A DNA stretch of 64,000 bases from Saccharothrix longispora (GTDB lineage Bacteria; Actinomycetota; Actinomycetes; Mycobacteriales; Pseudonocardiaceae). Made by a program: the position numbers and the translations under genes. The notes beneath the pieces were generated by a model, which saw only the letters and a program-made list of their open reading frames with translations, did no database searches and was not told the DNA's origin. How positions within the stretch are numbered: position 1 is the first letter of the stretch; each line of letters starts with the position of its first letter. Location of the stretch: positions 806,001 to 870,000 of the forward strand of contig NZ_NSDM01000001.1 of NCBI RefSeq assembly GCF_030852425.1. Direction: 5' to 3'. Below, piece after piece: positions 1-64,000 of the stretch.

Positions 1-1
1 C

Positions 2-127
2 CGGCTCGACGACGTCCTGCGCGACCGCACGGTCGTCCACATCACCCACCGCCCCGCCGAGGCCGAGCGGGCCGACCTCGTGCTGGACGTCGACGCGGGC
101 CGGGTGCGCACCGCCGTCAGGGCCTAA
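2..127 (+). CDS. C-terminal end of an ABC transporter ATPase (partial)
   Basis: Only the last 41 codons are present; the gene enters from outside the window. The peptide carries an H-loop-like segment (VVHITHRPAEAERAD) followed by a short strand and an LDVDAGRV-type ending. This is how the nucleotide-binding domain of exporter-type ABC proteins finishes, after the switch histidine. The stop codon lies 2 bp before the TTG start of the sensor kinase, which suggests one transcript. CydC (thiol exporter) is a reasonable guess because cydDC can sit beside redox-sensing kinases in actinomycetes, but the fragment is too short to prove it. Confidence 0.6.
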   Translation, partial: RLDDVLRDRTVVHITHRPAEAERADLVLDVDAGRVRTAVRA

Positions 128-129
128 CG

Positions 130-1263
130 TTGACCTCCGTGGACCCCGCCCGCGTGCTCGCCGCGTCGACCGAGATCACCCACGCGGCGCTCGCGGGCGA
201 CGACCCGGACGCCGTGCTGCCGCTCGTCGTGCGCAGCGCCGTCGAACTCGCCGGGGCCGACCTCGGGCTCGCCATGGTCACCGCCGACGACGGCACGCTG
301 ACCGTCGAGGCGGCTTCGGGCGGCTCCACGGGCGACGGCGACCCGGTGGGCGTGGTCCTGTCCGGCCGCTCGTCGGCCGCCCGGGCCGCGCGGACCGGCG
401 TGCCCGTGGTGGCTGACGACTTCACCACCGACCCGCGCACCGCGCCGTTCGTGCCGAAGGTGCTGCGGGCCTACGGGCCGTTCGCCGTGGCGCCGTTCGG
501 GACGAAGGAGCGCAGGATCGGCGCGCTGGCCGTGTACCGGCGCAAGGGCGCGCAGCCGTTCAGCCCGGACACGGTGGACGTGCTGGCCGCGTTCGCCGCG
601 CAGGCCGGACTCGCCGTCGTGCTGGCCGAGGGGTCCACCGCGCGCCAACGGGTGGCGGTCTACCAGGAGCGCGAGCGCATCGCGCGCGACCTGCACGACG
701 TGATCATCCAGCGGCTGTACGCGACCGGCGTGCAGCTCGACCTGCTCGACCGGCGCCTCAAGCTCGACGGCCGCGAGGCCAAGCGCCTGGCCGACGCCGT
801 CGACCAGCTCGACCAGACGATGGCCGAGGTGCGCGCCACCGTGCGGGCGCTGCGCAGCGCCGACCCAGGAACCCCGGCCGAGGCCGACCTGGGCCGTTCC
901 GTGCGGGCCGAGGCCCGGACCGCGGGCGAGCTCCTCGGCCACGCCCCCGAGGTGCGCGTCGAGGGGGACCTCACCGACGTGCCCGCCGACCTCGCCGACC
1001 ACGCCCGCGCCGCACTGCGCGAAGCCCTGGCCAACGTCGTCCGGCACTCCGGCGCGAGCCGGGTGGGGATCACCGTCGAGCGCACCCCCGACCGGCTCCG
1101 CCTGGAGGTGGCCGACAACGGCTGCGGCATCCCCCGGGGCGTGGCCAGGCGCGGTCTGCGCCACCTGGAGGAACGCGCCCTCGCCGCGGGCGGCGGCTGC
1201 GAGGTCGCCTCGTCCCCCAGCACCGGCACCACCATCACCTGGCACGTCCCCCTCCGCACCTGA
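130..1263 (+). CDS. GAF-domain sensor histidine kinase, DevS/NarX type
   Basis: 377-residue cytoplasmic kinase. Residues about 15-165 form a GAF sensor domain. The HisKA_3 dimerisation helix follows, with the H box RERIARDLHDV and phospho-acceptor His189; the following IIQRLYATG resembles the DevS/DosS family. The HATPase domain shows an N box (ALREALANVVRHSG) and a G1 box (DNGCGIP). No membrane segment is visible, so the signal is probably intracellular (redox, gas or a small ligand). Only one GAF domain is present, whereas DevS has two, and I see no proof of a haem site. The TTG start sits 2 bp after the preceding ABC gene. The likely partner is the convergent NarL-type regulator 166 bp downstream. 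Confidence 0.88.
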   Translation: MTSVDPARVLAASTEITHAALAGDDPDAVLPLVVRSAVELAGADLGLAMVTADDGTLTVEAASGGSTGDGDPVGVVLSGRSSAARAARTGVPVVADDFTTDPRTAPFVPKVLRAYGPFAVAPFGTKERRIGALAVYRRKGAQPFSPDTVDVLAAFAAQAGLAVVLAEGSTARQRVAVYQERERIARDLHDVIIQRLYATGVQLDLLDRRLKLDGREAKRLADAVDQLDQTMAEVRATVRALRSADPGTPAEADLGRSVRAEARTAGELLGHAPEVRVEGDLTDVPADLADHARAALREALANVVRHSGASRVGITVERTPDRLRLEVADNGCGIPRGVARRGLRHLEERALAAGGGCEVASSPSTGTTITWHVPLRT

Positions 1264-1301
1264 CCGGGAGTCCGACCCCCAGTCCTCGAGAGTCCACCCC
1301 C

Positions 1302-1409
1302 GGGTCGCGGGAGTTCTACGTCCAAGGCCCGTGAGTTCTACGTTCGAGTGGCGTGCGCCGGTCCTGGGCGTAGAACTCACCGGGCCTGGGCGTTGGACTC
1401 TCGCGACCC
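1302..1409. repeat. Long imperfect inverted repeat between convergent genes
   Basis: The 166-bp gap between the kinase and response-regulator stop codons is largely one inverted repeat with arms of about 40 nt. The innermost 12 bp (GTGAGTTCTACG and its complement) are perfect; the rest holds a few mismatches. Motifs of the type GAGTTCTACG and GAGAGTCCA recur within it. It could form a bidirectional terminator-like cruciform, or be a copy of an interspersed repeat family. There is no T tract. Confidence 0.7.
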
Positions 1410-1429
1410 CGGGGTTGGACCCCCGCGGG

Positions 1430-2059
1430 TCAGCGGGAGCGGCGGGCCACCCAGGCGGCGGCCTGGGTGCGGCGTTCCATGCCCAGCTTGGACAGGACCG
1501 CGGTGACGTAGTTCTTGACCGTCTTCTCCGCCAGGAACAGGCGCTCGGCGATCTGCCGGTTCGTCAGGCCCTCGCCGATCAGCTCCAGCACCCGGCGCTC
1601 CTGCTCGGTCAGGGCGTCCAGCACGTCCGCCACGGCCGGCCGCCGCATCCGGTCCAGCACCCGCGCCGTCGTCTGCGGGTCCAGCAGCGACCGGCCCGCC
1701 GCCACCTCGCGCACCGCGTGCACCAGGTCCTGGCCGCGCACCTGCTTGAGCAGGTACCCGGACGCGCCGGCCATGATCGCGCCCACCAGGGCGTCCTCGT
1801 CGTCGAACGCGGTCAGGACCAGGCAGTGCGGCGGCGTCGGCGACGAGCGCAGCCGCCGGCACAGCTCGACCCCGCCGCCGTCGGGCAGCCGGACGTCCAC
1901 GACCGCCACGTCGGGCCGGGACGACGCGGCGCGCACCAGCGCCTCGCCCACGCCACCCGCCTCGGCGACGACGGAGATGTCGTCCTCGTCCTCCAGCAGT
2001 TCGCGCAGTCCTCGGCGGACCACCTCATGGTCGTCTACGAGCAACACTCGCACGGGCAC
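1430..2059 (-). CDS. NarL/DevR-type response regulator
   Basis: 209-residue regulator. The N-terminal receiver domain shows the acidic pair Asp9-Asp10, phospho-acceptor Asp55 in VVDVRLPDG, and the conserved Lys in SGYLLK. The C-terminal LuxR/GerE helix-turn-helix (residues about 145-205) contains LTEQERRVLELIGEGLTNRQ, with EKTVKNYV as the recognition helix. I chose the GTG giving M-P-V-R-V-L-L because it matches the family length of about 210; a GTG two codons later is equally possible. It is convergent with the kinase, its probable partner. By analogy with DevRS it would activate genes under redox or hypoxic stress; that part is inference. Confidence 0.9.
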   Translation of the reverse strand: MPVRVLLVDDHEVVRRGLRELLEDEDDISVVAEAGGVGEALVRAASSRPDVAVVDVRLPDGGGVELCRRLRSSPTPPHCLVLTAFDDEDALVGAIMAGASGYLLKQVRGQDLVHAVREVAAGRSLLDPQTTARVLDRMRRPAVADVLDALTEQERRVLELIGEGLTNRQIAERLFLAEKTVKNYVTAVLSKLGMERRTQAAAWVARRSR

Positions 2060-2119
2060 GAACCCACCATAGGTCGAATGCCGGTACCGGCCACGCGCGG
2101 TCACCAACACAGTGCAGGG

Positions 2120-2602
2120 ATGTTCGTACGAGCGATCGAGGAAGCCGACCGGATCGTCGTCGGCCGACTGGTGCTGGAACTGTGGGGCGCGCACACCGCC
2201 GTCGCCCACGGCCAGGTGTTCTTCCCGGCGAGCCTGCCGGGGTTCCTGGTGGAGCAGCAGGAGCAGGTCGTGGGCCTGCTCACCTACGCCGCGACCGACG
2301 GCCACCTGGAGATCGTCACGGTCGACGCCCTGCGAAGAGGCAGGGGCGTCGGCAGCTCGCTCGTCGACGCCGCCGTGCACCGGGCGCGCCAGCTCGGCTG
2401 CTCGCGCGTCCGCCTCACCACGACGAACGACAACCTCGACGCGCTGCGCTTCTACCAGCGCCGGGGGTTCCGCCTCACCGCCCTGCGCCCGGACGCCGTC
2501 CGCGAGTCGCGCCGCCTGAAGCCGGAGATCCCCAGCGTCGGCGGCTACGGCATCCCCATCACCGACGAGCTCGACCTCGAACGATGGGTCGCGCCGCGCT
2601 AG
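2120..2602 (+). CDS. GNAT-family N-acetyltransferase
   Basis: 160 residues of a single GNAT domain that would transfer an acetyl group from acetyl-CoA to an unknown amine. The acetyl-CoA pyrophosphate loop is RRGRGVGSSLVDAA (motif A, Q/RxxGxG/A). Motif B follows with NDNLDALRFYQRRGF, typical of small soluble GNATs. The open frame extends well upstream, but coding-like sequence begins at this ATG, which lies 60 bp from the divergent response-regulator start. The substrate is unknown. The 3' end faces the macro-domain gene across a 55-bp gap full of DnaA-box-like sites. Confidence 0.85.
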   Translation: MFVRAIEEADRIVVGRLVLELWGAHTAVAHGQVFFPASLPGFLVEQQEQVVGLLTYAATDGHLEIVTVDALRRGRGVGSSLVDAAVHRARQLGCSRVRLTTTNDNLDALRFYQRRGFRLTALRPDAVRESRRLKPEIPSVGGYGIPITDELDLERWVAPR

Positions 2603-2657
2603 TTGTCCACCCCCGCGCCCCGGTTGTCCACAGAGCTGTGGACAGAGCTGTGGACAA
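2603..2657. promoter_or_regulatory. Cluster of DnaA-box-like sites between convergent genes
   Basis: The 55-bp gap between two convergent stop codons holds two perfect TTGTCCACA boxes in opposite orientation (2624-2632 and 2649-2657), one near-match CTGTCCACA on the minus strand (2637-2645) and one TTGTCCACC (2603-2611). TTGTCCACA is the preferred DnaA box of high-GC actinomycetes. The outer boxes form a 10-bp stem, so the segment can also act as a terminator hairpin. No replication genes are nearby, so this is not an obvious oriC; a DnaA-titrating or timing site is possible. Confidence 0.5.
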
Positions 2658-3269
2658 CTACCGTCGCGGCAACGGGCTGAACACCTCGTCCCACGCCGCC
2701 GCCACCTGCCGGGCGCACGTCGTGGGCGCGACCCCGCCCACCCCCGTGCCCAGGCCGGGCATGGCGATGGTGCGCACGACGTCCCGCAGCGGGCGGCCGT
2801 CGTCGAGCCGCCCGCCCAGCCACAGCCGCAGCACGGCCCGCGCCGCCAGGTACGGGTGCACGGTGTCCCCGGGCAGCAGCTCGCCGGGCAGGCGCATGGT
2901 CGGGGCGCTGATCAGCCACTCCGGCTCGGGTTCGCCGGTCGGCACGGCGACGGCCTCGCCCACCGGCAGCTCGCCGCCGTGCAGGGCCAGCACGGCGCGG
3001 CGGACGTTGTCCTCGACGTGCGGGAACGCCCTCGCGTACACGGCGTCGATGCCCCCGCGCATCCAGCCGGACGAATTCGCGGGGCTCACGACGGCCTCGG
3101 CGACGATGTCGAGCACCGAGCCGCGGTGCACCTCGACGCCGGACCTGCCGTCGGCCACCGCCAGCCACGCGCTGGCCAGCGGTTCGTCGACGGCGCACAG
3201 CACCAGACGGGGAACTACTACCGGAGCGTTGATCTCACCCTCCGTATCGGCGGACACACCACCCAGCAT
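2658..3269 (-). CDS. Macro-domain protein
   Basis: About 203 residues, mostly one macro domain, the fold that binds ADP-ribose or its derivatives. The diagnostic stretch is VVSPANSSGWMRGGID (binding-loop Asn plus the glycine-rich turn), with a second loop in IAMPGLGTGVGG. It probably hydrolyses or reads ADP-ribosyl modifications; the substrate is unknown. The start is uncertain: the ATG chosen lacks a clear ribosome binding site, and a GTG four codons in is an alternative. A GGAGGGTGAG lies just inside the frame. It is divergent from pheA, about 100 bp apart, and convergent with the GNAT gene. Confidence 0.75.
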   Translation of the reverse strand: MLGGVSADTEGEINAPVVVPRLVLCAVDEPLASAWLAVADGRSGVEVHRGSVLDIVAEAVVSPANSSGWMRGGIDAVYARAFPHVEDNVRRAVLALHGGELPVGEAVAVPTGEPEPEWLISAPTMRLPGELLPGDTVHPYLAARAVLRLWLGGRLDDGRPLRDVVRTIAMPGLGTGVGGVAPTTCARQVAAAWDEVFSPLPRR

Positions 3270-3371
3270 TCCAGGAGAACCGCGTGCTGCGGAACGGGGG
3301 CGGCCACCCGGCGGACGGGTGATCCTCGCCTCAACGACGACCACCGGTGGTGCGCCTCGTATCGTTGCGGC

Positions 3372-4265
3372 GTGCTCGCCTACTTCGGACCGCAGGGAAC
3401 GTTCACCGAGCAGGCCGCACGCGGCTTCGCCTCCCCGCAGGAGGAGCTCGTGCCGTTCGACACGGTCCCCGCCGCGCTGGCCGCCGCGCGGTCCGGTGCG
3501 ACGCAGTGGGCGTGCGTGCCGGTGGAGAACTCCGTCGAGGGCGCGGTGCCCGCCACGATGGACGCGCTGGCCGAGGGCGAGCCCCTGGTCGCCGTCGCGG
3601 AGGCGGTGCTGCCGGTGCGGTTCAGCGTGCTCGCCCGGCCCGGTCACGGGCGGGTCCGCACGGTCGCCAGCCACCCGCACGCGCTGGCCCAGGTCCGGCA
3701 CTGGCTGGCCGAGCACCTGCCGTCCGCCGAGGTGGTGAGCACGGCGTCCACCGCCGCCGCCGCGCGGGCCGTGCTGAACGGCGACTTCGACGCGGCGGTG
3801 AGCGCGCCCGTGGCGGTGCGGCACTACCCGCTGGAGGTGCTGGCCACCGACGTGGCCGACGTGCGCGACGCGAAGACGCGGTTCCTGGTCGTGCGCCCGC
3901 CCGGCGCGCTGCCCGAGCCGACCGGCCACGACCGCACGTCGGTGGTGTGCACGGCGCCCGACCGCGTCGGCGTGCTGGCGGACCTGCTGGCGGAGCTGGC
4001 GCTGCGCGGCATCAACCTGACCCGCATCGAGTCGCGGCCCACCAAGGGCAGGCTCGGCGAGTACCGGTTCTACATCGACCTCGACGGGCACGTGTCCGAG
4101 CCCGGGGTGGGCGACGCGCTGGCCGCGCTGCACCGGCACTGCCCGGAGACCCGGTTCCTCGGCTCGTACCCGAAGGCCGAGCCGGGCGGCCCGGTCGCGG
4201 GCAACGAGGAGTTCGTGGCGGCGGCCGAGTGGCTGTCCGACGTGCGGAGGGGGCGCGGCGCGTGA
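3372..4265 (+). CDS. pheA: Prephenate dehydratase
   Basis: 297 residues. It converts prephenate to phenylpyruvate in phenylalanine synthesis. The N-terminal PDT domain (about 1-180) begins with the family signature YFGPQGTFTEQAA and holds VPVENSVEGAV. The C-terminal ACT domain (about 195-275) carries the phenylalanine-binding ESRPTKGRLGEY motif (ESRP) and predicts feedback inhibition. The GTG start is set by this conserved N terminus. The last codons overlap the GTG of the phosphatase gene (GTGA), so the two are translationally coupled. The same pair, followed by a zincin and a membrane protein, occurs in mycobacteria (Rv3838c to Rv3835). Confidence 0.95.
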   Translation: MLAYFGPQGTFTEQAARGFASPQEELVPFDTVPAALAAARSGATQWACVPVENSVEGAVPATMDALAEGEPLVAVAEAVLPVRFSVLARPGHGRVRTVASHPHALAQVRHWLAEHLPSAEVVSTASTAAAARAVLNGDFDAAVSAPVAVRHYPLEVLATDVADVRDAKTRFLVVRPPGALPEPTGHDRTSVVCTAPDRVGVLADLLAELALRGINLTRIESRPTKGRLGEYRFYIDLDGHVSEPGVGDALAALHRHCPETRFLGSYPKAEPGGPVAGNEEFVAAAEWLSDVRRGRGA

Positions 4266-4873
4266 AGCTGATCATGGTCCGGCACGGTGAGACGTCGTCG
4301 AACGTGAAGATGGCGCTGGACTCGCTGCCACCGGGTCCGCCGCTCACCGAGGCCGGGGTCGTCCAGGCCGCCGCGCTGGCCGAGGCCCTGGCCGGCGAGC
4401 CGGTCGCCGCCGTCTACGCCAGCACGGCGATCCGCGCGCAGCAGACCGCGGCCCCCGTCGCCGCCGCGCACGGCCTGGAGGTGCGGGTCGTCGACGGCGT
4501 GCAGGAGATCTTCTGCGGCGACCTGGAGGGCCGGCACGACCGCGAGGCGTTCGAGGTCTTCATCGCCGTGGTGAAGCAGTGGGCCGAGGGCGCCCTGCAC
4601 GTGCCGCTGCCGGGCGGCGAGACCGGCCGCCAGGTCCTCGACCGCTACCTGCGGGCGGTCCGGGACATCACCGCGGGGCACGACGACGCCGACACCGTCG
4701 TCCTGGTCGGCCACGGCGCGTCGCTGCGGATGGCGGCCCTCGCGCTGGCGGTCAACGTGCACCCGGCGATCGCCGAGGCGGGGCTGCTGCCCAACACGGG
4801 CCGGGTCGTGCTGGAGGACACCGGCGACGGGTGGCGCTGCACCTCGTGGACGGGCGTCGACGTGGTCGCCTAG
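4262..4873 (+). CDS. Histidine phosphatase family protein (phosphoglycerate-mutase-like)
   Basis: 203 residues. The catalytic RHGE motif lies at the N terminus (VKLIMVRHGETSSN), the second Arg/Glu region in STAIRAQQTA, and the second catalytic His in VVLVGHGASLR. This is a broad family of phosphomonoesterases; the true substrate cannot be read from the sequence. It overlaps pheA by 4 bp, which implies co-expression, as in mycobacterial Rv3837c-Rv3838c. Its end faces the convergent zincin gene across 45 bp. Confidence 0.9.
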   Translation: MKLIMVRHGETSSNVKMALDSLPPGPPLTEAGVVQAAALAEALAGEPVAAVYASTAIRAQQTAAPVAAAHGLEVRVVDGVQEIFCGDLEGRHDREAFEVFIAVVKQWAEGALHVPLPGGETGRQVLDRYLRAVRDITAGHDDADTVVLVGHGASLRMAALALAVNVHPAIAEAGLLPNTGRVVLEDTGDGWRCTSWTGVDVVA

Positions 4874-4918
4874 CGGCCGACCCGGCCGACGCCGCCGACC
4901 CGGCCCCGCGGGGGACGA

Positions 4919-5269
4919 TCAGCCCCAGCCCAGTTCGTGCAGCTTGTCGTCGTCGATGCCGAAGTGGTGCGCGATCTCGTGCACCACGGTCACCGCCACC
5001 TCGTCGACCACCTCGTCCTCGGACGAGCAGTAGTCGAGCAGCGCCTCGCGGTAGATCGTGATCCGGTCCGGCAGGACGCCGCCGTAGTCCGTGGTCCTCA
5101 GCGGCAGGGCTATGCCGTGGTACAGGCCCAGCAGGCCCGGCTCCTCCGGGTGCCGGTCCTCGACCAGGACGACCACGTTGTCCATCGCCGTCGCGAACTC
5201 GGGCGGGATCAGGTCGAGCGCCTCGCCCACCAGTTCCTCGAAGCGCTGACGGGACATCTCCACCGGCAC
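4919..5269 (-). CDS. Minimal zincin-type metallopeptidase family protein
   Basis: 116 residues with a zinc-binding HEIAHHFGID (HExxHxxxxxD) near the C terminus, so the third ligand is probably the Asp. No signal peptide or pro-region is visible. This matches the short DUF1025-type minimal-gluzincin family, represented by Rv3836. The substrate is unknown. The GTG start is supported by a good Shine-Dalgarno (GAGGTGAT) that overlaps the stop codon of the upstream membrane-protein gene, so the two are coupled. An ATG four codons in is possible. Confidence 0.82.
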   Translation of the reverse strand: MPVEMSRQRFEELVGEALDLIPPEFATAMDNVVVLVEDRHPEEPGLLGLYHGIALPLRTTDYGGVLPDRITIYREALLDYCSSEDEVVDEVAVTVVHEIAHHFGIDDDKLHELGWG

Positions 5270-5273
5270 GCGA

Positions 5274-6341
5274 TCACCTCGTCGTCGTCGTGGTCGCCGT
5301 GGTGGTCGTGGCCGAGGCCGACGTCGGTTCCGACGCGCCCGACGACGGCGGGGCCTCCGAGCTGGTGTTCGACTGGGAGTGCAGCGGCGCGCCGGTGGCC
5401 TCCTCCTGCTGCACGGCGGTCGTCTGCGGCGGGTTCGAGGTGGTCAGCGGCGGGGCGTCGGGGTTGCGGACGGAACCCTCCCACGCCGCCAGGCCGCCCT
5501 CCACGGGCACCGCGCCGATCTTGCAGTTCGCCAGGCGCGAGCCCGCCGCCCAGCTCTCGGGGGCCCGCGTGTCCCAGGACACGATGAGGCCCCGGGCCTT
5601 GAGGTCCACGCCGCCGGTGTACTCGGCGGCGATCCGGGCGCACTCGTCCGCCATCAGCTCGTCCTGCGCGTCCGGTGACGGGTAGTCGCCCGGCGGCAGC
5701 GGCACGACGCCGACGATCTCGAACGTGTGGGGTTTCGCGCACTCCACCGGGTCGCCCACGCCCAGCGCCTCGGTGATGCCCAGGCACACGCCCGGGTCGT
5801 ACACGTCCGACTGGTCCTGGGTGCGCGCCGTGCCGAAGGCCGGCAGCAGCCCGCCCGCCGGACCGGCGACCTGGAGCCCGCAGCGCAGCGTGCGCTGCCC
5901 GCCCGCCCACAGCCGCTCGCCCGGGTTGAGCGGGCCGACGGTGTACTTCCCGAACGGGTCGAACTTGTTCCCGAGGTACGCCAGCGACAGCTGCGTGCAG
6001 TTGTCCTGGCTGATCCGCTGCCACGCGGCGTCGTCCGGGAAGGGCGCCTGGGGGCCGTGCGAGGCCGAGATGTCTGCGACTCCCGTCACCTCGAACAGGT
6101 GCTGGGCGGCGCAGTCGACCTTGGCGACGTCGGTCAGGTCCTTGCGCGTCCAGTTCAGGCAGTCGCCCGCCTGGGCCTCCAGCACGGGGTTGACCTGCGT
6201 GGACGTGGTGACGGCCGCCCCGCCGGCACCCACCGGCCAGGAGGTGAAGGTGCTCAGCGCGAGCAGCGCGAACGCGCTCGCGAAAGCGCCGAGCATGACC
6301 AGTGTGTCGGCTCGACGAAACCAGCGGGCGCTCATGGACAT
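5274..6341 (-). CDS. Septum-formation-type membrane-anchored protein
   Basis: 355 residues. One membrane anchor (about residues 13-33, LVMLGAFASAFALLALS) precedes a large outside domain. The domain is duplicated: GDCLN...VDCAAQHLFEV and GVCLG...VECAKPHTFEI each hold a Cys pair and a C-A-x-x-H-x-F-E signature, as in the Septum_form family. The C terminus is a Ser/Thr/Pro-rich tail ending in a run of Thr, a probable low-complexity linker in the wall. A second ATG two codons in has better spacing to its GGAG. The gene is followed by the coupled zincin gene, an arrangement shared with Rv3835-Rv3836. The role in septation is inferred from the family name only. Confidence 0.75.
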   Translation of the reverse strand: MSMSARWFRRADTLVMLGAFASAFALLALSTFTSWPVGAGGAAVTTSTQVNPVLEAQAGDCLNWTRKDLTDVAKVDCAAQHLFEVTGVADISASHGPQAPFPDDAAWQRISQDNCTQLSLAYLGNKFDPFGKYTVGPLNPGERLWAGGQRTLRCGLQVAGPAGGLLPAFGTARTQDQSDVYDPGVCLGITEALGVGDPVECAKPHTFEIVGVVPLPPGDYPSPDAQDELMADECARIAAEYTGGVDLKARGLIVSWDTRAPESWAAGSRLANCKIGAVPVEGGLAAWEGSVRNPDAPPLTTSNPPQTTAVQQEEATGAPLHSQSNTSSEAPPSSGASEPTSASATTTTATTTTTR

Positions 6342-6461
6342 CTACTCCATGATGCCTGTGCCGACCGTGGACGCCTTCGGGCGGGTGGAGTGTGTTGCTT
6401 TTGGGACACTCGTCACCCAAATGGCGGCCGATCTCTGTACCGTCCCCGCCGGGAGTGGCTG

Positions 6462-7142
6462 ATGACTGAGAACGACAACACCGGCAACGCCGCGACGCCC
6501 GGTCAGGGCGGCGCGGGTGGACCGGGCAACGGACCGACACCTCCGGCCGGTGGTGGCGCGACGCCGCCGTACGTGCCGCCGTCCGGCCCCCGACAGGGGC
6601 AGACCCCGCAGGGCCAGTCGGGCGGGCGCGGTCAGATCCGCAGGCAGGAGCCCGGCCGGACCAAGCCGAGGCCGCCGACGCTCGCGGAGCAGCGCGCCCG
6701 CGCCGCGGCGATCGAGGAGCAGCGCCAGGCCGAGTTGGCCCGCGAGGCCGAGGAGAAGCGCAGGAAGAAGCTGCGCAAGCGCCTGCTCATCGGCGGTGGC
6801 GTGACCGTCGGCGTGGTCGGCGTGGTGGCCATCTGGTACGCCGCGTCCAGCCCCGACGAGGTCACCGCGCAGTGCACGGACGACGGCGTCGTGGTCGAGG
6901 ACCAGTACTGCGACGAGAACTACGCGCGCTCGCACGGCGGGTACACCAGCGGCGGCTTCATCTACATCGGCGGCAACTCGTACCGCTACCACTACGGCGC
7001 CGCGCCCGCGGCGGTCGGCCAGAAGGTCAGCGGCGGCAGCTACACCGTCCCCAAGGGCGCGAACGTCACCACGAAGTCCGGCAAGACGATCCAGCGCGGC
7101 GGCTTCGGCGTCTCCGGCGGCAGCAAGAGCGGGGGCAGCTGA
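6462..7142 (+). CDS. Membrane-anchored protein, YgiB/YjfM (DUF1190)-like
   Basis: 226 residues. The N-terminal third is Gly/Pro/Gln-rich and cytoplasmic, followed by a basic coiled segment (EEQRQAELAREAEEKRRKK), then one transmembrane helix (LLIGGGVTVGVVGVVAIWY, about 109-127). The outside part is Tyr/Gly-rich with paired cysteines (QCTDDG, DQYCDENY) and ends in GKTIQRGGFG plus a Ser/Gly tail. The RGGFG-type tail and its place directly before a YjfC-like ATP-grasp gene suggest a YgiB/YjfM homologue; similarity is weak and partly positional. It has a good GGGAG ribosome binding site, and its stop abuts the next start. Confidence 0.55.
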   Translation: MTENDNTGNAATPGQGGAGGPGNGPTPPAGGGATPPYVPPSGPRQGQTPQGQSGGRGQIRRQEPGRTKPRPPTLAEQRARAAAIEEQRQAELAREAEEKRRKKLRKRLLIGGGVTVGVVGVVAIWYAASSPDEVTAQCTDDGVVVEDQYCDENYARSHGGYTSGGFIYIGGNSYRYHYGAAPAAVGQKVSGGSYTVPKGANVTTKSGKTIQRGGFGVSGGSKSGGS

Positions 7143-8306
7143 GTGCGCCGGGAGACCTCCGCACCGCGGCCGAACTGGCAGCGCACCGTCTCCGACCAGG
7201 GCCTGGTGTTCGGCTCGCCGTCCACGAACGCCGACGGCGGTCCGCGCCCGTACTGGGACGAGTCGGCGCACTACGTCTTCGACATGAGCGAGGTGCTCGC
7301 CCTCGAAGCGGACGTGGAGCTGCTGCACAACCTGTGCCTGGAGGCAGTCGACAACGTGGTGCTCACCGAGCGCTACCGCGACTTCGGCATCCAGGAGTGG
7401 CTGTGGCCCGCGATCGCCGAGTCGTGGAAGCGCCGCGACCCGCACGTCTACGGGCGGTTCGACCTGCGCTACGACGGCGGCGGCCCGGCCAAGCTGCTGG
7501 AGTACAACGCCGACACGCCCACCTCGCTGCTGGAGGCGTCGGTCGTCCAGTGGAACTGGAAGACCGACGTCTTCCCGGACGACGACCAGTGGAACTCGAT
7601 CCACGAGAAGCTCGTCGAGCGCTGGGCCGAGGTCGGCGCCGGGCTGCCGTCCAACGAGCTGCACTTCACCTGGTCCGGCGCCGACCCGTCCGGCGAGGAC
7701 CACGTCACCGTCGCCTACCTCCAGGAGACGGCGGCCGAGGCCGGGATGGACACGGTGGGCCTCGCCATCGAGGAGATCGGCTGGGACTCGCTGCTCACGC
7801 GGTTCGTCGACCTGGAAGACGCCCCGATGGGCACCGTCGTGAAGCTCTACCCGTGGGAGTGGGTGGTCGACGAGCAGTTCGGCCGCCACGCCGTGGAGAG
7901 CCTGCCCGGCACCCTGTGGATCGAGCCGCTGTGGAAGATGCTGCTCTCCAACAAGGCCCTGCTGGCGGTGCTGTGGGAGATGTACCCCGGCCACCCCAAC
8001 CTCCTGCCCGCGTTCCTCGACGACCCCGGTCTCCTCACGGAGTACGTGCGGAAGCCCCGGTTGGGTCGGGAGGGCGCGAACATCCAGATCGTCGCCCCCG
8101 GCTACGAGACCCGGACCGGCGGGGTCTACGGCAAGGAGGGCTTCGTCTACCAGCTGTTCGACCCGCTGCCCGAGTTCGACGGCTACCGGCCGGCGCTCGG
8201 CGCGTGGGTCGTCGGCGACGCGTCGGCGGGCCTCGGCATCCGCGAGACCGTCGGCCTGGTCACCGACGACGGCGCGGCGTTCGTGCCGCACCGGATCGTC
8301 GAATGA
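7143..8306 (+). CDS. Glutathionylspermidine synthase-like ATP-grasp protein (YgiC/YjfC family)
   Basis: 387 residues, the length of E. coli YjfC and YgiC. Recognisable features are GRFDLRYDGGGPAKLLEYN (the pre-ATP-grasp glutathione-site-like region), the acidic VKLYPWEWV segment and KPRLGREGANI (nucleotide-binding loop), close to the C-terminal half of GspS. The amidase half of bifunctional Gsp is absent. Family members ligate an amine to a carboxylate using ATP, but the real substrates of YjfC-type proteins are not established. The GTG start directly follows the stop of the membrane gene, so they are coupled; a DUF350 membrane gene follows 73 bp later. Confidence 0.85.
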   Translation: MRRETSAPRPNWQRTVSDQGLVFGSPSTNADGGPRPYWDESAHYVFDMSEVLALEADVELLHNLCLEAVDNVVLTERYRDFGIQEWLWPAIAESWKRRDPHVYGRFDLRYDGGGPAKLLEYNADTPTSLLEASVVQWNWKTDVFPDDDQWNSIHEKLVERWAEVGAGLPSNELHFTWSGADPSGEDHVTVAYLQETAAEAGMDTVGLAIEEIGWDSLLTRFVDLEDAPMGTVVKLYPWEWVVDEQFGRHAVESLPGTLWIEPLWKMLLSNKALLAVLWEMYPGHPNLLPAFLDDPGLLTEYVRKPRLGREGANIQIVAPGYETRTGGVYGKEGFVYQLFDPLPEFDGYRPALGAWVVGDASAGLGIRETVGLVTDDGAAFVPHRIVE

Positions 8307-8379
8307 GCACCGCAACCGTGTCACCGGCTCCTTCACCGGCGGCCCATCCCCGACACCTGAACACCACCCTGGAGGGTCT

Positions 8380-8832
8380 GTGAACACCAACCTCGCGTTG
8401 GACCCCGGCTTCGGCGGGGCCATCGGCCAGGGCATCGGCGCGATCGCCCTGTACGCGATCGTCGGCACGGTGCTGATGGTCGTCGGCTTCTACGCCATCG
8501 ACTGGACCACGCCCGGCAAGCTGAGCACCCTGGTGCGCGACGGGGCCCCGAACGCGGTCATCGTCACGTCCGCCGGCCTGGTCAGCATGGCGCTGATCAT
8601 CGTCGTCGCCATCTACAGCTCGGCCGGCAAGCTCGCCGAGGGCCTGCTGTCGGCGCTGATCTTCGGCATCGTCGGCATCGTCGTCCAGGTGCTCGCCGTG
8701 CGGCTGCTGGAGTGGGTGACCCGGCTCGACATCGGCTCGCTCATCGAGTCCGACCGCTTCGCCCCGGCGAGCGTCGTCGTGGCCGCGGCCCACGTCGCCC
8801 TGGGCCTCGTGGTCGCCGTCGCCATCTCCTAG
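8380..8832 (+). CDS. DUF350-type membrane protein (YjfL-like)
   Basis: 150 residues with four predicted membrane helices (about 20-42, 60-82, 88-110, 125-148), in the repeated two-helix layout of DUF350/YjfL proteins. The GGAGG at 8371-8375 fixes the GTG start. DUF350 genes commonly accompany YjfC/YgiC ATP-grasp genes, which supports one functional unit with the two upstream genes. The molecular function is unknown. A strong hairpin follows the stop codon. Confidence 0.75.
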   Translation: MNTNLALDPGFGGAIGQGIGAIALYAIVGTVLMVVGFYAIDWTTPGKLSTLVRDGAPNAVIVTSAGLVSMALIIVVAIYSSAGKLAEGLLSALIFGIVGIVVQVLAVRLLEWVTRLDIGSLIESDRFAPASVVVAAAHVALGLVVAVAIS

Positions 8833-8847
8833 CGGGTCGACCGCGCG

Positions 8848-8886
8848 AAGGGGGGGCGTGCCCGCGAGCCGGGCGCGCCCCCCTTT
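8848..8886. terminator. Bidirectional hairpin terminator
   Basis: A G-run/C-run stem (about 15 bp, AAGGGGGGGCG pairing with CGCCCCCCTTT around a GAG loop) lies between the convergent DUF350 and DUF6891-like genes. The flanking A and T residues give a short T run in both directions, so it could serve both genes. Confidence 0.75.
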
Positions 8887-8893
8887 CCGCTGT

Positions 8894-9517
8894 TCAGCCG
8901 ACGGGCAGGCGCTTCCGCCAGGCCATCGGGCCGACCTTGATGCGGGTGCGCACCGACCCGTTCCACTCGACCGGCAGGCCGGCCGAGGTGAGCGCGGTGA
9001 CGACCTCGCGCGCCACGGCCTCGTCGGCGGCGGCGTGGTCCGCGACCTCGCCGAAGGAGCCGAACGCCAGGTACACGCCGCCGTCCGCCACGGCGGCCTC
9101 GGTGTCCTGCCGGTGGAAGAACACGTACCCGCGCGCGTCGCCCACCCCCGGGTCGACCTCGTCGCCGATCTCGGCGTGCCCGCACGTCTGGCAGCACGTG
9201 AAGTCGGCGCGCGCCACGATCCCGTCGCCCTCCAGCGCGTCGAACGCGGCGAGCAGCCGGTCCACGTCCGTCGTCGCGGGCCACCCGGCCTGCTCCTCTG
9301 CCCGCTCCCGCCACACCCGCTCGACCACGGACCGCGCGACCGCGCCCGTCACGCCGTCGTCCTCCTCGAAGTAGTCGCCCACGTCGTCCACGGCGTCCTC
9401 CAACGAGGTGAACCCGCCGTGCACCAGGCCCCGCGCGAACTCCTCGACCTCCTCCAGGCGCTCGGCGGGCAGGTCCGGGGTGTCATCTCGATCGACCACG
9501 CGCGCATCCTGCCCCAC
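8894..9517 (-). CDS. DUF6891-like hypothetical protein
   Basis: 207 residues, soluble and acidic, with no signal peptide. A central [10 protein letters not shown] segment gives two cysteines spaced as CxxC followed by Gly-His, then [10 protein letters not shown]. This Cys pair with a FFHxQDTE strand is what I associate with DUF6891 proteins, whose function is unknown. The GTG chosen starts the longest coding-like frame; a GTG six codons later (near 9499) is preceded by AGGATG. It is convergent with the YjfL-like gene and divergent from serS, 53 bp apart. Confidence 0.6.
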
Positions 9518-9557
9518 GGGTCCGACAATCCGTATGGGGCTCCGGTGGAGCGGGTAC

Positions 9558-9563
9558 TACCCT
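9558..9563 (+). promoter_or_regulatory. -10 box of serS (leaderless)
   Basis: TACCCT lies 7 nt before the serS GTG. No Shine-Dalgarno sequence is present, so the transcript probably begins at or next to the start codon. The box sits within an imperfect palindrome (GGAGCGGGTA and TACCCTGCTCC). A -35 box is not obvious. Confidence 0.5.
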
Positions 9564-9570
9564 GCTCCGT

Positions 9571-10827
9571 GTGATTGACCTCAAGGCTCTGCGCGAGAAC
9601 CCGGAAGCCGTCCGCGCGTCGCAACGCGCTCGTGGCGAAGACGACGCCGTGGTCGACGCGCTGCTGTCCGCCGACGAGCGCCGCCGGGCCGCCGTGGCCC
9701 GCGCGGACGCGCTGCGCGGCGAGCAGAAGTCGTTCGGCAAGCAGGTCGGCCGCGCCAAGGGCGAGGAGCGCGAGGCGCTGCTGGCCCGGGGCAAGGAGCT
9801 GGCCGCCGGGGTCAAGGCCGCCGAGGCGGAGCAGTCCGCCGCCGAGGCCGAGCTGACCGAGCTGCACCGCGCCATCCCGAACGTCGTCCACCCCGACGCC
9901 CCCGAGGGCGGCGAGGACGACTACGTCGTGCTCAAGCACGTCGGCACCCCGCGCGAGTTCGACTTCGAGCCCAAGGACCACCTGGACCTCGGCACGAGGC
10001 TCCGCGCGATCGACATGGAGCGCGGCGCCAAGGTCTCGGGCTCGCGGTTCTACTTCCTCACCGGCATCGGCGCGCAGCTCGAACTCGCGCTGCTGAACAT
10101 GGCCGTCGCCCAGGCCACCGCGGCCGGCTTCAGCCTGATGATCACGCCGACCCTGGTCCGCCCGGAGGTCATGGCCGGCACCGGGTTCCTCGGCTCGCAC
10201 GCGAGCGAGATCTACCGGCTGGAGCAGGACGACCTGTACCTGGTCGGCACGTCGGAGGTGCCGCTGGCCGGCTACCACGCCGACGAGATCCTCGACGGCG
10301 AGAAGCGCTACGCGGGCTGGTCGTCGTGCTACCGCCGCGAGGCCGGCTCGTACGGCAAGGACACCCGCGGCATCATCCGCGTGCACCAGTTCAACAAGGT
10401 CGAGATGTTCTCCTACGTCAAGCCGGAGGACGCCGAGGCCGAGCACGCCAGGCTGCTGGCCTGGGAGGAGGAGATGCTCGCCAAGGTCGAGGTGCCCTAC
10501 CGGGTGATCGACACGGCGGCGGGCGACCTGGGCAGCAGCGCGGCCCGCAAGTTCGACTGCGAGGCGTGGGTCCCGAGCCAGCGGGCGTACCGGGAGCTGA
10601 CCTCGACGTCGAACTGCACCACGTTCCAGGCGCGGCGGCTCAACATCCGCTACCGCGACGAGAACGGCAAGCCGCAGATCGCCGCCACGCTCAACGGCAC
10701 CCTCGCCACCACCCGCTGGCTCGTGGCGATCCTGGAGAACCACCAGCAGGCCGACGGCTCGGTCGTCGTCCCGCAGGCGCTCCGGCCGTACCTCGGCGGC
10801 CTGGACGTGCTCAAGCCGGCCGGCTAG
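9571..10827 (+). CDS. serS: Seryl-tRNA synthetase
   Basis: 418 residues, class II synthetase that charges tRNA-Ser; two tRNA-Ser genes lie in this window. The N-terminal helical arm (about 25-100, rich in Lys/Glu/Ala) is the tRNA-binding coiled coil. Class II motif 2 is [21 protein letters not shown] and motif 3 is [31 protein letters not shown] is the serine/zinc-free site typical of bacterial SerRS. The length is normal. It starts with GTG, probably on a leaderless mRNA. Its last 17 bp overlap the 3' end of the convergent acyltransferase gene, so there is no room for a terminator between them. Confidence 0.97.
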
Positions 10828-11938
10828 CGACGGCGGGCTCCGCGGCGATGACGGGCTCCGGCCGCTGTTCCACGGTGGCCGGGGCCTGCTCTGCCCGCGG
10901 CCGGGAGACCACCTTCCGGCCGAATTCGATCATCGGCTGCTCGACCCACCGGAACAGCAGGTCGGCCATCAGCAGCGACACGATCGTCACGGCGACACCG
11001 GTCGCGGTCCGGTGCGCCCCGAAGGCGGGCACGCTCAGCATCACGACGGTCCCGGCGATCCCCTGGACGAGGTAGAGGGAGTACGACCGCTCGCCGACGA
11101 ACCGCATCGGGGCGATCGACAGCGCCCGCTGCACCGGGCCCGGCCGCAGCGTCGACACCACCAGCAGGGCCACGGCGACGCCGTACCCGGCGACCGCGGG
11201 GAGGCCGCCGGCGGGGACGCCCAGCACGTCCATGTTCACCTGGATCAGGACCAGCGCGGCCACGACGGGGATCGCCGCCAGCGGGTGCGTGAACGGGCGG
11301 AGCACCGCGAACCCCTTGGGGCTGTGCAGCACGAACGCCAGCAGGCAGCCGAACAGGATCATGTAGTAGGCGGCCGAGCTGAACTGCGGCGGCATCGCGA
11401 AGTGGCCGATCACGGCCAACCCGAGCAGCCCGACGGTCGCGGACGCCCGCCAGGCCAGCGCCAGCGCGCCGAGCGCCGTCAGCAGAAGGGGCCACACGAC
11501 GTAGAACTTCTGCTCGACACCCAGGGTCCAGGACTGGCCGAACACCTGACCGGGTGGCGCCCACTCGTTGGTGAAGGTCAGGTACTCGGGGAGCACACCG
11601 GCCAGCCCGCTCGTCACGAACTCGTCGCGGACCAGCGCGAACACCACGACCAGGGCCAGCACCACGTAGTAGACGGGCATGATGCGGAACAGCCGCCGCA
11701 GGTAGAAGTCGCGGATCGACAGCCGCCCGGTGCGGTCCTGCTCGCGCACGGCCAGCGTGGTGATCAGGTAGCCGGACAGCACGAAGAACATGTGCACGCC
11801 GATCCAGCCGTTCAGCGACACCCAGGTCGGGCCGGCATAGTGGAAGAAGACCACCATGGCGGCCGCGATGGCGCGCATGCCGTCGAGCGCCGGGAAACGC
11901 CGCATGGCGAGGTACTCGCTGTGGGCAAGGGTGCGCAT
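10811..11938 (-). CDS. Acyltransferase-3 family membrane O-acyltransferase
   Basis: 375 residues with about ten membrane helices. The family signature is [17 protein letters not shown] near the N terminus, with the putative catalytic His in FFHY, followed by [13 protein letters not shown] and the [11 protein letters not shown] loop. Such enzymes O-acylate extracytoplasmic sugars or antibiotics; nearby genes do not identify the acceptor. I prefer the ATG at 11938 (MRTLAHSEY) because GGAG sits 6 nt upstream; another ATG two codons earlier abuts that site. A short charged C-terminal tail (about 30 residues) is predicted cytoplasmic. The 3' end overlaps serS by 17 bp. Confidence 0.85.
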
Positions 11939-12009
11939 GGGCATCTCCAGGGTGGCGATCGCGAAACACCGGATTATCACCACGTGCCGGTGGTCTTGCC
12001 CGATCGGGG

Positions 12010-13197
12010 TCACTCAACCGTGGAAAGCACCGTGTCGGCCACGTGCCGGCCGATCTCCAGGGCCGACGTCGCGGCGGGCGAGGGCGCGTTGAGCACGTGC
12101 ACCTGCCGCGGCGCGGTGTCGATCAGGAAGTCGTCGACCAGCGACCCGTCGGCGCGCATCGCCTGCGCCCGCACACCCGCCCCGGCGCGCACCAGGTCGT
12201 CCTCGCCGACCGCGGGCACCAGCCGGGCCAGGCTCGCCGCGAACCGCCGCCGCGACAGCGACCGCAGCACCTCCTCGGCGCCGGTGCGGGCGAACCGGCG
12301 CGCCAGCTCCCACGTGCCGGGGAACCGGGCCACGTCGAGCACGTCGCGGAGCGAGACGTCCCGCCACCGGTATCCCTCGCGGTGCAGCGCGAGCACCGCG
12401 TTCGGCCCGGCGTGCACGCTGCCGTCGAGCATCCGGGTCAGGTGCACGCCCAGGAACGGCAGCGCCGGGTCCGGCACCGGGTAGACCAGGCCGCGCACCA
12501 GGTGCCTCCGGTCGGGCCGCAGCTCGTAGTACTCGCCGCGGAACGGCACGATCGTCGCGGACGGCTCCACGCCCGCCAGCCGCGCCACCCGGTCGCTGTG
12601 CAGGCCCGCGCAGTTCACCAGCGCGTCCGCCCGCACCACGTCGCTCGGCGTGGCGACCTCGACGCCGCCGCCCGACAGGGCCCGCCGGATGCCCAGCGCG
12701 GGCGTGCCCGGCCGCAGGTCCTGCTCGCCCAGCTCGCGCACCAGCGCGTCGCACACGGCGGGGAAGTCGATGACGCCGGTGCTCTCCACGCGCAGCGCGG
12801 CGACCGCGGCGACCTCCGGCTCGTACTCGCGCGCCTCGGCCGCGGACACCCGCCGCGCCGGCACGCCGTTCGCGGTCGCCCGCTCGGCCAGCGCCTCCAG
12901 CCGGGGCAGCTCGTCGGCCGACGTGGCGACGACCAGCTTGCCGCACACCTCCACCGGCACGCCGCGCTCCCGCGCGTAGGCCACGATCGAGGCGTTGCCC
13001 GCCACGGACATCCGCGCCTTCAGCGACCCCGGCCGGTAGTAGAGCCCGGCGTGCACCACGTTGCTGTTGTGCCCGGTCTGGTGCGCGGCCCAGCGCCGCT
13101 CCTTCTCCAGGACCACCACCTCGTGACCGCGCCGCACCAGCTCCCGGGCGGTCGCCAGGCCGACGATCCCGCCACCGATCACCACGACTCGTCGCAC
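12010..13197 (-). CDS. lhgO: L-2-hydroxyglutarate oxidase-like FAD enzyme
   Basis: 395 residues. A Rossmann FAD-binding motif opens the protein (VVVIGGGIVGLATARELVRRG), and the DAO-family pattern continues with QTGHNSNVVHAGLYY, characteristic of L-2-hydroxyglutarate oxidases. NCAGLHSDRVA and PFRGEYYEL are also family features. It would oxidise L-2-hydroxyglutarate to 2-oxoglutarate, a metabolite-repair step. It lies 10 bp downstream of the luciferase-like gene on the same strand, so both may share a transcript. Confidence 0.88.
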   Translation of the reverse strand: MRRVVVIGGGIVGLATARELVRRGHEVVVLEKERRWAAHQTGHNSNVVHAGLYYRPGSLKARMSVAGNASIVAYARERGVPVEVCGKLVVATSADELPRLEALAERATANGVPARRVSAAEAREYEPEVAAVAALRVESTGVIDFPAVCDALVRELGEQDLRPGTPALGIRRALSGGGVEVATPSDVVRADALVNCAGLHSDRVARLAGVEPSATIVPFRGEYYELRPDRRHLVRGLVYPVPDPALPFLGVHLTRMLDGSVHAGPNAVLALHREGYRWRDVSLRDVLDVARFPGTWELARRFARTGAEEVLRSLSRRRFAASLARLVPAVGEDDLVRAGAGVRAQAMRADGSLVDDFLIDTAPRQVHVLNAPSPAATSALEIGRHVADTVLSTVE

Positions 13198-13207
13198 GGC
13201 GGAGACG

Positions 13208-14083
13208 CTATCCGCCCACGAGTTCCGGCAGCACGTCGGAGGCGACCCGCTCCAGCACCGCCTCGCTGCCCGCGTACACGCCCTCCGAGCGCGGCCAGTG
13301 CACGTTCAGGTCGGTGAACCCGAGTTCGCGCGCACGACCGGCCACGTCGCGGAAGTGCTCGACGCTGCTCAGCGAGTACACCGGGCAGGAGTCGGCGTTG
13401 AGGTGGAAGTCGACCGACTCCTTGGCCCGGCCGATCCCGGCGAGCACTTCGCGGAACCGCTCCGTGATGTCGGCCACGCCACGCCACCACGCGCCCTCGT
13501 CCTCGGTCTCCGGCCCGGTGGTGACCCACCCCGTGCCGTACTTCGCGGCGACCCCCATCGCCTTCGGCCCGTTGGCGGCCACCACGAACGGCAGCCGGGG
13601 TCGCTGCACGCAGCCCGGGTGGCCGCGGGCGTCGTGGATCTCGTAGTAGTCACCGCTGAACGAGGTCCGGTCCTGCGACAGCAGCAGGTCCAGCGCACCC
13701 ACGAACTCCTCGAACCGGTGCTGCCTGCTGCGCGGTGGCTCGTTGCCCATGACCTGCGTGTCGTACCCGGACCCGCCCGCGCCGACGCCGAGCGTGAAGC
13801 GACCGTCGGACTGGTCGTCCAGGGCCAGCAGGTCCCGCGCGAACGGCACCGGGTGGCGGAAGTTCGGCGACGCGACGTAGGTGCCCAGGCGGATGCGGGA
13901 GGTCGCCGCGGCCGCCGCGGCGAGCGTCGGCACGGCGCCGAACCACGGTCCGTCCACCAGCGACCGCCACCCCATGTGGTCGTAGGTCCAGGCGTGGTGG
14001 AAGCCGTACTCCTCGGCGGCCTTCCACTTGTGCTCGGCCATCCACCAGCGGTGTTCGGGCAGGATCACAATCCCAGTGCGCAC
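13208..14083 (-). CDS. LLM-class (F420-type) oxidoreductase
   Basis: 291 residues of a luciferase-like TIM barrel. Features include RTGIVILPEHRW at the N terminus, GFHHAWTYDHMGW, and LGVGAGGSGYD, close to the F420-dependent subfamily with an N-terminal His/Trp segment. The cofactor (F420 or FMN) cannot be proven. The GTG start is set by the conserved first strand and lies only 25 bp from the divergent HAD gene, so the promoters must overlap. The substrate is unknown. Confidence 0.82.
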   Translation of the reverse strand: MRTGIVILPEHRWWMAEHKWKAAEEYGFHHAWTYDHMGWRSLVDGPWFGAVPTLAAAAAATSRIRLGTYVASPNFRHPVPFARDLLALDDQSDGRFTLGVGAGGSGYDTQVMGNEPPRSRQHRFEEFVGALDLLLSQDRTSFSGDYYEIHDARGHPGCVQRPRLPFVVAANGPKAMGVAAKYGTGWVTTGPETEDEGAWWRGVADITERFREVLAGIGRAKESVDFHLNADSCPVYSLSSVEHFRDVAGRARELGFTDLNVHWPRSEGVYAGSEAVLERVASDVLPELVGG

Positions 14084-14108
14084 CTCGCGACGGTATCCGA
14101 CGGGCACC

Positions 14109-14936
14109 ATGGGGGGTGTGCAGAGACCATCCCTTGTGGCATCCGACGTCGACGGCACCCTGCTCACCCCCCTCGGCGGGGTGAGCCCCCGCACCGCCGC
14201 CACGGTCGGTCGCGTGCTCGCGGAGGGCGTCCCGTTCGTCCTGTCCACCGGCCGCCCACCGCGCTGGGTGCCGGTCGTCGCCGACGCGGCCGGCCTGACC
14301 GGGTACGCCGTGTGCTCCAACGGGGCGGTGCTCTACGACATCGGCGCCGACCGCGTCGTCTCGGCCGAGCTGCTCACGCCCGTGCAGCTCACCGACCTCG
14401 CGGCGGTGCTCGACGAGGCGCTCCCCGGCTGCTCCATGGCCTCCGAGCGGCTCGGCGGGAGCGCCCGCGACCCGGGCAGGGCGGAGTTCATCGCCGACGA
14501 GCGCTACCTGCACCCGTGGGAGGAGGGCGCGCAGCCGCTGCCCGGCCACCAGCGCGCCCAGCTGCTCGGCAAGCCCGCGGTGAAACTGCTGGTCAGGCAT
14601 CCCGGGATGACGTCGGACGAGATGGCGCGCGCGGCCGGCCCGCTCGTCGGGGACTCGGTCGCGATGACCTGGTCGACCGACGAGGGCCTGCTGGAGTTCG
14701 CCGCGCCCGGCGTGACCAAGGCCACCGGGCTCGCCGCGGTCGCCGACCGCCTGGGCGTCGCCGCCGCCGACGTGCTCGCCTTCGGCGACATGCCCAACGA
14801 CGTGCCGATGCTCAGGTGGGCGGGCCACGGCGTCGCGATGGCCAACGGCCACGCCGACGCGCTCGCGGTGGCCGACGAGGTCACCGCGAGCAGTGCGGAG
14901 GACGGGGTGGCGCAGGTGCTGGAGCGCTGGTTCTGA
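14109..14936 (+). CDS. HAD-superfamily (Cof-type) sugar-phosphatase-like hydrolase
   Basis: 275 residues. HAD motif I is VASDVDGTLL (nucleophile and acid Asp), motif II VLSTGRPP, motif III a Lys in KPAVKLLV, and motif IV FGDMPNDVPML. The C2-cap arrangement and length match Cof/YbiV-like phosphatases acting on sugar phosphates or FMN-like substrates. Exact specificity is not readable. The ATG is poorly supported by a ribosome binding site; a GTG three codons later is possible. It ends 7 bp from the convergent LpxA-like gene. Confidence 0.85.
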   Translation: MGGVQRPSLVASDVDGTLLTPLGGVSPRTAATVGRVLAEGVPFVLSTGRPPRWVPVVADAAGLTGYAVCSNGAVLYDIGADRVVSAELLTPVQLTDLAAVLDEALPGCSMASERLGGSARDPGRAEFIADERYLHPWEEGAQPLPGHQRAQLLGKPAVKLLVRHPGMTSDEMARAAGPLVGDSVAMTWSTDEGLLEFAAPGVTKATGLAAVADRLGVAAADVLAFGDMPNDVPMLRWAGHGVAMANGHADALAVADEVTASSAEDGVAQVLERWF

Positions 14937-14943
14937 CGACCGC

Positions 14944-15660
14944 TCAGGCGTGGTGGGCCGCGGCGAGCGGCTTGGCCGGTTCCGCCTCGGCCCACCACGC
15001 GAACGCCTCCCGCAGCTCCTCGGGCAGGTCGGCGGGCACCTCGGACCGGGCGTAGGCGTCCGCCAGCGCGCGGATCGCCGCCTCGCCGAACCCCGCGCGG
15101 CTCATCCCGACCGCGTTGACGCCCCGCAGCCGCACCGGCCCGCCGAACGCCTTCGCGAACGGGGGCACGTCCCGCGACACGACCGCGCCCATGCCCACCA
15201 TCGAGAGCGGGCCCACGACGCGGCGCTGGTGCACGACCGCGTTCATGCCCAGGTTCACGCCGTCGCCCACCCGGACGTGCCCGCCGAGCGACACGCCCGC
15301 CGACAGCGTCACCCCGGCTCCCACCGCGCAGTCGTGCGCGACGTACGCGCGGTTCAGCAGCCACGTGCCCGCGCCGATCGAGGTGGGCCGGTGGCTGCCC
15401 TGGTGGACGGTGCTCAGCTCGCGCACCGTGACGCCCTCGCCGAGGTGCACGCCCGCGTGGGCGAGTTCACCGTCCCACGCCCGGTTGTGCGGTTCCGAGG
15501 TGATCTCGGGCGGCGTGCCGATCACGCAGTGGGGGCCGATCCAGCAGCCGTCCTCGACGACCGCGGGGCCGAGGACGACGGCCCCCGGGCCGATGGTGAT
15601 GCCGTCCCCGAGTTCCACACCTGCGCCTACTACCGCGGTGGGGTGAATGTGGTTGACCAC
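14944..15660 (-). CDS. LpxA-like left-handed beta-helix acyltransferase
   Basis: 238 residues. It starts with IHPTAVVGAGVELGDGI and continues through hexapeptide repeats, ending in a helical C-terminal domain, as in LpxA (UDP-GlcNAc O/N-acyltransferase). The catalytic-His region of the family is recognisable (VHQGSHRP), with NRAYVAHDCAVG and NLGMNAVVHQRR further on. Actinomycetes make no lipid A, so acylation of another nucleotide sugar is likely. The divergent neighbours are a DegT aminotransferase and a Gfo/Idh oxidoreductase, the GnnB/GnnA pair that makes UDP-2,3-diamino sugars for LpxA in some Gram-negative bacteria. 3-N-acylation of such a sugar is my favoured inference. Confidence 0.8.
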   Translation of the reverse strand: MVNHIHPTAVVGAGVELGDGITIGPGAVVLGPAVVEDGCWIGPHCVIGTPPEITSEPHNRAWDGELAHAGVHLGEGVTVRELSTVHQGSHRPTSIGAGTWLLNRAYVAHDCAVGAGVTLSAGVSLGGHVRVGDGVNLGMNAVVHQRRVVGPLSMVGMGAVVSRDVPPFAKAFGGPVRLRGVNAVGMSRAGFGEAAIRALADAYARSEVPADLPEELREAFAWWAEAEPAKPLAAAHHA

Positions 15661-15798
15661 AGACGTCCGTCCTGATCGGGATGTGGTCCGCGCCGGTGGC
15701 CGCGGGTCGGTACGGGGTACCGTGGCGGCGCAATGCGGGCCGCGCAGCACTCTACCGGGGTCCGCGGGTGTGGCTTCGTGAAGGCGAGAGAGCGCTGC

Positions 15799-16896
15799 AT
15801 GATCCCGATTACTGTCGTTGACGTAGCTGCCGCCGAGCAGTTGGTCCTCCAAGTGCTGCGGTCGGGAGCGATCGCGCAGGGACCGATGGTCAAGCGGTTC
15901 GAGGACGCGTTCACCGGGGTCGCGGGCGTGCCGCACGCGGTCGCCGTGAACAACGGGACGACCGCCCTGGTGGCCAGCCTCCAGGTGCTCGACCTCCAGC
16001 CGGGTGACGAGGTGGTCACCTCGCCGTTCACCTTCGTCGCCACGCTCAACGCGATCCTGGAGGCGGGTGCGACCGCGCGCTTCGCGGACATCCGCGACGA
16101 CGACTTCTGCCTCGACCCGGCGGCGGTCGCCGCGGCCGTGACCCCGCGCACCAAGGTCCTGATGCCCGTGCACCTCTACGGGCAGATGGCCGACATGGGC
16201 GCGCTGGTCCCGCTGGCGGAGCAGCACGGGCTCGCCATCGTCGAGGACGCCGCGCAGGCCGTCGGGGCCACCTACGAGGGCCGCGCGGCGGGGAGCTACG
16301 GGCTCGGCTGCTTCTCGCTCTACGCGACCAAGAACATCACCACCGCCGAGGGCGGCGTCATCACCACCGGTGACGACGTGCTCGCCGACCGGCTGCGGGT
16401 GCTGCGCAACCAGGGGATGCGGCAGCGCTACCAGTACGAGGTCGCCGGCCACAACTACCGGATGACCGACGTGCACGCGGCCATCGGCATCCCCCAGCTC
16501 GAACAGCTGGAGACCATCACCGACGCCCGCCGGCGCAACGCCGAGGCGCTGTCGAAGGGCCTGGCCGACATCACCGGCCTGCGCGTGCCCCCGGTCCTGC
16601 CCGGTCGCACCCACGTGTGGCACCAGTACACCGTGCTCGTCACGGACGACGCCGCGGTCGGCCGCGACGAGTTCGCGGCGAAGCTCACCGAGAAGGGCAT
16701 CGGCAACGGGATCTACTACCCGAAGGCGGTGTTCGACTACGACTGCTACCGGGACAACCCGAACGTCATCGCCTCGGACGTGCCGGTCGCCGAGCGGGTC
16801 GCCCGCCAGGCGCTGTCGCTGCCCGTGCACCCCAAGCTCACCGAGGCCGACCTCGACACGATCGTCACCACCGTCCGGGAGGTGCTGGGAGCATGA
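15799..16896 (+). CDS. DegT/DnrJ/EryC1/StrS aminotransferase (GnnB/WbpE-like)
   Basis: 365 residues, PLP-dependent sugar aminotransferase. NNGTTALVASL, the SPFTFVAT strand, the Asp in VEDAAQAVGA, and Lys178 in CFSLYATKNITTAEGG (Schiff-base lysine) mark the family. It would transaminate a 3- or 4-keto nucleotide sugar. With the GnnA/WbpB-like oxidoreductase that overlaps its stop by 4 bp (ATGA), the natural reading is conversion of UDP-GlcNAc to a 3-amino sugar. I chose the ATG before IPITVVDV; an upstream GTG-type extension is not coding-like. The 138-bp gap to the divergent acyltransferase should hold both promoters. Confidence 0.9.
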   Translation: MIPITVVDVAAAEQLVLQVLRSGAIAQGPMVKRFEDAFTGVAGVPHAVAVNNGTTALVASLQVLDLQPGDEVVTSPFTFVATLNAILEAGATARFADIRDDDFCLDPAAVAAAVTPRTKVLMPVHLYGQMADMGALVPLAEQHGLAIVEDAAQAVGATYEGRAAGSYGLGCFSLYATKNITTAEGGVITTGDDVLADRLRVLRNQGMRQRYQYEVAGHNYRMTDVHAAIGIPQLEQLETITDARRRNAEALSKGLADITGLRVPPVLPGRTHVWHQYTVLVTDDAAVGRDEFAAKLTEKGIGNGIYYPKAVFDYDCYRDNPNVIASDVPVAERVARQALSLPVHPKLTEADLDTIVTTVREVLGA

Positions 16897-17870
16897 GCGC
16901 GCTGCCGCGGATCGCCGTCGTCGGCGTCGGCTCGATGGGATCGCTGCACGCCCGGGTCATCGCCCAGAGCGAGCGCTGCGAACTCGCGCTGATCGTCGAC
17001 CCGCGCGAGGAGATCGGCCGGACCGTCGCCGGCAAGTACGACACGACGTGGTCGCCGGAGATGGGCGACCTCGACGGGATCGACGCGGTGGTCCTCGCGT
17101 CGAGCACCGAGAGCCACCACGGCCTCGCCCTGGAGGTGCTGGAGAAGGGCAAGCCGCTGCTGGTGGAGAAGCCGGTGTGCGCGAGCCTCCCGCAGACCGA
17201 GGAGGTCCTGGCACTCGCCGAGTCGAAGGGCCTGCCGGTCGTGTGCGGCCTGCTGGAGCGCTACAACCCGGCCGTCATGACCGCCCTCGGCATGCTGGAG
17301 GAGCCGGTCTACGTCTCCGCCGCGCGGCACTCGCCCTACGCGCCGCGCATCCGCACCGGGGTCGCGTGGGACCTGCTGGTGCACGACGTCGACCTGGCGG
17401 TCCAGTGCTTCGGCGGCGCCGAGCCCGAGCGGGTCGCCGCCGGCATCGCCCAGTTCCACCCCCAGTCCGTCCCGGGCGCCGAGGACGTGGTGGACGCGCT
17501 GCTCACCTTCCCCGCCGGCGGGATCGCCACGATCTCGGCCAGCAGGCTCGGGCAGCGCAAGGTGCGGTCCCTGACGATCCAGGAGCTCGAGCGCACCATC
17601 GAGGTCGACCTGCTGCGCCGCGACGTGACCATCTACCGGCACATCTCGCACGACTCGGACCCCGAGGGCCGCGGCTACCGCCAGCAGACGGTGATCGAGA
17701 TCCCGGAGCTGGTCACCGCCCGCGAGCCGCTGGCGACCCAGTTGGACCGCTTCCTGGACCTGGTCGCGGGCAAGGGCGACGCGGACGACGAGCGCCGCCG
17801 CATCCTCCCGTCGCACCGGGCCGTCGCGGCCGTGCACGCCGACCGCCTGGTCGACGCCCGGCGGGGCTGA
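16893..17870 (+). CDS. Gfo/Idh/MocA oxidoreductase (GnnA/WbpB-like)
   Basis: 325 residues. An NAD(P)-binding Rossmann motif (IAVVGVGSMGSLHARVI) precedes the catalytic EKPV motif (LLVEKPVCAS) and a C-terminal alpha/beta domain with HDVDLAVQCFGG. GnnA and WbpB oxidise the 3-OH of UDP-GlcNAc or its uronic acid for the paired aminotransferase; neighbourhood and family fit that role here. The start overlaps the aminotransferase stop. A strong terminator follows. No UDP-GlcNAc 6-dehydrogenase (WbpA) is seen in the window, which favours a GnnA-type over a WbpB-type pathway. Confidence 0.88.
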   Translation: MSALPRIAVVGVGSMGSLHARVIAQSERCELALIVDPREEIGRTVAGKYDTTWSPEMGDLDGIDAVVLASSTESHHGLALEVLEKGKPLLVEKPVCASLPQTEEVLALAESKGLPVVCGLLERYNPAVMTALGMLEEPVYVSAARHSPYAPRIRTGVAWDLLVHDVDLAVQCFGGAEPERVAAGIAQFHPQSVPGAEDVVDALLTFPAGGIATISASRLGQRKVRSLTIQELERTIEVDLLRRDVTIYRHISHDSDPEGRGYRQQTVIEIPELVTAREPLATQLDRFLDLVAGKGDADDERRRILPSHRAVAAVHADRLVDARRG

Positions 17871-17886
17871 TCCGACACCCGACGAC

Positions 17887-17917
17887 GGAGGGGGCGTCCC
17901 GCCCGGGACGCCCCTCC
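17887..17917. terminator. Hairpin terminator
   Basis: A 14-bp GC stem (GGAGGGG(G)CGTCCCG pairing with CGGGACGCCCCTCC, one bulged G) lies between the oxidoreductase and the convergent 2-epimerase gene and can serve both. Confidence 0.75.
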
Positions 17918-17936
17918 TGTCCGCGGTGCGGCGGGG

Positions 17937-19034
17937 TCACACGTAGCCGAGCCGGTCCAGGGTGTCCGCGATGACCTCGCTCGGGTGGTACTGGTCCATC
18001 ATGGACGGACGTCGCAGCGTCTCGTGCTCGGCGAGGAACTCCTCCAGCTTGTCCGCGCGCATCCCGGTCAGCACGATGTTCTGCCCGAGTCCCTGGTGCC
18101 GCTCGGTCCGCTCGCGGTGGATGGCGCACGGCATGCCGAGGTAGGCGCCCTCCTCCTGGAGCCCGCCGGAGTCGGTGACGACGAACTCCGCCCGCGTCAG
18201 CAGCGGCAGGAACTCCAGGTAGCGCAGCTTCGGCCGCAGCACGAAGCGCTCGTCGTCGAACAGCCCGTTCAGGCCGAGGGCATCGAGGCGCTCGCGCTCG
18301 TGGGCGCCGACCAGGTACAGCAGCGGGGTCTTCTCGCTCGCCCCCTTCAGGACCTGGAGCACCTCCCGGAACTTCTCCGGTCGCTGGAGGAGCTCGAACC
18401 GGTGCAGCGTCACCAGGCCGAACTCGGCGGGCAGGTCGTACGGCGCCCGGCCGCCCTCCTTGGCGAGCCTGAGCGCGTCGATGACCGTGTTGGCGCCGGT
18501 GTCGACCACCACGCCGCGCGCGCGGCGCAGGTTGCGCACCTCGCGGGGCGTCGGGGCGAAGTGGATGTCGACCAGGCGGGCGGCGAGGCGCCGGTTGGCC
18601 TCCTCGGGCAGCGGGCTGAGCAGGCTGCCGCTGCGCGTGCCGGCCTCGACGTGCGCGACGCGGGCGCCCAGGATGCGGCCGATCAGCGAGCCGTAGGGCG
18701 TGGTGAACGTGTCGCCGTGAACGACGACCACACCCGGCTTGCCGTCCGACTCCAGCGCGGCCCGGAGCTCCTTGCGCCGCCCGGCCACGGACCTGGCCAC
18801 GGAGGCCGCCCAGCGGGGCACCTGCGCGGGCCGCTCCAGGTTGCGCGCGCTCCGCTCCGGCACGAGCCAGACGTCGGGCTTGGACAGCCCGAGGTCCTTC
18901 AGGGTGTCCGCGACCTCGTCCACGTGCTGCGCGGTGAACCACAACTGCGGCGTGGCGCCACGGGCGACGAGCGCGTGGTGCACCGGAGCGATCTTGATCA
19001 GCTCCGCGGTGGTGCCCACGATGAAAGAAATCAC
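17937..19034 (-). CDS. UDP-GlcNAc 2-epimerase-like protein (copy 1)
   Basis: 365 residues of the WecB/NeuC/WbpI epimerase fold. Conserved parts are VGTTAELIKIAPVHHAL, VVVHGDTFTT (the usual QGDTxT is HGDTFT here), HVEAGTRSG, and TDSGGLQEEGAYLGMPC (UDP-binding region). It converts UDP-GlcNAc, or a 3-amino derivative, to the manno isomer. The GTG start follows AGAGGGAAG by 9 nt and gives exactly the length of copy 2 (21424-22521), which is clearly paralogous over its full length. The adjacent GnnA/GnnB-like genes suggest a WbpI-like role, but simple ManNAc synthesis is possible. Confidence 0.87.
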   Translation of the reverse strand: MISFIVGTTAELIKIAPVHHALVARGATPQLWFTAQHVDEVADTLKDLGLSKPDVWLVPERSARNLERPAQVPRWAASVARSVAGRRKELRAALESDGKPGVVVVHGDTFTTPYGSLIGRILGARVAHVEAGTRSGSLLSPLPEEANRRLAARLVDIHFAPTPREVRNLRRARGVVVDTGANTVIDALRLAKEGGRAPYDLPAEFGLVTLHRFELLQRPEKFREVLQVLKGASEKTPLLYLVGAHERERLDALGLNGLFDDERFVLRPKLRYLEFLPLLTRAEFVVTDSGGLQEEGAYLGMPCAIHRERTERHQGLGQNIVLTGMRADKLEEFLAEHETLRRPSMMDQYHPSEVIADTLDRLGYV

Positions 19035-19364
19035 CGGAAGTCGCTTCCCTCTAGGCTGGAACCAGCTCAGCCGCGCGCGGCTGCGAACCCGACCGAGTGT
19101 AATCTCCACCATCGTGAGCCAGTCCGCCGTCACCCGGGCACCGATGCCCGGTGCCGCCCTCCCCCGGGTACGACGGGGAAGAGCGGATCGGCGGCTCACC
19201 GGCTTCCACCGCGGCGGAAGCGTGCCGGGGCCGGCGTCCGCGCCCGCCCCCACCGGGTCCTTCCGCGACACCGCGCCGTCCCGGTCCCTTCACGTGACAC
19301 CGGTGCCGGCACCGCGAGCCGAGCCGCCTCCCGCCATTCCACCGACTGGGGATCGAACGCTCTC
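19035..19364. other. Gene-free divergent intergenic region
   Basis: 330 bp between the 2-epimerase and the DUF6541-like membrane protein, which are transcribed away from each other. No credible reading frame was seen. It should contain both promoters; a GTGTAATCT segment near 19097-19105 is the only AT-rich patch, and no clear -35/-10 pair could be fixed. Confidence 0.5.
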
Positions 19365-21344
19365 ATGGGTGCACTGGTAGTACTCGCTTTCTGGCTGCCG
19401 GGGCTCGCCCTGGGCCTGACCCTGCGGCTGAGAGGGTGGACCCTCGCCGCCGCCGCGCCGGTGCTGACGTTCGGCGGCATCTCGATCGGCACGGTCGTGC
19501 TGGGCCGGCTCGGCATCCCCTGGGACCTGCTGAACGTCGTCCTGTGGTTCGCGGTCCTGGCGCTCGTGGTGGGCGTCCCGACCTGGCTGGTCGCCCGCCG
19601 GAAGGCGGGCTCCGCCGCCGCTCCCGCCACGGGTGACGACGCCGCCGGGCACGGCTCGGCCGCGTCGGACGGCACGTCCGCCGGGACCGACGCCGCCCCG
19701 CGTCCGCTGCGCGACAACCTGCTCGTCCTGGCGGGCGTCGTGGCGGGCATGGCGGTCGGGGTGGTGACCTTCATGCGCGGCCTCGGCTGGAGCCTCGCCA
19801 CCATCAACCAGGACTGGGACGCCCCGTACCACGGCAACGCGATCCGCTGGATCTCGGAGCACGAGGACTCGTTGCCCGCCTCGCTGGCGCCCACCGCGAA
19901 CCTGCCGGGCAAGGTCGACTACTTCTACCCCAACACGTACCACGCGCTGCTCGCGCCGATGCTGGACGGCGTCGCGGCGATGCCGCAGCTGCTGAACCTC
20001 GCGGTGCTGTCCGTCGTCATCGCGTGGCCCCTCGGCATCGCGGCCCTCGCGCTCGCCTGGCGGATGCCGCCGCTGACCGCCGCCGTCGCCGCCGCGGTCT
20101 CCACCTGGTTCACCGCGTTCCCGTACGACTCCCTGTGGCGCGGTCCGCTGTGGCCGTTCGTCGCCGGTGTCGCCCTGGTGCCCGCCACCCTCGCGCTGGC
20201 CCGCAGGATCTTCACCGACCGCGGCCTCACCGGACCGCTCGCCGTCGCCCTCGCCCTCGCGGGTCTCGTCGGCCTGCACACCAGCCTGGCCTTCGTCGTC
20301 GCCGTCTACGCGGTGATCCTGCTCGTGTTCCTGGCCGTCCGGCTGGAGCCGGTGGACTGGAGGCGGAGCGCGCTGCCCCTCGCCGTCACGGCGGTGCTGG
20401 CGGTGCTGGCGGTGGTCCCCATCGTGCTGCCCGCGTTCGGCCCGTCGGCCGGCGTGACCGCGGCGCAGTGGGCCGAGTTCGCCACCCCCGTCGAAGGTTT
20501 CGGCCAGGTGGCGCTGTTCTCCCCGGTCACCGGGTTCCCCCAGTGGTTCCTCGGCGCCGCCGCGTGCGCCGGCGTGGTGCTGATGGTGCTGCACCGCCGG
20601 ATGCCGTGGGTGGTCGCGACCTACGTCGTCTTCGGCGCCGTCTACGCCGCCTGCGCCTCGCTGGACAACGACTTCGTCGACCTCGTCACCGGCCCCTTCT
20701 ACAACGACGCGTGGCGGTTCGCGGCCCTCCTGCCGCTGGCCGGCGCGCTCGGCGTGGGCGAACTCGTGTGGACGCTCGCCCGGTCCGCCTCGGAACGCGC
20801 CTCGTCGCGGGTCGGCGCCGCCCGGGCGGCGTTCGCGGTGCCCGTGGCCGTCGCCCTGGTGGCGGTCGCCGTGCTGGGCGTGCTCGGCAAGGGCGCGTAC
20901 ATCGGCCGCAACTCCGAGCGCCTCGCGCAGTCCAACAAGAGCGGGCCGACGGTCCTGCCGGGGGAGCGCGACGCCTACCGGTGGCTCGCGGAGCACTCCG
21001 AGGGCAAGCCCGTGATGAACGACCGGCTCGACGGCTCGGTGTGGATGTACGCCCTCGCGGGGGTCAAGCCCGTCGAGTGGACCTTCTACGGCGCCACCGA
21101 GGAGAGCGACGCCGGCCGGCTCACGTGGCACCTCCAGGAGATCGACACCGACCCGTCGGTGCGCGAGGCGATCCGCGAGCTGGGCGTGAAGTACTTCCTG
21201 GTCGGGCGCGGCCTGGTGCGCGCCGAGATGAAGCCGGCGCCGGGCCTGGAGGACATCGAGGACATGCCGCAGATGCGGAAGGTCTACTCGAACCCGGACG
21301 CGGCGGTCTACGAACTGGTGGACGACGCCCTCGCGGACTCCTGA
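19365..21344 (+). CDS. Large polytopic membrane protein, DUF6541-like
   Basis: 659 residues with about 13-14 membrane helices followed by an outside C-terminal domain (about 520-659). An acidic/aromatic loop after the fourth helix (INQDWDAPYHGNAIRW, then PNTYHALLAP) resembles the Asp-containing first loop of GT-C glycosyltransferases, and the tail (MNDRLDGSVWMYALAG) resembles those enzymes' periplasmic domain. I associate this architecture with DUF6541. A lipid-linked-sugar glycosyltransferase role is plausible but unproven. It is flanked on both sides by paralogous 2-epimerase genes on the opposite strand, which suggests its donor contains a ManNAc-type sugar. Confidence 0.72.
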   Translation: MGALVVLAFWLPGLALGLTLRLRGWTLAAAAPVLTFGGISIGTVVLGRLGIPWDLLNVVLWFAVLALVVGVPTWLVARRKAGSAAAPATGDDAAGHGSAASDGTSAGTDAAPRPLRDNLLVLAGVVAGMAVGVVTFMRGLGWSLATINQDWDAPYHGNAIRWISEHEDSLPASLAPTANLPGKVDYFYPNTYHALLAPMLDGVAAMPQLLNLAVLSVVIAWPLGIAALALAWRMPPLTAAVAAAVSTWFTAFPYDSLWRGPLWPFVAGVALVPATLALARRIFTDRGLTGPLAVALALAGLVGLHTSLAFVVAVYAVILLVFLAVRLEPVDWRRSALPLAVTAVLAVLAVVPIVLPAFGPSAGVTAAQWAEFATPVEGFGQVALFSPVTGFPQWFLGAAACAGVVLMVLHRRMPWVVATYVVFGAVYAACASLDNDFVDLVTGPFYNDAWRFAALLPLAGALGVGELVWTLARSASERASSRVGAARAAFAVPVAVALVAVAVLGVLGKGAYIGRNSERLAQSNKSGPTVLPGERDAYRWLAEHSEGKPVMNDRLDGSVWMYALAGVKPVEWTFYGATEESDAGRLTWHLQEIDTDPSVREAIRELGVKYFLVGRGLVRAEMKPAPGLEDIEDMPQMRKVYSNPDAAVYELVDDALADS

Positions 21345-21367
21345 CGGGGGCGGCCCCCGGAACGACG

Positions 21368-21400
21368 ACGGCCCGAGGTGGTGACACCACCTCGGGCCGT
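21368..21400. terminator. Strong bidirectional terminator
   Basis: A perfect 14-bp stem (ACGGCCCGAGGTGG with CCACCTCGGGCCGT, loop TGACA) lies between the convergent DUF6541-like and second 2-epimerase genes. TT follows on the plus strand. Confidence 0.85.
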
Positions 21401-21423
21401 TCCGCACCGGGAGGGTGCGTCGG

Positions 21424-22521
21424 TCAGACGTAACCGAGCTGCGCCAGCGTGTCGACGATGACCTGGCTCGGGTGGTACTTCTCCATCACGGACGGGCGAC
21501 GCAGCGTCTCGTGCTCGTCGAGGAACTTCGCCAGCTTGTCCGACCGCATCCCGGTCAGCACGATGTTCTCGCCCAAGCCCTGCTTGGTCTCGGTGCGCTC
21601 GCGGTGGATCGCGCACGGCATGCCCAGGTACGCGCACTCCTGCTGGAGGCCGCCGGAGTCGGTGACCACGAACTTCGCGCGCGCCAGGATCGGCAGGAAC
21701 TCCAGGTAGCGGCGCTTGGGGCGCATGATGAACCGCTCGCCGTCGAACAGGTCGGCCCAGCCGTGCCGCTCGATGCGCTCGCGCTCCGGCGCGCCCGCCA
21801 AGTACAGCATCGGCGTCCGCTCCGAGGCCTTGCGCAGCAGCTCCAAGGCCTCGCGGAACTTGTCCGCGCGCTGCACCAGCTCGAACCGGTGCAGGGTGGC
21901 GAGGCCGAACTCCGGAGGCAGGTCGTCCTCGGTGGTCGAGTCGATCGCCAGGCGCATCGCGTCGATCACCGTGTTCGCACCGGTGTCCACGACCACGCCG
22001 CGCGCGCGGCGCAGGTTGTGGACCTCGTTGTCGCTCGGCGCGAAGTGGATGTCGGTCAGCTTCGACGCGATCCGCCGGTTCAGCTCCTCGGGCAGCGGGC
22101 TGAGCAGGCTGCCGCTGCGCATGCCTGCCTCGACGTGGGCCACGCGGGCACCCAGGAGGCGGCGCGCGACGAACGAGCCGTACGGGGTGGTGAAGGTGTC
22201 GCCGTGCACGACCACCAGGCCCGGCCTGCCGTCGGACGCCAGTGCCGCGCGCATCTGCTTGCGCTGGTTCAGCGCGGTCCGGGCCACGGACAGCGCCCAG
22301 CCGGGGACGTGCGACGGCGTCTCCAGGTTCCGAGCGCGGTTGCGCGGCACCAACCACAGGTCGGGCTCGGGCAGCCGCAGGTCCTCCAGGGTGTCGGCGA
22401 CCTCGTCGACGTGCTGCGCGGTGAACCACAGCAGTGGTTTCGTGCCCCGGGCGACCAAGGCGTGGTAGACGGGCGCCACCTTGATGAGTTCAGCGGTGGT
22501 GCCTGCGATGAAGGCGATCAC
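21424..22521 (-). CDS. UDP-GlcNAc 2-epimerase-like protein (copy 2)
   Basis: 365 residues, the same length and clearly paralogous to the copy at 17937-19034. Shared blocks include FTAQHVDEVADTL, VVHGDTFTTPYGS, NLRRARGVVVDTGANTVID, TDSGGLQ and ENIVLTGMR-type endings. Differences cluster in the middle, including the segment between the two domains (DSTTEDDLPPEFG against RAPYDLPAEFG). The GTG start matches copy 1. It is divergent from a GT2 gene, 52 bp apart. Either it is a redundant duplicate or the two act on different UDP-sugars. Confidence 0.87.
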   Translation of the reverse strand: MIAFIAGTTAELIKVAPVYHALVARGTKPLLWFTAQHVDEVADTLEDLRLPEPDLWLVPRNRARNLETPSHVPGWALSVARTALNQRKQMRAALASDGRPGLVVVHGDTFTTPYGSFVARRLLGARVAHVEAGMRSGSLLSPLPEELNRRIASKLTDIHFAPSDNEVHNLRRARGVVVDTGANTVIDAMRLAIDSTTEDDLPPEFGLATLHRFELVQRADKFREALELLRKASERTPMLYLAGAPERERIERHGWADLFDGERFIMRPKRRYLEFLPILARAKFVVTDSGGLQQECAYLGMPCAIHRERTETKQGLGENIVLTGMRSDKLAKFLDEHETLRRPSVMEKYHPSQVIVDTLAQLGYV

Positions 22522-22560
22522 GGAGTGGACCCCTGAGGCTTGGGATCGATGGGCCGCCTG

Positions 22561-22566
22561 GATACT
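22561..22566 (+). promoter_or_regulatory. -10 box for the glycan operon (leaderless)
   Basis: GATACT lies 7 nt before the GTG of the GT2 gene, with a TTGGGA about 15 nt upstream as a possible -35. No ribosome binding site is present, so translation is probably leaderless. Confidence 0.45.
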
Positions 22567-22573
22567 GTCAGCT

Positions 22574-23605
22574 GTGACGAGCCGGAGCAAATCCCTCGAC
22601 AGCGGTCCCGGCCTCAGCGTTGTGATGCCGGTCTTCAACGAGCAGGACTGGATCGAGAAATCGATCGAGGCGTTGCGGATCGCGCTGGACAAGGCAGCCT
22701 GGCCCGCTGAGATCCTCGTCGTCGACGACGGCAGCACGGACGAGACGCCGCAGCGCCTGGCGCGCACCGGGGTCACCGTCCTGACCCAGCCCAACCGCGG
22801 TCGCTTCGCGGCCCGGCAGGCGGGCATCGAGGCAGCGCGCGGCGAGCGCGTCCTCCTGCTCGACAGCCGGGTGCTGATCGACCCGGAGGCGCTCGTGCAC
22901 CTCAAGCAGCAGCTGCGCGAGCACCCGGAGCGCGTGGTCTGGAACGGGCACGTGAACGTCCAGTCGGCGGGCAACCCCTACGGCGGCTTCTGGGCCGGCC
23001 TCGTGGCCGTCGCCTGGCGCCGTTACCTCGCCGACCCCCGCCCGGTGTCGTTCGGCGCGGAGGAGTTCGACCTCTTCCCCAAGGGCACGGGTTTCTTCTG
23101 CGCTCCGCGCGCCATGCTCGTCGAGGCCGCCTCGTCGTTCTCGTCGCTGTTCGAGGACGTGCGGCTGGCGAGCGACGACACGCGGATGCTCCGGTGGGTC
23201 GCCGAGCGCGAGCGCATCCACCTGAGCCCCGACTTCTCCGCGACCTACCACAGCCGCGACTCGCTGAAGAAGTTCGTCCGGCACGCCTACTTCCGCGGCA
23301 CCACCTTCGTGGACGGCTACCTGGACTCGCCCGGTCCGGCGCGCACCGCGGCGTTCGTGGCCGGCGGCGTCGGCCTGGCCGGCCTGGTCGTCCTGGTGAA
23401 GCGGCCCAAGACCGCGCTCGCCCTCCTGGCCGCCGGGTCGGCCGCGGCGGGCGCGGTGTCCCGCAAGTCCGGCGCGACCGCCTCGCAGGCCGGGGCGGTC
23501 GCCCGGCTCATGCCGCTCTTCGCCGCCTGCTTCGGCTCCGGTGTCCTCCGCGGTCTGGTCCTGACCGCCCGCAAGGCACTGGCCACGAGGGGGCAGGGCA
23601 GGTGA
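22574..23605 (+). CDS. GT2-family glycosyltransferase with C-terminal membrane segment
   Basis: 343 residues. The GT-A fold starts LSVVMPVFNEQDWIEKSI, with ILVVDDGSTDETP for nucleotide binding; LLDSRVLIDP takes the usual DxD place (DSR rather than DAD). The acceptor-side region has DDTRMLRWV, and the C-terminal part (about 255-320) has two hydrophobic segments that could anchor it to the membrane. It is the first gene of an apparent operon of GT2, flippase-like, GT2 and DUF2304 genes. The GTG of the next gene overlaps its stop. Sugar and acceptor are unknown. Confidence 0.83.
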   Translation: MTSRSKSLDSGPGLSVVMPVFNEQDWIEKSIEALRIALDKAAWPAEILVVDDGSTDETPQRLARTGVTVLTQPNRGRFAARQAGIEAARGERVLLLDSRVLIDPEALVHLKQQLREHPERVVWNGHVNVQSAGNPYGGFWAGLVAVAWRRYLADPRPVSFGAEEFDLFPKGTGFFCAPRAMLVEAASSFSSLFEDVRLASDDTRMLRWVAERERIHLSPDFSATYHSRDSLKKFVRHAYFRGTTFVDGYLDSPGPARTAAFVAGGVGLAGLVVLVKRPKTALALLAAGSAAAGAVSRKSGATASQAGAVARLMPLFAACFGSGVLRGLVLTARKALATRGQGR

Positions 23606-24858
23606 GCGAGCGGCCCGCGGGCCGCTCGCTCGGCGTCGTCGGGATCGCCGTCCTCATCGCCGCGGGGCTCGGCTACCCGATCCTCATCATCGCCGGCCGG
23701 GTCCTGAGCCCTGCGGACTCCGCCGTCTTCCTGACCTTCTGGGGACTCGTCTTCGGCGTGGGCAGCACCCTGTCCCCCGTCGAGCAGGAGGTCTCCCGGC
23801 TGGCGGCCGTCGCCCACGTGGCCGGCGGGCGCGCCGGTGCGGCGGCCGGCCGCACGGTCGTCGTCGCGGCCGCGGCCGTGGGGGTCTTCGGCCTGTGCAC
23901 GCTGCTCCCGCCGGTCAGCGGCCGGCTGTTCGGCGAGCACGCCGGGCTCGCCGTCGTCTCGCTGGTCGGCAGCCTCGGGTTCGCGCTGCTGTTCGGCACG
24001 CGGGGCCTGCTCGTCGGCAGCCACCGGCACAAGCCGTACGGGGCGCTGGTCGTCGCCGAGGCGCTGATCCGGCTGGTGCTGTTCGGCGGCGCGGCGCTGC
24101 TCGGGATGAACGGCCTCGTGCCGCTCGCGGTCGCCGTGGCGGCGGGGTCGTTCGCGTTCCTGCCCTTCGGCCGCCTCTCGTCGTCCTTGTACGACCGCGG
24201 TCACGGCGCGGAGCCGTGGGGCCGCGTGGCCCGGCGCATCCTCGTGCTGATGCTCGGCGCCGCGCTGACCGCGAGCGTGCTCACCGGCTACCCGGCGATC
24301 GTGAAGCTGTTCGCCGCGCCGGGGGACGCGGAGGTGCTCGGCGGCCTGTTCTTCGCGCTCACCGTCGCCCGGCTGCCCCTGCTGCTGCTGTCCCCCGTCC
24401 AGGCGATGGCGGTGCCCACCGTCGTGCGGCTGTCCCGGGACGAGGCCGGCCGGCGGAGGTTGCGCGGCCTGCTGGTCAAGGGCTCGGCCGGCGCGTTCGC
24501 CGTCGCCCTGGCCGGCGCCGGGGTCGGCTGGCTGCTCGGCCCGTGGGCGGTGCGGCTGCTGTTCGGCTCGCAGTACGTGGTCGCCGGGTGGGCCGTCGCG
24601 GGCCTCGTGTGGTCGTCCGTGCTGGTCGGCGCCGTCATGCTGCTGGCCGGTGTGCTCGTCGCCCGCACCCGCGGCGACCTGGTGCTCGTGCTGTGGGCGG
24701 TGGTCGCCGGGCTGAGCGTCGTCGTCCTGCTCGCCTGGCCCGGGGGCATCGTCGCCCGCGCCGTGGCGGGCCTCGTCATCGCGCCCACCGTGGGCGCGGC
24801 GCTGGCCACCCTCTTCGTACTGCGACCTGGGACCAGGCCGGTTACGGTGACTCGTTAG
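23602..24858 (+). CDS. Polysaccharide flippase-like membrane protein
   Basis: 418 residues with about 12 membrane helices and a low content of charged residues, the layout of Wzx/MATE-like MOP-superfamily exporters. The first helices hold GVVGIAVLIAAGLGYPI and LTFWGLVFGVG, with an acidic EQE between helices 2 and 3. It overlaps the upstream glycosyltransferase by 4 bp, so it probably flips a lipid-linked product of this operon. It lacks a diagnostic motif, so the flippase call rests on topology and context. Confidence 0.7.
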   Translation: MSERPAGRSLGVVGIAVLIAAGLGYPILIIAGRVLSPADSAVFLTFWGLVFGVGSTLSPVEQEVSRLAAVAHVAGGRAGAAAGRTVVVAAAAVGVFGLCTLLPPVSGRLFGEHAGLAVVSLVGSLGFALLFGTRGLLVGSHRHKPYGALVVAEALIRLVLFGGAALLGMNGLVPLAVAVAAGSFAFLPFGRLSSSLYDRGHGAEPWGRVARRILVLMLGAALTASVLTGYPAIVKLFAAPGDAEVLGGLFFALTVARLPLLLLSPVQAMAVPTVVRLSRDEAGRRRLRGLLVKGSAGAFAVALAGAGVGWLLGPWAVRLLFGSQYVVAGWAVAGLVWSSVLVGAVMLLAGVLVARTRGDLVLVLWAVVAGLSVVVLLAWPGGIVARAVAGLVIAPTVGAALATLFVLRPGTRPVTVTR

Positions 24859-24867
24859 GCTCTGCCC

Positions 24868-25608
24868 GTGTCTTACTGGGCCGACTTGCGCCGGGTGCTG
24901 ATCGTGTTGCCCGCCCTCAACGAAGAGCACAACATCGAGAAGGTCGTGGCCGAGGTGAAGGCCGCCCTGCCCGACGTCGGTGTGCTGGTGGTGGACGACG
25001 GTTCCACGGACGCCACCTCTCCGCGCGCCCGCGAGAGCGGCGCCGCCGTCGCCCGGCTCGCGGTGAACCTCGGCGTGGGCGGCGCGATGCGCACCGGGTT
25101 CCGGTACGCGGTGCGCCACGGGTACGACGTCGTCGTGCAGGTCGACGCCGACGGGCAGCACAACCCGGCCGAGGTGCCCGAGCTGCTCCGCGCGCTCGAC
25201 CACGCCGACCTGGTCATCGGGGCGCGCTTCGCCGGCAAGGGCGAGTACCGGGCGCGCGGCCCCCGCCGGTGGGCCATGAAGGTCTTCTCCGTGGTCCTGT
25301 CGATGCTGGCCAAGACCAAGCTCACCGACGTGACGTCGGGTTTCAAGGCGGCGGGACCGCGTGCCGTCCGGCTGTTCGCACACCACTACCCGGCCGAGTA
25401 CCTGGGTGACACGCTGGAGTCGCTCGTCATGGCGGTCCGGGCCGACCTGACGGTCCGCCAGGTGCCCGTCGCCATGCGGGTCCGCGCCGGCGGCACCCCG
25501 AGCACCTCGCCGGTGAAGTCCGCCGTCTACCTGTTGCGCGCGTCCTTGGCGCTCCTGCTCGCCCTGATGCGGCGGAGGCCCAAGCAGAACGCCGCCGAAT
25601 CCGTCTAG
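24868..25608 (+). CDS. GT2 dolichyl/polyprenyl-phosphate sugar synthase-like enzyme
   Basis: 246 residues. LIVLPALNEEHNIEKVV, LVVDDGSTDAT and VQVDADGQHNP (DxD metal site) are those of DPM1/GtrB-type enzymes, which load a sugar onto polyprenyl phosphate. A later RGPRRWAMKVFS helix is amphipathic. It has no GtrB-like pair of C-terminal membrane helices; only the last 30 residues are hydrophobic. Such enzymes supply donors to GT-C proteins such as the DUF6541-like gene upstream (inference). The DUF2304 gene follows after 10 bp. Confidence 0.85.
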   Translation: MSYWADLRRVLIVLPALNEEHNIEKVVAEVKAALPDVGVLVVDDGSTDATSPRARESGAAVARLAVNLGVGGAMRTGFRYAVRHGYDVVVQVDADGQHNPAEVPELLRALDHADLVIGARFAGKGEYRARGPRRWAMKVFSVVLSMLAKTKLTDVTSGFKAAGPRAVRLFAHHYPAEYLGDTLESLVMAVRADLTVRQVPVAMRVRAGGTPSTSPVKSAVYLLRASLALLLALMRRRPKQNAAESV

Positions 25609-25618
25609 GAGGTCCGCC

Positions 25619-26017
25619 GTGCCCGAGTGGCGGTTGTTGAGCTTGTTGGCCGCGGTGAGCGTGCTCGTCGTGGTGGTCGAGATGATGCGGCGGCGCAAGC
25701 TCCGGGAGAAGTACGCCGGGATGTGGCTCCTGGTCGCCCTCGGCGTCGTCGTCTTCGCCGGCGTCCCCGGCTTGCCCACCTTCCTCGCGGATCTCACCGG
25801 CATCCAGCTGGCGGCCAACCTCCTGTTCGCCGTCGCGGCGTTCGTCCTGCTGTTCGTCGTCCTCCAGCTGAGCAGCGAAGTGGGTCACCTGGAGGAGGAA
25901 GTACGCACCACGGTGGAGGAGATCGCGCTCCTGCGCTGCGAGCTGGAGCAGGTCCGCGGCGAACTCGACAGACGTCTCTCGGCAGCCGAGGACCGGCTCG
26001 TCGACGTCAAGCCCTGA
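25619..26017 (+). CDS. DUF2304 membrane protein
   Basis: 132 residues with three predicted helices (about 5-22, 33-52, 62-85) and a C-terminal coiled coil (EEEVRTTVEEIALLRCELEQ). The central REKYAGMWLLVALGV is the DUF2304 signature. DUF2304 genes typically sit beside GT2 polyprenyl-phosphate sugar synthases, as here, and may help the enzyme's membrane placement. The GTG is preceded by GGAGG. It ends the operon. Confidence 0.8.
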   Translation: MPEWRLLSLLAAVSVLVVVVEMMRRRKLREKYAGMWLLVALGVVVFAGVPGLPTFLADLTGIQLAANLLFAVAAFVLLFVVLQLSSEVGHLEEEVRTTVEEIALLRCELEQVRGELDRRLSAAEDRLVDVKP

Positions 26018-27244
<1,227 letters not shown>

Positions 27245-27250
27245 GTAGCA

Positions 27251-29122
27251 ATGTCGGGCAACTCGACCCTCGTCGAGCACGAGGCTCCGGAGAAACTCCT
27301 GGCCCAGCGCGGGCTGTTCGCCGGCCCGTCGCCGATCGTCTCGGAGGACCTCTACGCCGAGGTCTCCCGGGGGGTGGCCGATCGCGAGCGGCACCGCCTC
27401 GTGCTGCACCCGCACGCGGTCGTCTCGATGAACACCTACTTCGGCCGGTTCCCCGCCACCTACTGGCAGCGGTGGTGCGTGAGCCCCGAGGTGGAGCTGA
27501 GCGTCACGCTGACGGGCTCCGGCACCGTGGCGGTCGTCGCCTCCGACGCCGAGGGCGAGTCCCGCACGGTCGCGGCCGAGCAGGTCGCGGACGTGACCCG
27601 GCAGGTCGTCACCCTGACGGCGAAGATCGACAAGTTCACCGACGGCGGCGGCCTCTGGTTCGACCTCACCACGGGTGAGGGCCAGCTGGTGGTCGAGGAC
27701 GCCCGGTGGACGGTCGCGCCGCCGGCGAAGGTCCGCCCCACCGCGGTCGTGATCTGCACCTTCAACCGGGTCGAGGACTGCCTCAACACGATGGCGGCCC
27801 TCGCGTCCGACCAGGAGCCCCTGGCCCTGGTCGACGCGGTCTACGTGGTCGACCAGGGCACCGACGCGGTCGAGTCGCGCCCCCGGTTCGCCGAGGTCGC
27901 CGCCGCGCTCGGGGACAAGCTGCGCTACATCCGCCAGCCGAACCTCGGTGGCGCGGGCGGCTTCACCCGCGGCCTGTACGAGGTCACCGAGCTGGGCGGC
28001 GCCGAGCACGCCAACGTCCTGTTCATGGACGACGACGTGCTGTGCGAGCCGGAGATCGTGATCCGCACGACCGCGTTCGCCAACCGCACGGCGCAGCCGG
28101 TCATCGTCGGCGGCCAGATGCTCTACCTGCTCCACCCGAACCACCTGCACGTGGGCGCGGAGTACGCCAACCTCGACACGCTGGCCCCGGGCCAGGTCGT
28201 GGAGGGCGCGCTGCACGACGCCGACCTCACCGGTTTCGACGAGGAGACCGGCAAGCGCAACGTCCAGGACCGCCGGGTGGACGCCGGGTACAACGGTTGG
28301 TGGTCCTGCCTGATCCCCTCGGAGATCGTCAAGGCGATCGGCTACCCGCTGCCGCTGTTCTTCCAGTGGGACGACATCGAGTACGGCTACCGCGCGCGGG
28401 CCCACGGGTTCGCCACGGTCACGCTCCCCGGTGCCGGCGTGTGGCACGCCGACTTCCACTGGAAGGACTGGGACGACTGGCACCGGTACTTCAACCTGCG
28501 CAACGCCCTGATCACGTCGGCGCTGCACAGCCGGTTCGACCCGAAGCGGATCTGCCGGTCGATGGCCTCCCAGTTGGCCACCTACCTGGTGGGCATGCAG
28601 TACGGCCTGGCCGCCACGCAGCTCAAGGCCATCGAGGACTTCCTCAAGGGCCCCGAGTTCCTGCGCGACGGCGGCGTCCAGGCGGCGGCGGACATCCGCA
28701 AGCTGCGCGCCGAGTACCCGGAGACCGTGCGGCACCCGGCGTCGGAGGTGCCCGGCATCGCCTCGGGGGACCTCCCGCTGATCAGCGCGCCGCCCGCGCC
28801 GAAGCTGTTCGCCCCGGTGCTCGCCAAGCGGATCGTGCACCAGTTGCTCGGCAAGAACGTGCACGACGTGGGCGCGGTCAGCTCGGGGGACTCGGCCTGG
28901 TGGCACGTGTCGTTGTTCAACACCGCCGTGGTGACCGACGCCTCCCAGGAGGGCGTGCGGGTCCGCCGCCGGGACCGTGAACTCGCCGTCCGCCTCGGCA
29001 AGCAGGGCACGAAACTGATCCGCGAGCTGTACCGGCAGGCGCCGGAGATGCAGCGGGCCTACCGCGAGGCGATGGGCGAGCTGACCGACCGCTCGAACTG
29101 GAAGCGCCTGTACAACCTGTAG
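27251..29122 (+). CDS. glfT2: Galactofuranosyltransferase GlfT2
   Basis: 623 residues: an N-terminal beta-sandwich (about 1-155), a GT-A core and C-terminal helices. Catalytic features follow M. tuberculosis GlfT2 closely. The FNR loop is at about 171-173, the DDD metal motif at Asp260-262 (LFMDDDV), NGWW at 348-351, the WDD base motif at 373-375 and His399 (GVWHAD). It polymerises galactofuranose on the lipid-linked galactan primer with alternating beta-1,5 and beta-1,6 links. It begins 6 bp after glf and is followed by a second, diverged copy. Confidence 0.95.
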   Translation: MSGNSTLVEHEAPEKLLAQRGLFAGPSPIVSEDLYAEVSRGVADRERHRLVLHPHAVVSMNTYFGRFPATYWQRWCVSPEVELSVTLTGSGTVAVVASDAEGESRTVAAEQVADVTRQVVTLTAKIDKFTDGGGLWFDLTTGEGQLVVEDARWTVAPPAKVRPTAVVICTFNRVEDCLNTMAALASDQEPLALVDAVYVVDQGTDAVESRPRFAEVAAALGDKLRYIRQPNLGGAGGFTRGLYEVTELGGAEHANVLFMDDDVLCEPEIVIRTTAFANRTAQPVIVGGQMLYLLHPNHLHVGAEYANLDTLAPGQVVEGALHDADLTGFDEETGKRNVQDRRVDAGYNGWWSCLIPSEIVKAIGYPLPLFFQWDDIEYGYRARAHGFATVTLPGAGVWHADFHWKDWDDWHRYFNLRNALITSALHSRFDPKRICRSMASQLATYLVGMQYGLAATQLKAIEDFLKGPEFLRDGGVQAAADIRKLRAEYPETVRHPASEVPGIASGDLPLISAPPAPKLFAPVLAKRIVHQLLGKNVHDVGAVSSGDSAWWHVSLFNTAVVTDASQEGVRVRRRDRELAVRLGKQGTKLIRELYRQAPEMQRAYREAMGELTDRSNWKRLYNL

Positions 29123-29192
29123 TTGGTGGCAGAGCCGACCGGCCGGGTCCCGCGGTGGGGCCCGGCCGGCCCGTCCCCCGGAGGGAACCCTC

Positions 29193-31046
29193 GTGGACGC
29201 AGTGCACCGGATCGTCCTCCCGCGGGAGGACGACCCGCTCGATGTCCGGCCGATGTACCTGGACGAGCCGCAGGACGTGCACTGCCGGGTGGACTCGCGT
29301 CGCGCGCTGACCGTGCCCGAGCACGCGAAGGTGTCGTTCGCGACCTACTTCAACGCCTTCCCGGCGAGCTACTGGAAGCGCTGGACCGCCGTCGGCGAGG
29401 TCGTCCTGCGGCTGGAGGTGCGGGGCTCCGGACGGATCGACGTGTACCGCTCCAAGCCGAGCGGCGACGTCGTCCACCTGGACGGCCGGTTCGTGAAGGA
29501 CGCGTCCGAGTGGACGGCGCTGGAGTTCGCGGTGTCGCTCAAGCCGTTCGAGGACGGCGGGTTCATCTGGTTCGACGTGTTCACCCACGAGTCGCCGCTG
29601 GCCGTCCGGGACGCGGAGTGGGCGGTGCGCACGCCGCTGCCGCCGCAGCGCGTCGCGGTGACCATCACCACCATGCGCCCGCACGACGCCGTGGCCGCGC
29701 TGGCGGCGCTGGGCAGCGACCCGGCCGTCCTCGACGTGGTCGGCAAGGTCGTCGTCGCGGACCAGGGCGCGGTGAAGGTGCGGTCCGTCGACGGCTTCGA
29801 CGAGGTCGCCCGCGTGCTCGGCCCGCGCCTCACCGTCGTGGAGCAGGACAACCTGGGCGGCTCCGGCGGCTTCACGCGCGGCATGTTCGAGGCGATCGAG
29901 AACAGCGACGTCGAGCAGGTCATGCTCATGGACGACGACATCCGGCTCGAACCGGAGGCGGTGCTGCGCTCCAACGCGTTCGCGCGCGCCGCGGCCAAGC
30001 CCGTCATCGTCGGCAGCCACATGCTCAACCTCCAGGCGCGCACGCGCCTGCACAGCTCCGCCGAGATCGTCGACCTCGGCACCTGCTTCTGGCGGGCCGC
30101 CCCCGGTGCGGTCACCGACCACGACTTCGCCACGTCGTCCCTGCGCGAGACCCCGGCGCTGCACCCCCGGGTGGACGCGACGTACAACGGCTGGTGGATG
30201 TGCCTGTTCCCGCGCGAGGTGATCGAGCGCGTCGGCTACCCGCTGCCGCTGTTCATCAAGTGGGACGACGCGGAGTACTCGCTGCGCGCGCTGGAGCACG
30301 GCTACCCGACCGTGTCGCTGCCGGGCTCGGCGGTGTGGCACATGCCGTGGACGGACAAGAACGACTCCACCGACTGGCAGGCGTACTTCCACACCCGCAA
30401 CCGCCTGGTCCTGGCGGCGCTGCACAGCCCGTACGACGTGCGGTCGTGGATCGTGAAGCACGGGTTGAAGCTGTCGCTGCGGCACCTGCTGTCCATGGAG
30501 TACTCGACGGTGGCGCTGCAGCAGAAGGCGCTGGAGGACTTCCTGGACGGGCCGGCGGGTCTGTTCGACTCGCTGCGCACCGCCCTGCCGGAGGTGCGCC
30601 GCCTGCGCGACGGGTTCAGCGACGCGCGGCGCCTGGAGTCGGCCCGCGAGTTCCCCCCGCCCACCTTCGACGCCGTGCGCGCGGAGGCGCTGCTCCAGCC
30701 GACCAGCCGCAAGGCCGCCATCGCGGTGCGCGCGGCGAAGTCCGTGCTGCACAACCTGCGCCCGCCGCAGCCGGCCACCGGGGACCGCCCGCAGCTCAAC
30801 GTGCCCGCGCTCGACGCCCGGTGGTTCCTGCTCGGCAACCTGGACAGCGCCACCGTGTCCACCGCCGACGGGACGGGGGTCGCGTTCTACAAGCGCGACC
30901 CGGAGCAGTTCCGCACCCTGATGGCCCGCGCGGTGCGCAACTACCGCAGGCTCGGCCGGGAGTGGCCGCGGCTGCGCCGGCTGTACCGCGACGCGCTGCC
31001 CGAGCTGACGTCGGCCGAGCGGTGGCGCAAGGTCTTCGAGAACTGA
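29193..31046 (+). CDS. GlfT2-like galactofuranosyltransferase paralogue
   Basis: 617 residues with the same domain plan as the preceding GlfT2. The core is kept: DDD at 247-249 (LMDDDI), NGWW at 332-335, KWDD at 356-359 and VWHMPW with His383. The FNR nucleotide loop is changed to TTMRPHD. A GGAGGG precedes the GTG. The conserved catalytic residues argue for activity; the altered donor loop and diverged acceptor region suggest a different linkage, acceptor or stage of galactan growth. Mycobacteria have one GlfT2 plus GlfT1, so this genome has three galactofuranosyltransferase-like genes in the window. Confidence 0.87.
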   Translation: MDAVHRIVLPREDDPLDVRPMYLDEPQDVHCRVDSRRALTVPEHAKVSFATYFNAFPASYWKRWTAVGEVVLRLEVRGSGRIDVYRSKPSGDVVHLDGRFVKDASEWTALEFAVSLKPFEDGGFIWFDVFTHESPLAVRDAEWAVRTPLPPQRVAVTITTMRPHDAVAALAALGSDPAVLDVVGKVVVADQGAVKVRSVDGFDEVARVLGPRLTVVEQDNLGGSGGFTRGMFEAIENSDVEQVMLMDDDIRLEPEAVLRSNAFARAAAKPVIVGSHMLNLQARTRLHSSAEIVDLGTCFWRAAPGAVTDHDFATSSLRETPALHPRVDATYNGWWMCLFPREVIERVGYPLPLFIKWDDAEYSLRALEHGYPTVSLPGSAVWHMPWTDKNDSTDWQAYFHTRNRLVLAALHSPYDVRSWIVKHGLKLSLRHLLSMEYSTVALQQKALEDFLDGPAGLFDSLRTALPEVRRLRDGFSDARRLESAREFPPPTFDAVRAEALLQPTSRKAAIAVRAAKSVLHNLRPPQPATGDRPQLNVPALDARWFLLGNLDSATVSTADGTGVAFYKRDPEQFRTLMARAVRNYRRLGREWPRLRRLYRDALPELTSAERWRKVFEN

Positions 31047-31071
31047 CCCGGCCCGGCCGCGTGGCCGCCGC

Positions 31072-31287
31072 TCACTCGAAGTGCGCGGCGACCACGTGGC
31101 CGAAGTTGACCACGAACTCCTTGCCGTCGGCCGTGGGCACGGCCTGCGTGTGGCCGTTGCGGACCACCTGGATCAGGCGTGGTGCGAGGTCGGCGACCGT
31201 CTCGGCGGAGACCTTGACGGAGATGGGGTTCGAGTTGGCGGCCAGGTGCAGGACCAGTGTCGTGCGGCGCGCGTCGGTGGTGTTCAC
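31072..31287 (-). CDS. Small conserved-looking hypothetical protein
   Basis: 71 residues, soluble. The composition and codon use look coding: a strand-rich start (RTTLVLHLAANSNPISVKV), a helix (AETVADLAPRLIQVV), and an end FVVNFGHVVAAHFE. The frame extends upstream through a neighbouring gene, but I start it at the GTG near 31287. It sits between the galactofuranosyltransferase operon and glfT1, convergent with the former. I do not recognise the family; the beta-alpha-beta pattern could be a small regulator or ligand-binding module. Confidence 0.5.
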   Translation of the reverse strand: MNTTDARRTTLVLHLAANSNPISVKVSAETVADLAPRLIQVVRNGHTQAVPTADGKEFVVNFGHVVAAHFE

Positions 31288-31379
31288 GCGCTCCAGCCCA
31301 CCGCACCGGCCCCCGGGGGGGAAGGCGGTTTCGCCGGCGGCGATTCCGCGTCCGGCTGAACTCCCCGCCCGTCCGGTCC

Positions 31380-32276
31380 CTACCGGCGGAAGAACCGCTC
31401 CCGCTGCCCGAGCCGCACGAGCTTGAGCCACTCGACGAACGCCTTCGGGTCGCGCCGCACGCCGATGAAGTACAGCCCGAACCGGAACGCCTCCAGCAAC
31501 CCCAGCTTGCGCATGCCCGGCTGGGACAGCAGGTACCCGCGGTTGCGGTACGTGTAGTACCGCTTGACCGCGTTCTCCGGGTCCTGGGCGTGGAACCGGC
31601 CGCCGAGCATCGGCTTGAACTCGTCCGAGCCGTCCGGGTGCAGGTAGGCCGCCTTCAGCGACGTGCCGAACGGCATGCCCGTGCGCACCATGCGCCGGTG
31701 GATCTCCACCTCGTCGCCGCGGAAGAACAGGCGGTAGTCCGGCACGCCGATCACGTCGATCGCGGAGGCCCTGAACAGCGCGCCGTTGAACAGCGACGCG
31801 ATGCCGGGCAGGAAGTCGTCGCCCAGCTCGGAGGAGTCGCGCTTCCAGGTGAGCCCGCGCCGCAGCGGGAACGCCAGCTTCTCCGGCCTGTCGATGTTCG
31901 CCACGACGGGCGACACGGCCGCCAGCCCGCGGCGCTCCGCCTCGCCCAGCAGCACGGACAGCACCGTCTCGTCGGCGGGGCGGCCGTCGTCGTCGGCCAG
32001 CCACAGCCAGTCGGCGCCCAGCGACAGGGCGTGCAGCATGCCGAGGGCGAAGCCGCCCGCGCCGCCCAGGTTGCGGTGCGACGCGAGGTAGGTGGTGGGG
32101 ATCGGGGACTGCGCCACCAGGTCCCCGACCGGCTGGTCGGGACCGTTGTCCACGACCACGAGGTGGTCCAGCGGTCGGGTCTGCGACGCCAGCACCTTCA
32201 GGGAGTCGGCCAGCAGCTCACGTCGGTGCCGGGTCACCACGACCCCGACGACGGACCCCTTCGGCAGTGCGCTCAC
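31380..32276 (-). CDS. glfT1: Galactofuranosyltransferase GlfT1
   Basis: 298 residues, the size of mycobacterial GlfT1 (Rv3782). GT2 core: VGVVVTRHRRELLADSLK, VVDNGPDQPV, HRNLGGAGGFALGM, the metal motif LWLADDDGRP, and FRGDEVEIHRRMVRTG near the active site. It adds the first two galactofuranose units to the rhamnosyl-GlcNAc-diphosphodecaprenyl primer. The gene order wzm-wzt-glfT1 on one strand is the same as Rv3783-Rv3781-Rv3782 in content, which strongly supports the call. It begins 3 bp after wzt. Confidence 0.92.
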   Translation of the reverse strand: MSALPKGSVVGVVVTRHRRELLADSLKVLASQTRPLDHLVVVDNGPDQPVGDLVAQSPIPTTYLASHRNLGGAGGFALGMLHALSLGADWLWLADDDGRPADETVLSVLLGEAERRGLAAVSPVVANIDRPEKLAFPLRRGLTWKRDSSELGDDFLPGIASLFNGALFRASAIDVIGVPDYRLFFRGDEVEIHRRMVRTGMPFGTSLKAAYLHPDGSDEFKPMLGGRFHAQDPENAVKRYYTYRNRGYLLSQPGMRKLGLLEAFRFGLYFIGVRRDPKAFVEWLKLVRLGQRERFFRR

Positions 32277-32279
32277 GAT

Positions 32280-33095
32280 CTACTCGCCACCGTTCCCGTT
32301 AGCGGCCTTCGACTTGGCCAGCCGCTCGCGCGTCTCCTCGCTCAGGTACTCGAACGGGTCGTGCCCCTTGTACGCGGTCAGCACCTCGCGCAGGTCGCCG
32401 TGCATCTTCACCCGACCCTCGTCCATCCAGATGGCGGTGTCGCAGAACTCCAGCAGGGACTCGTCGGAGTGGTTGGCGAACACCAGGAGGCCGGAGCGGC
32501 CGACGAGGTCCTTGAGGCGGTCCCGCGCCTTGGCCATGAACGCGGCGTCGACCGCGCCGATGCCCTCGTCCAGCAGCAGGATCTCGGGGTTGATGGACGT
32601 CACCACGCCCAGCGCCAGGCGGACCCGCATGCCGGTGGAGTAGGTCCGCAGCGGCATCGACAGGTAGTCGCCGAGTTCGGTGAACTCCGCGATGTCGTCG
32701 ACCCGCTTCTCCATCTCCTTGCGGGTCATGCCGAGGAAGAGGCCGCGGATCATGATGTTCTCGTACCCGGAGATCTCCGGGTCCATGCCCACGCCGAGGT
32801 CGAACACGGGCGCGACCTTGCCGATGATGCGCGAGCTGCCCCGCGTGGGCTCGTAGATGCCCGCGAGCAGCCGCAGCAGCGTCGACTTGCCGGCGCCGTT
32901 GTGCCCCACCAGGCCCACGCGGGCGCCGTGGCCGAGCGAGATGTTGATGTCGTGCAGTGCCTCGATTATCGGCACGCGGCCCTCGGAGCCGATCTTGCCG
33001 CCGACCTTGCCGAGCGCGAGCTTCTTCAGCGACCTCGACTTGGCGTCGAAGATCGGGAAGTCGACCGAGGCGTTCCAGACGTCGATGCTGACCAT
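32280..33095 (-). CDS. wzt: ABC transporter ATPase for galactan-lipid export (Wzt)
   Basis: 271 residues. Walker A is GHNGAGKST, the signature is YSTGMRVRLAL, Walker B is ILLLDEGIG, and the H-loop is ANHSDE. The N-terminal 35 residues (VDVWNASVDFPIF-type) are those of Wzt-like O-antigen ATPases. The C-terminal carbohydrate-binding domain of O-antigen Wzt is absent, as in Rv3781. It energises export of the lipid-linked galactan with the Wzm permease, whose stop codon lies 18 bp upstream. Confidence 0.93.
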   Translation of the reverse strand: MVSIDVWNASVDFPIFDAKSRSLKKLALGKVGGKIGSEGRVPIIEALHDINISLGHGARVGLVGHNGAGKSTLLRLLAGIYEPTRGSSRIIGKVAPVFDLGVGMDPEISGYENIMIRGLFLGMTRKEMEKRVDDIAEFTELGDYLSMPLRTYSTGMRVRLALGVVTSINPEILLLDEGIGAVDAAFMAKARDRLKDLVGRSGLLVFANHSDESLLEFCDTAIWMDEGRVKMHGDLREVLTAYKGHDPFEYLSEETRERLAKSKAANGNGGE

Positions 33096-33113
33096 GATTG
33101 CTTACGGCCTCAC

Positions 33114-34025
33114 TCAGACCCAGTAGGAGACACGGGCGCGGTAGTTGCGCATGGCGACCAGCGCCAGCGTCCACCCCACGACGGTGATGGCGCCGACGAC
33201 CACCCAGTGGTGCCAGTCCTGGGCGTGGCCCAGCATGGGCGCCCGGACGATCTCGACGAAGTGGAAGATCGGGTTCAGCTCGGCGATCAGGGTGCGCCAA
33301 CTCCCCTCGCCGTCGGTGACCTTGTTGAGCACGCCGACGTGCCAGACGATCGGCGTCATGAAGAACACGAGGTTGATGAAGCTGCTGATGACGGGCGGGA
33401 TGTCGCGGAACCGCGTGCTGATGATGCCGAACAGCAGGGCCATCCACACCGCGTTGACCACGACCAGCACGAAGCCCGGGATCGCCATGAGCGCCATCCA
33501 GGACAGGCCCGGCTGCGTCACCGGGTCGCCCTCCATCTGGTAGGGCTCGACCAGCGTGGGGAAGAAGATCGTGACGACGATCACGTAGACGATCAGGTTG
33601 TGCGCCAGGAACAGCACCTGGCGCCACACCATGCGCAGCACGTGCACCGTGATGGGCGCGGGCAGGTGCTTGATCAGGCCCTCGTTGGCGATGAAGACCT
33701 CGGTGCCCTCGGTGACCACGCCGAGGATGAAGTTCCAGATGATGAACCCGGCCGTCACGTACGGCAGGAACGTGCTGATCTGCTGGTTGAACAGCTGTGA
33801 GTACAGCAGGCCGAGCGCGAGGGCCGTGGTGCCCATCGAGATCGTGATCCACAGGGGGCCGATGATCGACCGGCGGTACCGCTGCTTGATGTCCTGCCAG
33901 CCGAGATGACCCCAGAGCTCCCGCTGCCGCCAGGCGTCGCGCACGTCGGCGAACGCGCGAGCGAAGGTGCGCGAGTTGGGCGCCAGGGGAGCGGCCGGCC
34001 GCTCGACCGTACTCGTGGGTTGCAC
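33114..34025 (-). CDS. wzm: ABC-2 type permease for galactan-lipid export (Wzm)
   Basis: 303 residues with six membrane helices and an amphipathic N terminus. WQDIKQRYRRSIIGPLWI is the typical ABC-2 polysaccharide exporter segment before helix 1. It pairs with the ATPase downstream and matches Rv3783. The start ATG follows a TylF-like methyltransferase stop by 59 bp, so bpa, the methyltransferase, wzm, wzt and glfT1 may form one long operon. Confidence 0.93.
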   Translation of the reverse strand: MQPTSTVERPAAPLAPNSRTFARAFADVRDAWRQRELWGHLGWQDIKQRYRRSIIGPLWITISMGTTALALGLLYSQLFNQQISTFLPYVTAGFIIWNFILGVVTEGTEVFIANEGLIKHLPAPITVHVLRMVWRQVLFLAHNLIVYVIVVTIFFPTLVEPYQMEGDPVTQPGLSWMALMAIPGFVLVVVNAVWMALLFGIISTRFRDIPPVISSFINLVFFMTPIVWHVGVLNKVTDGEGSWRTLIAELNPIFHFVEIVRAPMLGHAQDWHHWVVVGAITVVGWTLALVAMRNYRARVSYWV

Positions 34026-34084
34026 GAGAGGTGAGACTACCGGCGACGAGGTGGGGACCCTGTCGCCGGGCCGTCACGGTACGG

Positions 34085-34957
34085 TCAACCCTCCCGGGGG
34101 GCTTCCGGTACGCCGGTCACCTTGACGATCACCTGTTCGTGGTCGTAGGTGTACCCGCGGTAGTCGAACTCGATCCCGGTGCGCGCGACGTGCTCGATCC
34201 ACGCCTTGTGCTCGTGCTCTTCCCACCCGGGGTAGTTGAAGTACTCGTCGAAGACGATGACGCTGCCCGGCACCAGGCGCGGACCGACCAGGTCCAGCAC
34301 CGTCCGGGTGGACGAGTACAGGTCGCAGTCGACGTGCAGGAAGGCCACCGGGCCGGGGTGCTCCTCCAGGAAACGCGGCAGCGTGTCGTCGAACCAGCCG
34401 ACGACCAGTTCCGCGCCGTCCACGTCCGGCAGGCCGTCCACGCCGAACATGCCGGCGGGGAAGCCGTTGCGCCAGTCCTCGGGCAGGCCCTCGAACGAGT
34501 CGAAGCCGTACACGTCACGCCCCTCGCGGGCGGTGGCGATGATCTTCAGCGTGCCGCCGGTGTAGACGCCGAACTCCAGCGCCATGCCCTCGGCCTCGAC
34601 CAGTTCCAGGCCGTGCTCCAGCGTCGCGTGGGGGTGGCCGAAGTGGGGCGCGGTCGGCAGGTGCCGGCGCACGAACCGGGCGCTCTGCAGGGCGGCCTCC
34701 TGCTCACCCGCGAACACCAGGTCGCGCCGGGCGCGGACCTCGTGCTGGATGGTGGCGTTCACCGCCCGGTCCGCCGCGTGCTCGGCGTGCTCGGCCCGCT
34801 CGCGCAGCGCCGCCAACTCCTGCTGGAGCCGCTCGATCCGCTGGGCCTGCTCGTGGTGGTAGGGCCGGACGACGTCGTCGATGGCCCTCAGGACCTTGCC
34901 CCGCACCCGCTTCCGGAACTCGTCGACGAACGGGCTGTGGCGGACTCTTCCGAGCAC
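34085..34957 (-). CDS. TylF/MycF-type SAM-dependent O-methyltransferase
   Basis: 290 residues. An N-terminal coiled coil (HHEQAQRIERLQQELAALR) precedes the methyltransferase. ALEFGVYTGGTLKIIA is the SAM-binding loop, YGFDSFEGLPEDW the acidic loop, and HVDCDLYSSTRTVLD the metal/catalytic Asp region, all typical of macrocin O-methyltransferases that methylate sugar hydroxyls. GAGGAG lies 8 nt before the GTG. It sits between bpa and the wzm-wzt-glfT1 genes, so a cell-wall or galactan sugar is a plausible substrate (inference). Confidence 0.85.
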   Translation of the reverse strand: MLGRVRHSPFVDEFRKRVRGKVLRAIDDVVRPYHHEQAQRIERLQQELAALRERAEHAEHAADRAVNATIQHEVRARRDLVFAGEQEAALQSARFVRRHLPTAPHFGHPHATLEHGLELVEAEGMALEFGVYTGGTLKIIATAREGRDVYGFDSFEGLPEDWRNGFPAGMFGVDGLPDVDGAELVVGWFDDTLPRFLEEHPGPVAFLHVDCDLYSSTRTVLDLVGPRLVPGSVIVFDEYFNYPGWEEHEHKAWIEHVARTGIEFDYRGYTYDHEQVIVKVTGVPEAPREG

Positions 34958-35070
34958 TGGTCGGCTCCTCTCGTGGGTGGCGGTGCCCACAGTCGGGCAG
35001 GACGGTGCCCGTTGTCCAGCCCGCGCCCGCCGCCACCTCCTCCTCCGGCCCCGCGCCCGCCGTGCCGGGA

Positions 35071-35604
35071 CTACAGGTACTGGCCCGTGCCCCGGATGTG
35101 CGGACCGCCTTCCGCGTCGCCGCCGCCGGAACCGGCCGGCAGCGCCCGGCCGCGCATCTGCTCCAGCTGCGCGCGGGCCGCCATCTGCTGGGCGAACAGG
35201 GCCGTCTGGATGCCGTGGAACAGGCCCTCCAACCAGCCCACCAGCTGCGCCTGCGCGATCCGCAGCTCGGCGTCCGACGGCGTGCCCTCCTCCGTGAACG
35301 GCAGCGACAGGCGCTCCAGCTCGTCGCGCAGCTCCGGGGCCAGGCCGTCCTCCAGCTCCTCGATGGACCGCTTGTGGATCTCCTTCAGCCGGTTGCGGCT
35401 GGCCTCGTCCAGGGGAGCGGCGCGCACCTCCTCCAGCAGCTGCTTGATCATCGTGCCGATGCGCATGACCTTCGCCGGCTGCTCCACCAGGTCCGTGACG
35501 TCCTGGCCGGGCCCGTCGTCGCCCACGGGCACGCGCGCGGCGCCCACCGGCTTCCCGTCGGGCCCGACCACCACCACGTGCCGCTCGTTCTCTGCCTCGC
35601 TCAT
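35071..35604 (-). CDS. bpa: Bacterial proteasome activator Bpa (DUF2587)
   Basis: 177 residues, against 178 for mycobacterial Bpa (Rv3780). The four-helix core contains PAKVMRIGTMIKQLLEEVR and ELERLSLPF, and the protein ends in the proteasome-docking GQYL motif. It forms a ring that opens the 20S proteasome gate without ATP. No proteasome gene is in the window. The position before wzm-wzt-glfT1 is the same as in mycobacteria. The ATG at 35604 was chosen; another ATG three codons upstream has no better site. A divergent promoter region of 113 bp separates it from the next gene. Confidence 0.92.
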   Translation of the reverse strand: MSEAENERHVVVVGPDGKPVGAARVPVGDDGPGQDVTDLVEQPAKVMRIGTMIKQLLEEVRAAPLDEASRNRLKEIHKRSIEELEDGLAPELRDELERLSLPFTEEGTPSDAELRIAQAQLVGWLEGLFHGIQTALFAQQMAARAQLEQMRGRALPAGSGGGDAEGGPHIRGTGQYL

Positions 35605-35717
35605 GCCGTCCATCCTGGCGCGATCGGGTGGCCACCGCCGAACCGGGTGGCGGAACGGGGGACGAAACCGCAGCCCCCTGCTGTCGCGCCGCCGACGTCC
35701 TCCGTACGGTGTGCGGC

Positions 35718-36917
35718 ATGGCGTTCGACGTCGCACGAGTCCGCGGCCTGTTCCCCGCGCTCGGCGACGGCTGGGTTCATCTGGACGCTCCTGCGGGGAT
35801 GCAAGTACCCGAACAGGTGGCCACGGCCGTCTCCACCGCGCTGCGCGCACCCGTCTCCGGGCCGGGTGGCATCTTCCCCGCCTCGCAACGTGCCGAGGCC
35901 ATCGTCGACGCGGCCAGGCGCGCCGTGGCCGACCTGGTCGGGGCAGACCCGGCCGGCGTCGTCCTCGGCCCCAGCTCCGCGGTGCTGCTCCAGCGGCTCG
36001 CCGACGCCCTGTCCGACGGCTGGTTCCTCGGTGACGAGGTCGTCGTCTCGCGGCTCGACCACCCGACCAACATCAACCCGTGGCAGCGGGCCGCGCAGCG
36101 CACCGGCAGCGTCGTGCGCTGGGCCGAGGTCGACATCGAGACGTGCGAGCTGCCCGCCTGGCAGTACGACGAGCTGATCACGCCCAAGTGCAAGCTGGTC
36201 GCGGTGACCGCCGCGTCCGGCTCCGTCGGCACCAGGCCGGACCTGCGCAAGATCGCCGAGGCGGCCGGCCGGACCGACGCCCTGGTCGTGGTCGACGCCT
36301 CCTCGGCGGCCCCCTTCGTGCCGCTCGACGTCACGTCGATGGGCGCGGACGTGGTGGCCGTGTCCGCCAACAACTGGGGCGGGCCGCCGGTCGGCGCGCT
36401 GGTGTTCCGCGACCCGTCGATGCTCGACCTGCTGCCGTCCGTCGCCGTCGAACCCGGGGCGCGCGGCCCCGAGCGCCTCGAACTGGGCCCGCACGCCTAC
36501 CCGCTGCTGGCCGGGCTGGTCGCCTCGGTGGAGTACCTGGCCGGGCTGGACGACGCGGCCGTGGGTCCCCGAAGGGAGCGCTTGCTCACGTCCCTGGGTT
36601 CGGTCAAGGCTTACCAGGCGGGTCTCCTGGCCAACCTCATCAACGAACTGCGATCGCTCCGTCACGTCATGGTGATCGGGGACGCCATGCGGCGCGTGCC
36701 GGCGCTGGCGTTCACGGTGGCCGGCGTGAAGGCCGCCGACGGCGTCGAGCACCTGTCGGAGCGCGGGGTGTGCGCGTTCGCGGACTCCGGGCAGCACGGC
36801 GTGTTCTCGGTGCTGGGGGTGGGGGAGGTCGGCGGGGCGATCCGCGTCGGCCTCGCGCACTACACGAACGCGGTCGAAGTGGACGAGCTCGTGCGGGCGG
36901 TCGCCGAGCTGGGGTGA
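35718..36917 (+). CDS. Class V aminotransferase / cysteine-desulfurase-fold protein lacking the PLP lysine
   Basis: 399 residues with the class V fold: DHPTNINPW near 114-122, VVVDASSAAPFVPLD with the pyridine-binding Asp193, and an intact small domain. The usual SxHKxxGPxG box reads SANNWGGPPVG (216-226), with Asn219 where the Schiff-base lysine belongs. So it cannot form the normal internal aldimine. The fold is that of Rv3778c, and the genomic place agrees. It may be a non-catalytic or alternative-chemistry member. The ATG is set by MAFDVARVRGLFPALG. The next gene's start overlaps its stop region. Confidence 0.8.
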   Translation: MAFDVARVRGLFPALGDGWVHLDAPAGMQVPEQVATAVSTALRAPVSGPGGIFPASQRAEAIVDAARRAVADLVGADPAGVVLGPSSAVLLQRLADALSDGWFLGDEVVVSRLDHPTNINPWQRAAQRTGSVVRWAEVDIETCELPAWQYDELITPKCKLVAVTAASGSVGTRPDLRKIAEAAGRTDALVVVDASSAAPFVPLDVTSMGADVVAVSANNWGGPPVGALVFRDPSMLDLLPSVAVEPGARGPERLELGPHAYPLLAGLVASVEYLAGLDDAAVGPRRERLLTSLGSVKAYQAGLLANLINELRSLRHVMVIGDAMRRVPALAFTVAGVKAADGVEHLSERGVCAFADSGQHGVFSVLGVGEVGGAIRVGLAHYTNAVEVDELVRAVAELG

Positions 36918-36918
36918 G

Positions 36919-37572
36919 GTGGAGGCCGGCTTGGACGACCTGCTGTCGCGCGAACTGGCCGACCTGGCCGCACTCCACCGCCTGGCCCCGCTGATGTCGG
37001 AGTACCTGCCCGACACGGCGCACGAGCTGCGCCCGGCCGCCCTGGCCGCCGTCGTGGACGAGGTGCTCCTCGGTTCGCGCACGGTGCTGGTCGAGTGCGG
37101 CAGCGGCGCGTCCTCGGTGATCCTGGCCCGCCTCCTCGCCCGGCGCGGCTTCGGCCACCTGCTGTCGGTCGAGCACGACGAGCGCACGGCCGCGTTCGTG
37201 GCCAGCCAGCTCCGCCGGGAGGGCCTCGGGCACGTGGCGCGCGTGGTGCACGCACCCCTGTCCCCGCACCCGGCGGCCCTCGGCAGCGCCCACTGGTACG
37301 ACCCGGGGCTCGTGCACGACGAGGTGTCGTACTACGTGGAGCGCTACGGCCTGGTCGACCTGCTGCTGGTGGACGGCCCCCTGCTGGGCGACGCCCGCTA
37401 CCCGGCCCTCCCGGTCTTCCGGGGCGTGCTGGCGCCGGGCGCCGCGGTGCTGGTGGACGACGCCGAGCAGCCGGGCGAGCAGACGGTGCTGGTCCGGTGG
37501 GCGGAGGAGTTCTCCCTGCGCTTCCGCACCACACCCCGAACCTTCCTGGCCACCGCCGCAGCCCTGGACTGA
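36919..37572 (+). CDS. SAM-dependent methyltransferase-like protein
   Basis: 217 residues of class I methyltransferase fold: VLVECGSGASSVILARLL is the SAM glycine loop, LSVEHDERTAAFV the acidic second strand, and VDLLLVDGPLLGDARYP the fourth strand. It lacks an obvious substrate domain. It resembles the Methyltransf_24-type family linked to sugar or peptide modification. The GTG is 1 bp after the previous stop; a TTG at 36931 has a better GGAGG spacing. It is convergent with a quinone oxidoreductase across a repeat-rich spacer. Confidence 0.72.
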   Translation: MEAGLDDLLSRELADLAALHRLAPLMSEYLPDTAHELRPAALAAVVDEVLLGSRTVLVECGSGASSVILARLLARRGFGHLLSVEHDERTAAFVASQLRREGLGHVARVVHAPLSPHPAALGSAHWYDPGLVHDEVSYYVERYGLVDLLLVDGPLLGDARYPALPVFRGVLAPGAAVLVDDAEQPGEQTVLVRWAEEFSLRFRTTPRTFLATAAALD

Positions 37573-37624
37573 CCCGCGTGTCGTACGCCCGAGCCCCGCG
37601 TGTCGTGCGTTCGCGCCCCGCGAC
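37573..37624. repeat. Short direct repeats in a convergent spacer
   Basis: The 52-bp gap between convergent stop codons is built from a repeated unit of about 20 bp (CCCGCGTGTCGTACGCCCGAG then CCCGCGTGTCGTGCGTTCGCG, quoted in pieces) and a partial third (CCCGCGACTCAG). It is similar in style to the GTGAGTTCTACG repeats at 1302-1409, which also lie between convergent genes. No hairpin of terminator strength. Confidence 0.55.
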
Positions 37625-38593
37625 TCAGACCTTCAGCACGACCTTCCCGAACACGTCCCCCTCCTCCAGCGCCCGGTGCCCGTCCGCCGCCCGCTCGATC
37701 GGCAGCACGCGGTCCACCACGGGCCTCACCCGGCCGTCCGCGATCATCGGCCACACGTGCCCGCGCACCTCGGCCACGATCCGCCCCTTGCCGTTGCGCC
37801 CCTCCACCGGCCGGAAGCGCAGGCCCGTCCCGCTGACCGACCCGCGCTTGGCCAGCAGCTTGCCGATGTTCAACTCGCCCTTGACGCCACCCTGCATGCC
37901 GATCACCACCAGGTGGCCGTCCGGCGCGAGCACGTCGACGTTGCGCCCCAGGTACGCGGCGCCCATGTTGTCCAGCACCACGTCCGCCGCGCCGACCACC
38001 TCGACGAAGTCCTGCTCCCGGTAGTTCACCAGCACGTCCGCGCCCAGCTCCGCGCAGCGCCGCAACCGCTCCGCCGAGCCCGCCGTCACCGCGACCCGCG
38101 CGCCCAGCGCCTTGCCCACCTGGATCGCGTGCGTGCCGATCCCACCCGCGCCGCCGTGCACCAGCAACGTCCCGCCGGCCTCCAGACCGGCCAGCATCAC
38201 CACGTTCGACCACACCGTGCACGCCACCTCGGGCAGCGACGCGGCCGTGACGAGGTCCACCCCCTCGGGCACCGGCAGCACCTGCGCGGCCGGCACGACG
38301 ACCCGCTCCGCGTACCCGCCACCGGCCAGCAGCGCGCACACCTCGTCGCCCACGCGCCAGTCCCGGACGCCCTCGCCGACCGCGGCGACCGTGCCCGAGC
38401 ACTCCAGCCCCAGCACGTCGGACGTGCCCTTCGGCGGCGGGTAGTGCCCCTGGCGCTGGAGCAGGTCTGCCCGGTTCACGGCGGTCGCCGCGACCTCCAC
38501 CAGCACGTCGCCGGGGCCGGGTTCGGGGTCCCGCACCTCTTCCCACGACAGCACGTCCGGTCCGCCGGGTTCCCGAGTGGTGATCGCGCGCAT
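37625..38593 (-). CDS. Zinc-less quinone oxidoreductase (MDR family)
   Basis: 322 residues. GroES-like half with AVNRADLLQRQGHYPPP (PIG3/TP53I3 subfamily signature), then the NADPH Rossmann motif LLVHGGAGGIGTHAIQ. The zinc ligands of true alcohol dehydrogenases are absent. It probably reduces quinones or other enone substrates with NADPH. It corresponds in position to Rv3777. Confidence 0.9.
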   Translation of the reverse strand: MRAITTREPGGPDVLSWEEVRDPEPGPGDVLVEVAATAVNRADLLQRQGHYPPPKGTSDVLGLECSGTVAAVGEGVRDWRVGDEVCALLAGGGYAERVVVPAAQVLPVPEGVDLVTAASLPEVACTVWSNVVMLAGLEAGGTLLVHGGAGGIGTHAIQVGKALGARVAVTAGSAERLRRCAELGADVLVNYREQDFVEVVGAADVVLDNMGAAYLGRNVDVLAPDGHLVVIGMQGGVKGELNIGKLLAKRGSVSGTGLRFRPVEGRNGKGRIVAEVRGHVWPMIADGRVRPVVDRVLPIERAADGHRALEEGDVFGKVVLKV

Positions 38594-38648
38594 GCCCCGA
38601 CGTTAATCCGGTCGCGCCGGCACCGCGCGGTCACCACCATCGACGGGC

Positions 38649-39262
38649 ATGAACCACTGGCCGTTCGCGGACCTGGTGCTCCGCACACCCCGCCTCGAAC
38701 TGCGCCCGGACGACGACGCCGGCCTCCTCGAATTCGCCGACGTCGCCCTGCGGGGCGTCCACCCGCCGGACTACATGCCGTTCGGCGTCGACTGGACCGA
38801 CGCGCCCCGCGACCGGCCGGGGACCAACACCCTCCAGCACCACTGGGGCGTGCGGTCGAGGCTGTCCACCGCGAACTGGACGCTCAACTTCCTGGTCAGG
38901 ATGGACGGGCGGGTCCTCGGCGTGCAGACCCTGCACGCCGAGGACTTCCCCGTGCTGCGCGAGGTGGGCACCGGTTCGTGGCTCGGCCTGGAGCACCAGG
39001 GCAAGGGGTGCGGCACGGAGATGCGCGCCGCCGTGCTGCTGTTCGCCTTCGACCACCTCGGCGCGCTCGCGGCGCGGTCGAGCGCGTTCGAGCGCGTTCG
39101 AGCGCGTTCGACGACAACCTGCCGTCGCACGGCGTGAGCCGCAAGCTCGGGTACCGCCCGGACGGCACGTTCCGGCAGTCGCGCCGGGGTGAGGCGGCAC
39201 GGCAGACCCGCCTCGTGGTGACGCCCGAAGAGTTCCGTCGACCCGCCTGGACCTCGTCGTGA
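38649..39262 (+). pseudogene. GNAT acetyltransferase broken by a 10-bp repeat expansion
   Basis: The N-terminal frame (MNHWPFADLVLRTPRLELRP) runs through motif A (LEHQGKGCGTEMRAA) and changes frame within a triple AGCGCGTTCG repeat at 39081-39110. The C-terminal part (DDNLPSHGVSRKLGYRPDG) continues in another frame to 39262. Removing two repeat units (20 bp) restores one 197-residue RimJ/RimL-like protein. So the gene is inactivated by +20 bp, possibly reversibly through slippage; a sequencing error is less likely at this size. The truncated product would be about 162 residues and lose motif B. Confidence 0.8.
39081..39110. repeat. Triple 10-bp tandem repeat inside a GNAT gene
   Basis: Three exact head-to-tail copies of AGCGCGTTCG, preceded by a TCG that extends the identity. 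One copy would keep the reading frame; three shift it. Slipped-strand change in copy number would switch the gene. Confidence 0.9.
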
Positions 39263-39279
39263 ACGGCGTCACAGCGTGC

Positions 39280-39300
39280 TCGCCCCTGCTCACGGGGCGA
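39280..39300. terminator. Short hairpin, probable terminator
   Basis: A 7-bp stem TCGCCCC/GGGGCGA around TGCTCAC, followed by AAAA, lies 18 bp after the GNAT stop codon. It is short but isolated and GC-rich. Confidence 0.5.
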
Positions 39301-39377
39301 AAACCCATCGATTGACGGATTGCTTTCACCGGGTTGCTTTGTGAGGGTTCGGCAACCGAGTGAAGGGGAACTCGATC

Positions 39378-40904
39378 ATGTCAGCTAGAACCGGGATCCG
39401 ACGGGCGGTCGTCTTCGCGGCCTCCGCGTCCCTCGCACTGGTCGCCGTCCCGACCGCCGGCGCGGCGCCGACCGCGCTCGACGGTCCCCAGTTGGCCAAG
39501 AAGCTCACCAAGAACGTCACGCTGGAAGGGGTCAACCGCCACCTGATCGCGTTCCAGCGCATCGCCGACCGCAACAACGGCAACCGCGCGGCCGGCACCA
39601 GCGGTTACGACGCCAGCGTCGACTACGTCGCCGGCAAGCTGCGCGGTGCGGGCTTCGACGTGTCGACGCCGGAGTTCACCTACCCCGTGCAGATCACCGA
39701 CGCCGCCACCGCCGAGGTCGGCACCACGACGTACGAGAACATCCCGCTGGAGTTCTCGCCGCAGACGCCGGCCGGCGGCATCACCGGCCCGCTGCGCGTG
39801 GTCCCCGAGGACGGCACCCCGGGCTGCGAGGCGACCGACTTCGCGGGCCAGGACTTCACCGGCGCGGTCGCCCTGATCCGCCGCGGCGCGTGCACGTTCG
39901 ACATCAAGCACCGCAACGCCGCCGCCGCCGGCGCGATCGCCGTGATCATCGCCAACAACGTGCCGGACGCCAAGCTGTCCGGCGTGACGCTCGGCGCGCC
40001 CGGCGTCGTGCCGACCGGTGGCGTGACCCAGGCCGACGGCACCGCGCTCGCGGGCCTCGCGGGCCAGCCGGTGACGGTCGACCTCCGGTACCACGAGGAG
40101 GACCGGATCTCGCGCAACGTCATCGCGCAGACCAAGACCGGCCGCAAGGACAACGTCGTGTTCGCCGGCGCCCACCTCGACAGCGTCGAGAACGGCGCGG
40201 GCATCAACGACAACGGCACCGGCTCGGCCGGCCTCCTGGAGACCGCGCTCCAGCTCGGCGGCAAGCCGAAGGTGGACAACGCGGTGCGCTTCGGCTGGTG
40301 GGGCGCCGAGGAGCTGGGTCTCGTCGGCTCCACCGAGTACGTGCGGTCGCTGACCTTCGAGCAGCAGTTGGACATCGCGCTGTACCTGAACTTCGACATG
40401 ATCGGTTCGCCGAACGCGGGCTACTTCGTCTACGACGGCGACGACTCGGACGGCGTCGGCGCGGGCGCGGGCCCCTACGGCTCGGCGCAGATCGAGAAGG
40501 CGTTCGTCGACTACCTCCAGGTCGAGAAGAAGGTCCAGGTCGAGGGCACCGACTTCTCCGGCCGCTCGGACTACGGCGAGTTCATCGCGAACGGCATCCC
40601 CGCCGGCGGCCTGTTCACCGGCGCCGAGGTCCTCAAGACCGAGGCCCAGGTGGCCAAGTGGGGCGGTACCGCGGGCGTCGCGTACGACCCGAACTACCAC
40701 GGTCCGGGCGACAACCTCGGCAACGTGGACCGCAAGGCGCTCGACCGGAACTCCGACGCCCTCGCCTGGGTCACCGCGTCGTACGCCATGAGCACGGAGG
40801 ACGTGAACGGTGTCCCGCCGCGCGCCAAGCGGGCCGACGCCCGTGCCGCGGCGAAGACCCGCGCCCTGCACGTCGAGCCCCACACGCACGCCGAAACCGC
40901 CTGA
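39378..40904 (+). CDS. Secreted M28-family aminopeptidase with PA domain
   Basis: 508 residues. A Sec signal peptide (basic SARTGIRRAVVF, hydrophobic core, cleavage near AGAAP) precedes a mature domain of the Streptomyces aminopeptidase (SGAP) class. A PA domain occupies about 115-220 (RRGACTFDIKHRNAAAAGA). Zinc ligands are in FAGAHLDSVENGAGIND (His, Asp), WGAEELGLVGS (Glu), NFDMIGS and YHGPGDN (His). It cleaves N-terminal residues of peptides outside the cell. GAAGGGGAA lies 8 nt before the ATG. A perfect 25-bp hairpin follows the stop. Confidence 0.93.
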   Translation: MSARTGIRRAVVFAASASLALVAVPTAGAAPTALDGPQLAKKLTKNVTLEGVNRHLIAFQRIADRNNGNRAAGTSGYDASVDYVAGKLRGAGFDVSTPEFTYPVQITDAATAEVGTTTYENIPLEFSPQTPAGGITGPLRVVPEDGTPGCEATDFAGQDFTGAVALIRRGACTFDIKHRNAAAAGAIAVIIANNVPDAKLSGVTLGAPGVVPTGGVTQADGTALAGLAGQPVTVDLRYHEEDRISRNVIAQTKTGRKDNVVFAGAHLDSVENGAGINDNGTGSAGLLETALQLGGKPKVDNAVRFGWWGAEELGLVGSTEYVRSLTFEQQLDIALYLNFDMIGSPNAGYFVYDGDDSDGVGAGAGPYGSAQIEKAFVDYLQVEKKVQVEGTDFSGRSDYGEFIANGIPAGGLFTGAEVLKTEAQVAKWGGTAGVAYDPNYHGPGDNLGNVDRKALDRNSDALAWVTASYAMSTEDVNGVPPRAKRADARAAAKTRALHVEPHTHAETA

Positions 40905-41217
40905 TCCCGGCGGTTCCACCACGAGGGCCGGCCCCCGCCCGGGGGCCGGCCCTCGTGGTGGAACGCCCTGGAATCCACGCGACCCCGTGCTGCACCGGCC
41001 GCCCGGCCTCGGCGGCCAACGCCTCCTCCGCCCGGGCGAGGAAGGCGGGCAGGTTCCGGTCGACGGCGAAGCGGTCACGCTCGGTGCCCGCGACCTGCTC
41101 AAGGAGGCGCGGCCACTCCCCGCGCAGGGCGACGTAGTGCGCCTGCCCCTCGCGCATCTCCGGGTCGCGCCGCACCTCGGCCTCGACCAGGTCCAGGTAC
41201 CTGCTCACCGGGTCCAC
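40771..41217 (-). CDS. Hypothetical protein, reading through a terminator
   Basis: The first 75 codons (VDPVSRYLDLVEAEVRRDPE, then EQVAGTERDRFAVDRNLPAF) look coding, with good G/C third positions and a GGGAGGGG 3 nt before the GTG. After about residue 75 the frame enters the 40913-40964 hairpin and then runs antisense to the M28 gene's end, where coding quality is poor. The real protein was probably shorter or has been truncated. I do not recognise it. It may belong to the accessory debris that follows. Confidence 0.35.
   Translation of the reverse strand: MDPVSRYLDLVEAEVRRDPEMREGQAHYVALRGEWPRLLEQVAGTERDRFAVDRNLPAFLARAEEALAAEAGRPVQHGVAWIPGRSTTRAGPRAGAGPRGGTAGIRRFRRACGARRAGRGSSPRHGRRPAWRAAGHRSRPPCSWRTTR
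40913..40964. terminator. Perfect 25-bp hairpin terminator
   Basis: Two exact 25-nt arms (GTTCCACCACGAGGGCCGGC... and its complement) around a 2-nt loop, 8 bp after the aminopeptidase stop codon. Very stable. No T tract follows, as is common for GC-rich terminators. Confidence 0.9.
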
Positions 41218-41450
41218 GGCCCCTCCCGGGCGGCGGCGACGATCCGCGCGGCCCATCGTCCGGTGTCGACCACCGCCGTATGTACCGGCTGGTCAGAGAG
41301 CTGTTGGCTACGCTTCCACACCTAGGCGAACAACGCCGAACAAGCCCTGACGGAACGGGATTGAGACGACAACCGGGACGGCAGGATCACCGCGTGACGC
41401 ACGCCCCGCGGGCGGTGACGCATCCCCTGCGGTCACTGCGCCCAGTGCCT

Positions 41451-41505
41451 CGTCACGCGACCTTGGCCGGGTAATCGGTCCAGCTGCGAACAGGTGAGTC
41501 GGTGG
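41451..41505. repeat. 55-bp degenerate direct repeat, copy A
   Basis: CGTCACGCGACCTTG..CGGGTAAT.GGTCCAG..TGCG..., ending in GTGAGTCGGTGG, recurs with about ten substitutions at 42743-42797 in the same orientation. On the minus strand each copy reads as a C-terminal tail (TDSPVRSWTDYPAKVA plus stop here), so they are probably the ends of two copies of one lost gene. They flank the GAF gene. Confidence 0.7.
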
Positions 41506-41616
41506 CGAAGCCGGTCTCGGGGCGTGCTCGGGCGTTGCGCCGGCGGGTGTAGGCCGCGACCCGTGTCCTGCCCACGCTTCTCACCTGCGTGGAGTCATCG
41601 GCAGGCACAGCGCCGT

Positions 41617-41766
41617 TCCGGCACCGTCGGATCCCTCCTGCTGGGTGCCTACGACGAACCGGGGCTGGTCCGCATCGGTCACGCAGGTACCGGTTTCACC
41701 GATGGAGCACCGACCGACGTGCGCCGACGCCTGACCGCGCTACGGCGTTCCATCCGACGACACGCG
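41617..41766 (+). pseudogene. Fragment of an ATP-dependent DNA ligase
   Basis: The translation RRSGTVGSLLLGAYDEPGL, then RIGHAGTGFTDGAPTDVRRRL, matches the start of the C-terminal OB domain of LigC/LigD-type ATP-dependent ligases (RRAGTIGSLLLG...VGRVGTGF). The catalytic KxDG domain and the rest are missing, and no start codon belongs to it. This is gene debris in the region beside tRNA-Ser. Confidence 0.6.
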
Positions 41767-41877
41767 TCGATCCGATGCGTGTACCCACTGGTGCCGGTGG
41801 TCAAACGTGGCGTGCGGCACGGTCGCGAGATTGCTCGTGGTCCGGCCCTGCGGTGATCCTCGGTTACCGTTGCTCGC

Positions 41878-42702
41878 GTGCCCACCCACACCGATCCAGA
41901 GCGCCTGTCGGCGGTCCATCGCTACCACATCCTGGACGCGCCCGCCGACGGTAGTTTCGCCAGCGTCGCCCGTCTGGCCGCGCTGGTCTTCGGCACACCG
42001 ATCGCGACCGTGACGATCGTGGACGTCGACCGCGTGTGGTTCGCGGCCAGCCACGGTCTGTCGGGCGTCACCCAGATCGGCACCGAGCCCGGCCTGTGTG
42101 CCTCGGCCGTGTTGCAGGACGAGGCGTACGTGGTGAACGACGGTGCGGTCGACCCCCGCACCCTCGACCACCCGCTGGTGCGCGGCGAACTGGGCCTGCG
42201 CTTCTACGCCGCCGCGCCGATCATCACCGGCGACGGGCACCGCCTGGGCACGGTCAACGTGATCGACCGCGAACCCCGCGAGGTCACCGACACCCAGGTC
42301 GCGACGCTCACCGCGCTGGCCGGGATCGTCGCCGACCAGTTGGAGCTGCGCCTGGCCGCCATCCAGGCGGTGCGCGCCGAACGCGGCCTGGACGAGGCTC
42401 CCGGAGCACACGCCACCGCGTCGGCGAAGCTGGCGGGCCAGTTGCGCCACCTCGCGGCCGACCACCTCGACGGTGAGCACCCCCGGACGTGCCAGCTCGG
42501 CTTGTCGAACCCCTGCGACAACCCCGTCGAGGTCAAGGTCGCCGACCCGTGGGGCGACTCCGTGTGGGCCTGCATCCGGCACGCCGAAGACATCATCATC
42601 AACGAAAGGTCGACGTTCATCGCCGACCAGAAGCTCAACGGACTGGAGCGCTACCTGCGGCCCGCGAAGCGCCGCACCGCCGGACCGGCGCGCACGCCCT
42701 AG
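41878..42702 (+). CDS. GAF-domain protein with Cys-containing C-terminal region
   Basis: 274 residues, soluble. Residues about 20-165 form a GAF domain (FGTPIATVTIVDVDRVWF, GRLGTVNVIDRE-type end), close to the free GAF sensors of actinomycetes. There is no kinase or output motif. The C-terminal part (about 195-260) holds three cysteines (TCQLGLSNPCDN, VWACIRH) and an acidic helix; it may bind metal or a partner. The GTG is 7 nt after TACCGT, so it is probably leaderless. It is the only intact gene in a region of debris. Confidence 0.75.
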   Translation: MPTHTDPERLSAVHRYHILDAPADGSFASVARLAALVFGTPIATVTIVDVDRVWFAASHGLSGVTQIGTEPGLCASAVLQDEAYVVNDGAVDPRTLDHPLVRGELGLRFYAAAPIITGDGHRLGTVNVIDREPREVTDTQVATLTALAGIVADQLELRLAAIQAVRAERGLDEAPGAHATASAKLAGQLRHLAADHLDGEHPRTCQLGLSNPCDNPVEVKVADPWGDSVWACIRHAEDIIINERSTFIADQKLNGLERYLRPAKRRTAGPARTP

Positions 42703-42742
42703 TGCACCGACCTGTCGCACCAGCAGCCCGCACCTGGTGCTG

Positions 42743-42797
42743 CGTCACGCGACCTTGATCGGGTAATGGGTCCAGGTGCGGATGGGTGAGTCGGTGG
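42743..42797. repeat. 55-bp degenerate direct repeat, copy B
   Basis: The counterpart of copy A at 41451-41505. On the minus strand it reads TDSPIRTWTHYPIKVA followed by a stop. A further 25-30 bp beyond the 55 bp still shows scattered identity. Confidence 0.7.
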
Positions 42798-42929
42798 GGC
42801 AGCGGTCTTGGGCCGGGCTCGGGCCGGCTTCCGGCCCTCCTCCGTCGACAACGACGTTCCGAGATGCAGCACTAGGTCGTTTCCGGCACCGCTGGGGAAT
42901 CCACCATCCATCACGGCAGTGACGGCTGC

Positions 42930-43653
42930 CGGCACGGCCGCGTCACGGTCGGCGTGAAGGACAACGGCAAACCCGACCGCCGCCACGTGCAGGCCAAGAC
43001 GCGGCCCGAAGTCGCCGAGAAGGTCCGCGAGCTCGTCGTCCGCCACCGCACACCAGGTGCGCCGCACCGTCCGTGCCGCGCTGAATGCCGCAATGCGGCG
43101 GAAGCACATTACCGAAATTCCGCCACCTCGGCCCGCGCGCCGAAGATCGGGGAAACGAGGTCGAGCCCTGCTCCGTAGAGGACGTCGAGAAGGCCGGTAA
43201 GCGCGGCATCGGTTTGCCGGACGAACTGATCGGCCTACTGCGTCGACACGCCAACGAGCAGGAGCGGGAACGGGCCAGGCCGCTCGACCGTGGGTGGACA
43301 GCGGCTATGCGTTCACCACGCCGACCGGTGCGCCGCTCAACCCGCGTACGGACCACGCGGAATGGAAACGGCTGCTGAAAGGCGCAGGGGTGCCGGATCG
43401 ACGGCTGCACGACGCGCGGCACACCGCCGCGACGGTGCTCTTGCTGCTGGGTGTGGCGGAACGGGCCGTCATGGGCACGACGGGCTGGTCGAACACGGCG
43501 ATGGCCGCCAGGTACCGGCACATCACCGCCGCGATCCGCCGGGAGGTCGCTCAGCGGGTCGGTGGACTGCTCTGGGAGCCGGTCAGCGCGGAGGACGGCA
43601 AGGGTGACGAGGGGCAGCGGGGGTGCCGATACCGGCCTGGACGGCACGACTGA
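42930..43653 (+). pseudogene. Eroded tyrosine-family site-specific integrase
   Basis: Pieces appear in order but in different frames. An N-terminal arm-binding segment is at about 42936-43050 (GRVTVGVKDNGKPDRRHVQ, AKTRPEVAEKVREL). A middle piece with SVEDVEKAGKRGIGLPDELI lies at about 43160-43290. The catalytic end lies at 43294-43653 (GYAFTTPTGAPLNPRTD, LHDARHTAATVLLLLGV with R-H-x-x-T, and the Tyr in MAARYRHIT). The central stretch with the first catalytic Arg is missing. It lies directly beside the 3' end of tRNA-Ser, where such integrases act. Confidence 0.8.
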
Positions 43654-43678
43654 GACGACGATTGAGACGACGCAGCAG

Positions 43679-43710
43679 AGCCCCGGTCACCGCGAGAGGT
43701 GATCGGGGCT
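43679..43710 (-). terminator. Hairpin after tRNA-Ser(UGA)
   Basis: A 13-bp stem (AGCCCCG(G/A)TCACC, one G-T pair) just beyond the tRNA 3' end on the minus strand. It is the likely tRNA terminator, and part of the attachment region of the lost element. Confidence 0.7.
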
Positions 43711-43718
43711 CCGACCTG

Positions 43719-43803
43719 CGGAAGCGGAGGGATTTGAACCCCCGGACGGTTGCCCGTCTCCCGCTTTCAAGGCGGGTGCATTCGGCCGCTCTGCCACGCT
43801 TCC
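43719..43803 (-). tRNA. tRNA-Ser (anticodon UGA)
   Basis: On the minus strand an 85-nt tRNA starts GGAAGCG and ends CGCTTCC plus discriminator G (7-bp acceptor stem), with a long variable arm typical of serine tRNA. The anticodon stem CCCGC/GCGGG encloses CTTGAAA, giving anticodon TGA. The T loop contains GGTTCAAATCC. The CCA is not encoded. An eroded integrase abuts its 3' end. Confidence 0.95.
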
Positions 43804-43819
43804 CGTGTGCGGCAGCAGG

Positions 43820-44290
43820 TTACCCGTCCACGGACCTCAGGTGCGTGATGACCCGCTCGAAGACCTTCGCCAGGACCTCCTGGTCCTCCCTCGGCAGCAG
43901 GTCGATCATGTGCGCCCGCACCCCCTCGACGTGCGTGGGCGCGGCGCTCTCCAGCACCGCCATGCCCCGGTCGGTCAGCTCGGCGAACACGCCCCGCCCG
44001 TCCTCGGGGCACTCGCGCCGCCGCAGCAGCCCTTCCTTCTCCATCCGGGCGACCTGGTGGGAGACGCGGCTCTTCGAGGACGCCACGTCGTCCGCCAGCT
44101 GGGACATCCGCATCCGCCTCCGCGGGCGCTCGGACAGTCGGACCAGGACCTCGTAGTCGGCCAGCGAGAGCCCGTGGTTGTCCTGGAGCTCGCGGTGCAG
44201 GCGGTCGGCGAGCATGGACGCCCCCACCACGTAGTTGCGCCAGGCGCGCATCTCACCGTCGTCCAACCAGCGCGGTTCCTGCTCAGTCAC
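43820..44290 (-). CDS. MarR-family transcriptional regulator
   Basis: 156 residues. Winged helix-turn-helix (about 40-115) with LSLADYEVLVRLSERP, MRMSQLADDVASSKSRVSHQ as the recognition part, and the wing RRRECPEDGRGVFAELT. The N-terminal WRNYVVGASMLADRL helix is the dimerisation element. It is divergent from the 5'-nucleotidase gene (135 bp), which it might control. The ligand is unknown. Confidence 0.9.
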   Translation of the reverse strand: MTEQEPRWLDDGEMRAWRNYVVGASMLADRLHRELQDNHGLSLADYEVLVRLSERPRRRMRMSQLADDVASSKSRVSHQVARMEKEGLLRRRECPEDGRGVFAELTDRGMAVLESAAPTHVEGVRAHMIDLLPREDQEVLAKVFERVITHLRSVDG

Positions 44291-44425
44291 CCCGACAGGC
44301 TATGCCGCGCGGATTTCCGTTAACGGACGATCCACCCGGATGTCTGGTGCGCGCCGTCTTCGGGAGGCAAACTGCACCGCCGTAGCGCGCCCTCCTACCG
44401 GGGCGCGGCCAGGGAGGACCCCCAC

Positions 44426-46153
44426 ATGACCCCGTCGAGTCGCACCGTGCGCCGCACGGCCGCGCTCGCGGTGACCGCCGCCGCCGCACTGGCCGTCACC
44501 GTCGCGCAAACCCCCGCACAGGCCGACAACAAGCCGTCACGCACGGTCGACGTCCGGCTGATCGGCATCAACGACCTGCACGGCAACATCGAACCGCCGA
44601 CCGGCTCGTCGGGCCGCGTCACGCTGTCCGACGGCACCACGGTCGAGGCCGGCGGCGCCGCGTACAACGCCACGCACATCAAGAAGCTCCAGTCCGAGGT
44701 GAGGAACTCGGTCATCGTCGGCCAGGGCGACCTGATCGGCGCTTCGCCGATCGTGTCCGCGCTGTTCCACGACGAGCCGACCGTCGAGGTCCTCAACCAC
44801 GTCGGCATGGACACCACCGCCGCCGGCAACCACGAGTTCGACGAGGGCTACCGGGAACTGCTGCGCATGCAGAAGGGCGGGTGCCACCCGGTCGACGGCT
44901 GCCAGTTCAACGACAGGTACGAGGGCGCGGACTTCCCGATCCTCGGCGCCAACGTCACCCTGGCCAAGAACGACCTGCCCGCCCTGCCGCCGTTCTGGGT
45001 CGAGTTCCGCGAGGGCGTCCCGATCGGCTTCATCGGCATGCCGCTGAAGGACGTGCCGATCCTGGTCGACCCGAACGGCATCAAGGAGCTGGAGTTCGGC
45101 GACGAGGTCAAGGCCGCCAACCGGTACGCGGACCTGTTGAACTGGCTCGGCGTGAAGTCGATCGTGCTGCTGATCCACCAGGGCGACAACACCAGCGGCG
45201 GCGGGCCGGACGACTGCCGGACCGTCGAGGGCGGCCCCGGCCGCAGGATCGCCGAGCAGGTCAGCCCGAAGATCGACGCCGTCTTCTCCGGCCACAGCCA
45301 CCAGCACTACAACTGCACGGTCACCGACCCGGCGGGCAACCCGCGCCCGTTCATCGAGGGCCTCGCGTTCGGCCGCGAGCTGTCCGTGGTCGACCTGAAG
45401 ATCGACAAGCGGACCCGCGAGGTCGTCCGGAGCGCCACGGTGGCGCGCAACCGGGTCGTCACCAAGGACGTCACCCCGGACCCGGCCATCCAGGCGATCA
45501 TCGACCAGGCCAAGGCGAAGTCCGGCCCGATCGCGAACCGCCCGGTGGGCACGATCGCCGCGGACGTCCCGCGCGCGCAGAACGCCGCGGGCGAGTCGCC
45601 GCTGGGCTACCTGATCGCGGACTCGCAGCTCGCCGCGACGCAGGGCAACGGCGCGGTCCTCGCGCTGATGAACCCGGGCGGCGTGCGCGCCGACCTGTCG
45701 TTCGCCTCCTCGCCGGCGGGCGAGGGCGATGGCGTCGTCACCTACGGCGAGGCGTTCACCGTGCAGCCGTTCGGCAACATCCTCCAGACGGTCACGCTGA
45801 CCGGCGCGCAGATCAAGGCGGCGCTGGAGCAGCAGTGGCAGGTCGTCAACGGCGCGACGCGGCAGATCGTGCTCCAGCCGTCGAAGGGCCTGACCTACTC
45901 GTGGTCGGCGTCCGCGCCGATCGGCTCGAAGGTGTCGGACGTCGTGCTGAACGGCGTGCCGCTCGACCCGGCCGCGAGCTACCGCGTGACGATCAACAGC
46001 TTCCTCCAGGGCGGTGGTGACGGCTTCAGCGTCTTCACCGGCGGCACCGCCATCACCGGTGGCGGCATCGACCTGGACGCGTTCGCGGCCTACCTGACCG
46101 CGAACCCGGGCACCACCCCGCCGGCGCTGGGCCGCATCACCACCACGCCGTGA
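44426..46153 (+). CDS. Secreted bifunctional UDP-sugar hydrolase / 5'-nucleotidase family protein
   Basis: 575 residues. A signal peptide (VRRTAALAVTAAAALAVTVA, cleavage near AQA) precedes a calcineurin-like metallophosphatase domain: LIGINDLHGNIEP, GQGDLIGASP, AAGNHEFDEG and GHSHQHYNC carry the two-metal ligands. The C-terminal 5'-nucleotidase domain (about 365-540) has NPGGVRADL and YGEAFTVQPFGN for base stacking. It salvages nucleotides outside the cell. A GGGAGG precedes the ATG. Divergent from marR. Confidence 0.93.
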   Translation: MTPSSRTVRRTAALAVTAAAALAVTVAQTPAQADNKPSRTVDVRLIGINDLHGNIEPPTGSSGRVTLSDGTTVEAGGAAYNATHIKKLQSEVRNSVIVGQGDLIGASPIVSALFHDEPTVEVLNHVGMDTTAAGNHEFDEGYRELLRMQKGGCHPVDGCQFNDRYEGADFPILGANVTLAKNDLPALPPFWVEFREGVPIGFIGMPLKDVPILVDPNGIKELEFGDEVKAANRYADLLNWLGVKSIVLLIHQGDNTSGGGPDDCRTVEGGPGRRIAEQVSPKIDAVFSGHSHQHYNCTVTDPAGNPRPFIEGLAFGRELSVVDLKIDKRTREVVRSATVARNRVVTKDVTPDPAIQAIIDQAKAKSGPIANRPVGTIAADVPRAQNAAGESPLGYLIADSQLAATQGNGAVLALMNPGGVRADLSFASSPAGEGDGVVTYGEAFTVQPFGNILQTVTLTGAQIKAALEQQWQVVNGATRQIVLQPSKGLTYSWSASAPIGSKVSDVVLNGVPLDPAASYRVTINSFLQGGGDGFSVFTGGTAITGGGIDLDAFAAYLTANPGTTPPALGRITTTP

Positions 46154-46159
46154 CGGCAC

Positions 46160-46198
46160 GCGCGGTGGGCGTCCCGCACGAGGGGGCGCTCACCGCGC
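46160..46198 (+). terminator. Hairpin terminator after the 5'-nucleotidase
   Basis: A 12-bp stem (GCGCGGTGGGCG with CGCTCACCGCGC, one G-T pair) beginning 7 bp after the stop codon. Confidence 0.6.
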
Positions 46199-46688
46199 GC
46201 GCCGCGCCACCCGGTGGTGGATTCCGTTTCACCAGTTCAGGGCGCTGCGGAACGGTTGCGGCGAGGGCCGATCAAGCGCATGCTCGAAGCAGGACCTGTT
46301 GCCGGCGAACACCCAGGAGCAACGTCGGCGGCACGCCCGGAAGGGGAAGGTGGTGCGGTGCAGACAAGTCCTCGACGTGACGATCCGCGCACGACCGCGA
46401 CCCCGCGGGCGGAACGCGCCAGACGGTTCCGAACGCGACCGTGAGCGGTCCCGACGAGGGTTCGAGCGCGCGCCGCCCCAGGCGGCCTGCACGCGCTTGA
46501 CGCTGTTGACCCGGTGCTCTCCAGGCGCAGTCTCCACCGTCGGCGCCGGCCGAGGTCCACGCCGACCTCGTCACCAGCGGTTTCGCCACTTGCACAATGG
46601 GAAAACCCGGGTGCGGCCCCGATATCGGGCTCCGCACCCGGGGCCTATTGTCGTGCGGGCTCCAGTGGGTCCCGGGTTGGAGGTCGCG
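46199..46688. other. Gene-free region with a nested palindrome upstream of a metallopeptidase
   Basis: 490 bp without a convincing gene; frames exist on both strands but their composition is not protein-like. Near its end an 11-bp stem (CCCGGGTGCGG at 46606 with its complement ending at 46642) encloses a second palindrome CCCGATATCGGG. TATTGT (46646-46651) after it may be the -10 box of the metallopeptidase gene, so the palindrome could be an operator. Confidence 0.45.
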
Positions 46689-47597
46689 GTGCAGTTCAAC
46701 GAGAACGCCGAACTCGACACGTCGCAGGTCAACGACCAGCGCGGCGGCGGCGTCGGCGGTCGCGTCGCCCTCGGTGGCGGTGGGCTGGGGATCGTCGGTG
46801 TGATCATCTACTTCGTGCTCTCCCAGCTCGGCGGCGGCGTGGAGCTGCCCACCGGCTCCGGGTTCGGCGACGTCGGCCAGAACCAGCAGGTGGGGTCCGA
46901 GGCCATCAAGGAGAAGTGCAGGACCGGCGCCGACGCCAACCGCGAGTCGGACTGCCGCGCGGTCGCCTTCATCAACTCGATCCAGGGCTACTGGACCGAC
47001 CAGTTCGCCCGCTCCGGCCGCACCTACCAGCAGGCGCAGACGAACTTCTTCTCCGGCGGCGTGCAGACCCGCTGCGGCAACGCGACGTCCGCAGTCGGTC
47101 CGTTCTACTGCCCGGCCGACGGCCAGGTGTACATCGACCTGAACTTCTACCAGGAGTTGCGGCAGAAGTTCGGCGCTCAGGGCGGTCCGTTCGTCGAGGC
47201 GTACATCCTCGCCCACGAGTACGGCCACCACGTGCAGAACCTGCTCGGCACGTCCGACCGCGTCGGCCAGGAGGCCGGTCCGACATCGGGCTCGGTGCGG
47301 CTGGAGCTCCAGGCCGACTGCTACGCGGGCGCCTGGGCGAACCACGCGCAGTCCGTGCCCACCGCCTCGGGCCAGCCGCTGATCACCGGCGTCACCCAGG
47401 AGGACGTGAACGCGGCGCTGGACGCGGCGGCGCGCATCGGCGACGACTACATCCAGAGCGAGTTGGGCGGCGGCCAGGTCGACACGACCCAGTTCACGCA
47501 CGGCTCGTCGGCGCAGCGCCAGAAGTGGTACACGACCGGCTACGACACCGGCGACCCGGCGCGGTGCGACACGTTCGGCACCGACAACCTGGGCTGA
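46689..47597 (+). CDS. Membrane-anchored neutral zinc metallopeptidase (YpfJ family)
   Basis: 302 residues. One N-terminal anchor (GLGIVGVIIYFVLSQLGGG), then an outside peptidase domain with AEAYILAHEYGHHVQNLLG-type zinc site (HExxH: HEYGHH) and downstream RLELQADCYAGAW, the third ligand region. FYCPADGQVYIDLNFY and paired Cys are family features. A GGAGG lies 5 nt before the GTG; upstream in-frame sequence is not coding-like. Function of YpfJ-type zincins is poorly known. Confidence 0.88.
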   Translation: MQFNENAELDTSQVNDQRGGGVGGRVALGGGGLGIVGVIIYFVLSQLGGGVELPTGSGFGDVGQNQQVGSEAIKEKCRTGADANRESDCRAVAFINSIQGYWTDQFARSGRTYQQAQTNFFSGGVQTRCGNATSAVGPFYCPADGQVYIDLNFYQELRQKFGAQGGPFVEAYILAHEYGHHVQNLLGTSDRVGQEAGPTSGSVRLELQADCYAGAWANHAQSVPTASGQPLITGVTQEDVNAALDAAARIGDDYIQSELGGGQVDTTQFTHGSSAQRQKWYTTGYDTGDPARCDTFGTDNLG

Positions 47598-47630
47598 CCC
47601 CGCCCCTCCCCGCGAGCCGCGCCCCGCGGG

Positions 47631-47660
47631 GGCGCGGTGTCGGGATTCCCACACCGCGCC
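47631..47660 (+). terminator. Hairpin terminator
   Basis: A perfect 10-bp stem GGCGCGGTGT/ACACCGCGCC with a 10-nt loop, 33 bp after the metallopeptidase stop. Confidence 0.7.
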
Positions 47661-47718
47661 CCGCCCGACGCGGTGTTAGCGTCCGCTGACGACCGCGGGA
47701 GCAGGGGAGAGTGGGCTT

Positions 47719-48468
47719 GTGACGACGCTGGAGGCGATCCTCGTCGTCCTGGCCGGGGTCTTCGCCGGCGGCATCAACACCGTCGTCGGGTCCGGCACCC
47801 TCGTCACGTTCCCGGTGCTGCTCGCCGTCGGCTACCCGCCGGTCGTCGCGAACGTCTCCAACAGCCTCGGCCTCGTGCCCGGCTCGCTCAGCGGCGCCTG
47901 GGGCTACCGGCGCGAGCTGGCCGGCCAGGCCGGCCGGGTGAAGCGGCTGCTGCCCGCCTCCGTGCTCGGCGCGGTCGTCGGCGCGGTCCTGCTGGTGGTG
48001 CTGCCCGAGGACGCGTTCTCCGCGATCGTCCCGGTGCTGATCGCGGTGGCCCTGGTGCTGGTGGTGGCCCAGCCGTGGCTCAACCGGAAGCTCGCCGAGC
48101 GCGAGCGCCACGAGCACGGCGGTCTCGCGCTGTGGGTCGGGGTGTTCCTCGCGGGCATCTACGGCGGCTACTTCGGCGCGGCCCAGGGCGTGCTCGTGAT
48201 GGGCATGATGGGCGTGCTGATGAGCGAGCACATCCAGCGCATGAACGCCCTGAAGAACGTGCTGACCGCGTTCGTGAACCTCGTCGCGGGCGTGCTGTTC
48301 ATCTTCATCGCCGACGTGGCGTGGCTGGCCGTGCTGCTGCTCGCGATCGGCTCGGTCGTGGGCGGCCAGATCGGCGCCAAGGTCGGCCGCCGACTCCCAC
48401 CGGTCGCGCTGCGCGCGGTGATCGTGGTGGTGGGAGTCGTGGCCATCGTGCAGATCCTGACCCGCTAG
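47719..48468 (+). CDS. TauE/SafE (TSUP) family membrane transporter
   Basis: 249 residues with about eight helices arranged as two related halves. GGINTVVGSGTLVTFPVLL and AGIYGGYFGAAQGVLVM are the two half-repeat signatures of the sulfite/organosulfonate exporter family. The true substrate is unknown. It starts with GTG and ends 1 bp from the convergent aminotransferase stop codon, leaving no room for a terminator. Confidence 0.88.
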   Translation: MTTLEAILVVLAGVFAGGINTVVGSGTLVTFPVLLAVGYPPVVANVSNSLGLVPGSLSGAWGYRRELAGQAGRVKRLLPASVLGAVVGAVLLVVLPEDAFSAIVPVLIAVALVLVVAQPWLNRKLAERERHEHGGLALWVGVFLAGIYGGYFGAAQGVLVMGMMGVLMSEHIQRMNALKNVLTAFVNLVAGVLFIFIADVAWLAVLLLAIGSVVGGQIGAKVGRRLPPVALRAVIVVVGVVAIVQILTR

Positions 48469-48469
48469 C

Positions 48470-49537
48470 TCAGCCGGCGAACGAGCGCGCCGCCGCCAGG
48501 AACGCGTCGTTCTCCTCGGGCTCGCCGACCGTCACCCGCGCGCCGTCGCCCGGGAACGCCCGCACCACCACCTTGTGGCCGAGGCAGTGCTCGTTGAACG
48601 CCGCCGTGCGCTCGCCCAGCGGCAGCCACACGAAGTTCGCCTGCGACACGGGCACCTCGTACCCGGCGGCCACCAGCTCGTCCCGCACCCTGGTCCGCTC
48701 CGCGACGACCGCCCGGCAGCGCGCCATCAGCTCGTCCTCGGCGTCCAGCGACGCGAGCGCGGCGACCTGCGCCAGCGCGTTCACGCTGAACGGCACGTAG
48801 ACCTTGCGCAGCGTGTCGGCCACCTCGGGCGAGGCCACCGCGTACCCGACGCGCAGCCCGGCCAGGCCGTACGCCTTGGAGAAGGTGCGCAGCACCGCCA
48901 CGTTGTCCCGGCCCGCCGCCCACATCCGCTTGGCCAGCTCCACGCCGTCCGGCACGTCGGCGTCCTCGACGAACTCCTTGTACGCCTCGTCGATCACCAC
49001 CAGCACGTCCGACGGCACCCGCTCGACGAACCGCTCGATCTCCGCCTCGGTCAGCGCGGTACCGGTCGGGTTGTTCGGGTTGCACACGAACACCAGCCGC
49101 GTGGCGGGAGTGATCGCGTCGGCCATCGCGTCCAGGTCCAGGCCGTGGCCCGGGGTCAGCGGCACCCTCGTCTGCCTGGCGCCGACGACCGCGGTGATCA
49201 GCGGGTACGCCTCGAACGAGCGCCACGCGAACACCACCTCGTCGGCCTCGGTGCAGGTGGCCTGCACGAGCTGCTGGCACAGCGTCACGGAGCCGCAGCC
49301 CACCGCGACCTGCTCGACGGGCACGCCCAGCTTGTCGCCCAGCCGCGCTACGAGGTCGGTGGCGGCGGTGTCGGGGTAGCGGTTCACGGCGGTGGCCGCG
49401 TCCGCGATCGCCCGCACCACGCTGGGCAGCGGTCCGGCCGACACCTCGTTGCTGGCCAGCTTGATGGCGCCGGGGATGGACTTGCCGGGCACGTAGCTGG
49501 GCAGGGACACGAGGTCGGCACGGGTTCGCACGGTCAT
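48470..49537 (-). CDS. pat: Histidinol-phosphate/aromatic amino acid aminotransferase
   Basis: 355 residues, class I/II PLP aminotransferase of the HisC family. [23 protein letters not shown] (Asn/Asp pocket), [11 protein letters not shown] (pyridine Asp) and [15 protein letters not shown] with the Schiff-base Lys are present. Length and SNE(V/N)xxGP start fit the actinobacterial aromatic aminotransferase Pat (Rv3772), which makes phenylalanine or tyrosine and would complement pheA. True HisC cannot be excluded. GGGAG lies 9 nt before the ATG. Confidence 0.85.
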
Positions 49538-49650
49538 CCAAGGACTCCCTTCGGGGTTCTGCGGCACGGTAACCCGCGGTAGGGGCGAATGGGCACACGT
49601 CTGGTTGCTCACGTTGACTGGCGTTCACCCCCACGTGGAAGGGTTGCCGC

Positions 49651-50325
49651 ATGACACCTACCCGCACCGAGACGATCTCCCTCACCGACGGCCGCGAGCT
49701 GACGCTGACCGTGGCCGAGCCGGAGAACGCCGTCCGCGGCGGCCTGGTCGTGCTGCACGAGGCGCGCGGCGTGACCGACACCGTCCGCGGTCTGGTGGGG
49801 TCGCTCGCGGCCGAGGGGTGGTTGGCGGTCGCGCCGCACCTCTACGACGAGGTGTCCGACGACGAGGTCCCCGCCAAGGTCAGCGGCCTGTCCGGTGAGG
49901 CCGTGCTGGCCGACACCGACGTCGCGTTCGTCTGGCTGGGGCAACGCGGCGTGAGCGCGGACCGCATGGGTGTCATGGGGTTCGACCTGGGCGGATCGGT
50001 CGCGATGGTGGTTGCGGGAAGCCGAACCGTCGGTGCGGCGGTCACCGTCGGTGGCGGCGGCATCCTGGAACCGCTCTCGGCGGGGCTGCCGTCGCTGGTG
50101 GAGGTCGCGGCGGAGCTGACGTGCCCGTGGCTCGGCCTCTACGGCGACGACGCGGAGATCCCGGTCAGCGAGGTGGAGAAGCTGCGCGACGCGGCGGCGT
50201 CCGCGCCCGTGGCCACCGACGTCGTCCGGTTCGCGCGCAGCAGCCACCGCTTCGACACCACGCCGGCGGCCAGCGCGGAGGCCTGGCAGCGGGCGTTGAA
50301 CTGGTTCGACTCCCACCTCCGCTGA
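49651..50325 (+). CDS. Dienelactone-hydrolase-like protein lacking the Cys nucleophile
   Basis: 224 residues of alpha/beta-hydrolase fold close to dienelactone hydrolase: LVVLHEARGV (the Glu that activates the nucleophile), the acid in LYGDDAEIPVS and the His in ARSSHRFDT. The nucleophile elbow, normally G-F-C-x-G-G, reads VMGFDLGGSVA, with Asp instead of Cys. Either Asp is the nucleophile, as in dehalogenase-like enzymes, or the protein is not a DLH. The ATG is the first in a coding-like frame. Function unknown. Confidence 0.72.
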   Translation: MTPTRTETISLTDGRELTLTVAEPENAVRGGLVVLHEARGVTDTVRGLVGSLAAEGWLAVAPHLYDEVSDDEVPAKVSGLSGEAVLADTDVAFVWLGQRGVSADRMGVMGFDLGGSVAMVVAGSRTVGAAVTVGGGGILEPLSAGLPSLVEVAAELTCPWLGLYGDDAEIPVSEVEKLRDAAASAPVATDVVRFARSSHRFDTTPAASAEAWQRALNWFDSHLR

Positions 50326-50456
50326 GCCTCTTGTCGGAGGCTTGGAACCGAACCGCCTTCCCGGTACATCTAAGGGGAGCGTCCGGAACGCCTGATTCGG
50401 TCGCTGCCGGCTAACGCGAGGCAGGGCTGCGGCGAATCGCAGTGCAGGGGGTAGTG

Positions 50457-51080
50457 ATGAGCGACGGGAACACGGTCAACCTGATGGCGGGTGCACCGGC
50501 GGTGCAGGTCCCGCCGGGTTTCACGCCGTCCGCGGTACCACCACCCGCGCCGGTCGCGGCCCCGGTCGCCGCGCCCGACGCCGGCGCGACCGTGACCCTG
50601 CCCGCGCAGGCCCCCGCTGCTCCCGTCCCGGCCGGGACGGCGCCGGTCGGGGCAGCGCCGGAGCCGGTGGTCGCGGAGAGCTTCGCGAAGGCCGCGCAGA
50701 CGGACCTCGACAAGGCCAACGTCGCGCTCGACGCGGTGGACAAGGGCGCCGTCCAGCTCGACCTGGACAAGCAGGGCGTCGACGACCTGCTCAAGCTGAT
50801 CTCGCAGGCCCGCAGCCTGGTCGACAACGTGCACAGCAGGGCCGTCAACAACCTCGACGTCGAGCTGAAGTTCGGCAACAACTGGGTGAGCGACGCGATC
50901 AGCAGGCGGCTACGCGAGGTCGCGGTGGGCAACGAGAAGTCGGCGGTCAACGTGATCGGCGACTTCATGCAGGTCCTCTTCGAGGTCGAGGAGACGATCC
51001 GCGAGGCCGCGCGCAACCTGGAGCAGGCCGACGACGAGGCGGCGGACGCCTTCGGTGCCGCGGGGGAGGCTAAGGGCTGA
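50457..51080 (+). CDS. PE-like / ESX-associated helical protein
   Basis: 207 residues. A Pro/Ala/Val-rich disordered N-terminal third is followed by three long helices (about 75-200: FAKAAQTDLDKANVALDAV, LLKLISQARSLVDNV, FMQVLFEVEETIREAARNL). This resembles the helical PE-type partner placed before PPE-like genes of Pseudonocardiales. The ATG is preceded by AGGGGG. Its stop (TGATG) overlaps the PPE-like start, and an espG follows, which supports an ESX substrate complex. No YxxxD/E is obvious at the C-terminal end of the helices. Confidence 0.6.
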   Translation: MSDGNTVNLMAGAPAVQVPPGFTPSAVPPPAPVAAPVAAPDAGATVTLPAQAPAAPVPAGTAPVGAAPEPVVAESFAKAAQTDLDKANVALDAVDKGAVQLDLDKQGVDDLLKLISQARSLVDNVHSRAVNNLDVELKFGNNWVSDAISRRLREVAVGNEKSAVNVIGDFMQVLFEVEETIREAARNLEQADDEAADAFGAAGEAKG

Positions 51081-52459
51081 TGGGCGACAACAGGCACGGC
51101 GGTCACGGTGGTCACGGCGGTGGTCACGGCGGCGGCAACCACCACGGCGGTCACCACGGGGGCCACCACAACGGTGGTCACGGCAGTGGTGGCGGCCGGG
51201 ACGACAAGCCCACCGACCTCGGCCAGAAGGTCGACTGGATGACCTACAGCCACCAGCAGCTGTGGGAGATGGTCAACACCGGCGTCGACCTCAAGGCCGC
51301 GGGCAGCGCCCAGGCGGACTGGGCGACCGTCGGCAAGGCGCTCGGCGAGGTGCAGGAGCTGCTGGCCAAGGCGATCGGCCAGTCCTCCCAGGCGTGGGAG
51401 GGCGGCACGGCCGACCGCGCCCGCGAGGCGCTGGAGTCCGTCGAGAAGTGGGCGCTGAACACCAGCGAGCACGCCGACAACGTGGCCAAGTGCATCGCCA
51501 CCGAGATCGAGCACGTGCAGACGGCGCGCGAGATGATGCCGCCGCCCGCACCCGCCCCGCCGGTCGTCACACCGGTCGACGGCGCCGTCGCGACCCCCGT
51601 CCCGGCCCCGGTGGCCGGCCCGACGCCCGTCGCCACGACGCGCTCGCCGTTCGCCAACCAGCTCGCCGAGCCGGTGGGCTTCGGCTCGGCGACGCCCTCC
51701 GAGCAGCTCGCCGACCCGCGCCTCGGCGGCGCGCGCGGCGCGTTCACCGGCATCGACACCATCGCCGCGCCCGCGGTCGGCTCGGTCACCGCCGCCGACG
51801 CGACGCACCGCCAGGCCGCCGAGGTCATGGCGCTGTTCCAGCAGAACTCCTACGCGGTCGACCGGACCGTGCCCTCGTTCGCGCCGCCGGTCAACCCCGT
51901 CGCACCGCCCCCGCCGCCGCCGCCGCCCGTGGTGGTGACCGGTGGTCCGACCACCCCGTCCACCGTCGACGGCAACGGCCACGGCGGTCCCGTCGTCGTC
52001 AACAACAACCAGCAGCAACAGCAGGGCAACCAGCAGCCGCGCCCCGCCGGCGCGCAGCCCTCGTTCGGCCGCGGCGGGTTCGCGGGCGGTCGCGGCGGCT
52101 ACGGCGGCGGACGCGGTGGCGGCGTGCCCACCCCCATCGGCGCGGTCGGCGCGGTCGGCGGTGGCGGTGGTGGCGGCGCGGGCGCCCCGCTCAGCGCGCC
52201 CGGCACGGCCAGCGGCGCCCTCGGCGACCGCGGCGGCTCCGGCTCCGGCAACCCCGGCAGCGTGACCAGCACGTTCCAGGCGCCGAAGTCCGTGACGCCG
52301 CAGGCGGGCATGATCGGCGCGGCACCCATGGCGGCCCCGCCGCCCATCGCCGGTGGTGGCGGCGGTGAACGTGACCACAACCGCCCGAACTACCTGGAGG
52401 ACGACGACAACGTGTTCGGGCTGGACAACAAGGCAGCACCCCCGGTGATCGGCCTGTGA
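51080..52459 (+). CDS. PPE-like ESX substrate with a His/Gly-rich N terminus
   Basis: 459 residues. The first 40 residues contain eleven His among Gly (HGGHGGHGGGHGGGNHHGG and onward). A PPE/WXG-like helical domain follows (about 55-150) with MTYSHQQLWEMVNTG, WEGGTADRAREALESVEKWA (WxG motif) and a long helix through VAKCIATEIEHVQTAREM. The rest is a Pro/Gly/Gln-rich tail. The pairing with a helical partner and EspG fits a type VII secretion substrate. The His-rich head could bind Zn, Ni or Cu; that is unusual and unproven. Low complexity makes the tail's limits uncertain. Confidence 0.7.
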   Translation: MGDNRHGGHGGHGGGHGGGNHHGGHHGGHHNGGHGSGGGRDDKPTDLGQKVDWMTYSHQQLWEMVNTGVDLKAAGSAQADWATVGKALGEVQELLAKAIGQSSQAWEGGTADRAREALESVEKWALNTSEHADNVAKCIATEIEHVQTAREMMPPPAPAPPVVTPVDGAVATPVPAPVAGPTPVATTRSPFANQLAEPVGFGSATPSEQLADPRLGGARGAFTGIDTIAAPAVGSVTAADATHRQAAEVMALFQQNSYAVDRTVPSFAPPVNPVAPPPPPPPPVVVTGGPTTPSTVDGNGHGGPVVVNNNQQQQQGNQQPRPAGAQPSFGRGGFAGGRGGYGGGRGGGVPTPIGAVGAVGGGGGGGAGAPLSAPGTASGALGDRGGSGSGNPGSVTSTFQAPKSVTPQAGMIGAAPMAAPPPIAGGGGGERDHNRPNYLEDDDNVFGLDNKAAPPVIGL

Positions 52460-53220
52460 CCGAACGCGTCTTCCAGCTCAGCGAAGTGGAGTTCTTCCTG
52501 CTCTGGCAGGCCGTCCACCGCGACGCCCACCCGGTACCGCTCGGCACCAGGCACTTCGGGCACACCCAGGCGGAACGCGCCCGGTTGATCGAGTCGGCGT
52601 CCCGCGACCTCGTGTCACGGGGCTACGGCACCGTGCAGCGGCCCGACGAGGAGCTGTACGGGCACCTGCGCGGCCTCGCCGAGTTCGAGGTGGGCCTGGA
52701 GGTCTTCTTCACCCTGCGCGGCGCCCAGGCGCGCGGCCTGGCCACCGCCGCGTGGCACGGCGCGTTCGCGGGCAGGCTCGGCGACCAGGTGCAGGTGACC
52801 GGCTTCCGGCCCACCGCCCTCGCCGCCACCACGGTCAACACCCTGCCGCCCGCGCCGCCCGGCAACGGCCGGTCGGTCAACGTCCGCTGGGACGACTACC
52901 TGGCCGCGGGCCGGGCCGGCGAGTCCGACGGCACCGAGGGGTTCCTCGACGTGCTGCGCGGCGTCGGCCTGCGCGAGCCCGAGGCGAACACCCTGATGCG
53001 CGCCGTGACCACGCGCAGCGGCGGCGGCCAGGTCGGCGTCATCGCCCGCAACCGCGCCGGCTACCTGCACCCGACCGGCGCGGTCGTGTCCTGGCTGGAC
53101 AGCCGCGAGGGCCGCTACCTGGTGCGGCGGGACGCGGCGTGGCTCGTCGTCGCTCCCACGGACGCGCCCCGGCTGATCTCCGCCGTCGAGGGACTGGTGG
53201 CGAGCGCCGGCCGCGGCTGA
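52456..53220 (+). CDS. ESX secretion-associated protein EspG-like
   Basis: 254 residues of the EspG fold: FQLSEVEFFLLWQAVHRD at the start and the long antiparallel sheet region with VNTLPPAPPGNGRSVNVRW. EspG binds the tip of PPE proteins and keeps PE/PPE pairs soluble before secretion. The GTG overlaps the PPE-like stop by 4 bp, which strongly links them. No ESX core gene (EccA-E, MycP) is in the window, so the substrate must use a system encoded elsewhere. Confidence 0.83.
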   Translation: MTERVFQLSEVEFFLLWQAVHRDAHPVPLGTRHFGHTQAERARLIESASRDLVSRGYGTVQRPDEELYGHLRGLAEFEVGLEVFFTLRGAQARGLATAAWHGAFAGRLGDQVQVTGFRPTALAATTVNTLPPAPPGNGRSVNVRWDDYLAAGRAGESDGTEGFLDVLRGVGLREPEANTLMRAVTTRSGGGQVGVIARNRAGYLHPTGAVVSWLDSREGRYLVRRDAAWLVVAPTDAPRLISAVEGLVASAGRG

Positions 53221-53278
53221 CCCGGTGTGTGGATGACGACTGTGGTTCCGCGCCGTCCGATCGGCTAGGAATCCAGGT

Positions 53279-55276
53279 ATGACCGAGATGCGTGCCGGCA
53301 CCGCCGCCGGCGAGGCGGAAGTCCTGTGGCGCCCGGACCCCGACCGGGTCGCGGGCAGCCGCATGGCCGCGTTCCGCTCCTGGCTGTCCACCGACAAGGG
53401 CCTGGGGTTCGCCGACTACGAGTCGCTCCGGGCGTGGTCCACCTCCGACCTGGAGGGCTTCTGGGGCGCCGTCGCCGAGTTCTTCGACGTGACGTTCCAC
53501 GACGCGCCGTCACGGGTCCTGGAGGCGCCCGTGATGCCGGGGGCGTCCTGGTTCCCCGGCGCGACGCTGAACTACGCCGAGCACGCCCTGAAGGGCCCGG
53601 ACGAGGCCCTGGCCGTCGTCTTCCACCGCGAGGACGGCGTCTCGTCCGAGCTGACCCGCGGCGAGCTGCGCGCCCGAGTGGCGGCCGTCCGCGCCGGTTT
53701 CGCGTCGCTCGGCGTCGGCGTCGGCGACCGCGTGGTCGCGCTCGTGCCGAACTCGCCGGAGGCGCTCGTCGCGTTCCTCGCCGCCGCGTCCCTCGGCGCC
53801 ACCTGGTCCTCGTGCTCGCCGGACTTCGGCGCGCGGGCGGTCGTCGACCGGTTCGCCCAGGTCGAGCCCACCGTCCTCGTCGCCGTCGACGGCTACCGGT
53901 ACAACGGGCGCGCGTTCGACGTGCGGCCCACCGTGGAGCGGCTGCGGTCGGAGATCCCGTCGCTGCGCGCCACCGTGCTGGTCGACTACGTCGGCGGCGG
54001 CACCCTCCCCGGCGTCGTGGCCTGGGACTCCCTGCTGGCCGAGCACGCGGGCGCGCCCCTGGAGTTCACGCCGGTCCCGTTCGCGCACCCGCTCTGGGTG
54101 CTGTACTCGTCCGGCACCACCGGGTTGCCCAAGGGCATCGTGCAGGGCCACGGCGGCATCGTCGTCGAGCACCTGAAGATGCTCGCGCTGCACAGCGACC
54201 TGGGGCCCGGCGACCGGTTCTTCTGGTTCACCACCACCGGCTGGATGATGTGGAACTTCCTCGTCTCCGGCCTGCTCGTCGGCTCCACCGTCGTCCTGTT
54301 CGACGGCAGCCCCGCCCACCCCGACCTCGACGTGCTGTGGGACCTGGCCGAACGCGACCGCGTGACCTACTTCGGCACCTCGGCCCCGTACATCCAGTCG
54401 TGCCTCAAGGAAGGCCTGGAACCCGCCGCCCGCCACGACCTGTCGGCGCTGCGCGCGGTCGGCTCGACGGGCGCGCCCCTGACCCCCGAGGGCTTCCGCT
54501 GGGTCGCGTCGGCCATCGGCCCCGACGTGCAGATCGCCTCGGTGTCCGGCGGCACCGACCTGTGCACCGCCTTCGTCGCCGCCGCCCCCGACCTGCCGGT
54601 GTGGTTGGGCGAGCTGTCGTGCCGGGCGCTGGGCGCGGCGGTCGAGTCCTACTCGGAGGCGGGCGAGCCGGTGGTGGACGAGGTGGGCGAACTCGTGATC
54701 ACCGCCCCCATGCCGTCGATGCCGGTCTTCTTCTGGGGCGACGAGGACGGCTCGAAGCTGCACGACGCCTACTTCTCCACGTTCGACGGCGTGTGGCGGC
54801 ACGGCGACTGGATCAGGATCACCCCGCGGGGGTCGGCGGTCATCTACGGCCGCAGCGACTCCACCCTCAACCGGGGCGGGGTCCGCATGGGCACCAGCGA
54901 GTTCTACCGCGTGGTCGAGGGCGTCCCCGGCATCGCGGACTCGCTGGTGATCGACACCTCCGGCGCCGGCCGGACCAACGGCGAACTCCTGTGCTTCCTG
55001 GTCCTGGAGGAGGGCGCGGACCTGGCGGAGGTGGAACCCGTCCTGCGCCGGGACCTGCGGGTCAACCTGTCCCCGCGCCACGTGCCGGACCGCTTCGTGG
55101 CCGTCGACGAGGTGCCCAGGACGTTGAACGGCAAGAAGTGCGAGGTCCCGGTGAAGAAGATCCTCGCCGGCACCCCGCCCGAGCGCGCCGTGAGCCGCGA
55201 CGCCCTGCGCAACCCCGCCTCCCTGGACCCGTTCCTGACCATGGCGCGAGACGAACATCACCAACCGGCCCCCTGA
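53279..55276 (+). CDS. aacS: Acetoacetyl-CoA synthetase
   Basis: 665 residues, adenylate-forming enzyme that activates acetoacetate to its CoA ester. The P-loop is LYSSGTTGLPKGIVQG, the adenine motif TGWMMWNF, the hinge GRSDSTLNRGGVRMG, and the C-terminal catalytic Lys region LNGKKCEVPVKKI. The N-terminal ACS-type extension (about 1-90) and TWSSCSPDFGARAVVDRF are AacS features. TAGGAA 7 nt before the ATG suggests a leaderless start. A strong terminator follows. Confidence 0.93.
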   Translation: MTEMRAGTAAGEAEVLWRPDPDRVAGSRMAAFRSWLSTDKGLGFADYESLRAWSTSDLEGFWGAVAEFFDVTFHDAPSRVLEAPVMPGASWFPGATLNYAEHALKGPDEALAVVFHREDGVSSELTRGELRARVAAVRAGFASLGVGVGDRVVALVPNSPEALVAFLAAASLGATWSSCSPDFGARAVVDRFAQVEPTVLVAVDGYRYNGRAFDVRPTVERLRSEIPSLRATVLVDYVGGGTLPGVVAWDSLLAEHAGAPLEFTPVPFAHPLWVLYSSGTTGLPKGIVQGHGGIVVEHLKMLALHSDLGPGDRFFWFTTTGWMMWNFLVSGLLVGSTVVLFDGSPAHPDLDVLWDLAERDRVTYFGTSAPYIQSCLKEGLEPAARHDLSALRAVGSTGAPLTPEGFRWVASAIGPDVQIASVSGGTDLCTAFVAAAPDLPVWLGELSCRALGAAVESYSEAGEPVVDEVGELVITAPMPSMPVFFWGDEDGSKLHDAYFSTFDGVWRHGDWIRITPRGSAVIYGRSDSTLNRGGVRMGTSEFYRVVEGVPGIADSLVIDTSGAGRTNGELLCFLVLEEGADLAEVEPVLRRDLRVNLSPRHVPDRFVAVDEVPRTLNGKKCEVPVKKILAGTPPERAVSRDALRNPASLDPFLTMARDEHHQPAP

Positions 55277-55290
55277 GCCCCCTCCGGAGC

Positions 55291-55326
55291 CGTGCCGTAC
55301 CCGCTCTGACCAGCGGGTACGGCACG
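55291..55326 (+). terminator. Strong hairpin terminator after aacS
   Basis: A perfect 15-bp stem (CGTGCCGTACCCGCT with its complement, loop CTGACC), 14 bp after the stop codon. Confidence 0.88.
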
Positions 55327-55340
55327 TAGAGGGGGGCGTT

Positions 55341-55369
55341 TTGTGTCCACTCGTGGACCTGTGTAATCT
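55341..55369 (+). promoter_or_regulatory. Probable promoter of the tRNA-Ser/tRNA-Arg genes
   Basis: TTGTGT (55341-55346) and TAATCT (55364-55369) with 17-bp spacing, about 28 bp before tRNA-Ser. The spacer holds a perfect palindrome GTCCAC-TC-GTGGAC, which may be accidental or a regulatory site. Confidence 0.6.
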
Positions 55370-55396
55370 ATGCGTCGTAGCCGAGGGGTTCCGCCG

Positions 55397-55486
55397 GGAG
55401 GCTTCGCCTAGTCTGGTCTATGGCGCCGCACTGCTAATGCGGTTTGGGGTAACCCCCCATCCCGGGTTCAAATCCCGGAGCCTCCG
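55397..55486 (+). tRNA. tRNA-Ser (anticodon GCU)
   Basis: 90 nt with a 7-bp acceptor stem (GGAGGCT/AGCCTCC, discriminator G), anticodon stem CCGCA/TGCGG enclosing CTGCTAA (anticodon GCT), a long class II variable arm (TTTGGGGTAACCCCCC) and T loop GGTTCAAATCC. CCA is not encoded. Confidence 0.96.
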
Positions 55487-55524
55487 CAACGCCCGGTCTC
55501 GGCTGGGTGACAACTGAATACGAT

Positions 55525-55600
55525 GCGCTCGTAGCTCAACGGATAGAGCATCTGACTACGGATCAGAAGGTTGCAGGTTCGAATCCTGCCGAGCGCGCCA
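55525..55600 (+). tRNA. tRNA-Arg (anticodon ACG)
   Basis: 73 nt plus an encoded CCA. Acceptor stem GCGCTCG/CGAGCGC, anticodon stem TCTGA/TCAGA enclosing CTACGGA (anticodon ACG, read as ICG after A34 deamination), and T loop GGTTCGAATCC. It lies 38 bp after tRNA-Ser(GCU), probably in one transcript. Confidence 0.96.
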
Positions 55601-55613
55601 CGTCAGTTCGAAT

Positions 55614-55645
55614 ACAGGCCCATTCCCCTCGGGGAGTGGGCCTGT
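55614..55645 (+). terminator. Terminator of the tRNA transcript
   Basis: A 15-bp stem (ACAGGCCCATTCCCC with GGGGAGTGGGCCTGT, one G-T pair, loop TC) followed by TT, 13 bp after the tRNA-Arg CCA. Confidence 0.85.
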
Positions 55646-55757
55646 TTCGTCGTGCGCGAGCCCGCCCGTCGAAGGGGGCGGGACGACGTCGCGGGCAACC
55701 CGGGGGGGCGGCCGCAGGCGTTTACCCGGTGACCGACACCGATCACCGGGAGGAAAC

Positions 55758-56159
55758 ATGGAGTTCGCCAAGCCGAGCGTCGCCGTGGCACTGGTCGTGG
55801 CGGGGCTGTTCACCGGCGGCACGACCGCGGTGGCGGAGGGCGAGGGGGAGGTCGGCGCGTTCGGCGCGCTCTACACCGTCACGACGTGGCACGAGGTCAA
55901 GATCCGCACCTGCCCCTCGTCCGCGTGCTCGCAGCAGGGCTCGCTGCACGCGGGGCAGAGCAGGAAGGTCGAGTGCTGGGCGCACGGCGAGTCGATCACG
56001 GACGCCGGCATCACCAACGACATCTGGCTGCAGGTCGACGACGCGGACGAGGACAACGGCGACCTGTGGTCCAGCGCCGTCTACTTCGTCGGTGACCAGT
56101 ACGCCGGCCTGCCCGCGGACGCGCGGTGCGCCGACTCCCCGGAGCCCGCTCGGCGCTGA
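55758..56159 (+). CDS. Secreted SH3-like hypothetical protein
   Basis: 133 residues. A signal peptide (MEFAKPSVAVALVVAGLFTG, cleavage near AVA) precedes about 105 residues with four cysteines (IRTCPSSACSQQG, VECWAHG, ARCADS). The pattern VKIRTCPSSAC...GSLHAGQ...WLQVDD resembles bacterial SH3 domains that bind wall peptides. GGGAGG precedes the ATG. It is the first gene after the tRNA pair and faces the kinase gene. A wall-associated or exported signal is possible; function is unknown. Confidence 0.65.
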   Translation: MEFAKPSVAVALVVAGLFTGGTTAVAEGEGEVGAFGALYTVTTWHEVKIRTCPSSACSQQGSLHAGQSRKVECWAHGESITDAGITNDIWLQVDDADEDNGDLWSSAVYFVGDQYAGLPADARCADSPEPARR

Positions 56160-56376
56160 CCTACGGCTCTGTCCTCCACTTCCTCCGCCGCGCCCAGCCG
56201 GACCGGAGCACAGGCCTTCCGGTTCTCCCCTGCTCGCCGACCCGGGTGATCCAGGACCGCCTCCACCAGGCGGTTCGTGTTGTCCGGCTGGGGCACGTCC
56301 GGTCCAGGCAGGACGTGGTCGGCGCGCCGCGGGCCCGGTTCCACGTGGAGCCAGGCCCGCGGCGCCTCGGGAGTGG

Positions 56377-58884
56377 TCAGTTGTCGTCCTCCAGCAAGGT
56401 CGACATGCCGTTGGTCACGGGGTGCTCCAGGACCGTGGGGGGCAGGATGACGGGCGATGTCATCGGCGCACGGGTGGACGGGATGACGTCGGTGTAGGTG
56501 AAGGACACGCCCGGGGCCGGGGCGTCCGGCCGAGTGTCCGGTTGGTCGACGCCGCCCTTGTGGCGCATGCCGGCCCCCGGGCCTACCGGCATGTCGCCCT
56601 TCCGCGTGGTCTCCGGGTCTGCGGCGAGGACGGTCATGGCGCGGTGGAGGTGGGCGGCGGGGCTGTCGCCGCCGGTCGAGCCGACCCGGGTGCCCGGGTA
56701 GGTGCGAACGAGGTCGTGCACGAGGTCGGCCACGGTGCCGGGCACGTCGGGGAGGTACTGCTCGACGCGGTGGCAGACGACCTGCTTCTCCCGGATCTGC
56801 CGGGCGACGTCGCGGGCGCTGCCGTCGAGATCTGCGTCTTGGTACGGCGGGTGGCCGGTGAGCAGGTAGTACCAAGTGGCGCCCACCGAGTAGACGTCGG
56901 CGAGCTGGGCGTCGAAGTCCCCGCCCAGGAGGGCCTCGGGCGCGGTGTAGAGGGGGGTGCCGCCGTGGAGCACCGCGGCGCCCTCCTCGAGTCTGCTGGA
57001 CAGGCGGGCGAAGCCCCAGTCCACGAGCTTGAGGGTGGGGCCGTGCAGGACGGCGTTGGTGGGTTTGATGTCGCCGTGGGTGACGTTGCGCTCGTGCGCG
57101 TAGACGAGGGCGTCCACGAGTTGCTTCATGTAGTTGATGCTGTGCTGGAGGGTGTAGCCGGCGGGGTCCTGGTCGGTGGTGGTCTCGATCCACTTGACCA
57201 GGCTTCCGGGCTGGTAGAGGGGGGAGGCGGTCCAGAGGTGGCCCTTGTCCAGACCTGAGGTGATGATCTTGCCGATGTTGCCGTGGGCCAGTTTCTGGGC
57301 GGCGTCGACCTCCCGCTGCCACATCTCGCCGAGCGGGCTGCGGGAGCCGTCATCGCCGTCGGTGTCGCGGACCGCCTTGATCACGACCTGGCGGCCGGTC
57401 TTGGTGTCCTTGCCGCGCAGCATCCGGCCGAAGCCGCCCCGGTCGGCGCCCTCCAGCGGCTCGACCGCCCGGTACAACCCGCCGAATACGTGACCGACCA
57501 ACGCCTGATCCTGCTCGGCCCAACTGCGCGGGAGGCGTACGGAGGACGTCGTCGCAGATCGTCGGTCGAGCACTGTCAGAGGCTGTTCCCGTACTGCCTC
57601 CGGTACGACCGGCTTCTCGCGCAGCTCCTCGACCGCTTGCTCGAACCGCACGCGCTCCTTCTCGACCTCGATCTTGCGCGTGGTGTCGCCGCGCAGCTTC
57701 ACCAGCTCCAATTCCAAGTCGCCGTGGAGGCGTTCGCGCGCCGCCGCGCGTTGCAGTTCACCCAAGTGCCGGTCACCCGCGTGGGCGAGTTCGGCGGCGT
57801 GCCGCTCCTGCGCGGAACGGACGTCGTACGCGTGCCTCGTGCGGTGGGCCACCACAGTGCGGTCGTAGTCGGTCTGGCCGCGCCACATCTTGATGAGCAG
57901 CGGGATCATGTCCAGCAGGATGCCGAACACGATGAGCATGAGGTGCATCAACCTCCCGTTGGGGTCCTTCGTCGTGAACTCCAGCATGGCGCGCCACCGC
58001 GCGGGCACGCTCTTCGCGGACTCGGCGGACCGCTGTGCCTCGTCGAGGTCCGTGTTCACGGCGGTCCTCAGGTCGCTGATGTCGCGGTCCAGTCCGGGCG
58101 CCTGCTTGCTGCGCTCGGCCGTCGCGCTCTCCAGCGCGGTGCGGGCCGCATCCCGCTCCTGGTTCAGCAAAGCGGTCTTGTCGCCCTCGCCGGCGCGGCC
58201 GGTGATCCTGCCCTGCGCGAGGAGGTCGTCGCAGCCGCGCGGGTCGAGTTCGCAGGCGGCGAGGCGGCTGGCGTCGTCGAACGCCTTCTGCGCGTCGGCG
58301 ACGCGCGTGTCCAGTGCGGCGCGGTCGGCTTCCAGTCCTTCGAGCTTCGCCTGGCGCTCGCTCGGCGCGCCGTCCGCGCCGACCACCAGTCGTCGTGCCT
58401 CCTCGACCTGTTTGGCGGTCGTGTTGCCCATGGTGCGCTCCACGTCCTCGTGGAAGATCGCCAGTGCTCCCAGTTCGGCGACGATGAACCCGATCAGGAC
58501 CGCGCAGATGACGCGCACCACGTAACTGGAGCGGCTGCGCAGTTTGTCCTCTCCCGGGTCGACGACCTTCGCCGCGATGGCTCGGTCGAACAGCAGGACG
58601 AACAGGCCCCAGACGATCGTGAACGGCGCGGCGTCGGCGAACGACGGCACCAGTTCCATACCGACGGCGGCCAGGGTGACCAGCCCCCAGGCGATGACGC
58701 CGTTGAGGAGCACGAAGAATCCGGAGACCTGGTACGACGAGCGGTCGTACCGGCTGGTCAGACCGCGCCACGAGGCGCCACCCAGCCACGCGAAGCCGTT
58801 GCCCAGCCACCACAGGGGCAGTAGGAGGCGATGAGGCCGCGACACGACGAGTGCGGTGGACGGAGGTTGGGTCGAGTCGTGCAA
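56377..58884 (-). CDS. DUF4407-like membrane protein fused to an atypical Ser/Thr kinase
   Basis: 835 residues. The N-terminal half has about four membrane helices (near 52-75, 85-103, 120-143, 312-333). Between helices 3 and 4 lies a long coiled coil (about 155-295) with two Cys (AACELDPRGCDD), resembling DUF4407. A second helical stalk (350-425) leads to a kinase domain (about 465-745). Kinase residues: Lys503 (VVIKAV), Glu525, a catalytic loop HGDIKPTN (603-610) with Gly in place of the HRD arginine, DWG (622-624) instead of DFG, and TAPE (647-650). The loop Asp and Lys remain, so activity is possible. The start is TTG with GAGG nearby. The C-terminal 90 residues are disordered. An FHA protein lies upstream on the same strand. 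Confidence 0.85.
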   Translation of the reverse strand: MHDSTQPPSTALVVSRPHRLLLPLWWLGNGFAWLGGASWRGLTSRYDRSSYQVSGFFVLLNGVIAWGLVTLAAVGMELVPSFADAAPFTIVWGLFVLLFDRAIAAKVVDPGEDKLRSRSSYVVRVICAVLIGFIVAELGALAIFHEDVERTMGNTTAKQVEEARRLVVGADGAPSERQAKLEGLEADRAALDTRVADAQKAFDDASRLAACELDPRGCDDLLAQGRITGRAGEGDKTALLNQERDAARTALESATAERSKQAPGLDRDISDLRTAVNTDLDEAQRSAESAKSVPARWRAMLEFTTKDPNGRLMHLMLIVFGILLDMIPLLIKMWRGQTDYDRTVVAHRTRHAYDVRSAQERHAAELAHAGDRHLGELQRAAARERLHGDLELELVKLRGDTTRKIEVEKERVRFEQAVEELREKPVVPEAVREQPLTVLDRRSATTSSVRLPRSWAEQDQALVGHVFGGLYRAVEPLEGADRGGFGRMLRGKDTKTGRQVVIKAVRDTDGDDGSRSPLGEMWQREVDAAQKLAHGNIGKIITSGLDKGHLWTASPLYQPGSLVKWIETTTDQDPAGYTLQHSINYMKQLVDALVYAHERNVTHGDIKPTNAVLHGPTLKLVDWGFARLSSRLEEGAAVLHGGTPLYTAPEALLGGDFDAQLADVYSVGATWYYLLTGHPPYQDADLDGSARDVARQIREKQVVCHRVEQYLPDVPGTVADLVHDLVRTYPGTRVGSTGGDSPAAHLHRAMTVLAADPETTRKGDMPVGPGAGMRHKGGVDQPDTRPDAPAPGVSFTYTDVIPSTRAPMTSPVILPPTVLEHPVTNGMSTLLEDDN

Positions 58885-58894
58885 GGTACCTCGC

Positions 58895-59311
58895 TCAGCT
58901 CGCCGGGGGATGGGTGTCGTGCGTGGGGATCAGCCCCTCAGGTGTCGTCGGCGGCCACGGCCTGCCTCGCCGCGCTGCCGTGCAGTCCCGCACCCCGTGT
59001 CCACGAGCAGCGCCGGTCCGCACAACGTCGTCCCTCGTCGGACCAGGGAAGTCCGGCTCCGCGTGCGCCGCGGTGAACAGCGCGCAGGTCTCCAGCGCGG
59101 TGCTGCGGTGACCGGCGTCCTCGGCGGTGGCCCGCCGGTTCGACCCGCTCCCGTGCCGGACCTCGCCGGGGTTGCGCGCCCCCGGGGTGCACGCGCAGTT
59201 CGACGGACCGCGCGGTGTCGCGCACGAGCACGTGGTCACGGGAGGTGAAGGGCGGTCGGCGGGGAAGGCCCTTCCGCCGCAGCCGTACCACAGCGCCATC
59301 CGCTCACGCAT
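58895..59311 (-). CDS. Possible small, perhaps frameshifted, gene between FHA and kinase
   Basis: The 409-bp gap between the FHA and kinase genes has a 138-codon frame whose ATG overlaps the FHA stop codon (ATGCGTGAGCGG). The first 20 codons and a later segment (TCALFTAAHAEPDFPGP) look coding, while the middle looks better in another frame (RDHVLVRDTARSVELRV). This suggests a decayed or frameshifted gene rather than an intact one. No family is recognised. Confidence 0.3.
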   Translation of the reverse strand: MRERMALWYGCGGRAFPADRPSPPVTTCSCATPRGPSNCACTPGARNPGEVRHGSGSNRRATAEDAGHRSTALETCALFTAAHAEPDFPGPTRDDVVRTGAARGHGVRDCTAARRGRPWPPTTPEGLIPTHDTHPPAS

Positions 59312-60107
59312 CGACGTCCAACCGCAGTCGGACCCTGCGGCCGAGCCCGAGGATGTCCCCGTGGTGCAGCATCCCGAGCGTGGTCGTGCGCGAGTTGATG
59401 CTGATGCCGTTGGCGCTGTCGAGGTCCTCGACCTCGAACCCGGCGGCCCGTGGGCTGATGCGCGCGTGGCGCCGGGACACCGTCGGCCGGTCCACCACGA
59501 CCTGGCACTGCCCGGCGTCCCGGCCGATCACACCGCCTGTCGTGGGCAGTTCGAGGGTGGTGCCGGCCTCGTCGACGAGAACCAGTCGTGCGGTGCGGTG
59601 CGGTGTCGACGTGCGGGGCGGCGGTTCGGTGTCGACCAGTGCCCTGGTGCGGGGCGTGGCCGGGTGCTCGTCCGCGCTGACGTGGACGCGTGTGCGGGGC
59701 ATGTGCTCCTCCCGGACGTACTGGCGCACGCGGACGCGGGTGTCGGTGTCCATGTCGGACAGTGCGAGGTTGATGTCCACCTCGTCGGCGATGACGTCCT
59801 GCCCCACCAGTTCCGCGTCGGCCGGGTGCACACGGATCGTCACGAACAAGGGGGCACCGTCGACGGGGACGGGCAACTTCGCCGCGGCCCGGGCGATCCG
59901 CAGGATCATGACCCGTCTGAGCTGGACGTACTCGGCGTCCAGCCGGGACGGTCGCATGCGGCGGACCAGTGGGACCCGCGCGGTCCTGAGCCGGTCCAGG
60001 ACGTGCCTGAATCGGTGGAGGTCGATCGGTCGGCCCTGGTGGTGTCTGACCAGGACGACCAGGACGACGGCGGCGACGAGCACCACGAGTGCGGTCAACA
60101 TGCGCAT
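59304..60107 (-). CDS. Membrane-anchored FHA-domain protein
   Basis: 267 residues. One N-terminal membrane helix (LTALVVLVAAVVLVVLV) is followed by an arginine-rich cytoplasmic part and a middle domain (about 75-150) similar in layout to the DUF3662/FhaA-type N-terminal domain. The C-terminal FHA domain (about 180-262) has GGVIGRDAGQCQVVV, SRRHARI and DSANGISIN, with the Arg, Ser and Asn needed to bind phosphothreonine. It would dock to a phosphorylated partner, most simply the kinase encoded next. The ATG at 60107 has GGAAAGAG in front; an upstream ATG at 60140 lacks one. Confidence 0.8.
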   Translation of the reverse strand: MRMLTALVVLVAAVVLVVLVRHHQGRPIDLHRFRHVLDRLRTARVPLVRRMRPSRLDAEYVQLRRVMILRIARAAAKLPVPVDGAPLFVTIRVHPADAELVGQDVIADEVDINLALSDMDTDTRVRVRQYVREEHMPRTRVHVSADEHPATPRTRALVDTEPPPRTSTPHRTARLVLVDEAGTTLELPTTGGVIGRDAGQCQVVVDRPTVSRRHARISPRAAGFEVEDLDSANGISINSRTTTLGMLHHGDILGLGRRVRLRLDVDA

Positions 60108-60579
60108 CACACTCTTTCCGGGGTGACCTGCGGAATTCATCGGTGCGTGGTCGGTGCACCCGCGGGTGCGAGCGTAAAGCCGTTCGTTTGCGTACGCGCT
60201 TGTATCGGCTGTGCACCGGAAGACGTTTCAGCTCGATTCCGCGGAGTTGCGCCGGACTGCCCGGCGGAATACGCGACTACTGCTCATGTGTATCGGTGGG
60301 TGATAACCGCATCGCTCGGAGTTCTCCGCAATAATGAAGTCACGCTGAAAGCGCGTCGTCGCGAAGATGTCGGCGTATCGAAGTCGCCCGTGCCCGCGGT
60401 CCCCTTGTAGGCGGACCGGGTCGTCTCCACGGGCACCCCCGCCGCGGGGTCCCGCTCACGAACCGCCGGACGTGCGGCGAGTTGGGCGCAGATCGCCCTG
60501 TCGCAGGCGCGCCAGGGCGAACCGACGGGTGGTGACCGCGCTGGTCCCGCGAGTGCGGAGCCGGCCCGCGACTTCGGGC
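60108..60579. other. Gene-free region with lower GC
   Basis: 472 bp without a supported gene. The part at about 60170-60360 is richer in A/T than the rest of the window and holds several TA-rich hexamers, which suits a promoter region for the FHA gene and may mark foreign DNA. I could not fix a promoter. Confidence 0.4.
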
Positions 60580-61011
60580 TCACGGCGGTTCCGGGCGGAA
60601 TCGGAACGGTGTGCGACGAACCTCGGACCTGACGTGCACGGCTCCGATCGGCCTCGGAACGGCGAAGTCCGCGAACCGCGCTGCTTTCACCGCCGGCGCC
60701 GGAGGAGTCGGCTCGACGCCGGATGCCCGAGCGGGAGTGGGCGGCAGCGCGTGTGGCAGTGCTGCGCCGTGACGGATCTCGTCGACGGTGCGGGAGTGGG
60801 GGATTTCGGGGAGATCCGACAATCGGCGGACGACGTCCCGCGGGGTCCTGCCCTTGGAGCCGTGCACGACGTCTTGGGGCAGGGGTTTCCCCGCGCGGCG
60901 ACAGGCGATGTCCCCGACCGGGGACCTGCTGTCGTCCATCGGGGTGCGCAAGCGCGAGGTTCCGCGGTCGGCCCTCGTGCGGTCGGGGGCGACGACCGGC
61001 TCGAATGTCAA
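60580..61011 (-). CDS. Hypothetical protein, weakly supported
   Basis: 143 residues from a TTG start that follows AAGGA. Third positions are mostly G/C and the protein looks ordered in parts (TPRDVVRRLSDLPEI, SRTVDEIRHGAALPHAL), then proline-rich. No family is recognised. If real, it is divergent from the XRE operon and its start overlaps the first operator-like palindrome, so it could be co-regulated. The alternative is a chance open frame in GC-rich DNA. Confidence 0.35.
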   Translation of the reverse strand: MTFEPVVAPDRTRADRGTSRLRTPMDDSRSPVGDIACRRAGKPLPQDVVHGSKGRTPRDVVRRLSDLPEIPHSRTVDEIRHGAALPHALPPTPARASGVEPTPPAPAVKAARFADFAVPRPIGAVHVRSEVRRTPFRFRPEPP

Positions 61012-61069
61012 ACATCCTTGACACGATGTCCGGTAGACCCGACACTGACCATGTCAAAGATGTTGTACA
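61006..61069 (+). promoter_or_regulatory. Operator-like palindrome array and promoter of the XRE operon
   Basis: A perfect 18-bp site TGTCAA-N6-TTGACA (61006-61023), a weaker 18-bp site TGTC-N10-GACA (61027-61044) and a third TGTCAA-N6-TGTACA (61052-61069) lie in 64 bp, the first two 21 bp apart. TTGACA of the first site, with GACACT 17 bp later, can serve as -35/-10. The operon downstream encodes a small XRE repressor, a likely ligand of these sites. Confidence 0.6.
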
Positions 61070-61083
61070 CGGGGGAGGGGTCC

Positions 61084-61500
61084 ATGTCGTACGAGGAGAA
61101 GGGCACGTGGGTGTACCTGGTGGTCACGCTGGTGACCTACGGCGGGTACGCGGCGCTGCTGCTGGGGCGGGCCGGTGACGACCTGGCGGCCACGCCGTAC
61201 GTCGGCCTGATGATCGGTGCCGTCATCGCGTCGATGGTGCTGGCGATCGTGGTGCGCATCCTGGTCGAGGTCGTGCGGCCGAGCGACCGGCACCGGGCCG
61301 ACGAGAGGGACCGGGACATCGACATGCGGGGCGAGCAGGTGGCCGGCGGGGTGCTCGGCTTCGGCATGATCCTGCCGCTGGCGCTCGCGATGGCCGAGGC
61401 GCCGCACTTCTGGATCGCCAACGCGATCTACGCCGTCTTCACCGCGTGGGCGGTCGCCACCTCGGCGGTCAAGCTCGTGGCCTACCGGCGGGGGTTCTGA
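61084..61500 (+). CDS. Small four-helix membrane protein
   Basis: 138 residues with four predicted helices (about 8-27, 38-62, 88-106, 114-131) and a charged loop between helices 2 and 3 (RPSDRHRADERDRDIDMRG). No enzyme motif. Such proteins often precede a small XRE regulator in actinomycetes and Firmicutes, as here; the regulator starts right after this stop codon. GGGGGAGGGG gives a strong ribosome site. It could sense membrane state or an antibiotic (inference). Confidence 0.7.
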   Translation: MSYEEKGTWVYLVVTLVTYGGYAALLLGRAGDDLAATPYVGLMIGAVIASMVLAIVVRILVEVVRPSDRHRADERDRDIDMRGEQVAGGVLGFGMILPLALAMAEAPHFWIANAIYAVFTAWAVATSAVKLVAYRRGF

Positions 61501-61725
61501 GTGGGCAAGCCGACCAGGATCACCAACTCCATCCGGGCGCTGCGGTTCGCGCACGGGGAGATGACGCAGGCCGAGCTGGCCAAGCGGGTCGACGTCACCC
61601 GCCAGACGATCATCGCCATCGAGCAGGGCAGGTACTCGCCGTCACTGGAGACCGCCTTCCTGATCGCCCGCGTCTTCGGGGTGCCGATCGGCGACGTGTT
61701 CCAGTACCCCGAGGAGGAAGCGTGA
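61501..61725 (+). CDS. Small XRE-family transcriptional regulator
   Basis: 74 residues, almost only a helix-turn-helix: MTQAELAKRVDVTRQTIIAIEQGRYSPSLE, with the YSPS loop of the YozG-like subfamily. There is no ligand domain. The GTG directly follows the membrane protein stop, and its own stop overlaps the next gene by 4 bp. It probably binds the palindromes at 61006-61069 and represses its own operon. Confidence 0.88.
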   Translation: MGKPTRITNSIRALRFAHGEMTQAELAKRVDVTRQTIIAIEQGRYSPSLETAFLIARVFGVPIGDVFQYPEEEA

Positions 61726-62681
61726 GAGCGGTCGTCCAGCGGCGCTACGGCGATCCCGCCGCGGTGCTCCGGGTGGAGGACGTCGAGCGGCCCACCGCCG
61801 GGGACGGGGAGGTGCTCGTCCGCGTCCTCTCCGCGCCGGTGAGCGGCAGCGACTGGCACATCCTGCGCGGCCTGCCCTACGCCGCGCGGCCCGTCGTCGG
61901 GGTGCGCCGGCCACGCGGTGCGATCGCGGGCATCGAGATGGCGGGCGTCGTCGAGGCGGTCGGCCCCGGCGTCACGGCGCACGCCGTCGGCGACGAGGTC
62001 TTCGGCTGGTGCGACGGCGCGTTCGCCGAGTACGTGGCGGTGCCGGCGGACCAGGTGGCCCGCCGGCCCGCGAACCTGACCGCCGAGCAGGCCGGGGCGC
62101 TCCCGATCGCCGGGTTCACCGCCCTCCAGGCGGTCCGGGACAAGGGCCGCGTCACGGCGGGCACGCGGGTGCTGATCACCGGCGCGACCGGCTGCGTCGG
62201 CACGTACGCCGTGCAGATCGCCAAGGCCCTGGGCGCCGAGGTGACGGCGGTGTGCGGCGCGGCCAAGGCGGACCTCGCCAAGGCGCTGGGCGCGGACCAC
62301 GTGCACGACTACGCCACCGGCGGCCTGCCGACCGGCTTCGACGTGCTGGTCGACCTCTACGGCAACCCGTCGGCGCGCGAGTGCGCGGCGGCCGTGCGCC
62401 GGGGCGGCACGGTGGTGCTCACCGGCGGCACGGGTGGCCGCTGGTTCATGGGCACCGACCGGTGGCTCCGGGTGCTGGCCGCCGCGCCGCTCCTCGGGTT
62501 CCGGGCGACCCCGCTGGTGCACGCGGACCGCCTCGACGACCTGGTGGCGCTGCGGGACCTCGTCGAGGCGGGCGACGTCACGCCCGTGGTCGACCGGACC
62601 TACCCGCTCGACGGGGTGGCGCGCGCCGTCGAGGACGTGCGGCGGGGGCGCGTGCGCGGTCAGGCGGTCGTCACGCCGTGA
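61722..62681 (+). CDS. MDR-family NAD(P)H oxidoreductase
   Basis: 319 residues of the zinc-less medium-chain reductase group. GroES half with LSAPVSGSDWHILRG (Ser/Asp in place of zinc ligands), then the Rossmann motif LITGATGCVGTYAVQIA. It may reduce quinones or reactive carbonyls. It overlaps the XRE gene, so it is probably the induced effector of this operon. A perfect terminator follows immediately. Confidence 0.9.
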   Translation: MRAVVQRRYGDPAAVLRVEDVERPTAGDGEVLVRVLSAPVSGSDWHILRGLPYAARPVVGVRRPRGAIAGIEMAGVVEAVGPGVTAHAVGDEVFGWCDGAFAEYVAVPADQVARRPANLTAEQAGALPIAGFTALQAVRDKGRVTAGTRVLITGATGCVGTYAVQIAKALGAEVTAVCGAAKADLAKALGADHVHDYATGGLPTGFDVLVDLYGNPSARECAAAVRRGGTVVLTGGTGGRWFMGTDRWLRVLAAAPLLGFRATPLVHADRLDDLVALRDLVEAGDVTPVVDRTYPLDGVARAVEDVRRGRVRGQAVVTP

Positions 62682-62718
62682 ACCGGGGGCCGTGCGCGGG
62701 ACGGGCACGGCCCCCGGT
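62682..62718. terminator. Perfect hairpin terminator
   Basis: A 14-bp stem (ACCGGGGGCCGTGC with its complement) starting right after the oxidoreductase stop codon, loop 9 nt. The convergent serine hydrolase ends 37 bp further on. Confidence 0.85.
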
Positions 62719-62755
62719 CCGTCACCACCGCAACGGTGGCTTGCCGCAACCGCCG

Positions 62756-63574
62756 TCAACCGCGCCCTCGGCCCAGCTCCCCCAACACCCCGTCGGTGAA
62801 CGCGGGCCACGCCTCCACGGCCCACTCTCCGAACTTCCGGTCGGTCAGCGCCACGCACGCCACGCCCGCGTCCGGGTCGATCCACACGAACGTGCCGCTC
62901 TGGCCGAAGTGCCCGACCGTGCGCGGCGAGCTGAGGGACCCCGTCCAGTGCGGCGACTTGCGCGCCCGGACCTCGAACCCGAGCCCCCAGTCGTTCTCCT
63001 TCTGCATCCCGAAACCGGGCAGCACGCCGCGCAGCCCCGGGAACGCCACGGTCGTCGCCTCGGCCACCAGGCCGGCGGACACCAGCTTCGGCGCCTGCAC
63101 CTCGGCCGCGAACCGGACCAGGTCGGACACCGTCGACGTGCCGCCCGCGCCCGCCGAACCGTCGAGGCTCGACGACGCCATGCCCAGCGGCGCGAACACG
63201 GCCTCGTGCAGGTAGGTGGCGAACGGGATCTCGGTGGCCGCCTCCACGGAGTCGGCGAGCACCTGGAACCCGGTGTTGGAGTAGATCCGCCTGGTCCCCG
63301 GCTCGGCCTGCACGTCGGCCGAGTCGAACGCCAACCCCGAGGTGTGCGCGATCAGGTGGCGCACGGTCGCGGGCCCGGCCGGCTGGTCCCACTCGACCGC
63401 GCCCTCCTCCACCGCGACCAGCACCGCGTACGAGGTCAGCAGCTTGGTCACCGAGGCCAGGGGGAAGCGGTGGTCCACCGGCCCGTGCTCGGCGAGCACC
63501 TCCCCGTCCGCGCGCACCACGGCGACCGCCGCGGTGTCCACCGGCCACGACGACACAGCCCGCAAGCTCTCCAT
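62756..63574 (-). CDS. Serine beta-lactamase-like hydrolase
   Basis: 272 residues, class C beta-lactamase/esterase fold. The SxxK motif is [10 protein letters not shown], the second motif YSNTGF (YxN), and the third GHFGQSG in place of KTG. No signal peptide, so probably a cytoplasmic esterase or peptidase rather than a lactamase. The length is at the short end for the family. It is divergent from the RNase Z-like gene, 17 bp apart. Confidence 0.88.
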
Positions 63575-63591
63575 GCCGCAGACTCTGCCAC

Positions 63592-64000
63592 GTGTCCCCG
63601 AGAGAGCTGGTCGTGCTCGGCACCGCGAGCCAGGTGCCCACCCGCGCCCGCAACCACAACGGCTACCTGCTGCGCTGGGACGCCGAGGGCTTCCTCTTCG
63701 ACCCCGGCGAGGGCACCCAGCGGCAGATGCTGCGCGCGGGCGTCTCGGCCACCGACGTGACCAGGCTGTTCGTCACGCACTTCCACGGCGACCACTGCCT
63801 GGGCGTGCCGGGCGTCGTGCAGCGCCTGTCGCTGGACCGCGCGCCGCACCCCGTGCACGCGCACTACCCGGCCGAGGGCGCCGAGTTCTTCGCCCGGCTG
63901 CGGCACGCCACGTCGTTCCACGACACCGTCGACGTCCGCGAGCACCCCGTCACCGGACCGGGTGTCATCGCGGCGGGTCCGTTCGGCACGCTCGAAGCCC
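63592..64000 (+). CDS. RNase Z-like metallo-beta-lactamase protein (partial)
   Basis: The first 136 codons are in the window; the gene continues beyond it. [21 protein letters not shown] and [10 protein letters not shown] are the RNase Z N-terminal signatures, and [13 protein letters not shown] is the zinc motif HxHxDH. Likely role: 3' processing of tRNA precursors without encoded CCA, such as the two tRNA-Ser genes here. The start is GTG with little leader. Confidence 0.85.

Follow-up and report, generated by a model that had tools for sequence, protein, structure and literature searches.

Three genes at 14944-17870 of the window (the whole 64,000-nucleotide stretch of DNA that was analysed) form a unit that likely makes a 3-N-acylated 2,3-diamino nucleotide sugar. 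They encode an LpxA-like left-handed beta-helix N-acyltransferase of 238 residues (14944..15660, minus strand, GTG start; Hexapep 81 bits and Acetyltransf_11 40 bits), a DegT/DnrJ/EryC1/StrS aminotransferase proposed to act as a 3-aminotransferase (15799..16896, plus strand; PF01041 400 bits), and a Gfo/Idh/MocA oxidoreductase proposed to act as a UDP-GlcNAc 3-dehydrogenase (16893..17870, plus strand; PF01408 71 bits). The DegT and Gfo genes overlap by ATGA, and a 138-bp divergent intergenic region that presumably holds the promoters (15661..15798) separates DegT from the LpxA-like gene. These Pfam scores and distances confirm the arrangement described in the initial annotation, an LpxA-fold acyltransferase divergent from a DegT gene overlapping a Gfo/Idh gene. 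The reading frames of the trio are intact and conserved, with DegT, Gfo and the LpxA-like protein at 86%, 85% and 73% to their counterparts in Lentzea californiensis L056. NG86 dN/dS values for this pair range from 0.19 to 0.33 across the three genes; for each gene, the values from two more divergent pairs (0.24-1.1) are near saturation and were therefore set aside.

The trio is a unit, because among 150 genomes of the same family the LpxA-like gene is present in 39 of the 40 that have Gfo and in 8 of the 110 that do not. This association is beyond chance (Fisher p = 7e-27, and p = 1e-8 when collapsed to 46 genera). This Gfo is absent from 8 of the 47 genomes with an LpxA-like gene; three belong to one genus, whose opened locus contains another DegT and another Gfo, and five have a distant LpxA-like gene. 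When no Gfo lies within 10 kb of the LpxA-like gene, it is found elsewhere in the genome (12 of 12 tested). Across 80 related loci, DegT and Gfo abut in 42 of 42 close pairs, and the LpxA-like gene and DegT are divergent and less than 600 bp apart in 29 loci. Neighbor counts that depend on the gene caller are lower bounds, because it recovered this acyltransferase gene in 66 of the 80 loci (80 of 80 by tblastn extraction) and passed over proteins shorter than 80 residues. Phylum-wide, at least 4 of 396 genomes, including the window genome, match the LpxA profile at E<=1e-60, which is also a lower bound since only 7 candidates were scored per genome.

In the proposed pathway, the Gfo/Idh enzyme would oxidise C3 of UDP-GlcNAc with NAD+ as acceptor, the overlapping DegT enzyme would aminate the 3-keto group with PLP to give UDP-GlcNAc3N, and the LpxA-like enzyme would acylate the 3-amine to UDP-GlcNAc3NAcyl, where the acyl group is most likely short (acetyl, or up to about C10). 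A GT2 resembling PpgS and its DUF2304 partner may then move the sugar onto polyprenyl phosphate, a membrane protein may flip the polyprenyl-linked sugar, and either the DUF6541 protein or another GT2 may attach it to the neighboring galactan-type surface glycan. Family membership, co-location and co-occurrence of the genes, their intact frames, the active-site residues and the lack of LpxC, LpxB and LuxE matches in the genome were observed; each reaction, the acyl donor and every export step are inferred.

The oxidoreductase is consistent with the first step. Its top NCBIfam model is the archaeal NF040723, UDP-GlcNAc 3-dehydrogenase (128 bits, below the cut-off of 450), followed by inositol dehydrogenase (91.5 bits). 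Its top PDB chain is 7bvj, which we take to be GnnA of Acidithiobacillus ferrooxidans, both by phmmer (87.7 bits, next 48.6) and by profile search (120.7 bits, next 104.0). The EKP motif (E92-K93-P94) and the Asp/His motif (D160 and H164) of the Gfo/Idh fold are invariant in 36 sequences. The earlier proposal that GnnA- and GnnB-like enzymes are encoded next to an LpxA-like acyltransferase is supported.

The acyltransferase retains the catalytic features of LpxA and departs from it at the sugar site. Equivalents of E. coli H125 (the catalytic His), H160 and Q161 are kept in 45 of 45 LpxA-like proteins and H144 in 43, and an AF2 model (pLDDT 92.5) shows short strands repeated at regular intervals and C-terminal helices. 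D74, K76, H122 and E200, presumably the sugar and nucleotide residues of LpxA, correspond to N, A, Y and V in the window protein; K76 and E200 are found in none of the 45 proteins and D74 in one. Scores against curated LpxA models are below cut-off (NF003657, 163.9 versus 226; TIGR01852, 152.7 versus 231). The best PDB chain by phmmer is 8e62 (118.7 bits), which we take to be the N-acetyltransferase of GlcNAc3NAcA synthesis in Psychrobacter cryohalolentis, and the best true LpxA scored 99.9 bits. 8e62 shares Tyr at 122, Met at 173 and a PPE motif with the window protein, but falls outside all 45 actinobacterial proteins in a tree where the support for 8e62 versus LpxA as the nearer relative is only 0.315.

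The matches of the aminotransferase suggest a different sugar position. Among NCBIfam models, PseC, which describes a 4-amino-sugar enzyme, scores highest (283 bits, below the cut-off of 423.5), and a PDB profile search ranked perosamine synthase first (293.9 bits). WbpE ranks lower (184 bits). The substrate of DegT could instead be a 4-keto sugar, with a 4-amino sugar acylated by the LpxA-like enzyme, and a second DegT does occur with an SDR in Amycolatopsis-type loci. However, the scan of window genes near the trio showed no SDR dehydratase, DegT and Gfo abut without exception among the close pairs, and in a tree built without GnnB and WbpE sequences the window protein groups with Gfo-partnered DegTs (support 0.86), apart from the SDR-partnered DegT2 and 3bn1 (support 0.86). 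We consider a 4-amino product very unlikely. The best plasmid match of DegT, from Streptomyces (48%), also abuts a Gfo gene, and no annotated acyltransferase was found in the 13-kb stretch around that pair. Gfo and DegT making a 3-amino sugar on another carrier, in an Ntd- or kanosamine-type route with a HAD phosphatase for a secondary metabolite, seems remote. A Cof-type HAD gene (14112-14936) adjoins the LpxA-like gene, but it travels with an LLM gene, often away from the trio, and was rejected as an Ntd-type partner for this reason; the galactan genes on the right flank also argue against this route.

Improbable, though less so, is a uronic-acid product, in which a UDP-GlcNAc 6-dehydrogenase encoded elsewhere would supply UDP-GlcNAcA and the trio would make UDP-GlcNAc3NAcA as WbpB/E/D do. 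In all three haloarchaeal plasmid regions opened, homologues of DegT (46-48%) and Gfo (34-37%) abut, and the pair is flanked by a beta-helix-type acyltransferase on one side and a nucleotide-sugar dehydrogenase on the other, with wecB next in one. The occurrence of these relatives in WbpA/B/E/D-type clusters also supports the favored reading, 3-amination by Gfo and DegT. Four UDPG_MGDP_dh_N genes score above cut-off in the window genome, and the one closest to the trio is about 76 kb away on the same contig; the match to 8e62, which we take to be a GlcNAc3NAcA-pathway protein, would fit as well. On the other hand, the 64-kb window has no nucleotide-sugar 6-dehydrogenase (C6) gene, tblastn with the haloarchaeal dehydrogenase gave matches in just 6 of the 80 related loci, and 3mqg, presumably WbpD-type, scored 36.6 bits with the LpxA-like query versus 118.7 for 8e62. 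Unlike these WbpB/E/D(I)-type clusters, which carry their own dehydrogenase and a 190-residue acyltransferase, the window has an LpxA-type enzyme. The initial annotation's pathway to a 3-N-acylated diamino nucleotide sugar stands in part: the Gfo model, the window without a C6 dehydrogenase and the glycan setting favor it, while the LpxA-like and Gfo scores below specific cut-offs and the similarity of DegT to 4-amino enzymes weigh against it.

For the 3-N-acylated product, the length of the acyl chain is a separate matter. LuxE or LuxC is present in 32 of the 80 related loci, mostly as an ACP-FabG-ligase-LuxE-LuxC cassette; 29 of them also have an AMP ligase and 20 a called ACP (lower bounds). 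In addition, 23 of the 24 genomes with LuxE at E<=1e-40 (150 genomes) bear the trio. The same five genes are described from islands for flagellin glycosylation in Aeromonas and Enterobacteriaceae (PMC7874193, PMC4875605). These observations would fit an LpxA-like enzyme that transfers a (3-hydroxy)acyl chain from acyl-ACP, with housekeeping ACP replacing the dedicated cassette here. We regard this as possible but doubtful, as the window genome has no LuxE match, 44 of 45 LpxA-like proteins have Met at the ruler position (G173), and the cassette could serve a different enzyme of the locus. Across 31 loci with the cassette the C-terminus has a mean net charge of -2.8, and across 44 without it -2.9; in the other 5 of the 80 the motif could not be located, and they were left out. 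On average acidic with or without the cassette, the C-terminus gives no sign of an ACP-binding patch in these 75 loci. The transferred acyl group is probably short. More speculatively, and with considerable doubt, lipid-A-less Actinobacteria may carry an acyl-sugar branch in which GnnA- and GnnB-like enzymes and an LpxA-like acyltransferase, fed by the cassette in many genera, put an amide-linked (3-hydroxy)acyl group on a 2,3-diamino sugar of a wall galactan; the window lineage would then have lost or never had the cassette and rely on acetyl-CoA or on housekeeping acyl-ACP.

GnnA/GnnB and LpxA make the GlcN3N lipid A of Acidithiobacillus ferrooxidans and others, and 3-N-acylated diamino sugars are known from lipid A and O-antigens. 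The window shares with that system the Gfo, DegT and LpxA-fold acyltransferase and a locus with no C6 dehydrogenase. In contrast, neither LpxC nor LpxB is matched anywhere in the genome at E<=0.001, so that the organism is without lipid A by the known route, as had been expected of a high-GC actinomycete; the acyltransferase lacks D74, K76 and E200, the acyl group is likely shorter, and the setting is a wall glycan. The trio would be a variant on a known pathway, and the LuxE/LuxC cassette in related loci is a new observation. No description of an LpxA-like/DegT/Gfo set in actinobacteria was found in a search mostly confined to open literature. If the proposed pathway is true, Pseudonocardiaceae, Micromonosporaceae, Leucobacter and Cellulomonas would have 3-N-acylated diamino sugars in their wall glycans, and several unannotated genes beside galactan synthesis would gain proposed roles.

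The 2-epimerase-like gene that the initial annotation placed after the pair is indeed next along the DNA (Epi2a, 17937..19034; PF02350 171 bits), but on the minus strand, convergent with Gfo, and its membership in the pathway is not supported. WbpI-type UDP-GlcNAc3NAcA 2-epimerases have Ala18, Tyr96 and Trp307 in T. thermophilus numbering (PMC10622841); a haloarchaeal wecB product has Ala, Tyr and Trp at these positions, and Epi2a has Ile, His and Arg. Syntenic Lentzea loci have no WecB-like counterpart between Gfo and DUF6541, and a WbpI-like role was rejected because of both the residues and the synteny. Epi2a scores 164 bits against the curated WecB model (cut-off 210) and has Thr in place of the uracil-binding Arg12, and the remaining catalytic-site residues named in PMC10622841 appear kept by eye. 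This WecB-like protein is probably outside the trio pathway. A second WecB-like paralogue, Epi2b, lies at 21424..22521 (minus strand).

The remaining genes to the right, all on the plus strand, support the wall or exported glycan setting suggested earlier. They encode a DUF6541 protein, a candidate membrane transferase that recurs in related loci (19350..21344, start uncertain; PF20176 389 bits), a GT2 glycosyltransferase (22571..23605, start uncertain; PF00535 76 bits), a hydrophobic protein without Pfam or NCBIfam match, labelled by eye as a candidate flippase (23602..24858), the GT2 resembling the polyprenyl-phospho-GalNAc synthase PpgS (24868..25608; NF058614 95 bits, below the cut-off of 370), a small DUF2304 protein (25619..26017; PF10066 79.5 bits), and the UDP-galactopyranose mutase Glf, first of the galactan genes (26036..27244; TIGR00031 354 bits, above cut-off). 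A PpgS-like GT2 beside DUF2304, near galactan genes, is shared with the PpgS-Rv3632-Rv3779 system for galactosamine on arabinogalactan in Mycobacterium and Corynebacterium, although the window GT2 is below the PpgS cut-off and the donor sugar would differ. DUF6541 has no Pfam match in the C. glutamicum control, and therefore by Pfam the DUF6541 protein is not the known Rv3779-type transferase. In a Leucobacter locus, the PpgS-like, DUF2304, DUF6541, Gfo and LpxA-like genes form a single co-directional run.

The LpxA-like acyltransferase gene (14944-15660, minus strand), the DegT aminotransferase gene (15799-16896, plus strand), the Gfo/Idh oxidoreductase gene (Gfo, 16893-17870, plus strand, ATGA overlap with the DegT gene) and a WecB-like gene (Epi2a, 17937-19034, minus strand) are all present in the window where the initial annotation placed them. 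To the right of Epi2a lie, in order, genes for DUF6541, a second WecB-like protein, a GT2 and a hydrophobic protein with zero family matches, followed by a PpgS-like GT2, DUF2304, Glf, two proteins with GlfT2 domains, GlfT1 (503 bits, over the cut-off) and a putative ABC exporter pair, judged by eye. The first three genes are referred to as the trio. Their best reading, which we consider reasonably likely, is that a GnnA/GnnB-like pair and an acyltransferase resembling LpxA carry out GlcN3N-type chemistry. The proposed mode of working resembles that of the lipid A GlcN3N branch, except that a surface glycan would be served. LpxC and LpxB had zero matches in the source genome (8.28 Mb, 54 contigs), so lipid A is not produced by the known route, as had been expected for this actinomycete. 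We did not assign genes to GnnA, GnnB, LpxA, WbpI, WecB or PpgS, as cut-offs were missed, residues did not fit or the outcome was not clear.

The trio is a unit. Among 150 same-family genomes, the LpxA-like protein was found in 47 (E<=1e-25) and the Gfo profile matched 40 (E<=1e-70); the two occur together in 39 genomes, Gfo alone in 1 and the LpxA-like protein alone in 8 (Fisher p = 7e-27). At the genus level, the LpxA-like protein is present in 17 of the 18 Gfo-positive genera (p = 1e-8). The sole Gfo-only genome (G028) is 86% complete and carries Gfo at a contig end. Three of the eight LpxA-like-only genomes (G003, G049 and G081) belong to a single genus, and a 20-kb region from G081 (L047) contains a different DegT (48%) and Gfo (29%); the LpxA-like proteins of the other five are distant (38-41%). 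Gene linkage was assessed in loci scanned from a single genome of each species; 179 places were confirmed, and the best 80 were taken. Among these 80 loci, LpxA-like and DegT genes are divergent and <600 bp apart in 29, a close DegT lies within 10 kb in a further 17, and a more distant Gfo is directly upstream of the LpxA-like gene (0-6 bp) in 12, mostly Leucobacter. Neither a close DegT nor a directly upstream Gfo was recorded in 22 loci. Twelve of these 22 were searched as whole genomes, and Gfo was found in all 12 (E<=1e-89); in four others, a distant Gfo lies no more than 10 kb away. The last six are from Leucobacter, and in one of these (L075) Gfo was called just ahead of the LpxA-like gene.

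The top curated model for Gfo is UDP-N-acetylglucosamine 3-dehydrogenase NF040723 (128 bits, under its 450-bit cut-off), which outscores inositol dehydrogenase by 37 bits. The top PDB chain in both sequence and profile searches is 7bvj, labeled 'Oxidoreductase, NAD-binding' by the tool, which we take to be GnnA of A. ferrooxidans; no paper carrying this code came up in a literature search. The E-K-P residues, Asp160 and His164 are invariant in 36 sequences with identity down to 25%, and the AF2 model of Gfo has a pLDDT of 93.2. GnnA and GnnB act on UDP-GlcNAc, according to the available portion of PMC8036547. For DegT, the top NCBIfam model is PseC (283 bits versus a cut-off of 423.5) and the PDB profile search is led by perosamine synthase (293.9 bits). 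Both are 4-amino enzymes, which argues against a 3-keto role; 2oga, presumably the 3-amino enzyme DesV, scored 270.7 bits. The initial annotation had regarded placement with 4-keto or inositol enzymes as speaking against its pathway, and this applies in part: DegT scores highest to 4-amino enzymes, while a tree built without WbpE and GnnB groups it with Gfo-partnered DegTs (support 0.86), with 3bn1 and the SDR-partnered DegT2 placed elsewhere. Also set against these scores are four plasmid relatives that were opened. The three haloarchaeal regions contain acyltransferase, DegT, Gfo and nucleotide sugar dehydrogenase genes consecutively, with wecB next in one of the three, and this is the gene complement that the available text of PMC10622841 gives for the WbpA/B/E/D/I pathway. 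The Streptomyces plasmid region contains DegT-Gfo only; this similar pair (4475-8120 of L139, from Streptomyces sp. NBC_00724) is close to a phosphopantetheine-binding protein, and no LpxA-like gene is annotated in the 13-kb stretch. In many Amycolatopsis-type loci (L109, L110, L122, L132 and others), a second amino-sugar set of DegT2, SDR epimerase/dehydratase, GT4 and hexapeptide transferase adjoins the trio.

The LpxA-like protein matches 8e62 and the best true LpxA with similar scores, 118.7 and 99.9 bits by sequence and 173.2 and 173.9 by profile. Its match to 3mqg, which we take to be WbpD-type, is much weaker (36.6 bits, 53.4 by profile). In a 50-sequence tree, 8e62 groups neither with the 45 actinobacterial proteins nor with the four LpxA, and with a node support of 0.315 the tree is silent on which is nearer. 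The catalytic His is retained in all 45 LpxA-like proteins, K76 and E200 in none and D74 in one; at position 122 the window protein, its relatives and 8e62 share a Tyr, and most others have His. Position 173 presumably corresponds to LpxA's hydrocarbon ruler; 44 of the 45 carry Met there, from which a short acyl group is predicted. The AF2 model has a pLDDT of 92.5.

Many other genera carry ACP, FabG-like SDR, AMP ligase, LuxE and LuxC genes inside the LpxA-like locus, often immediately after the LpxA-like gene. In the best 80 of 179 loci, where neighbor counts are lower bounds, LuxE or LuxC occurs in 32 and AMP ligase with both in 29, of which 27 also have the SDR and 20 a called ACP. The same five genes occur in Aeromonas and Enterobacteriaceae within islands for flagellin glycosylation, according to the available portions of PMC7874193 and PMC4875605. 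Of 150 genomes, 24 have LuxE (E<=1e-40), and all but one of these 24 also have the trio (23); LuxE is absent at this threshold from 16 trio-bearing genomes, including that of the window. In Lentzea, the three loci L061-L063 combine an LpxA-like gene of the window type with solely LuxE and/or LuxC, which lie at the edge of the locus, and L056-L059 and L070 have the trio without the cassette within the DNA covered. The mean C-terminal charge of LpxA-like proteins is alike in loci with and without the cassette. Based on these observations, acyl-ACP is a live option as the donor for the family, and acetyl-CoA or another short acyl-CoA is likelier for the window enzyme.

Epi2a had been proposed as a pathway member. 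Three positions distinguish UDP-GlcNAc3NAcA epimerase from UDP-GlcNAc enzymes (available portion of PMC10622841), and Epi2a has Ile, His and Arg there versus Ala, Tyr and Trp. The test is sound, as the Haloferax wecB of the full cluster does show Ala, Tyr and Trp. DUF6541 directly adjoins Gfo in four Lentzea loci (L056, L058, L059 and L070), with one WecB-like gene farther out, and thus Epi2a has no counterpart there. With the wrong diagnostic residues and no such counterpart, Epi2a is dropped from the pathway and is probably not needed for the trio. In both Epi2a and the second WecB-like protein (Epi2b, 21424-22521), which flank the DUF6541 gene, Thr replaces the uracil-binding Arg12. Five aligned actinobacterial WecB-like members share GTTAELIK; haloarchaeal WecB has Arg at that uracil-binding position. 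Epi2b, which may belong to the wider cluster, recurs in 6 of the best 80 of 179 loci.

The PpgS-like GT2 (95 bits, cut-off 370) and DUF2304 adjoin Glf. In Mycobacterium, PpgS and Rv3632 attach GalNAc to polyprenyl phosphate so that arabinogalactan can be decorated, and a related set occurs in Corynebacterium, as described in the available portion of PMC9671496. As in the window, DUF2304 is present in the C. glutamicum control, where DUF6541 had no match. In Leucobacter L074, PpgS-like, DUF2304, DUF6541, Gfo and LpxA-like genes form one co-directional run ahead of two ABC-type genes. The proposed export route is suggested by gene order. Of the best 80 of 179 loci, 44, including L065, have a LPG_synthase_TM (PF03706) protein close to the trio, which may be a flippase; none was seen among the window genes scanned.

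In Pseudonocardiaceae, the region from serS to glf (9571-34025) is an apparent hot spot where glycan genes vary. Its flanks (serS, L2HGDH-like, LLM, HAD and Glf) are conserved, and the enclosed gene sets vary, even inside the genus of the window: one member (G110) has a different LpxA type with LuxE, and the other five searched gave zero LpxA-like matches. The window probably comes from a member of this family, since its seryl-tRNA synthetase shares 89% identity with the Saccharothrix algeriensis protein and 76-83% with those called in Lentzea and Streptoalloteichus loci.
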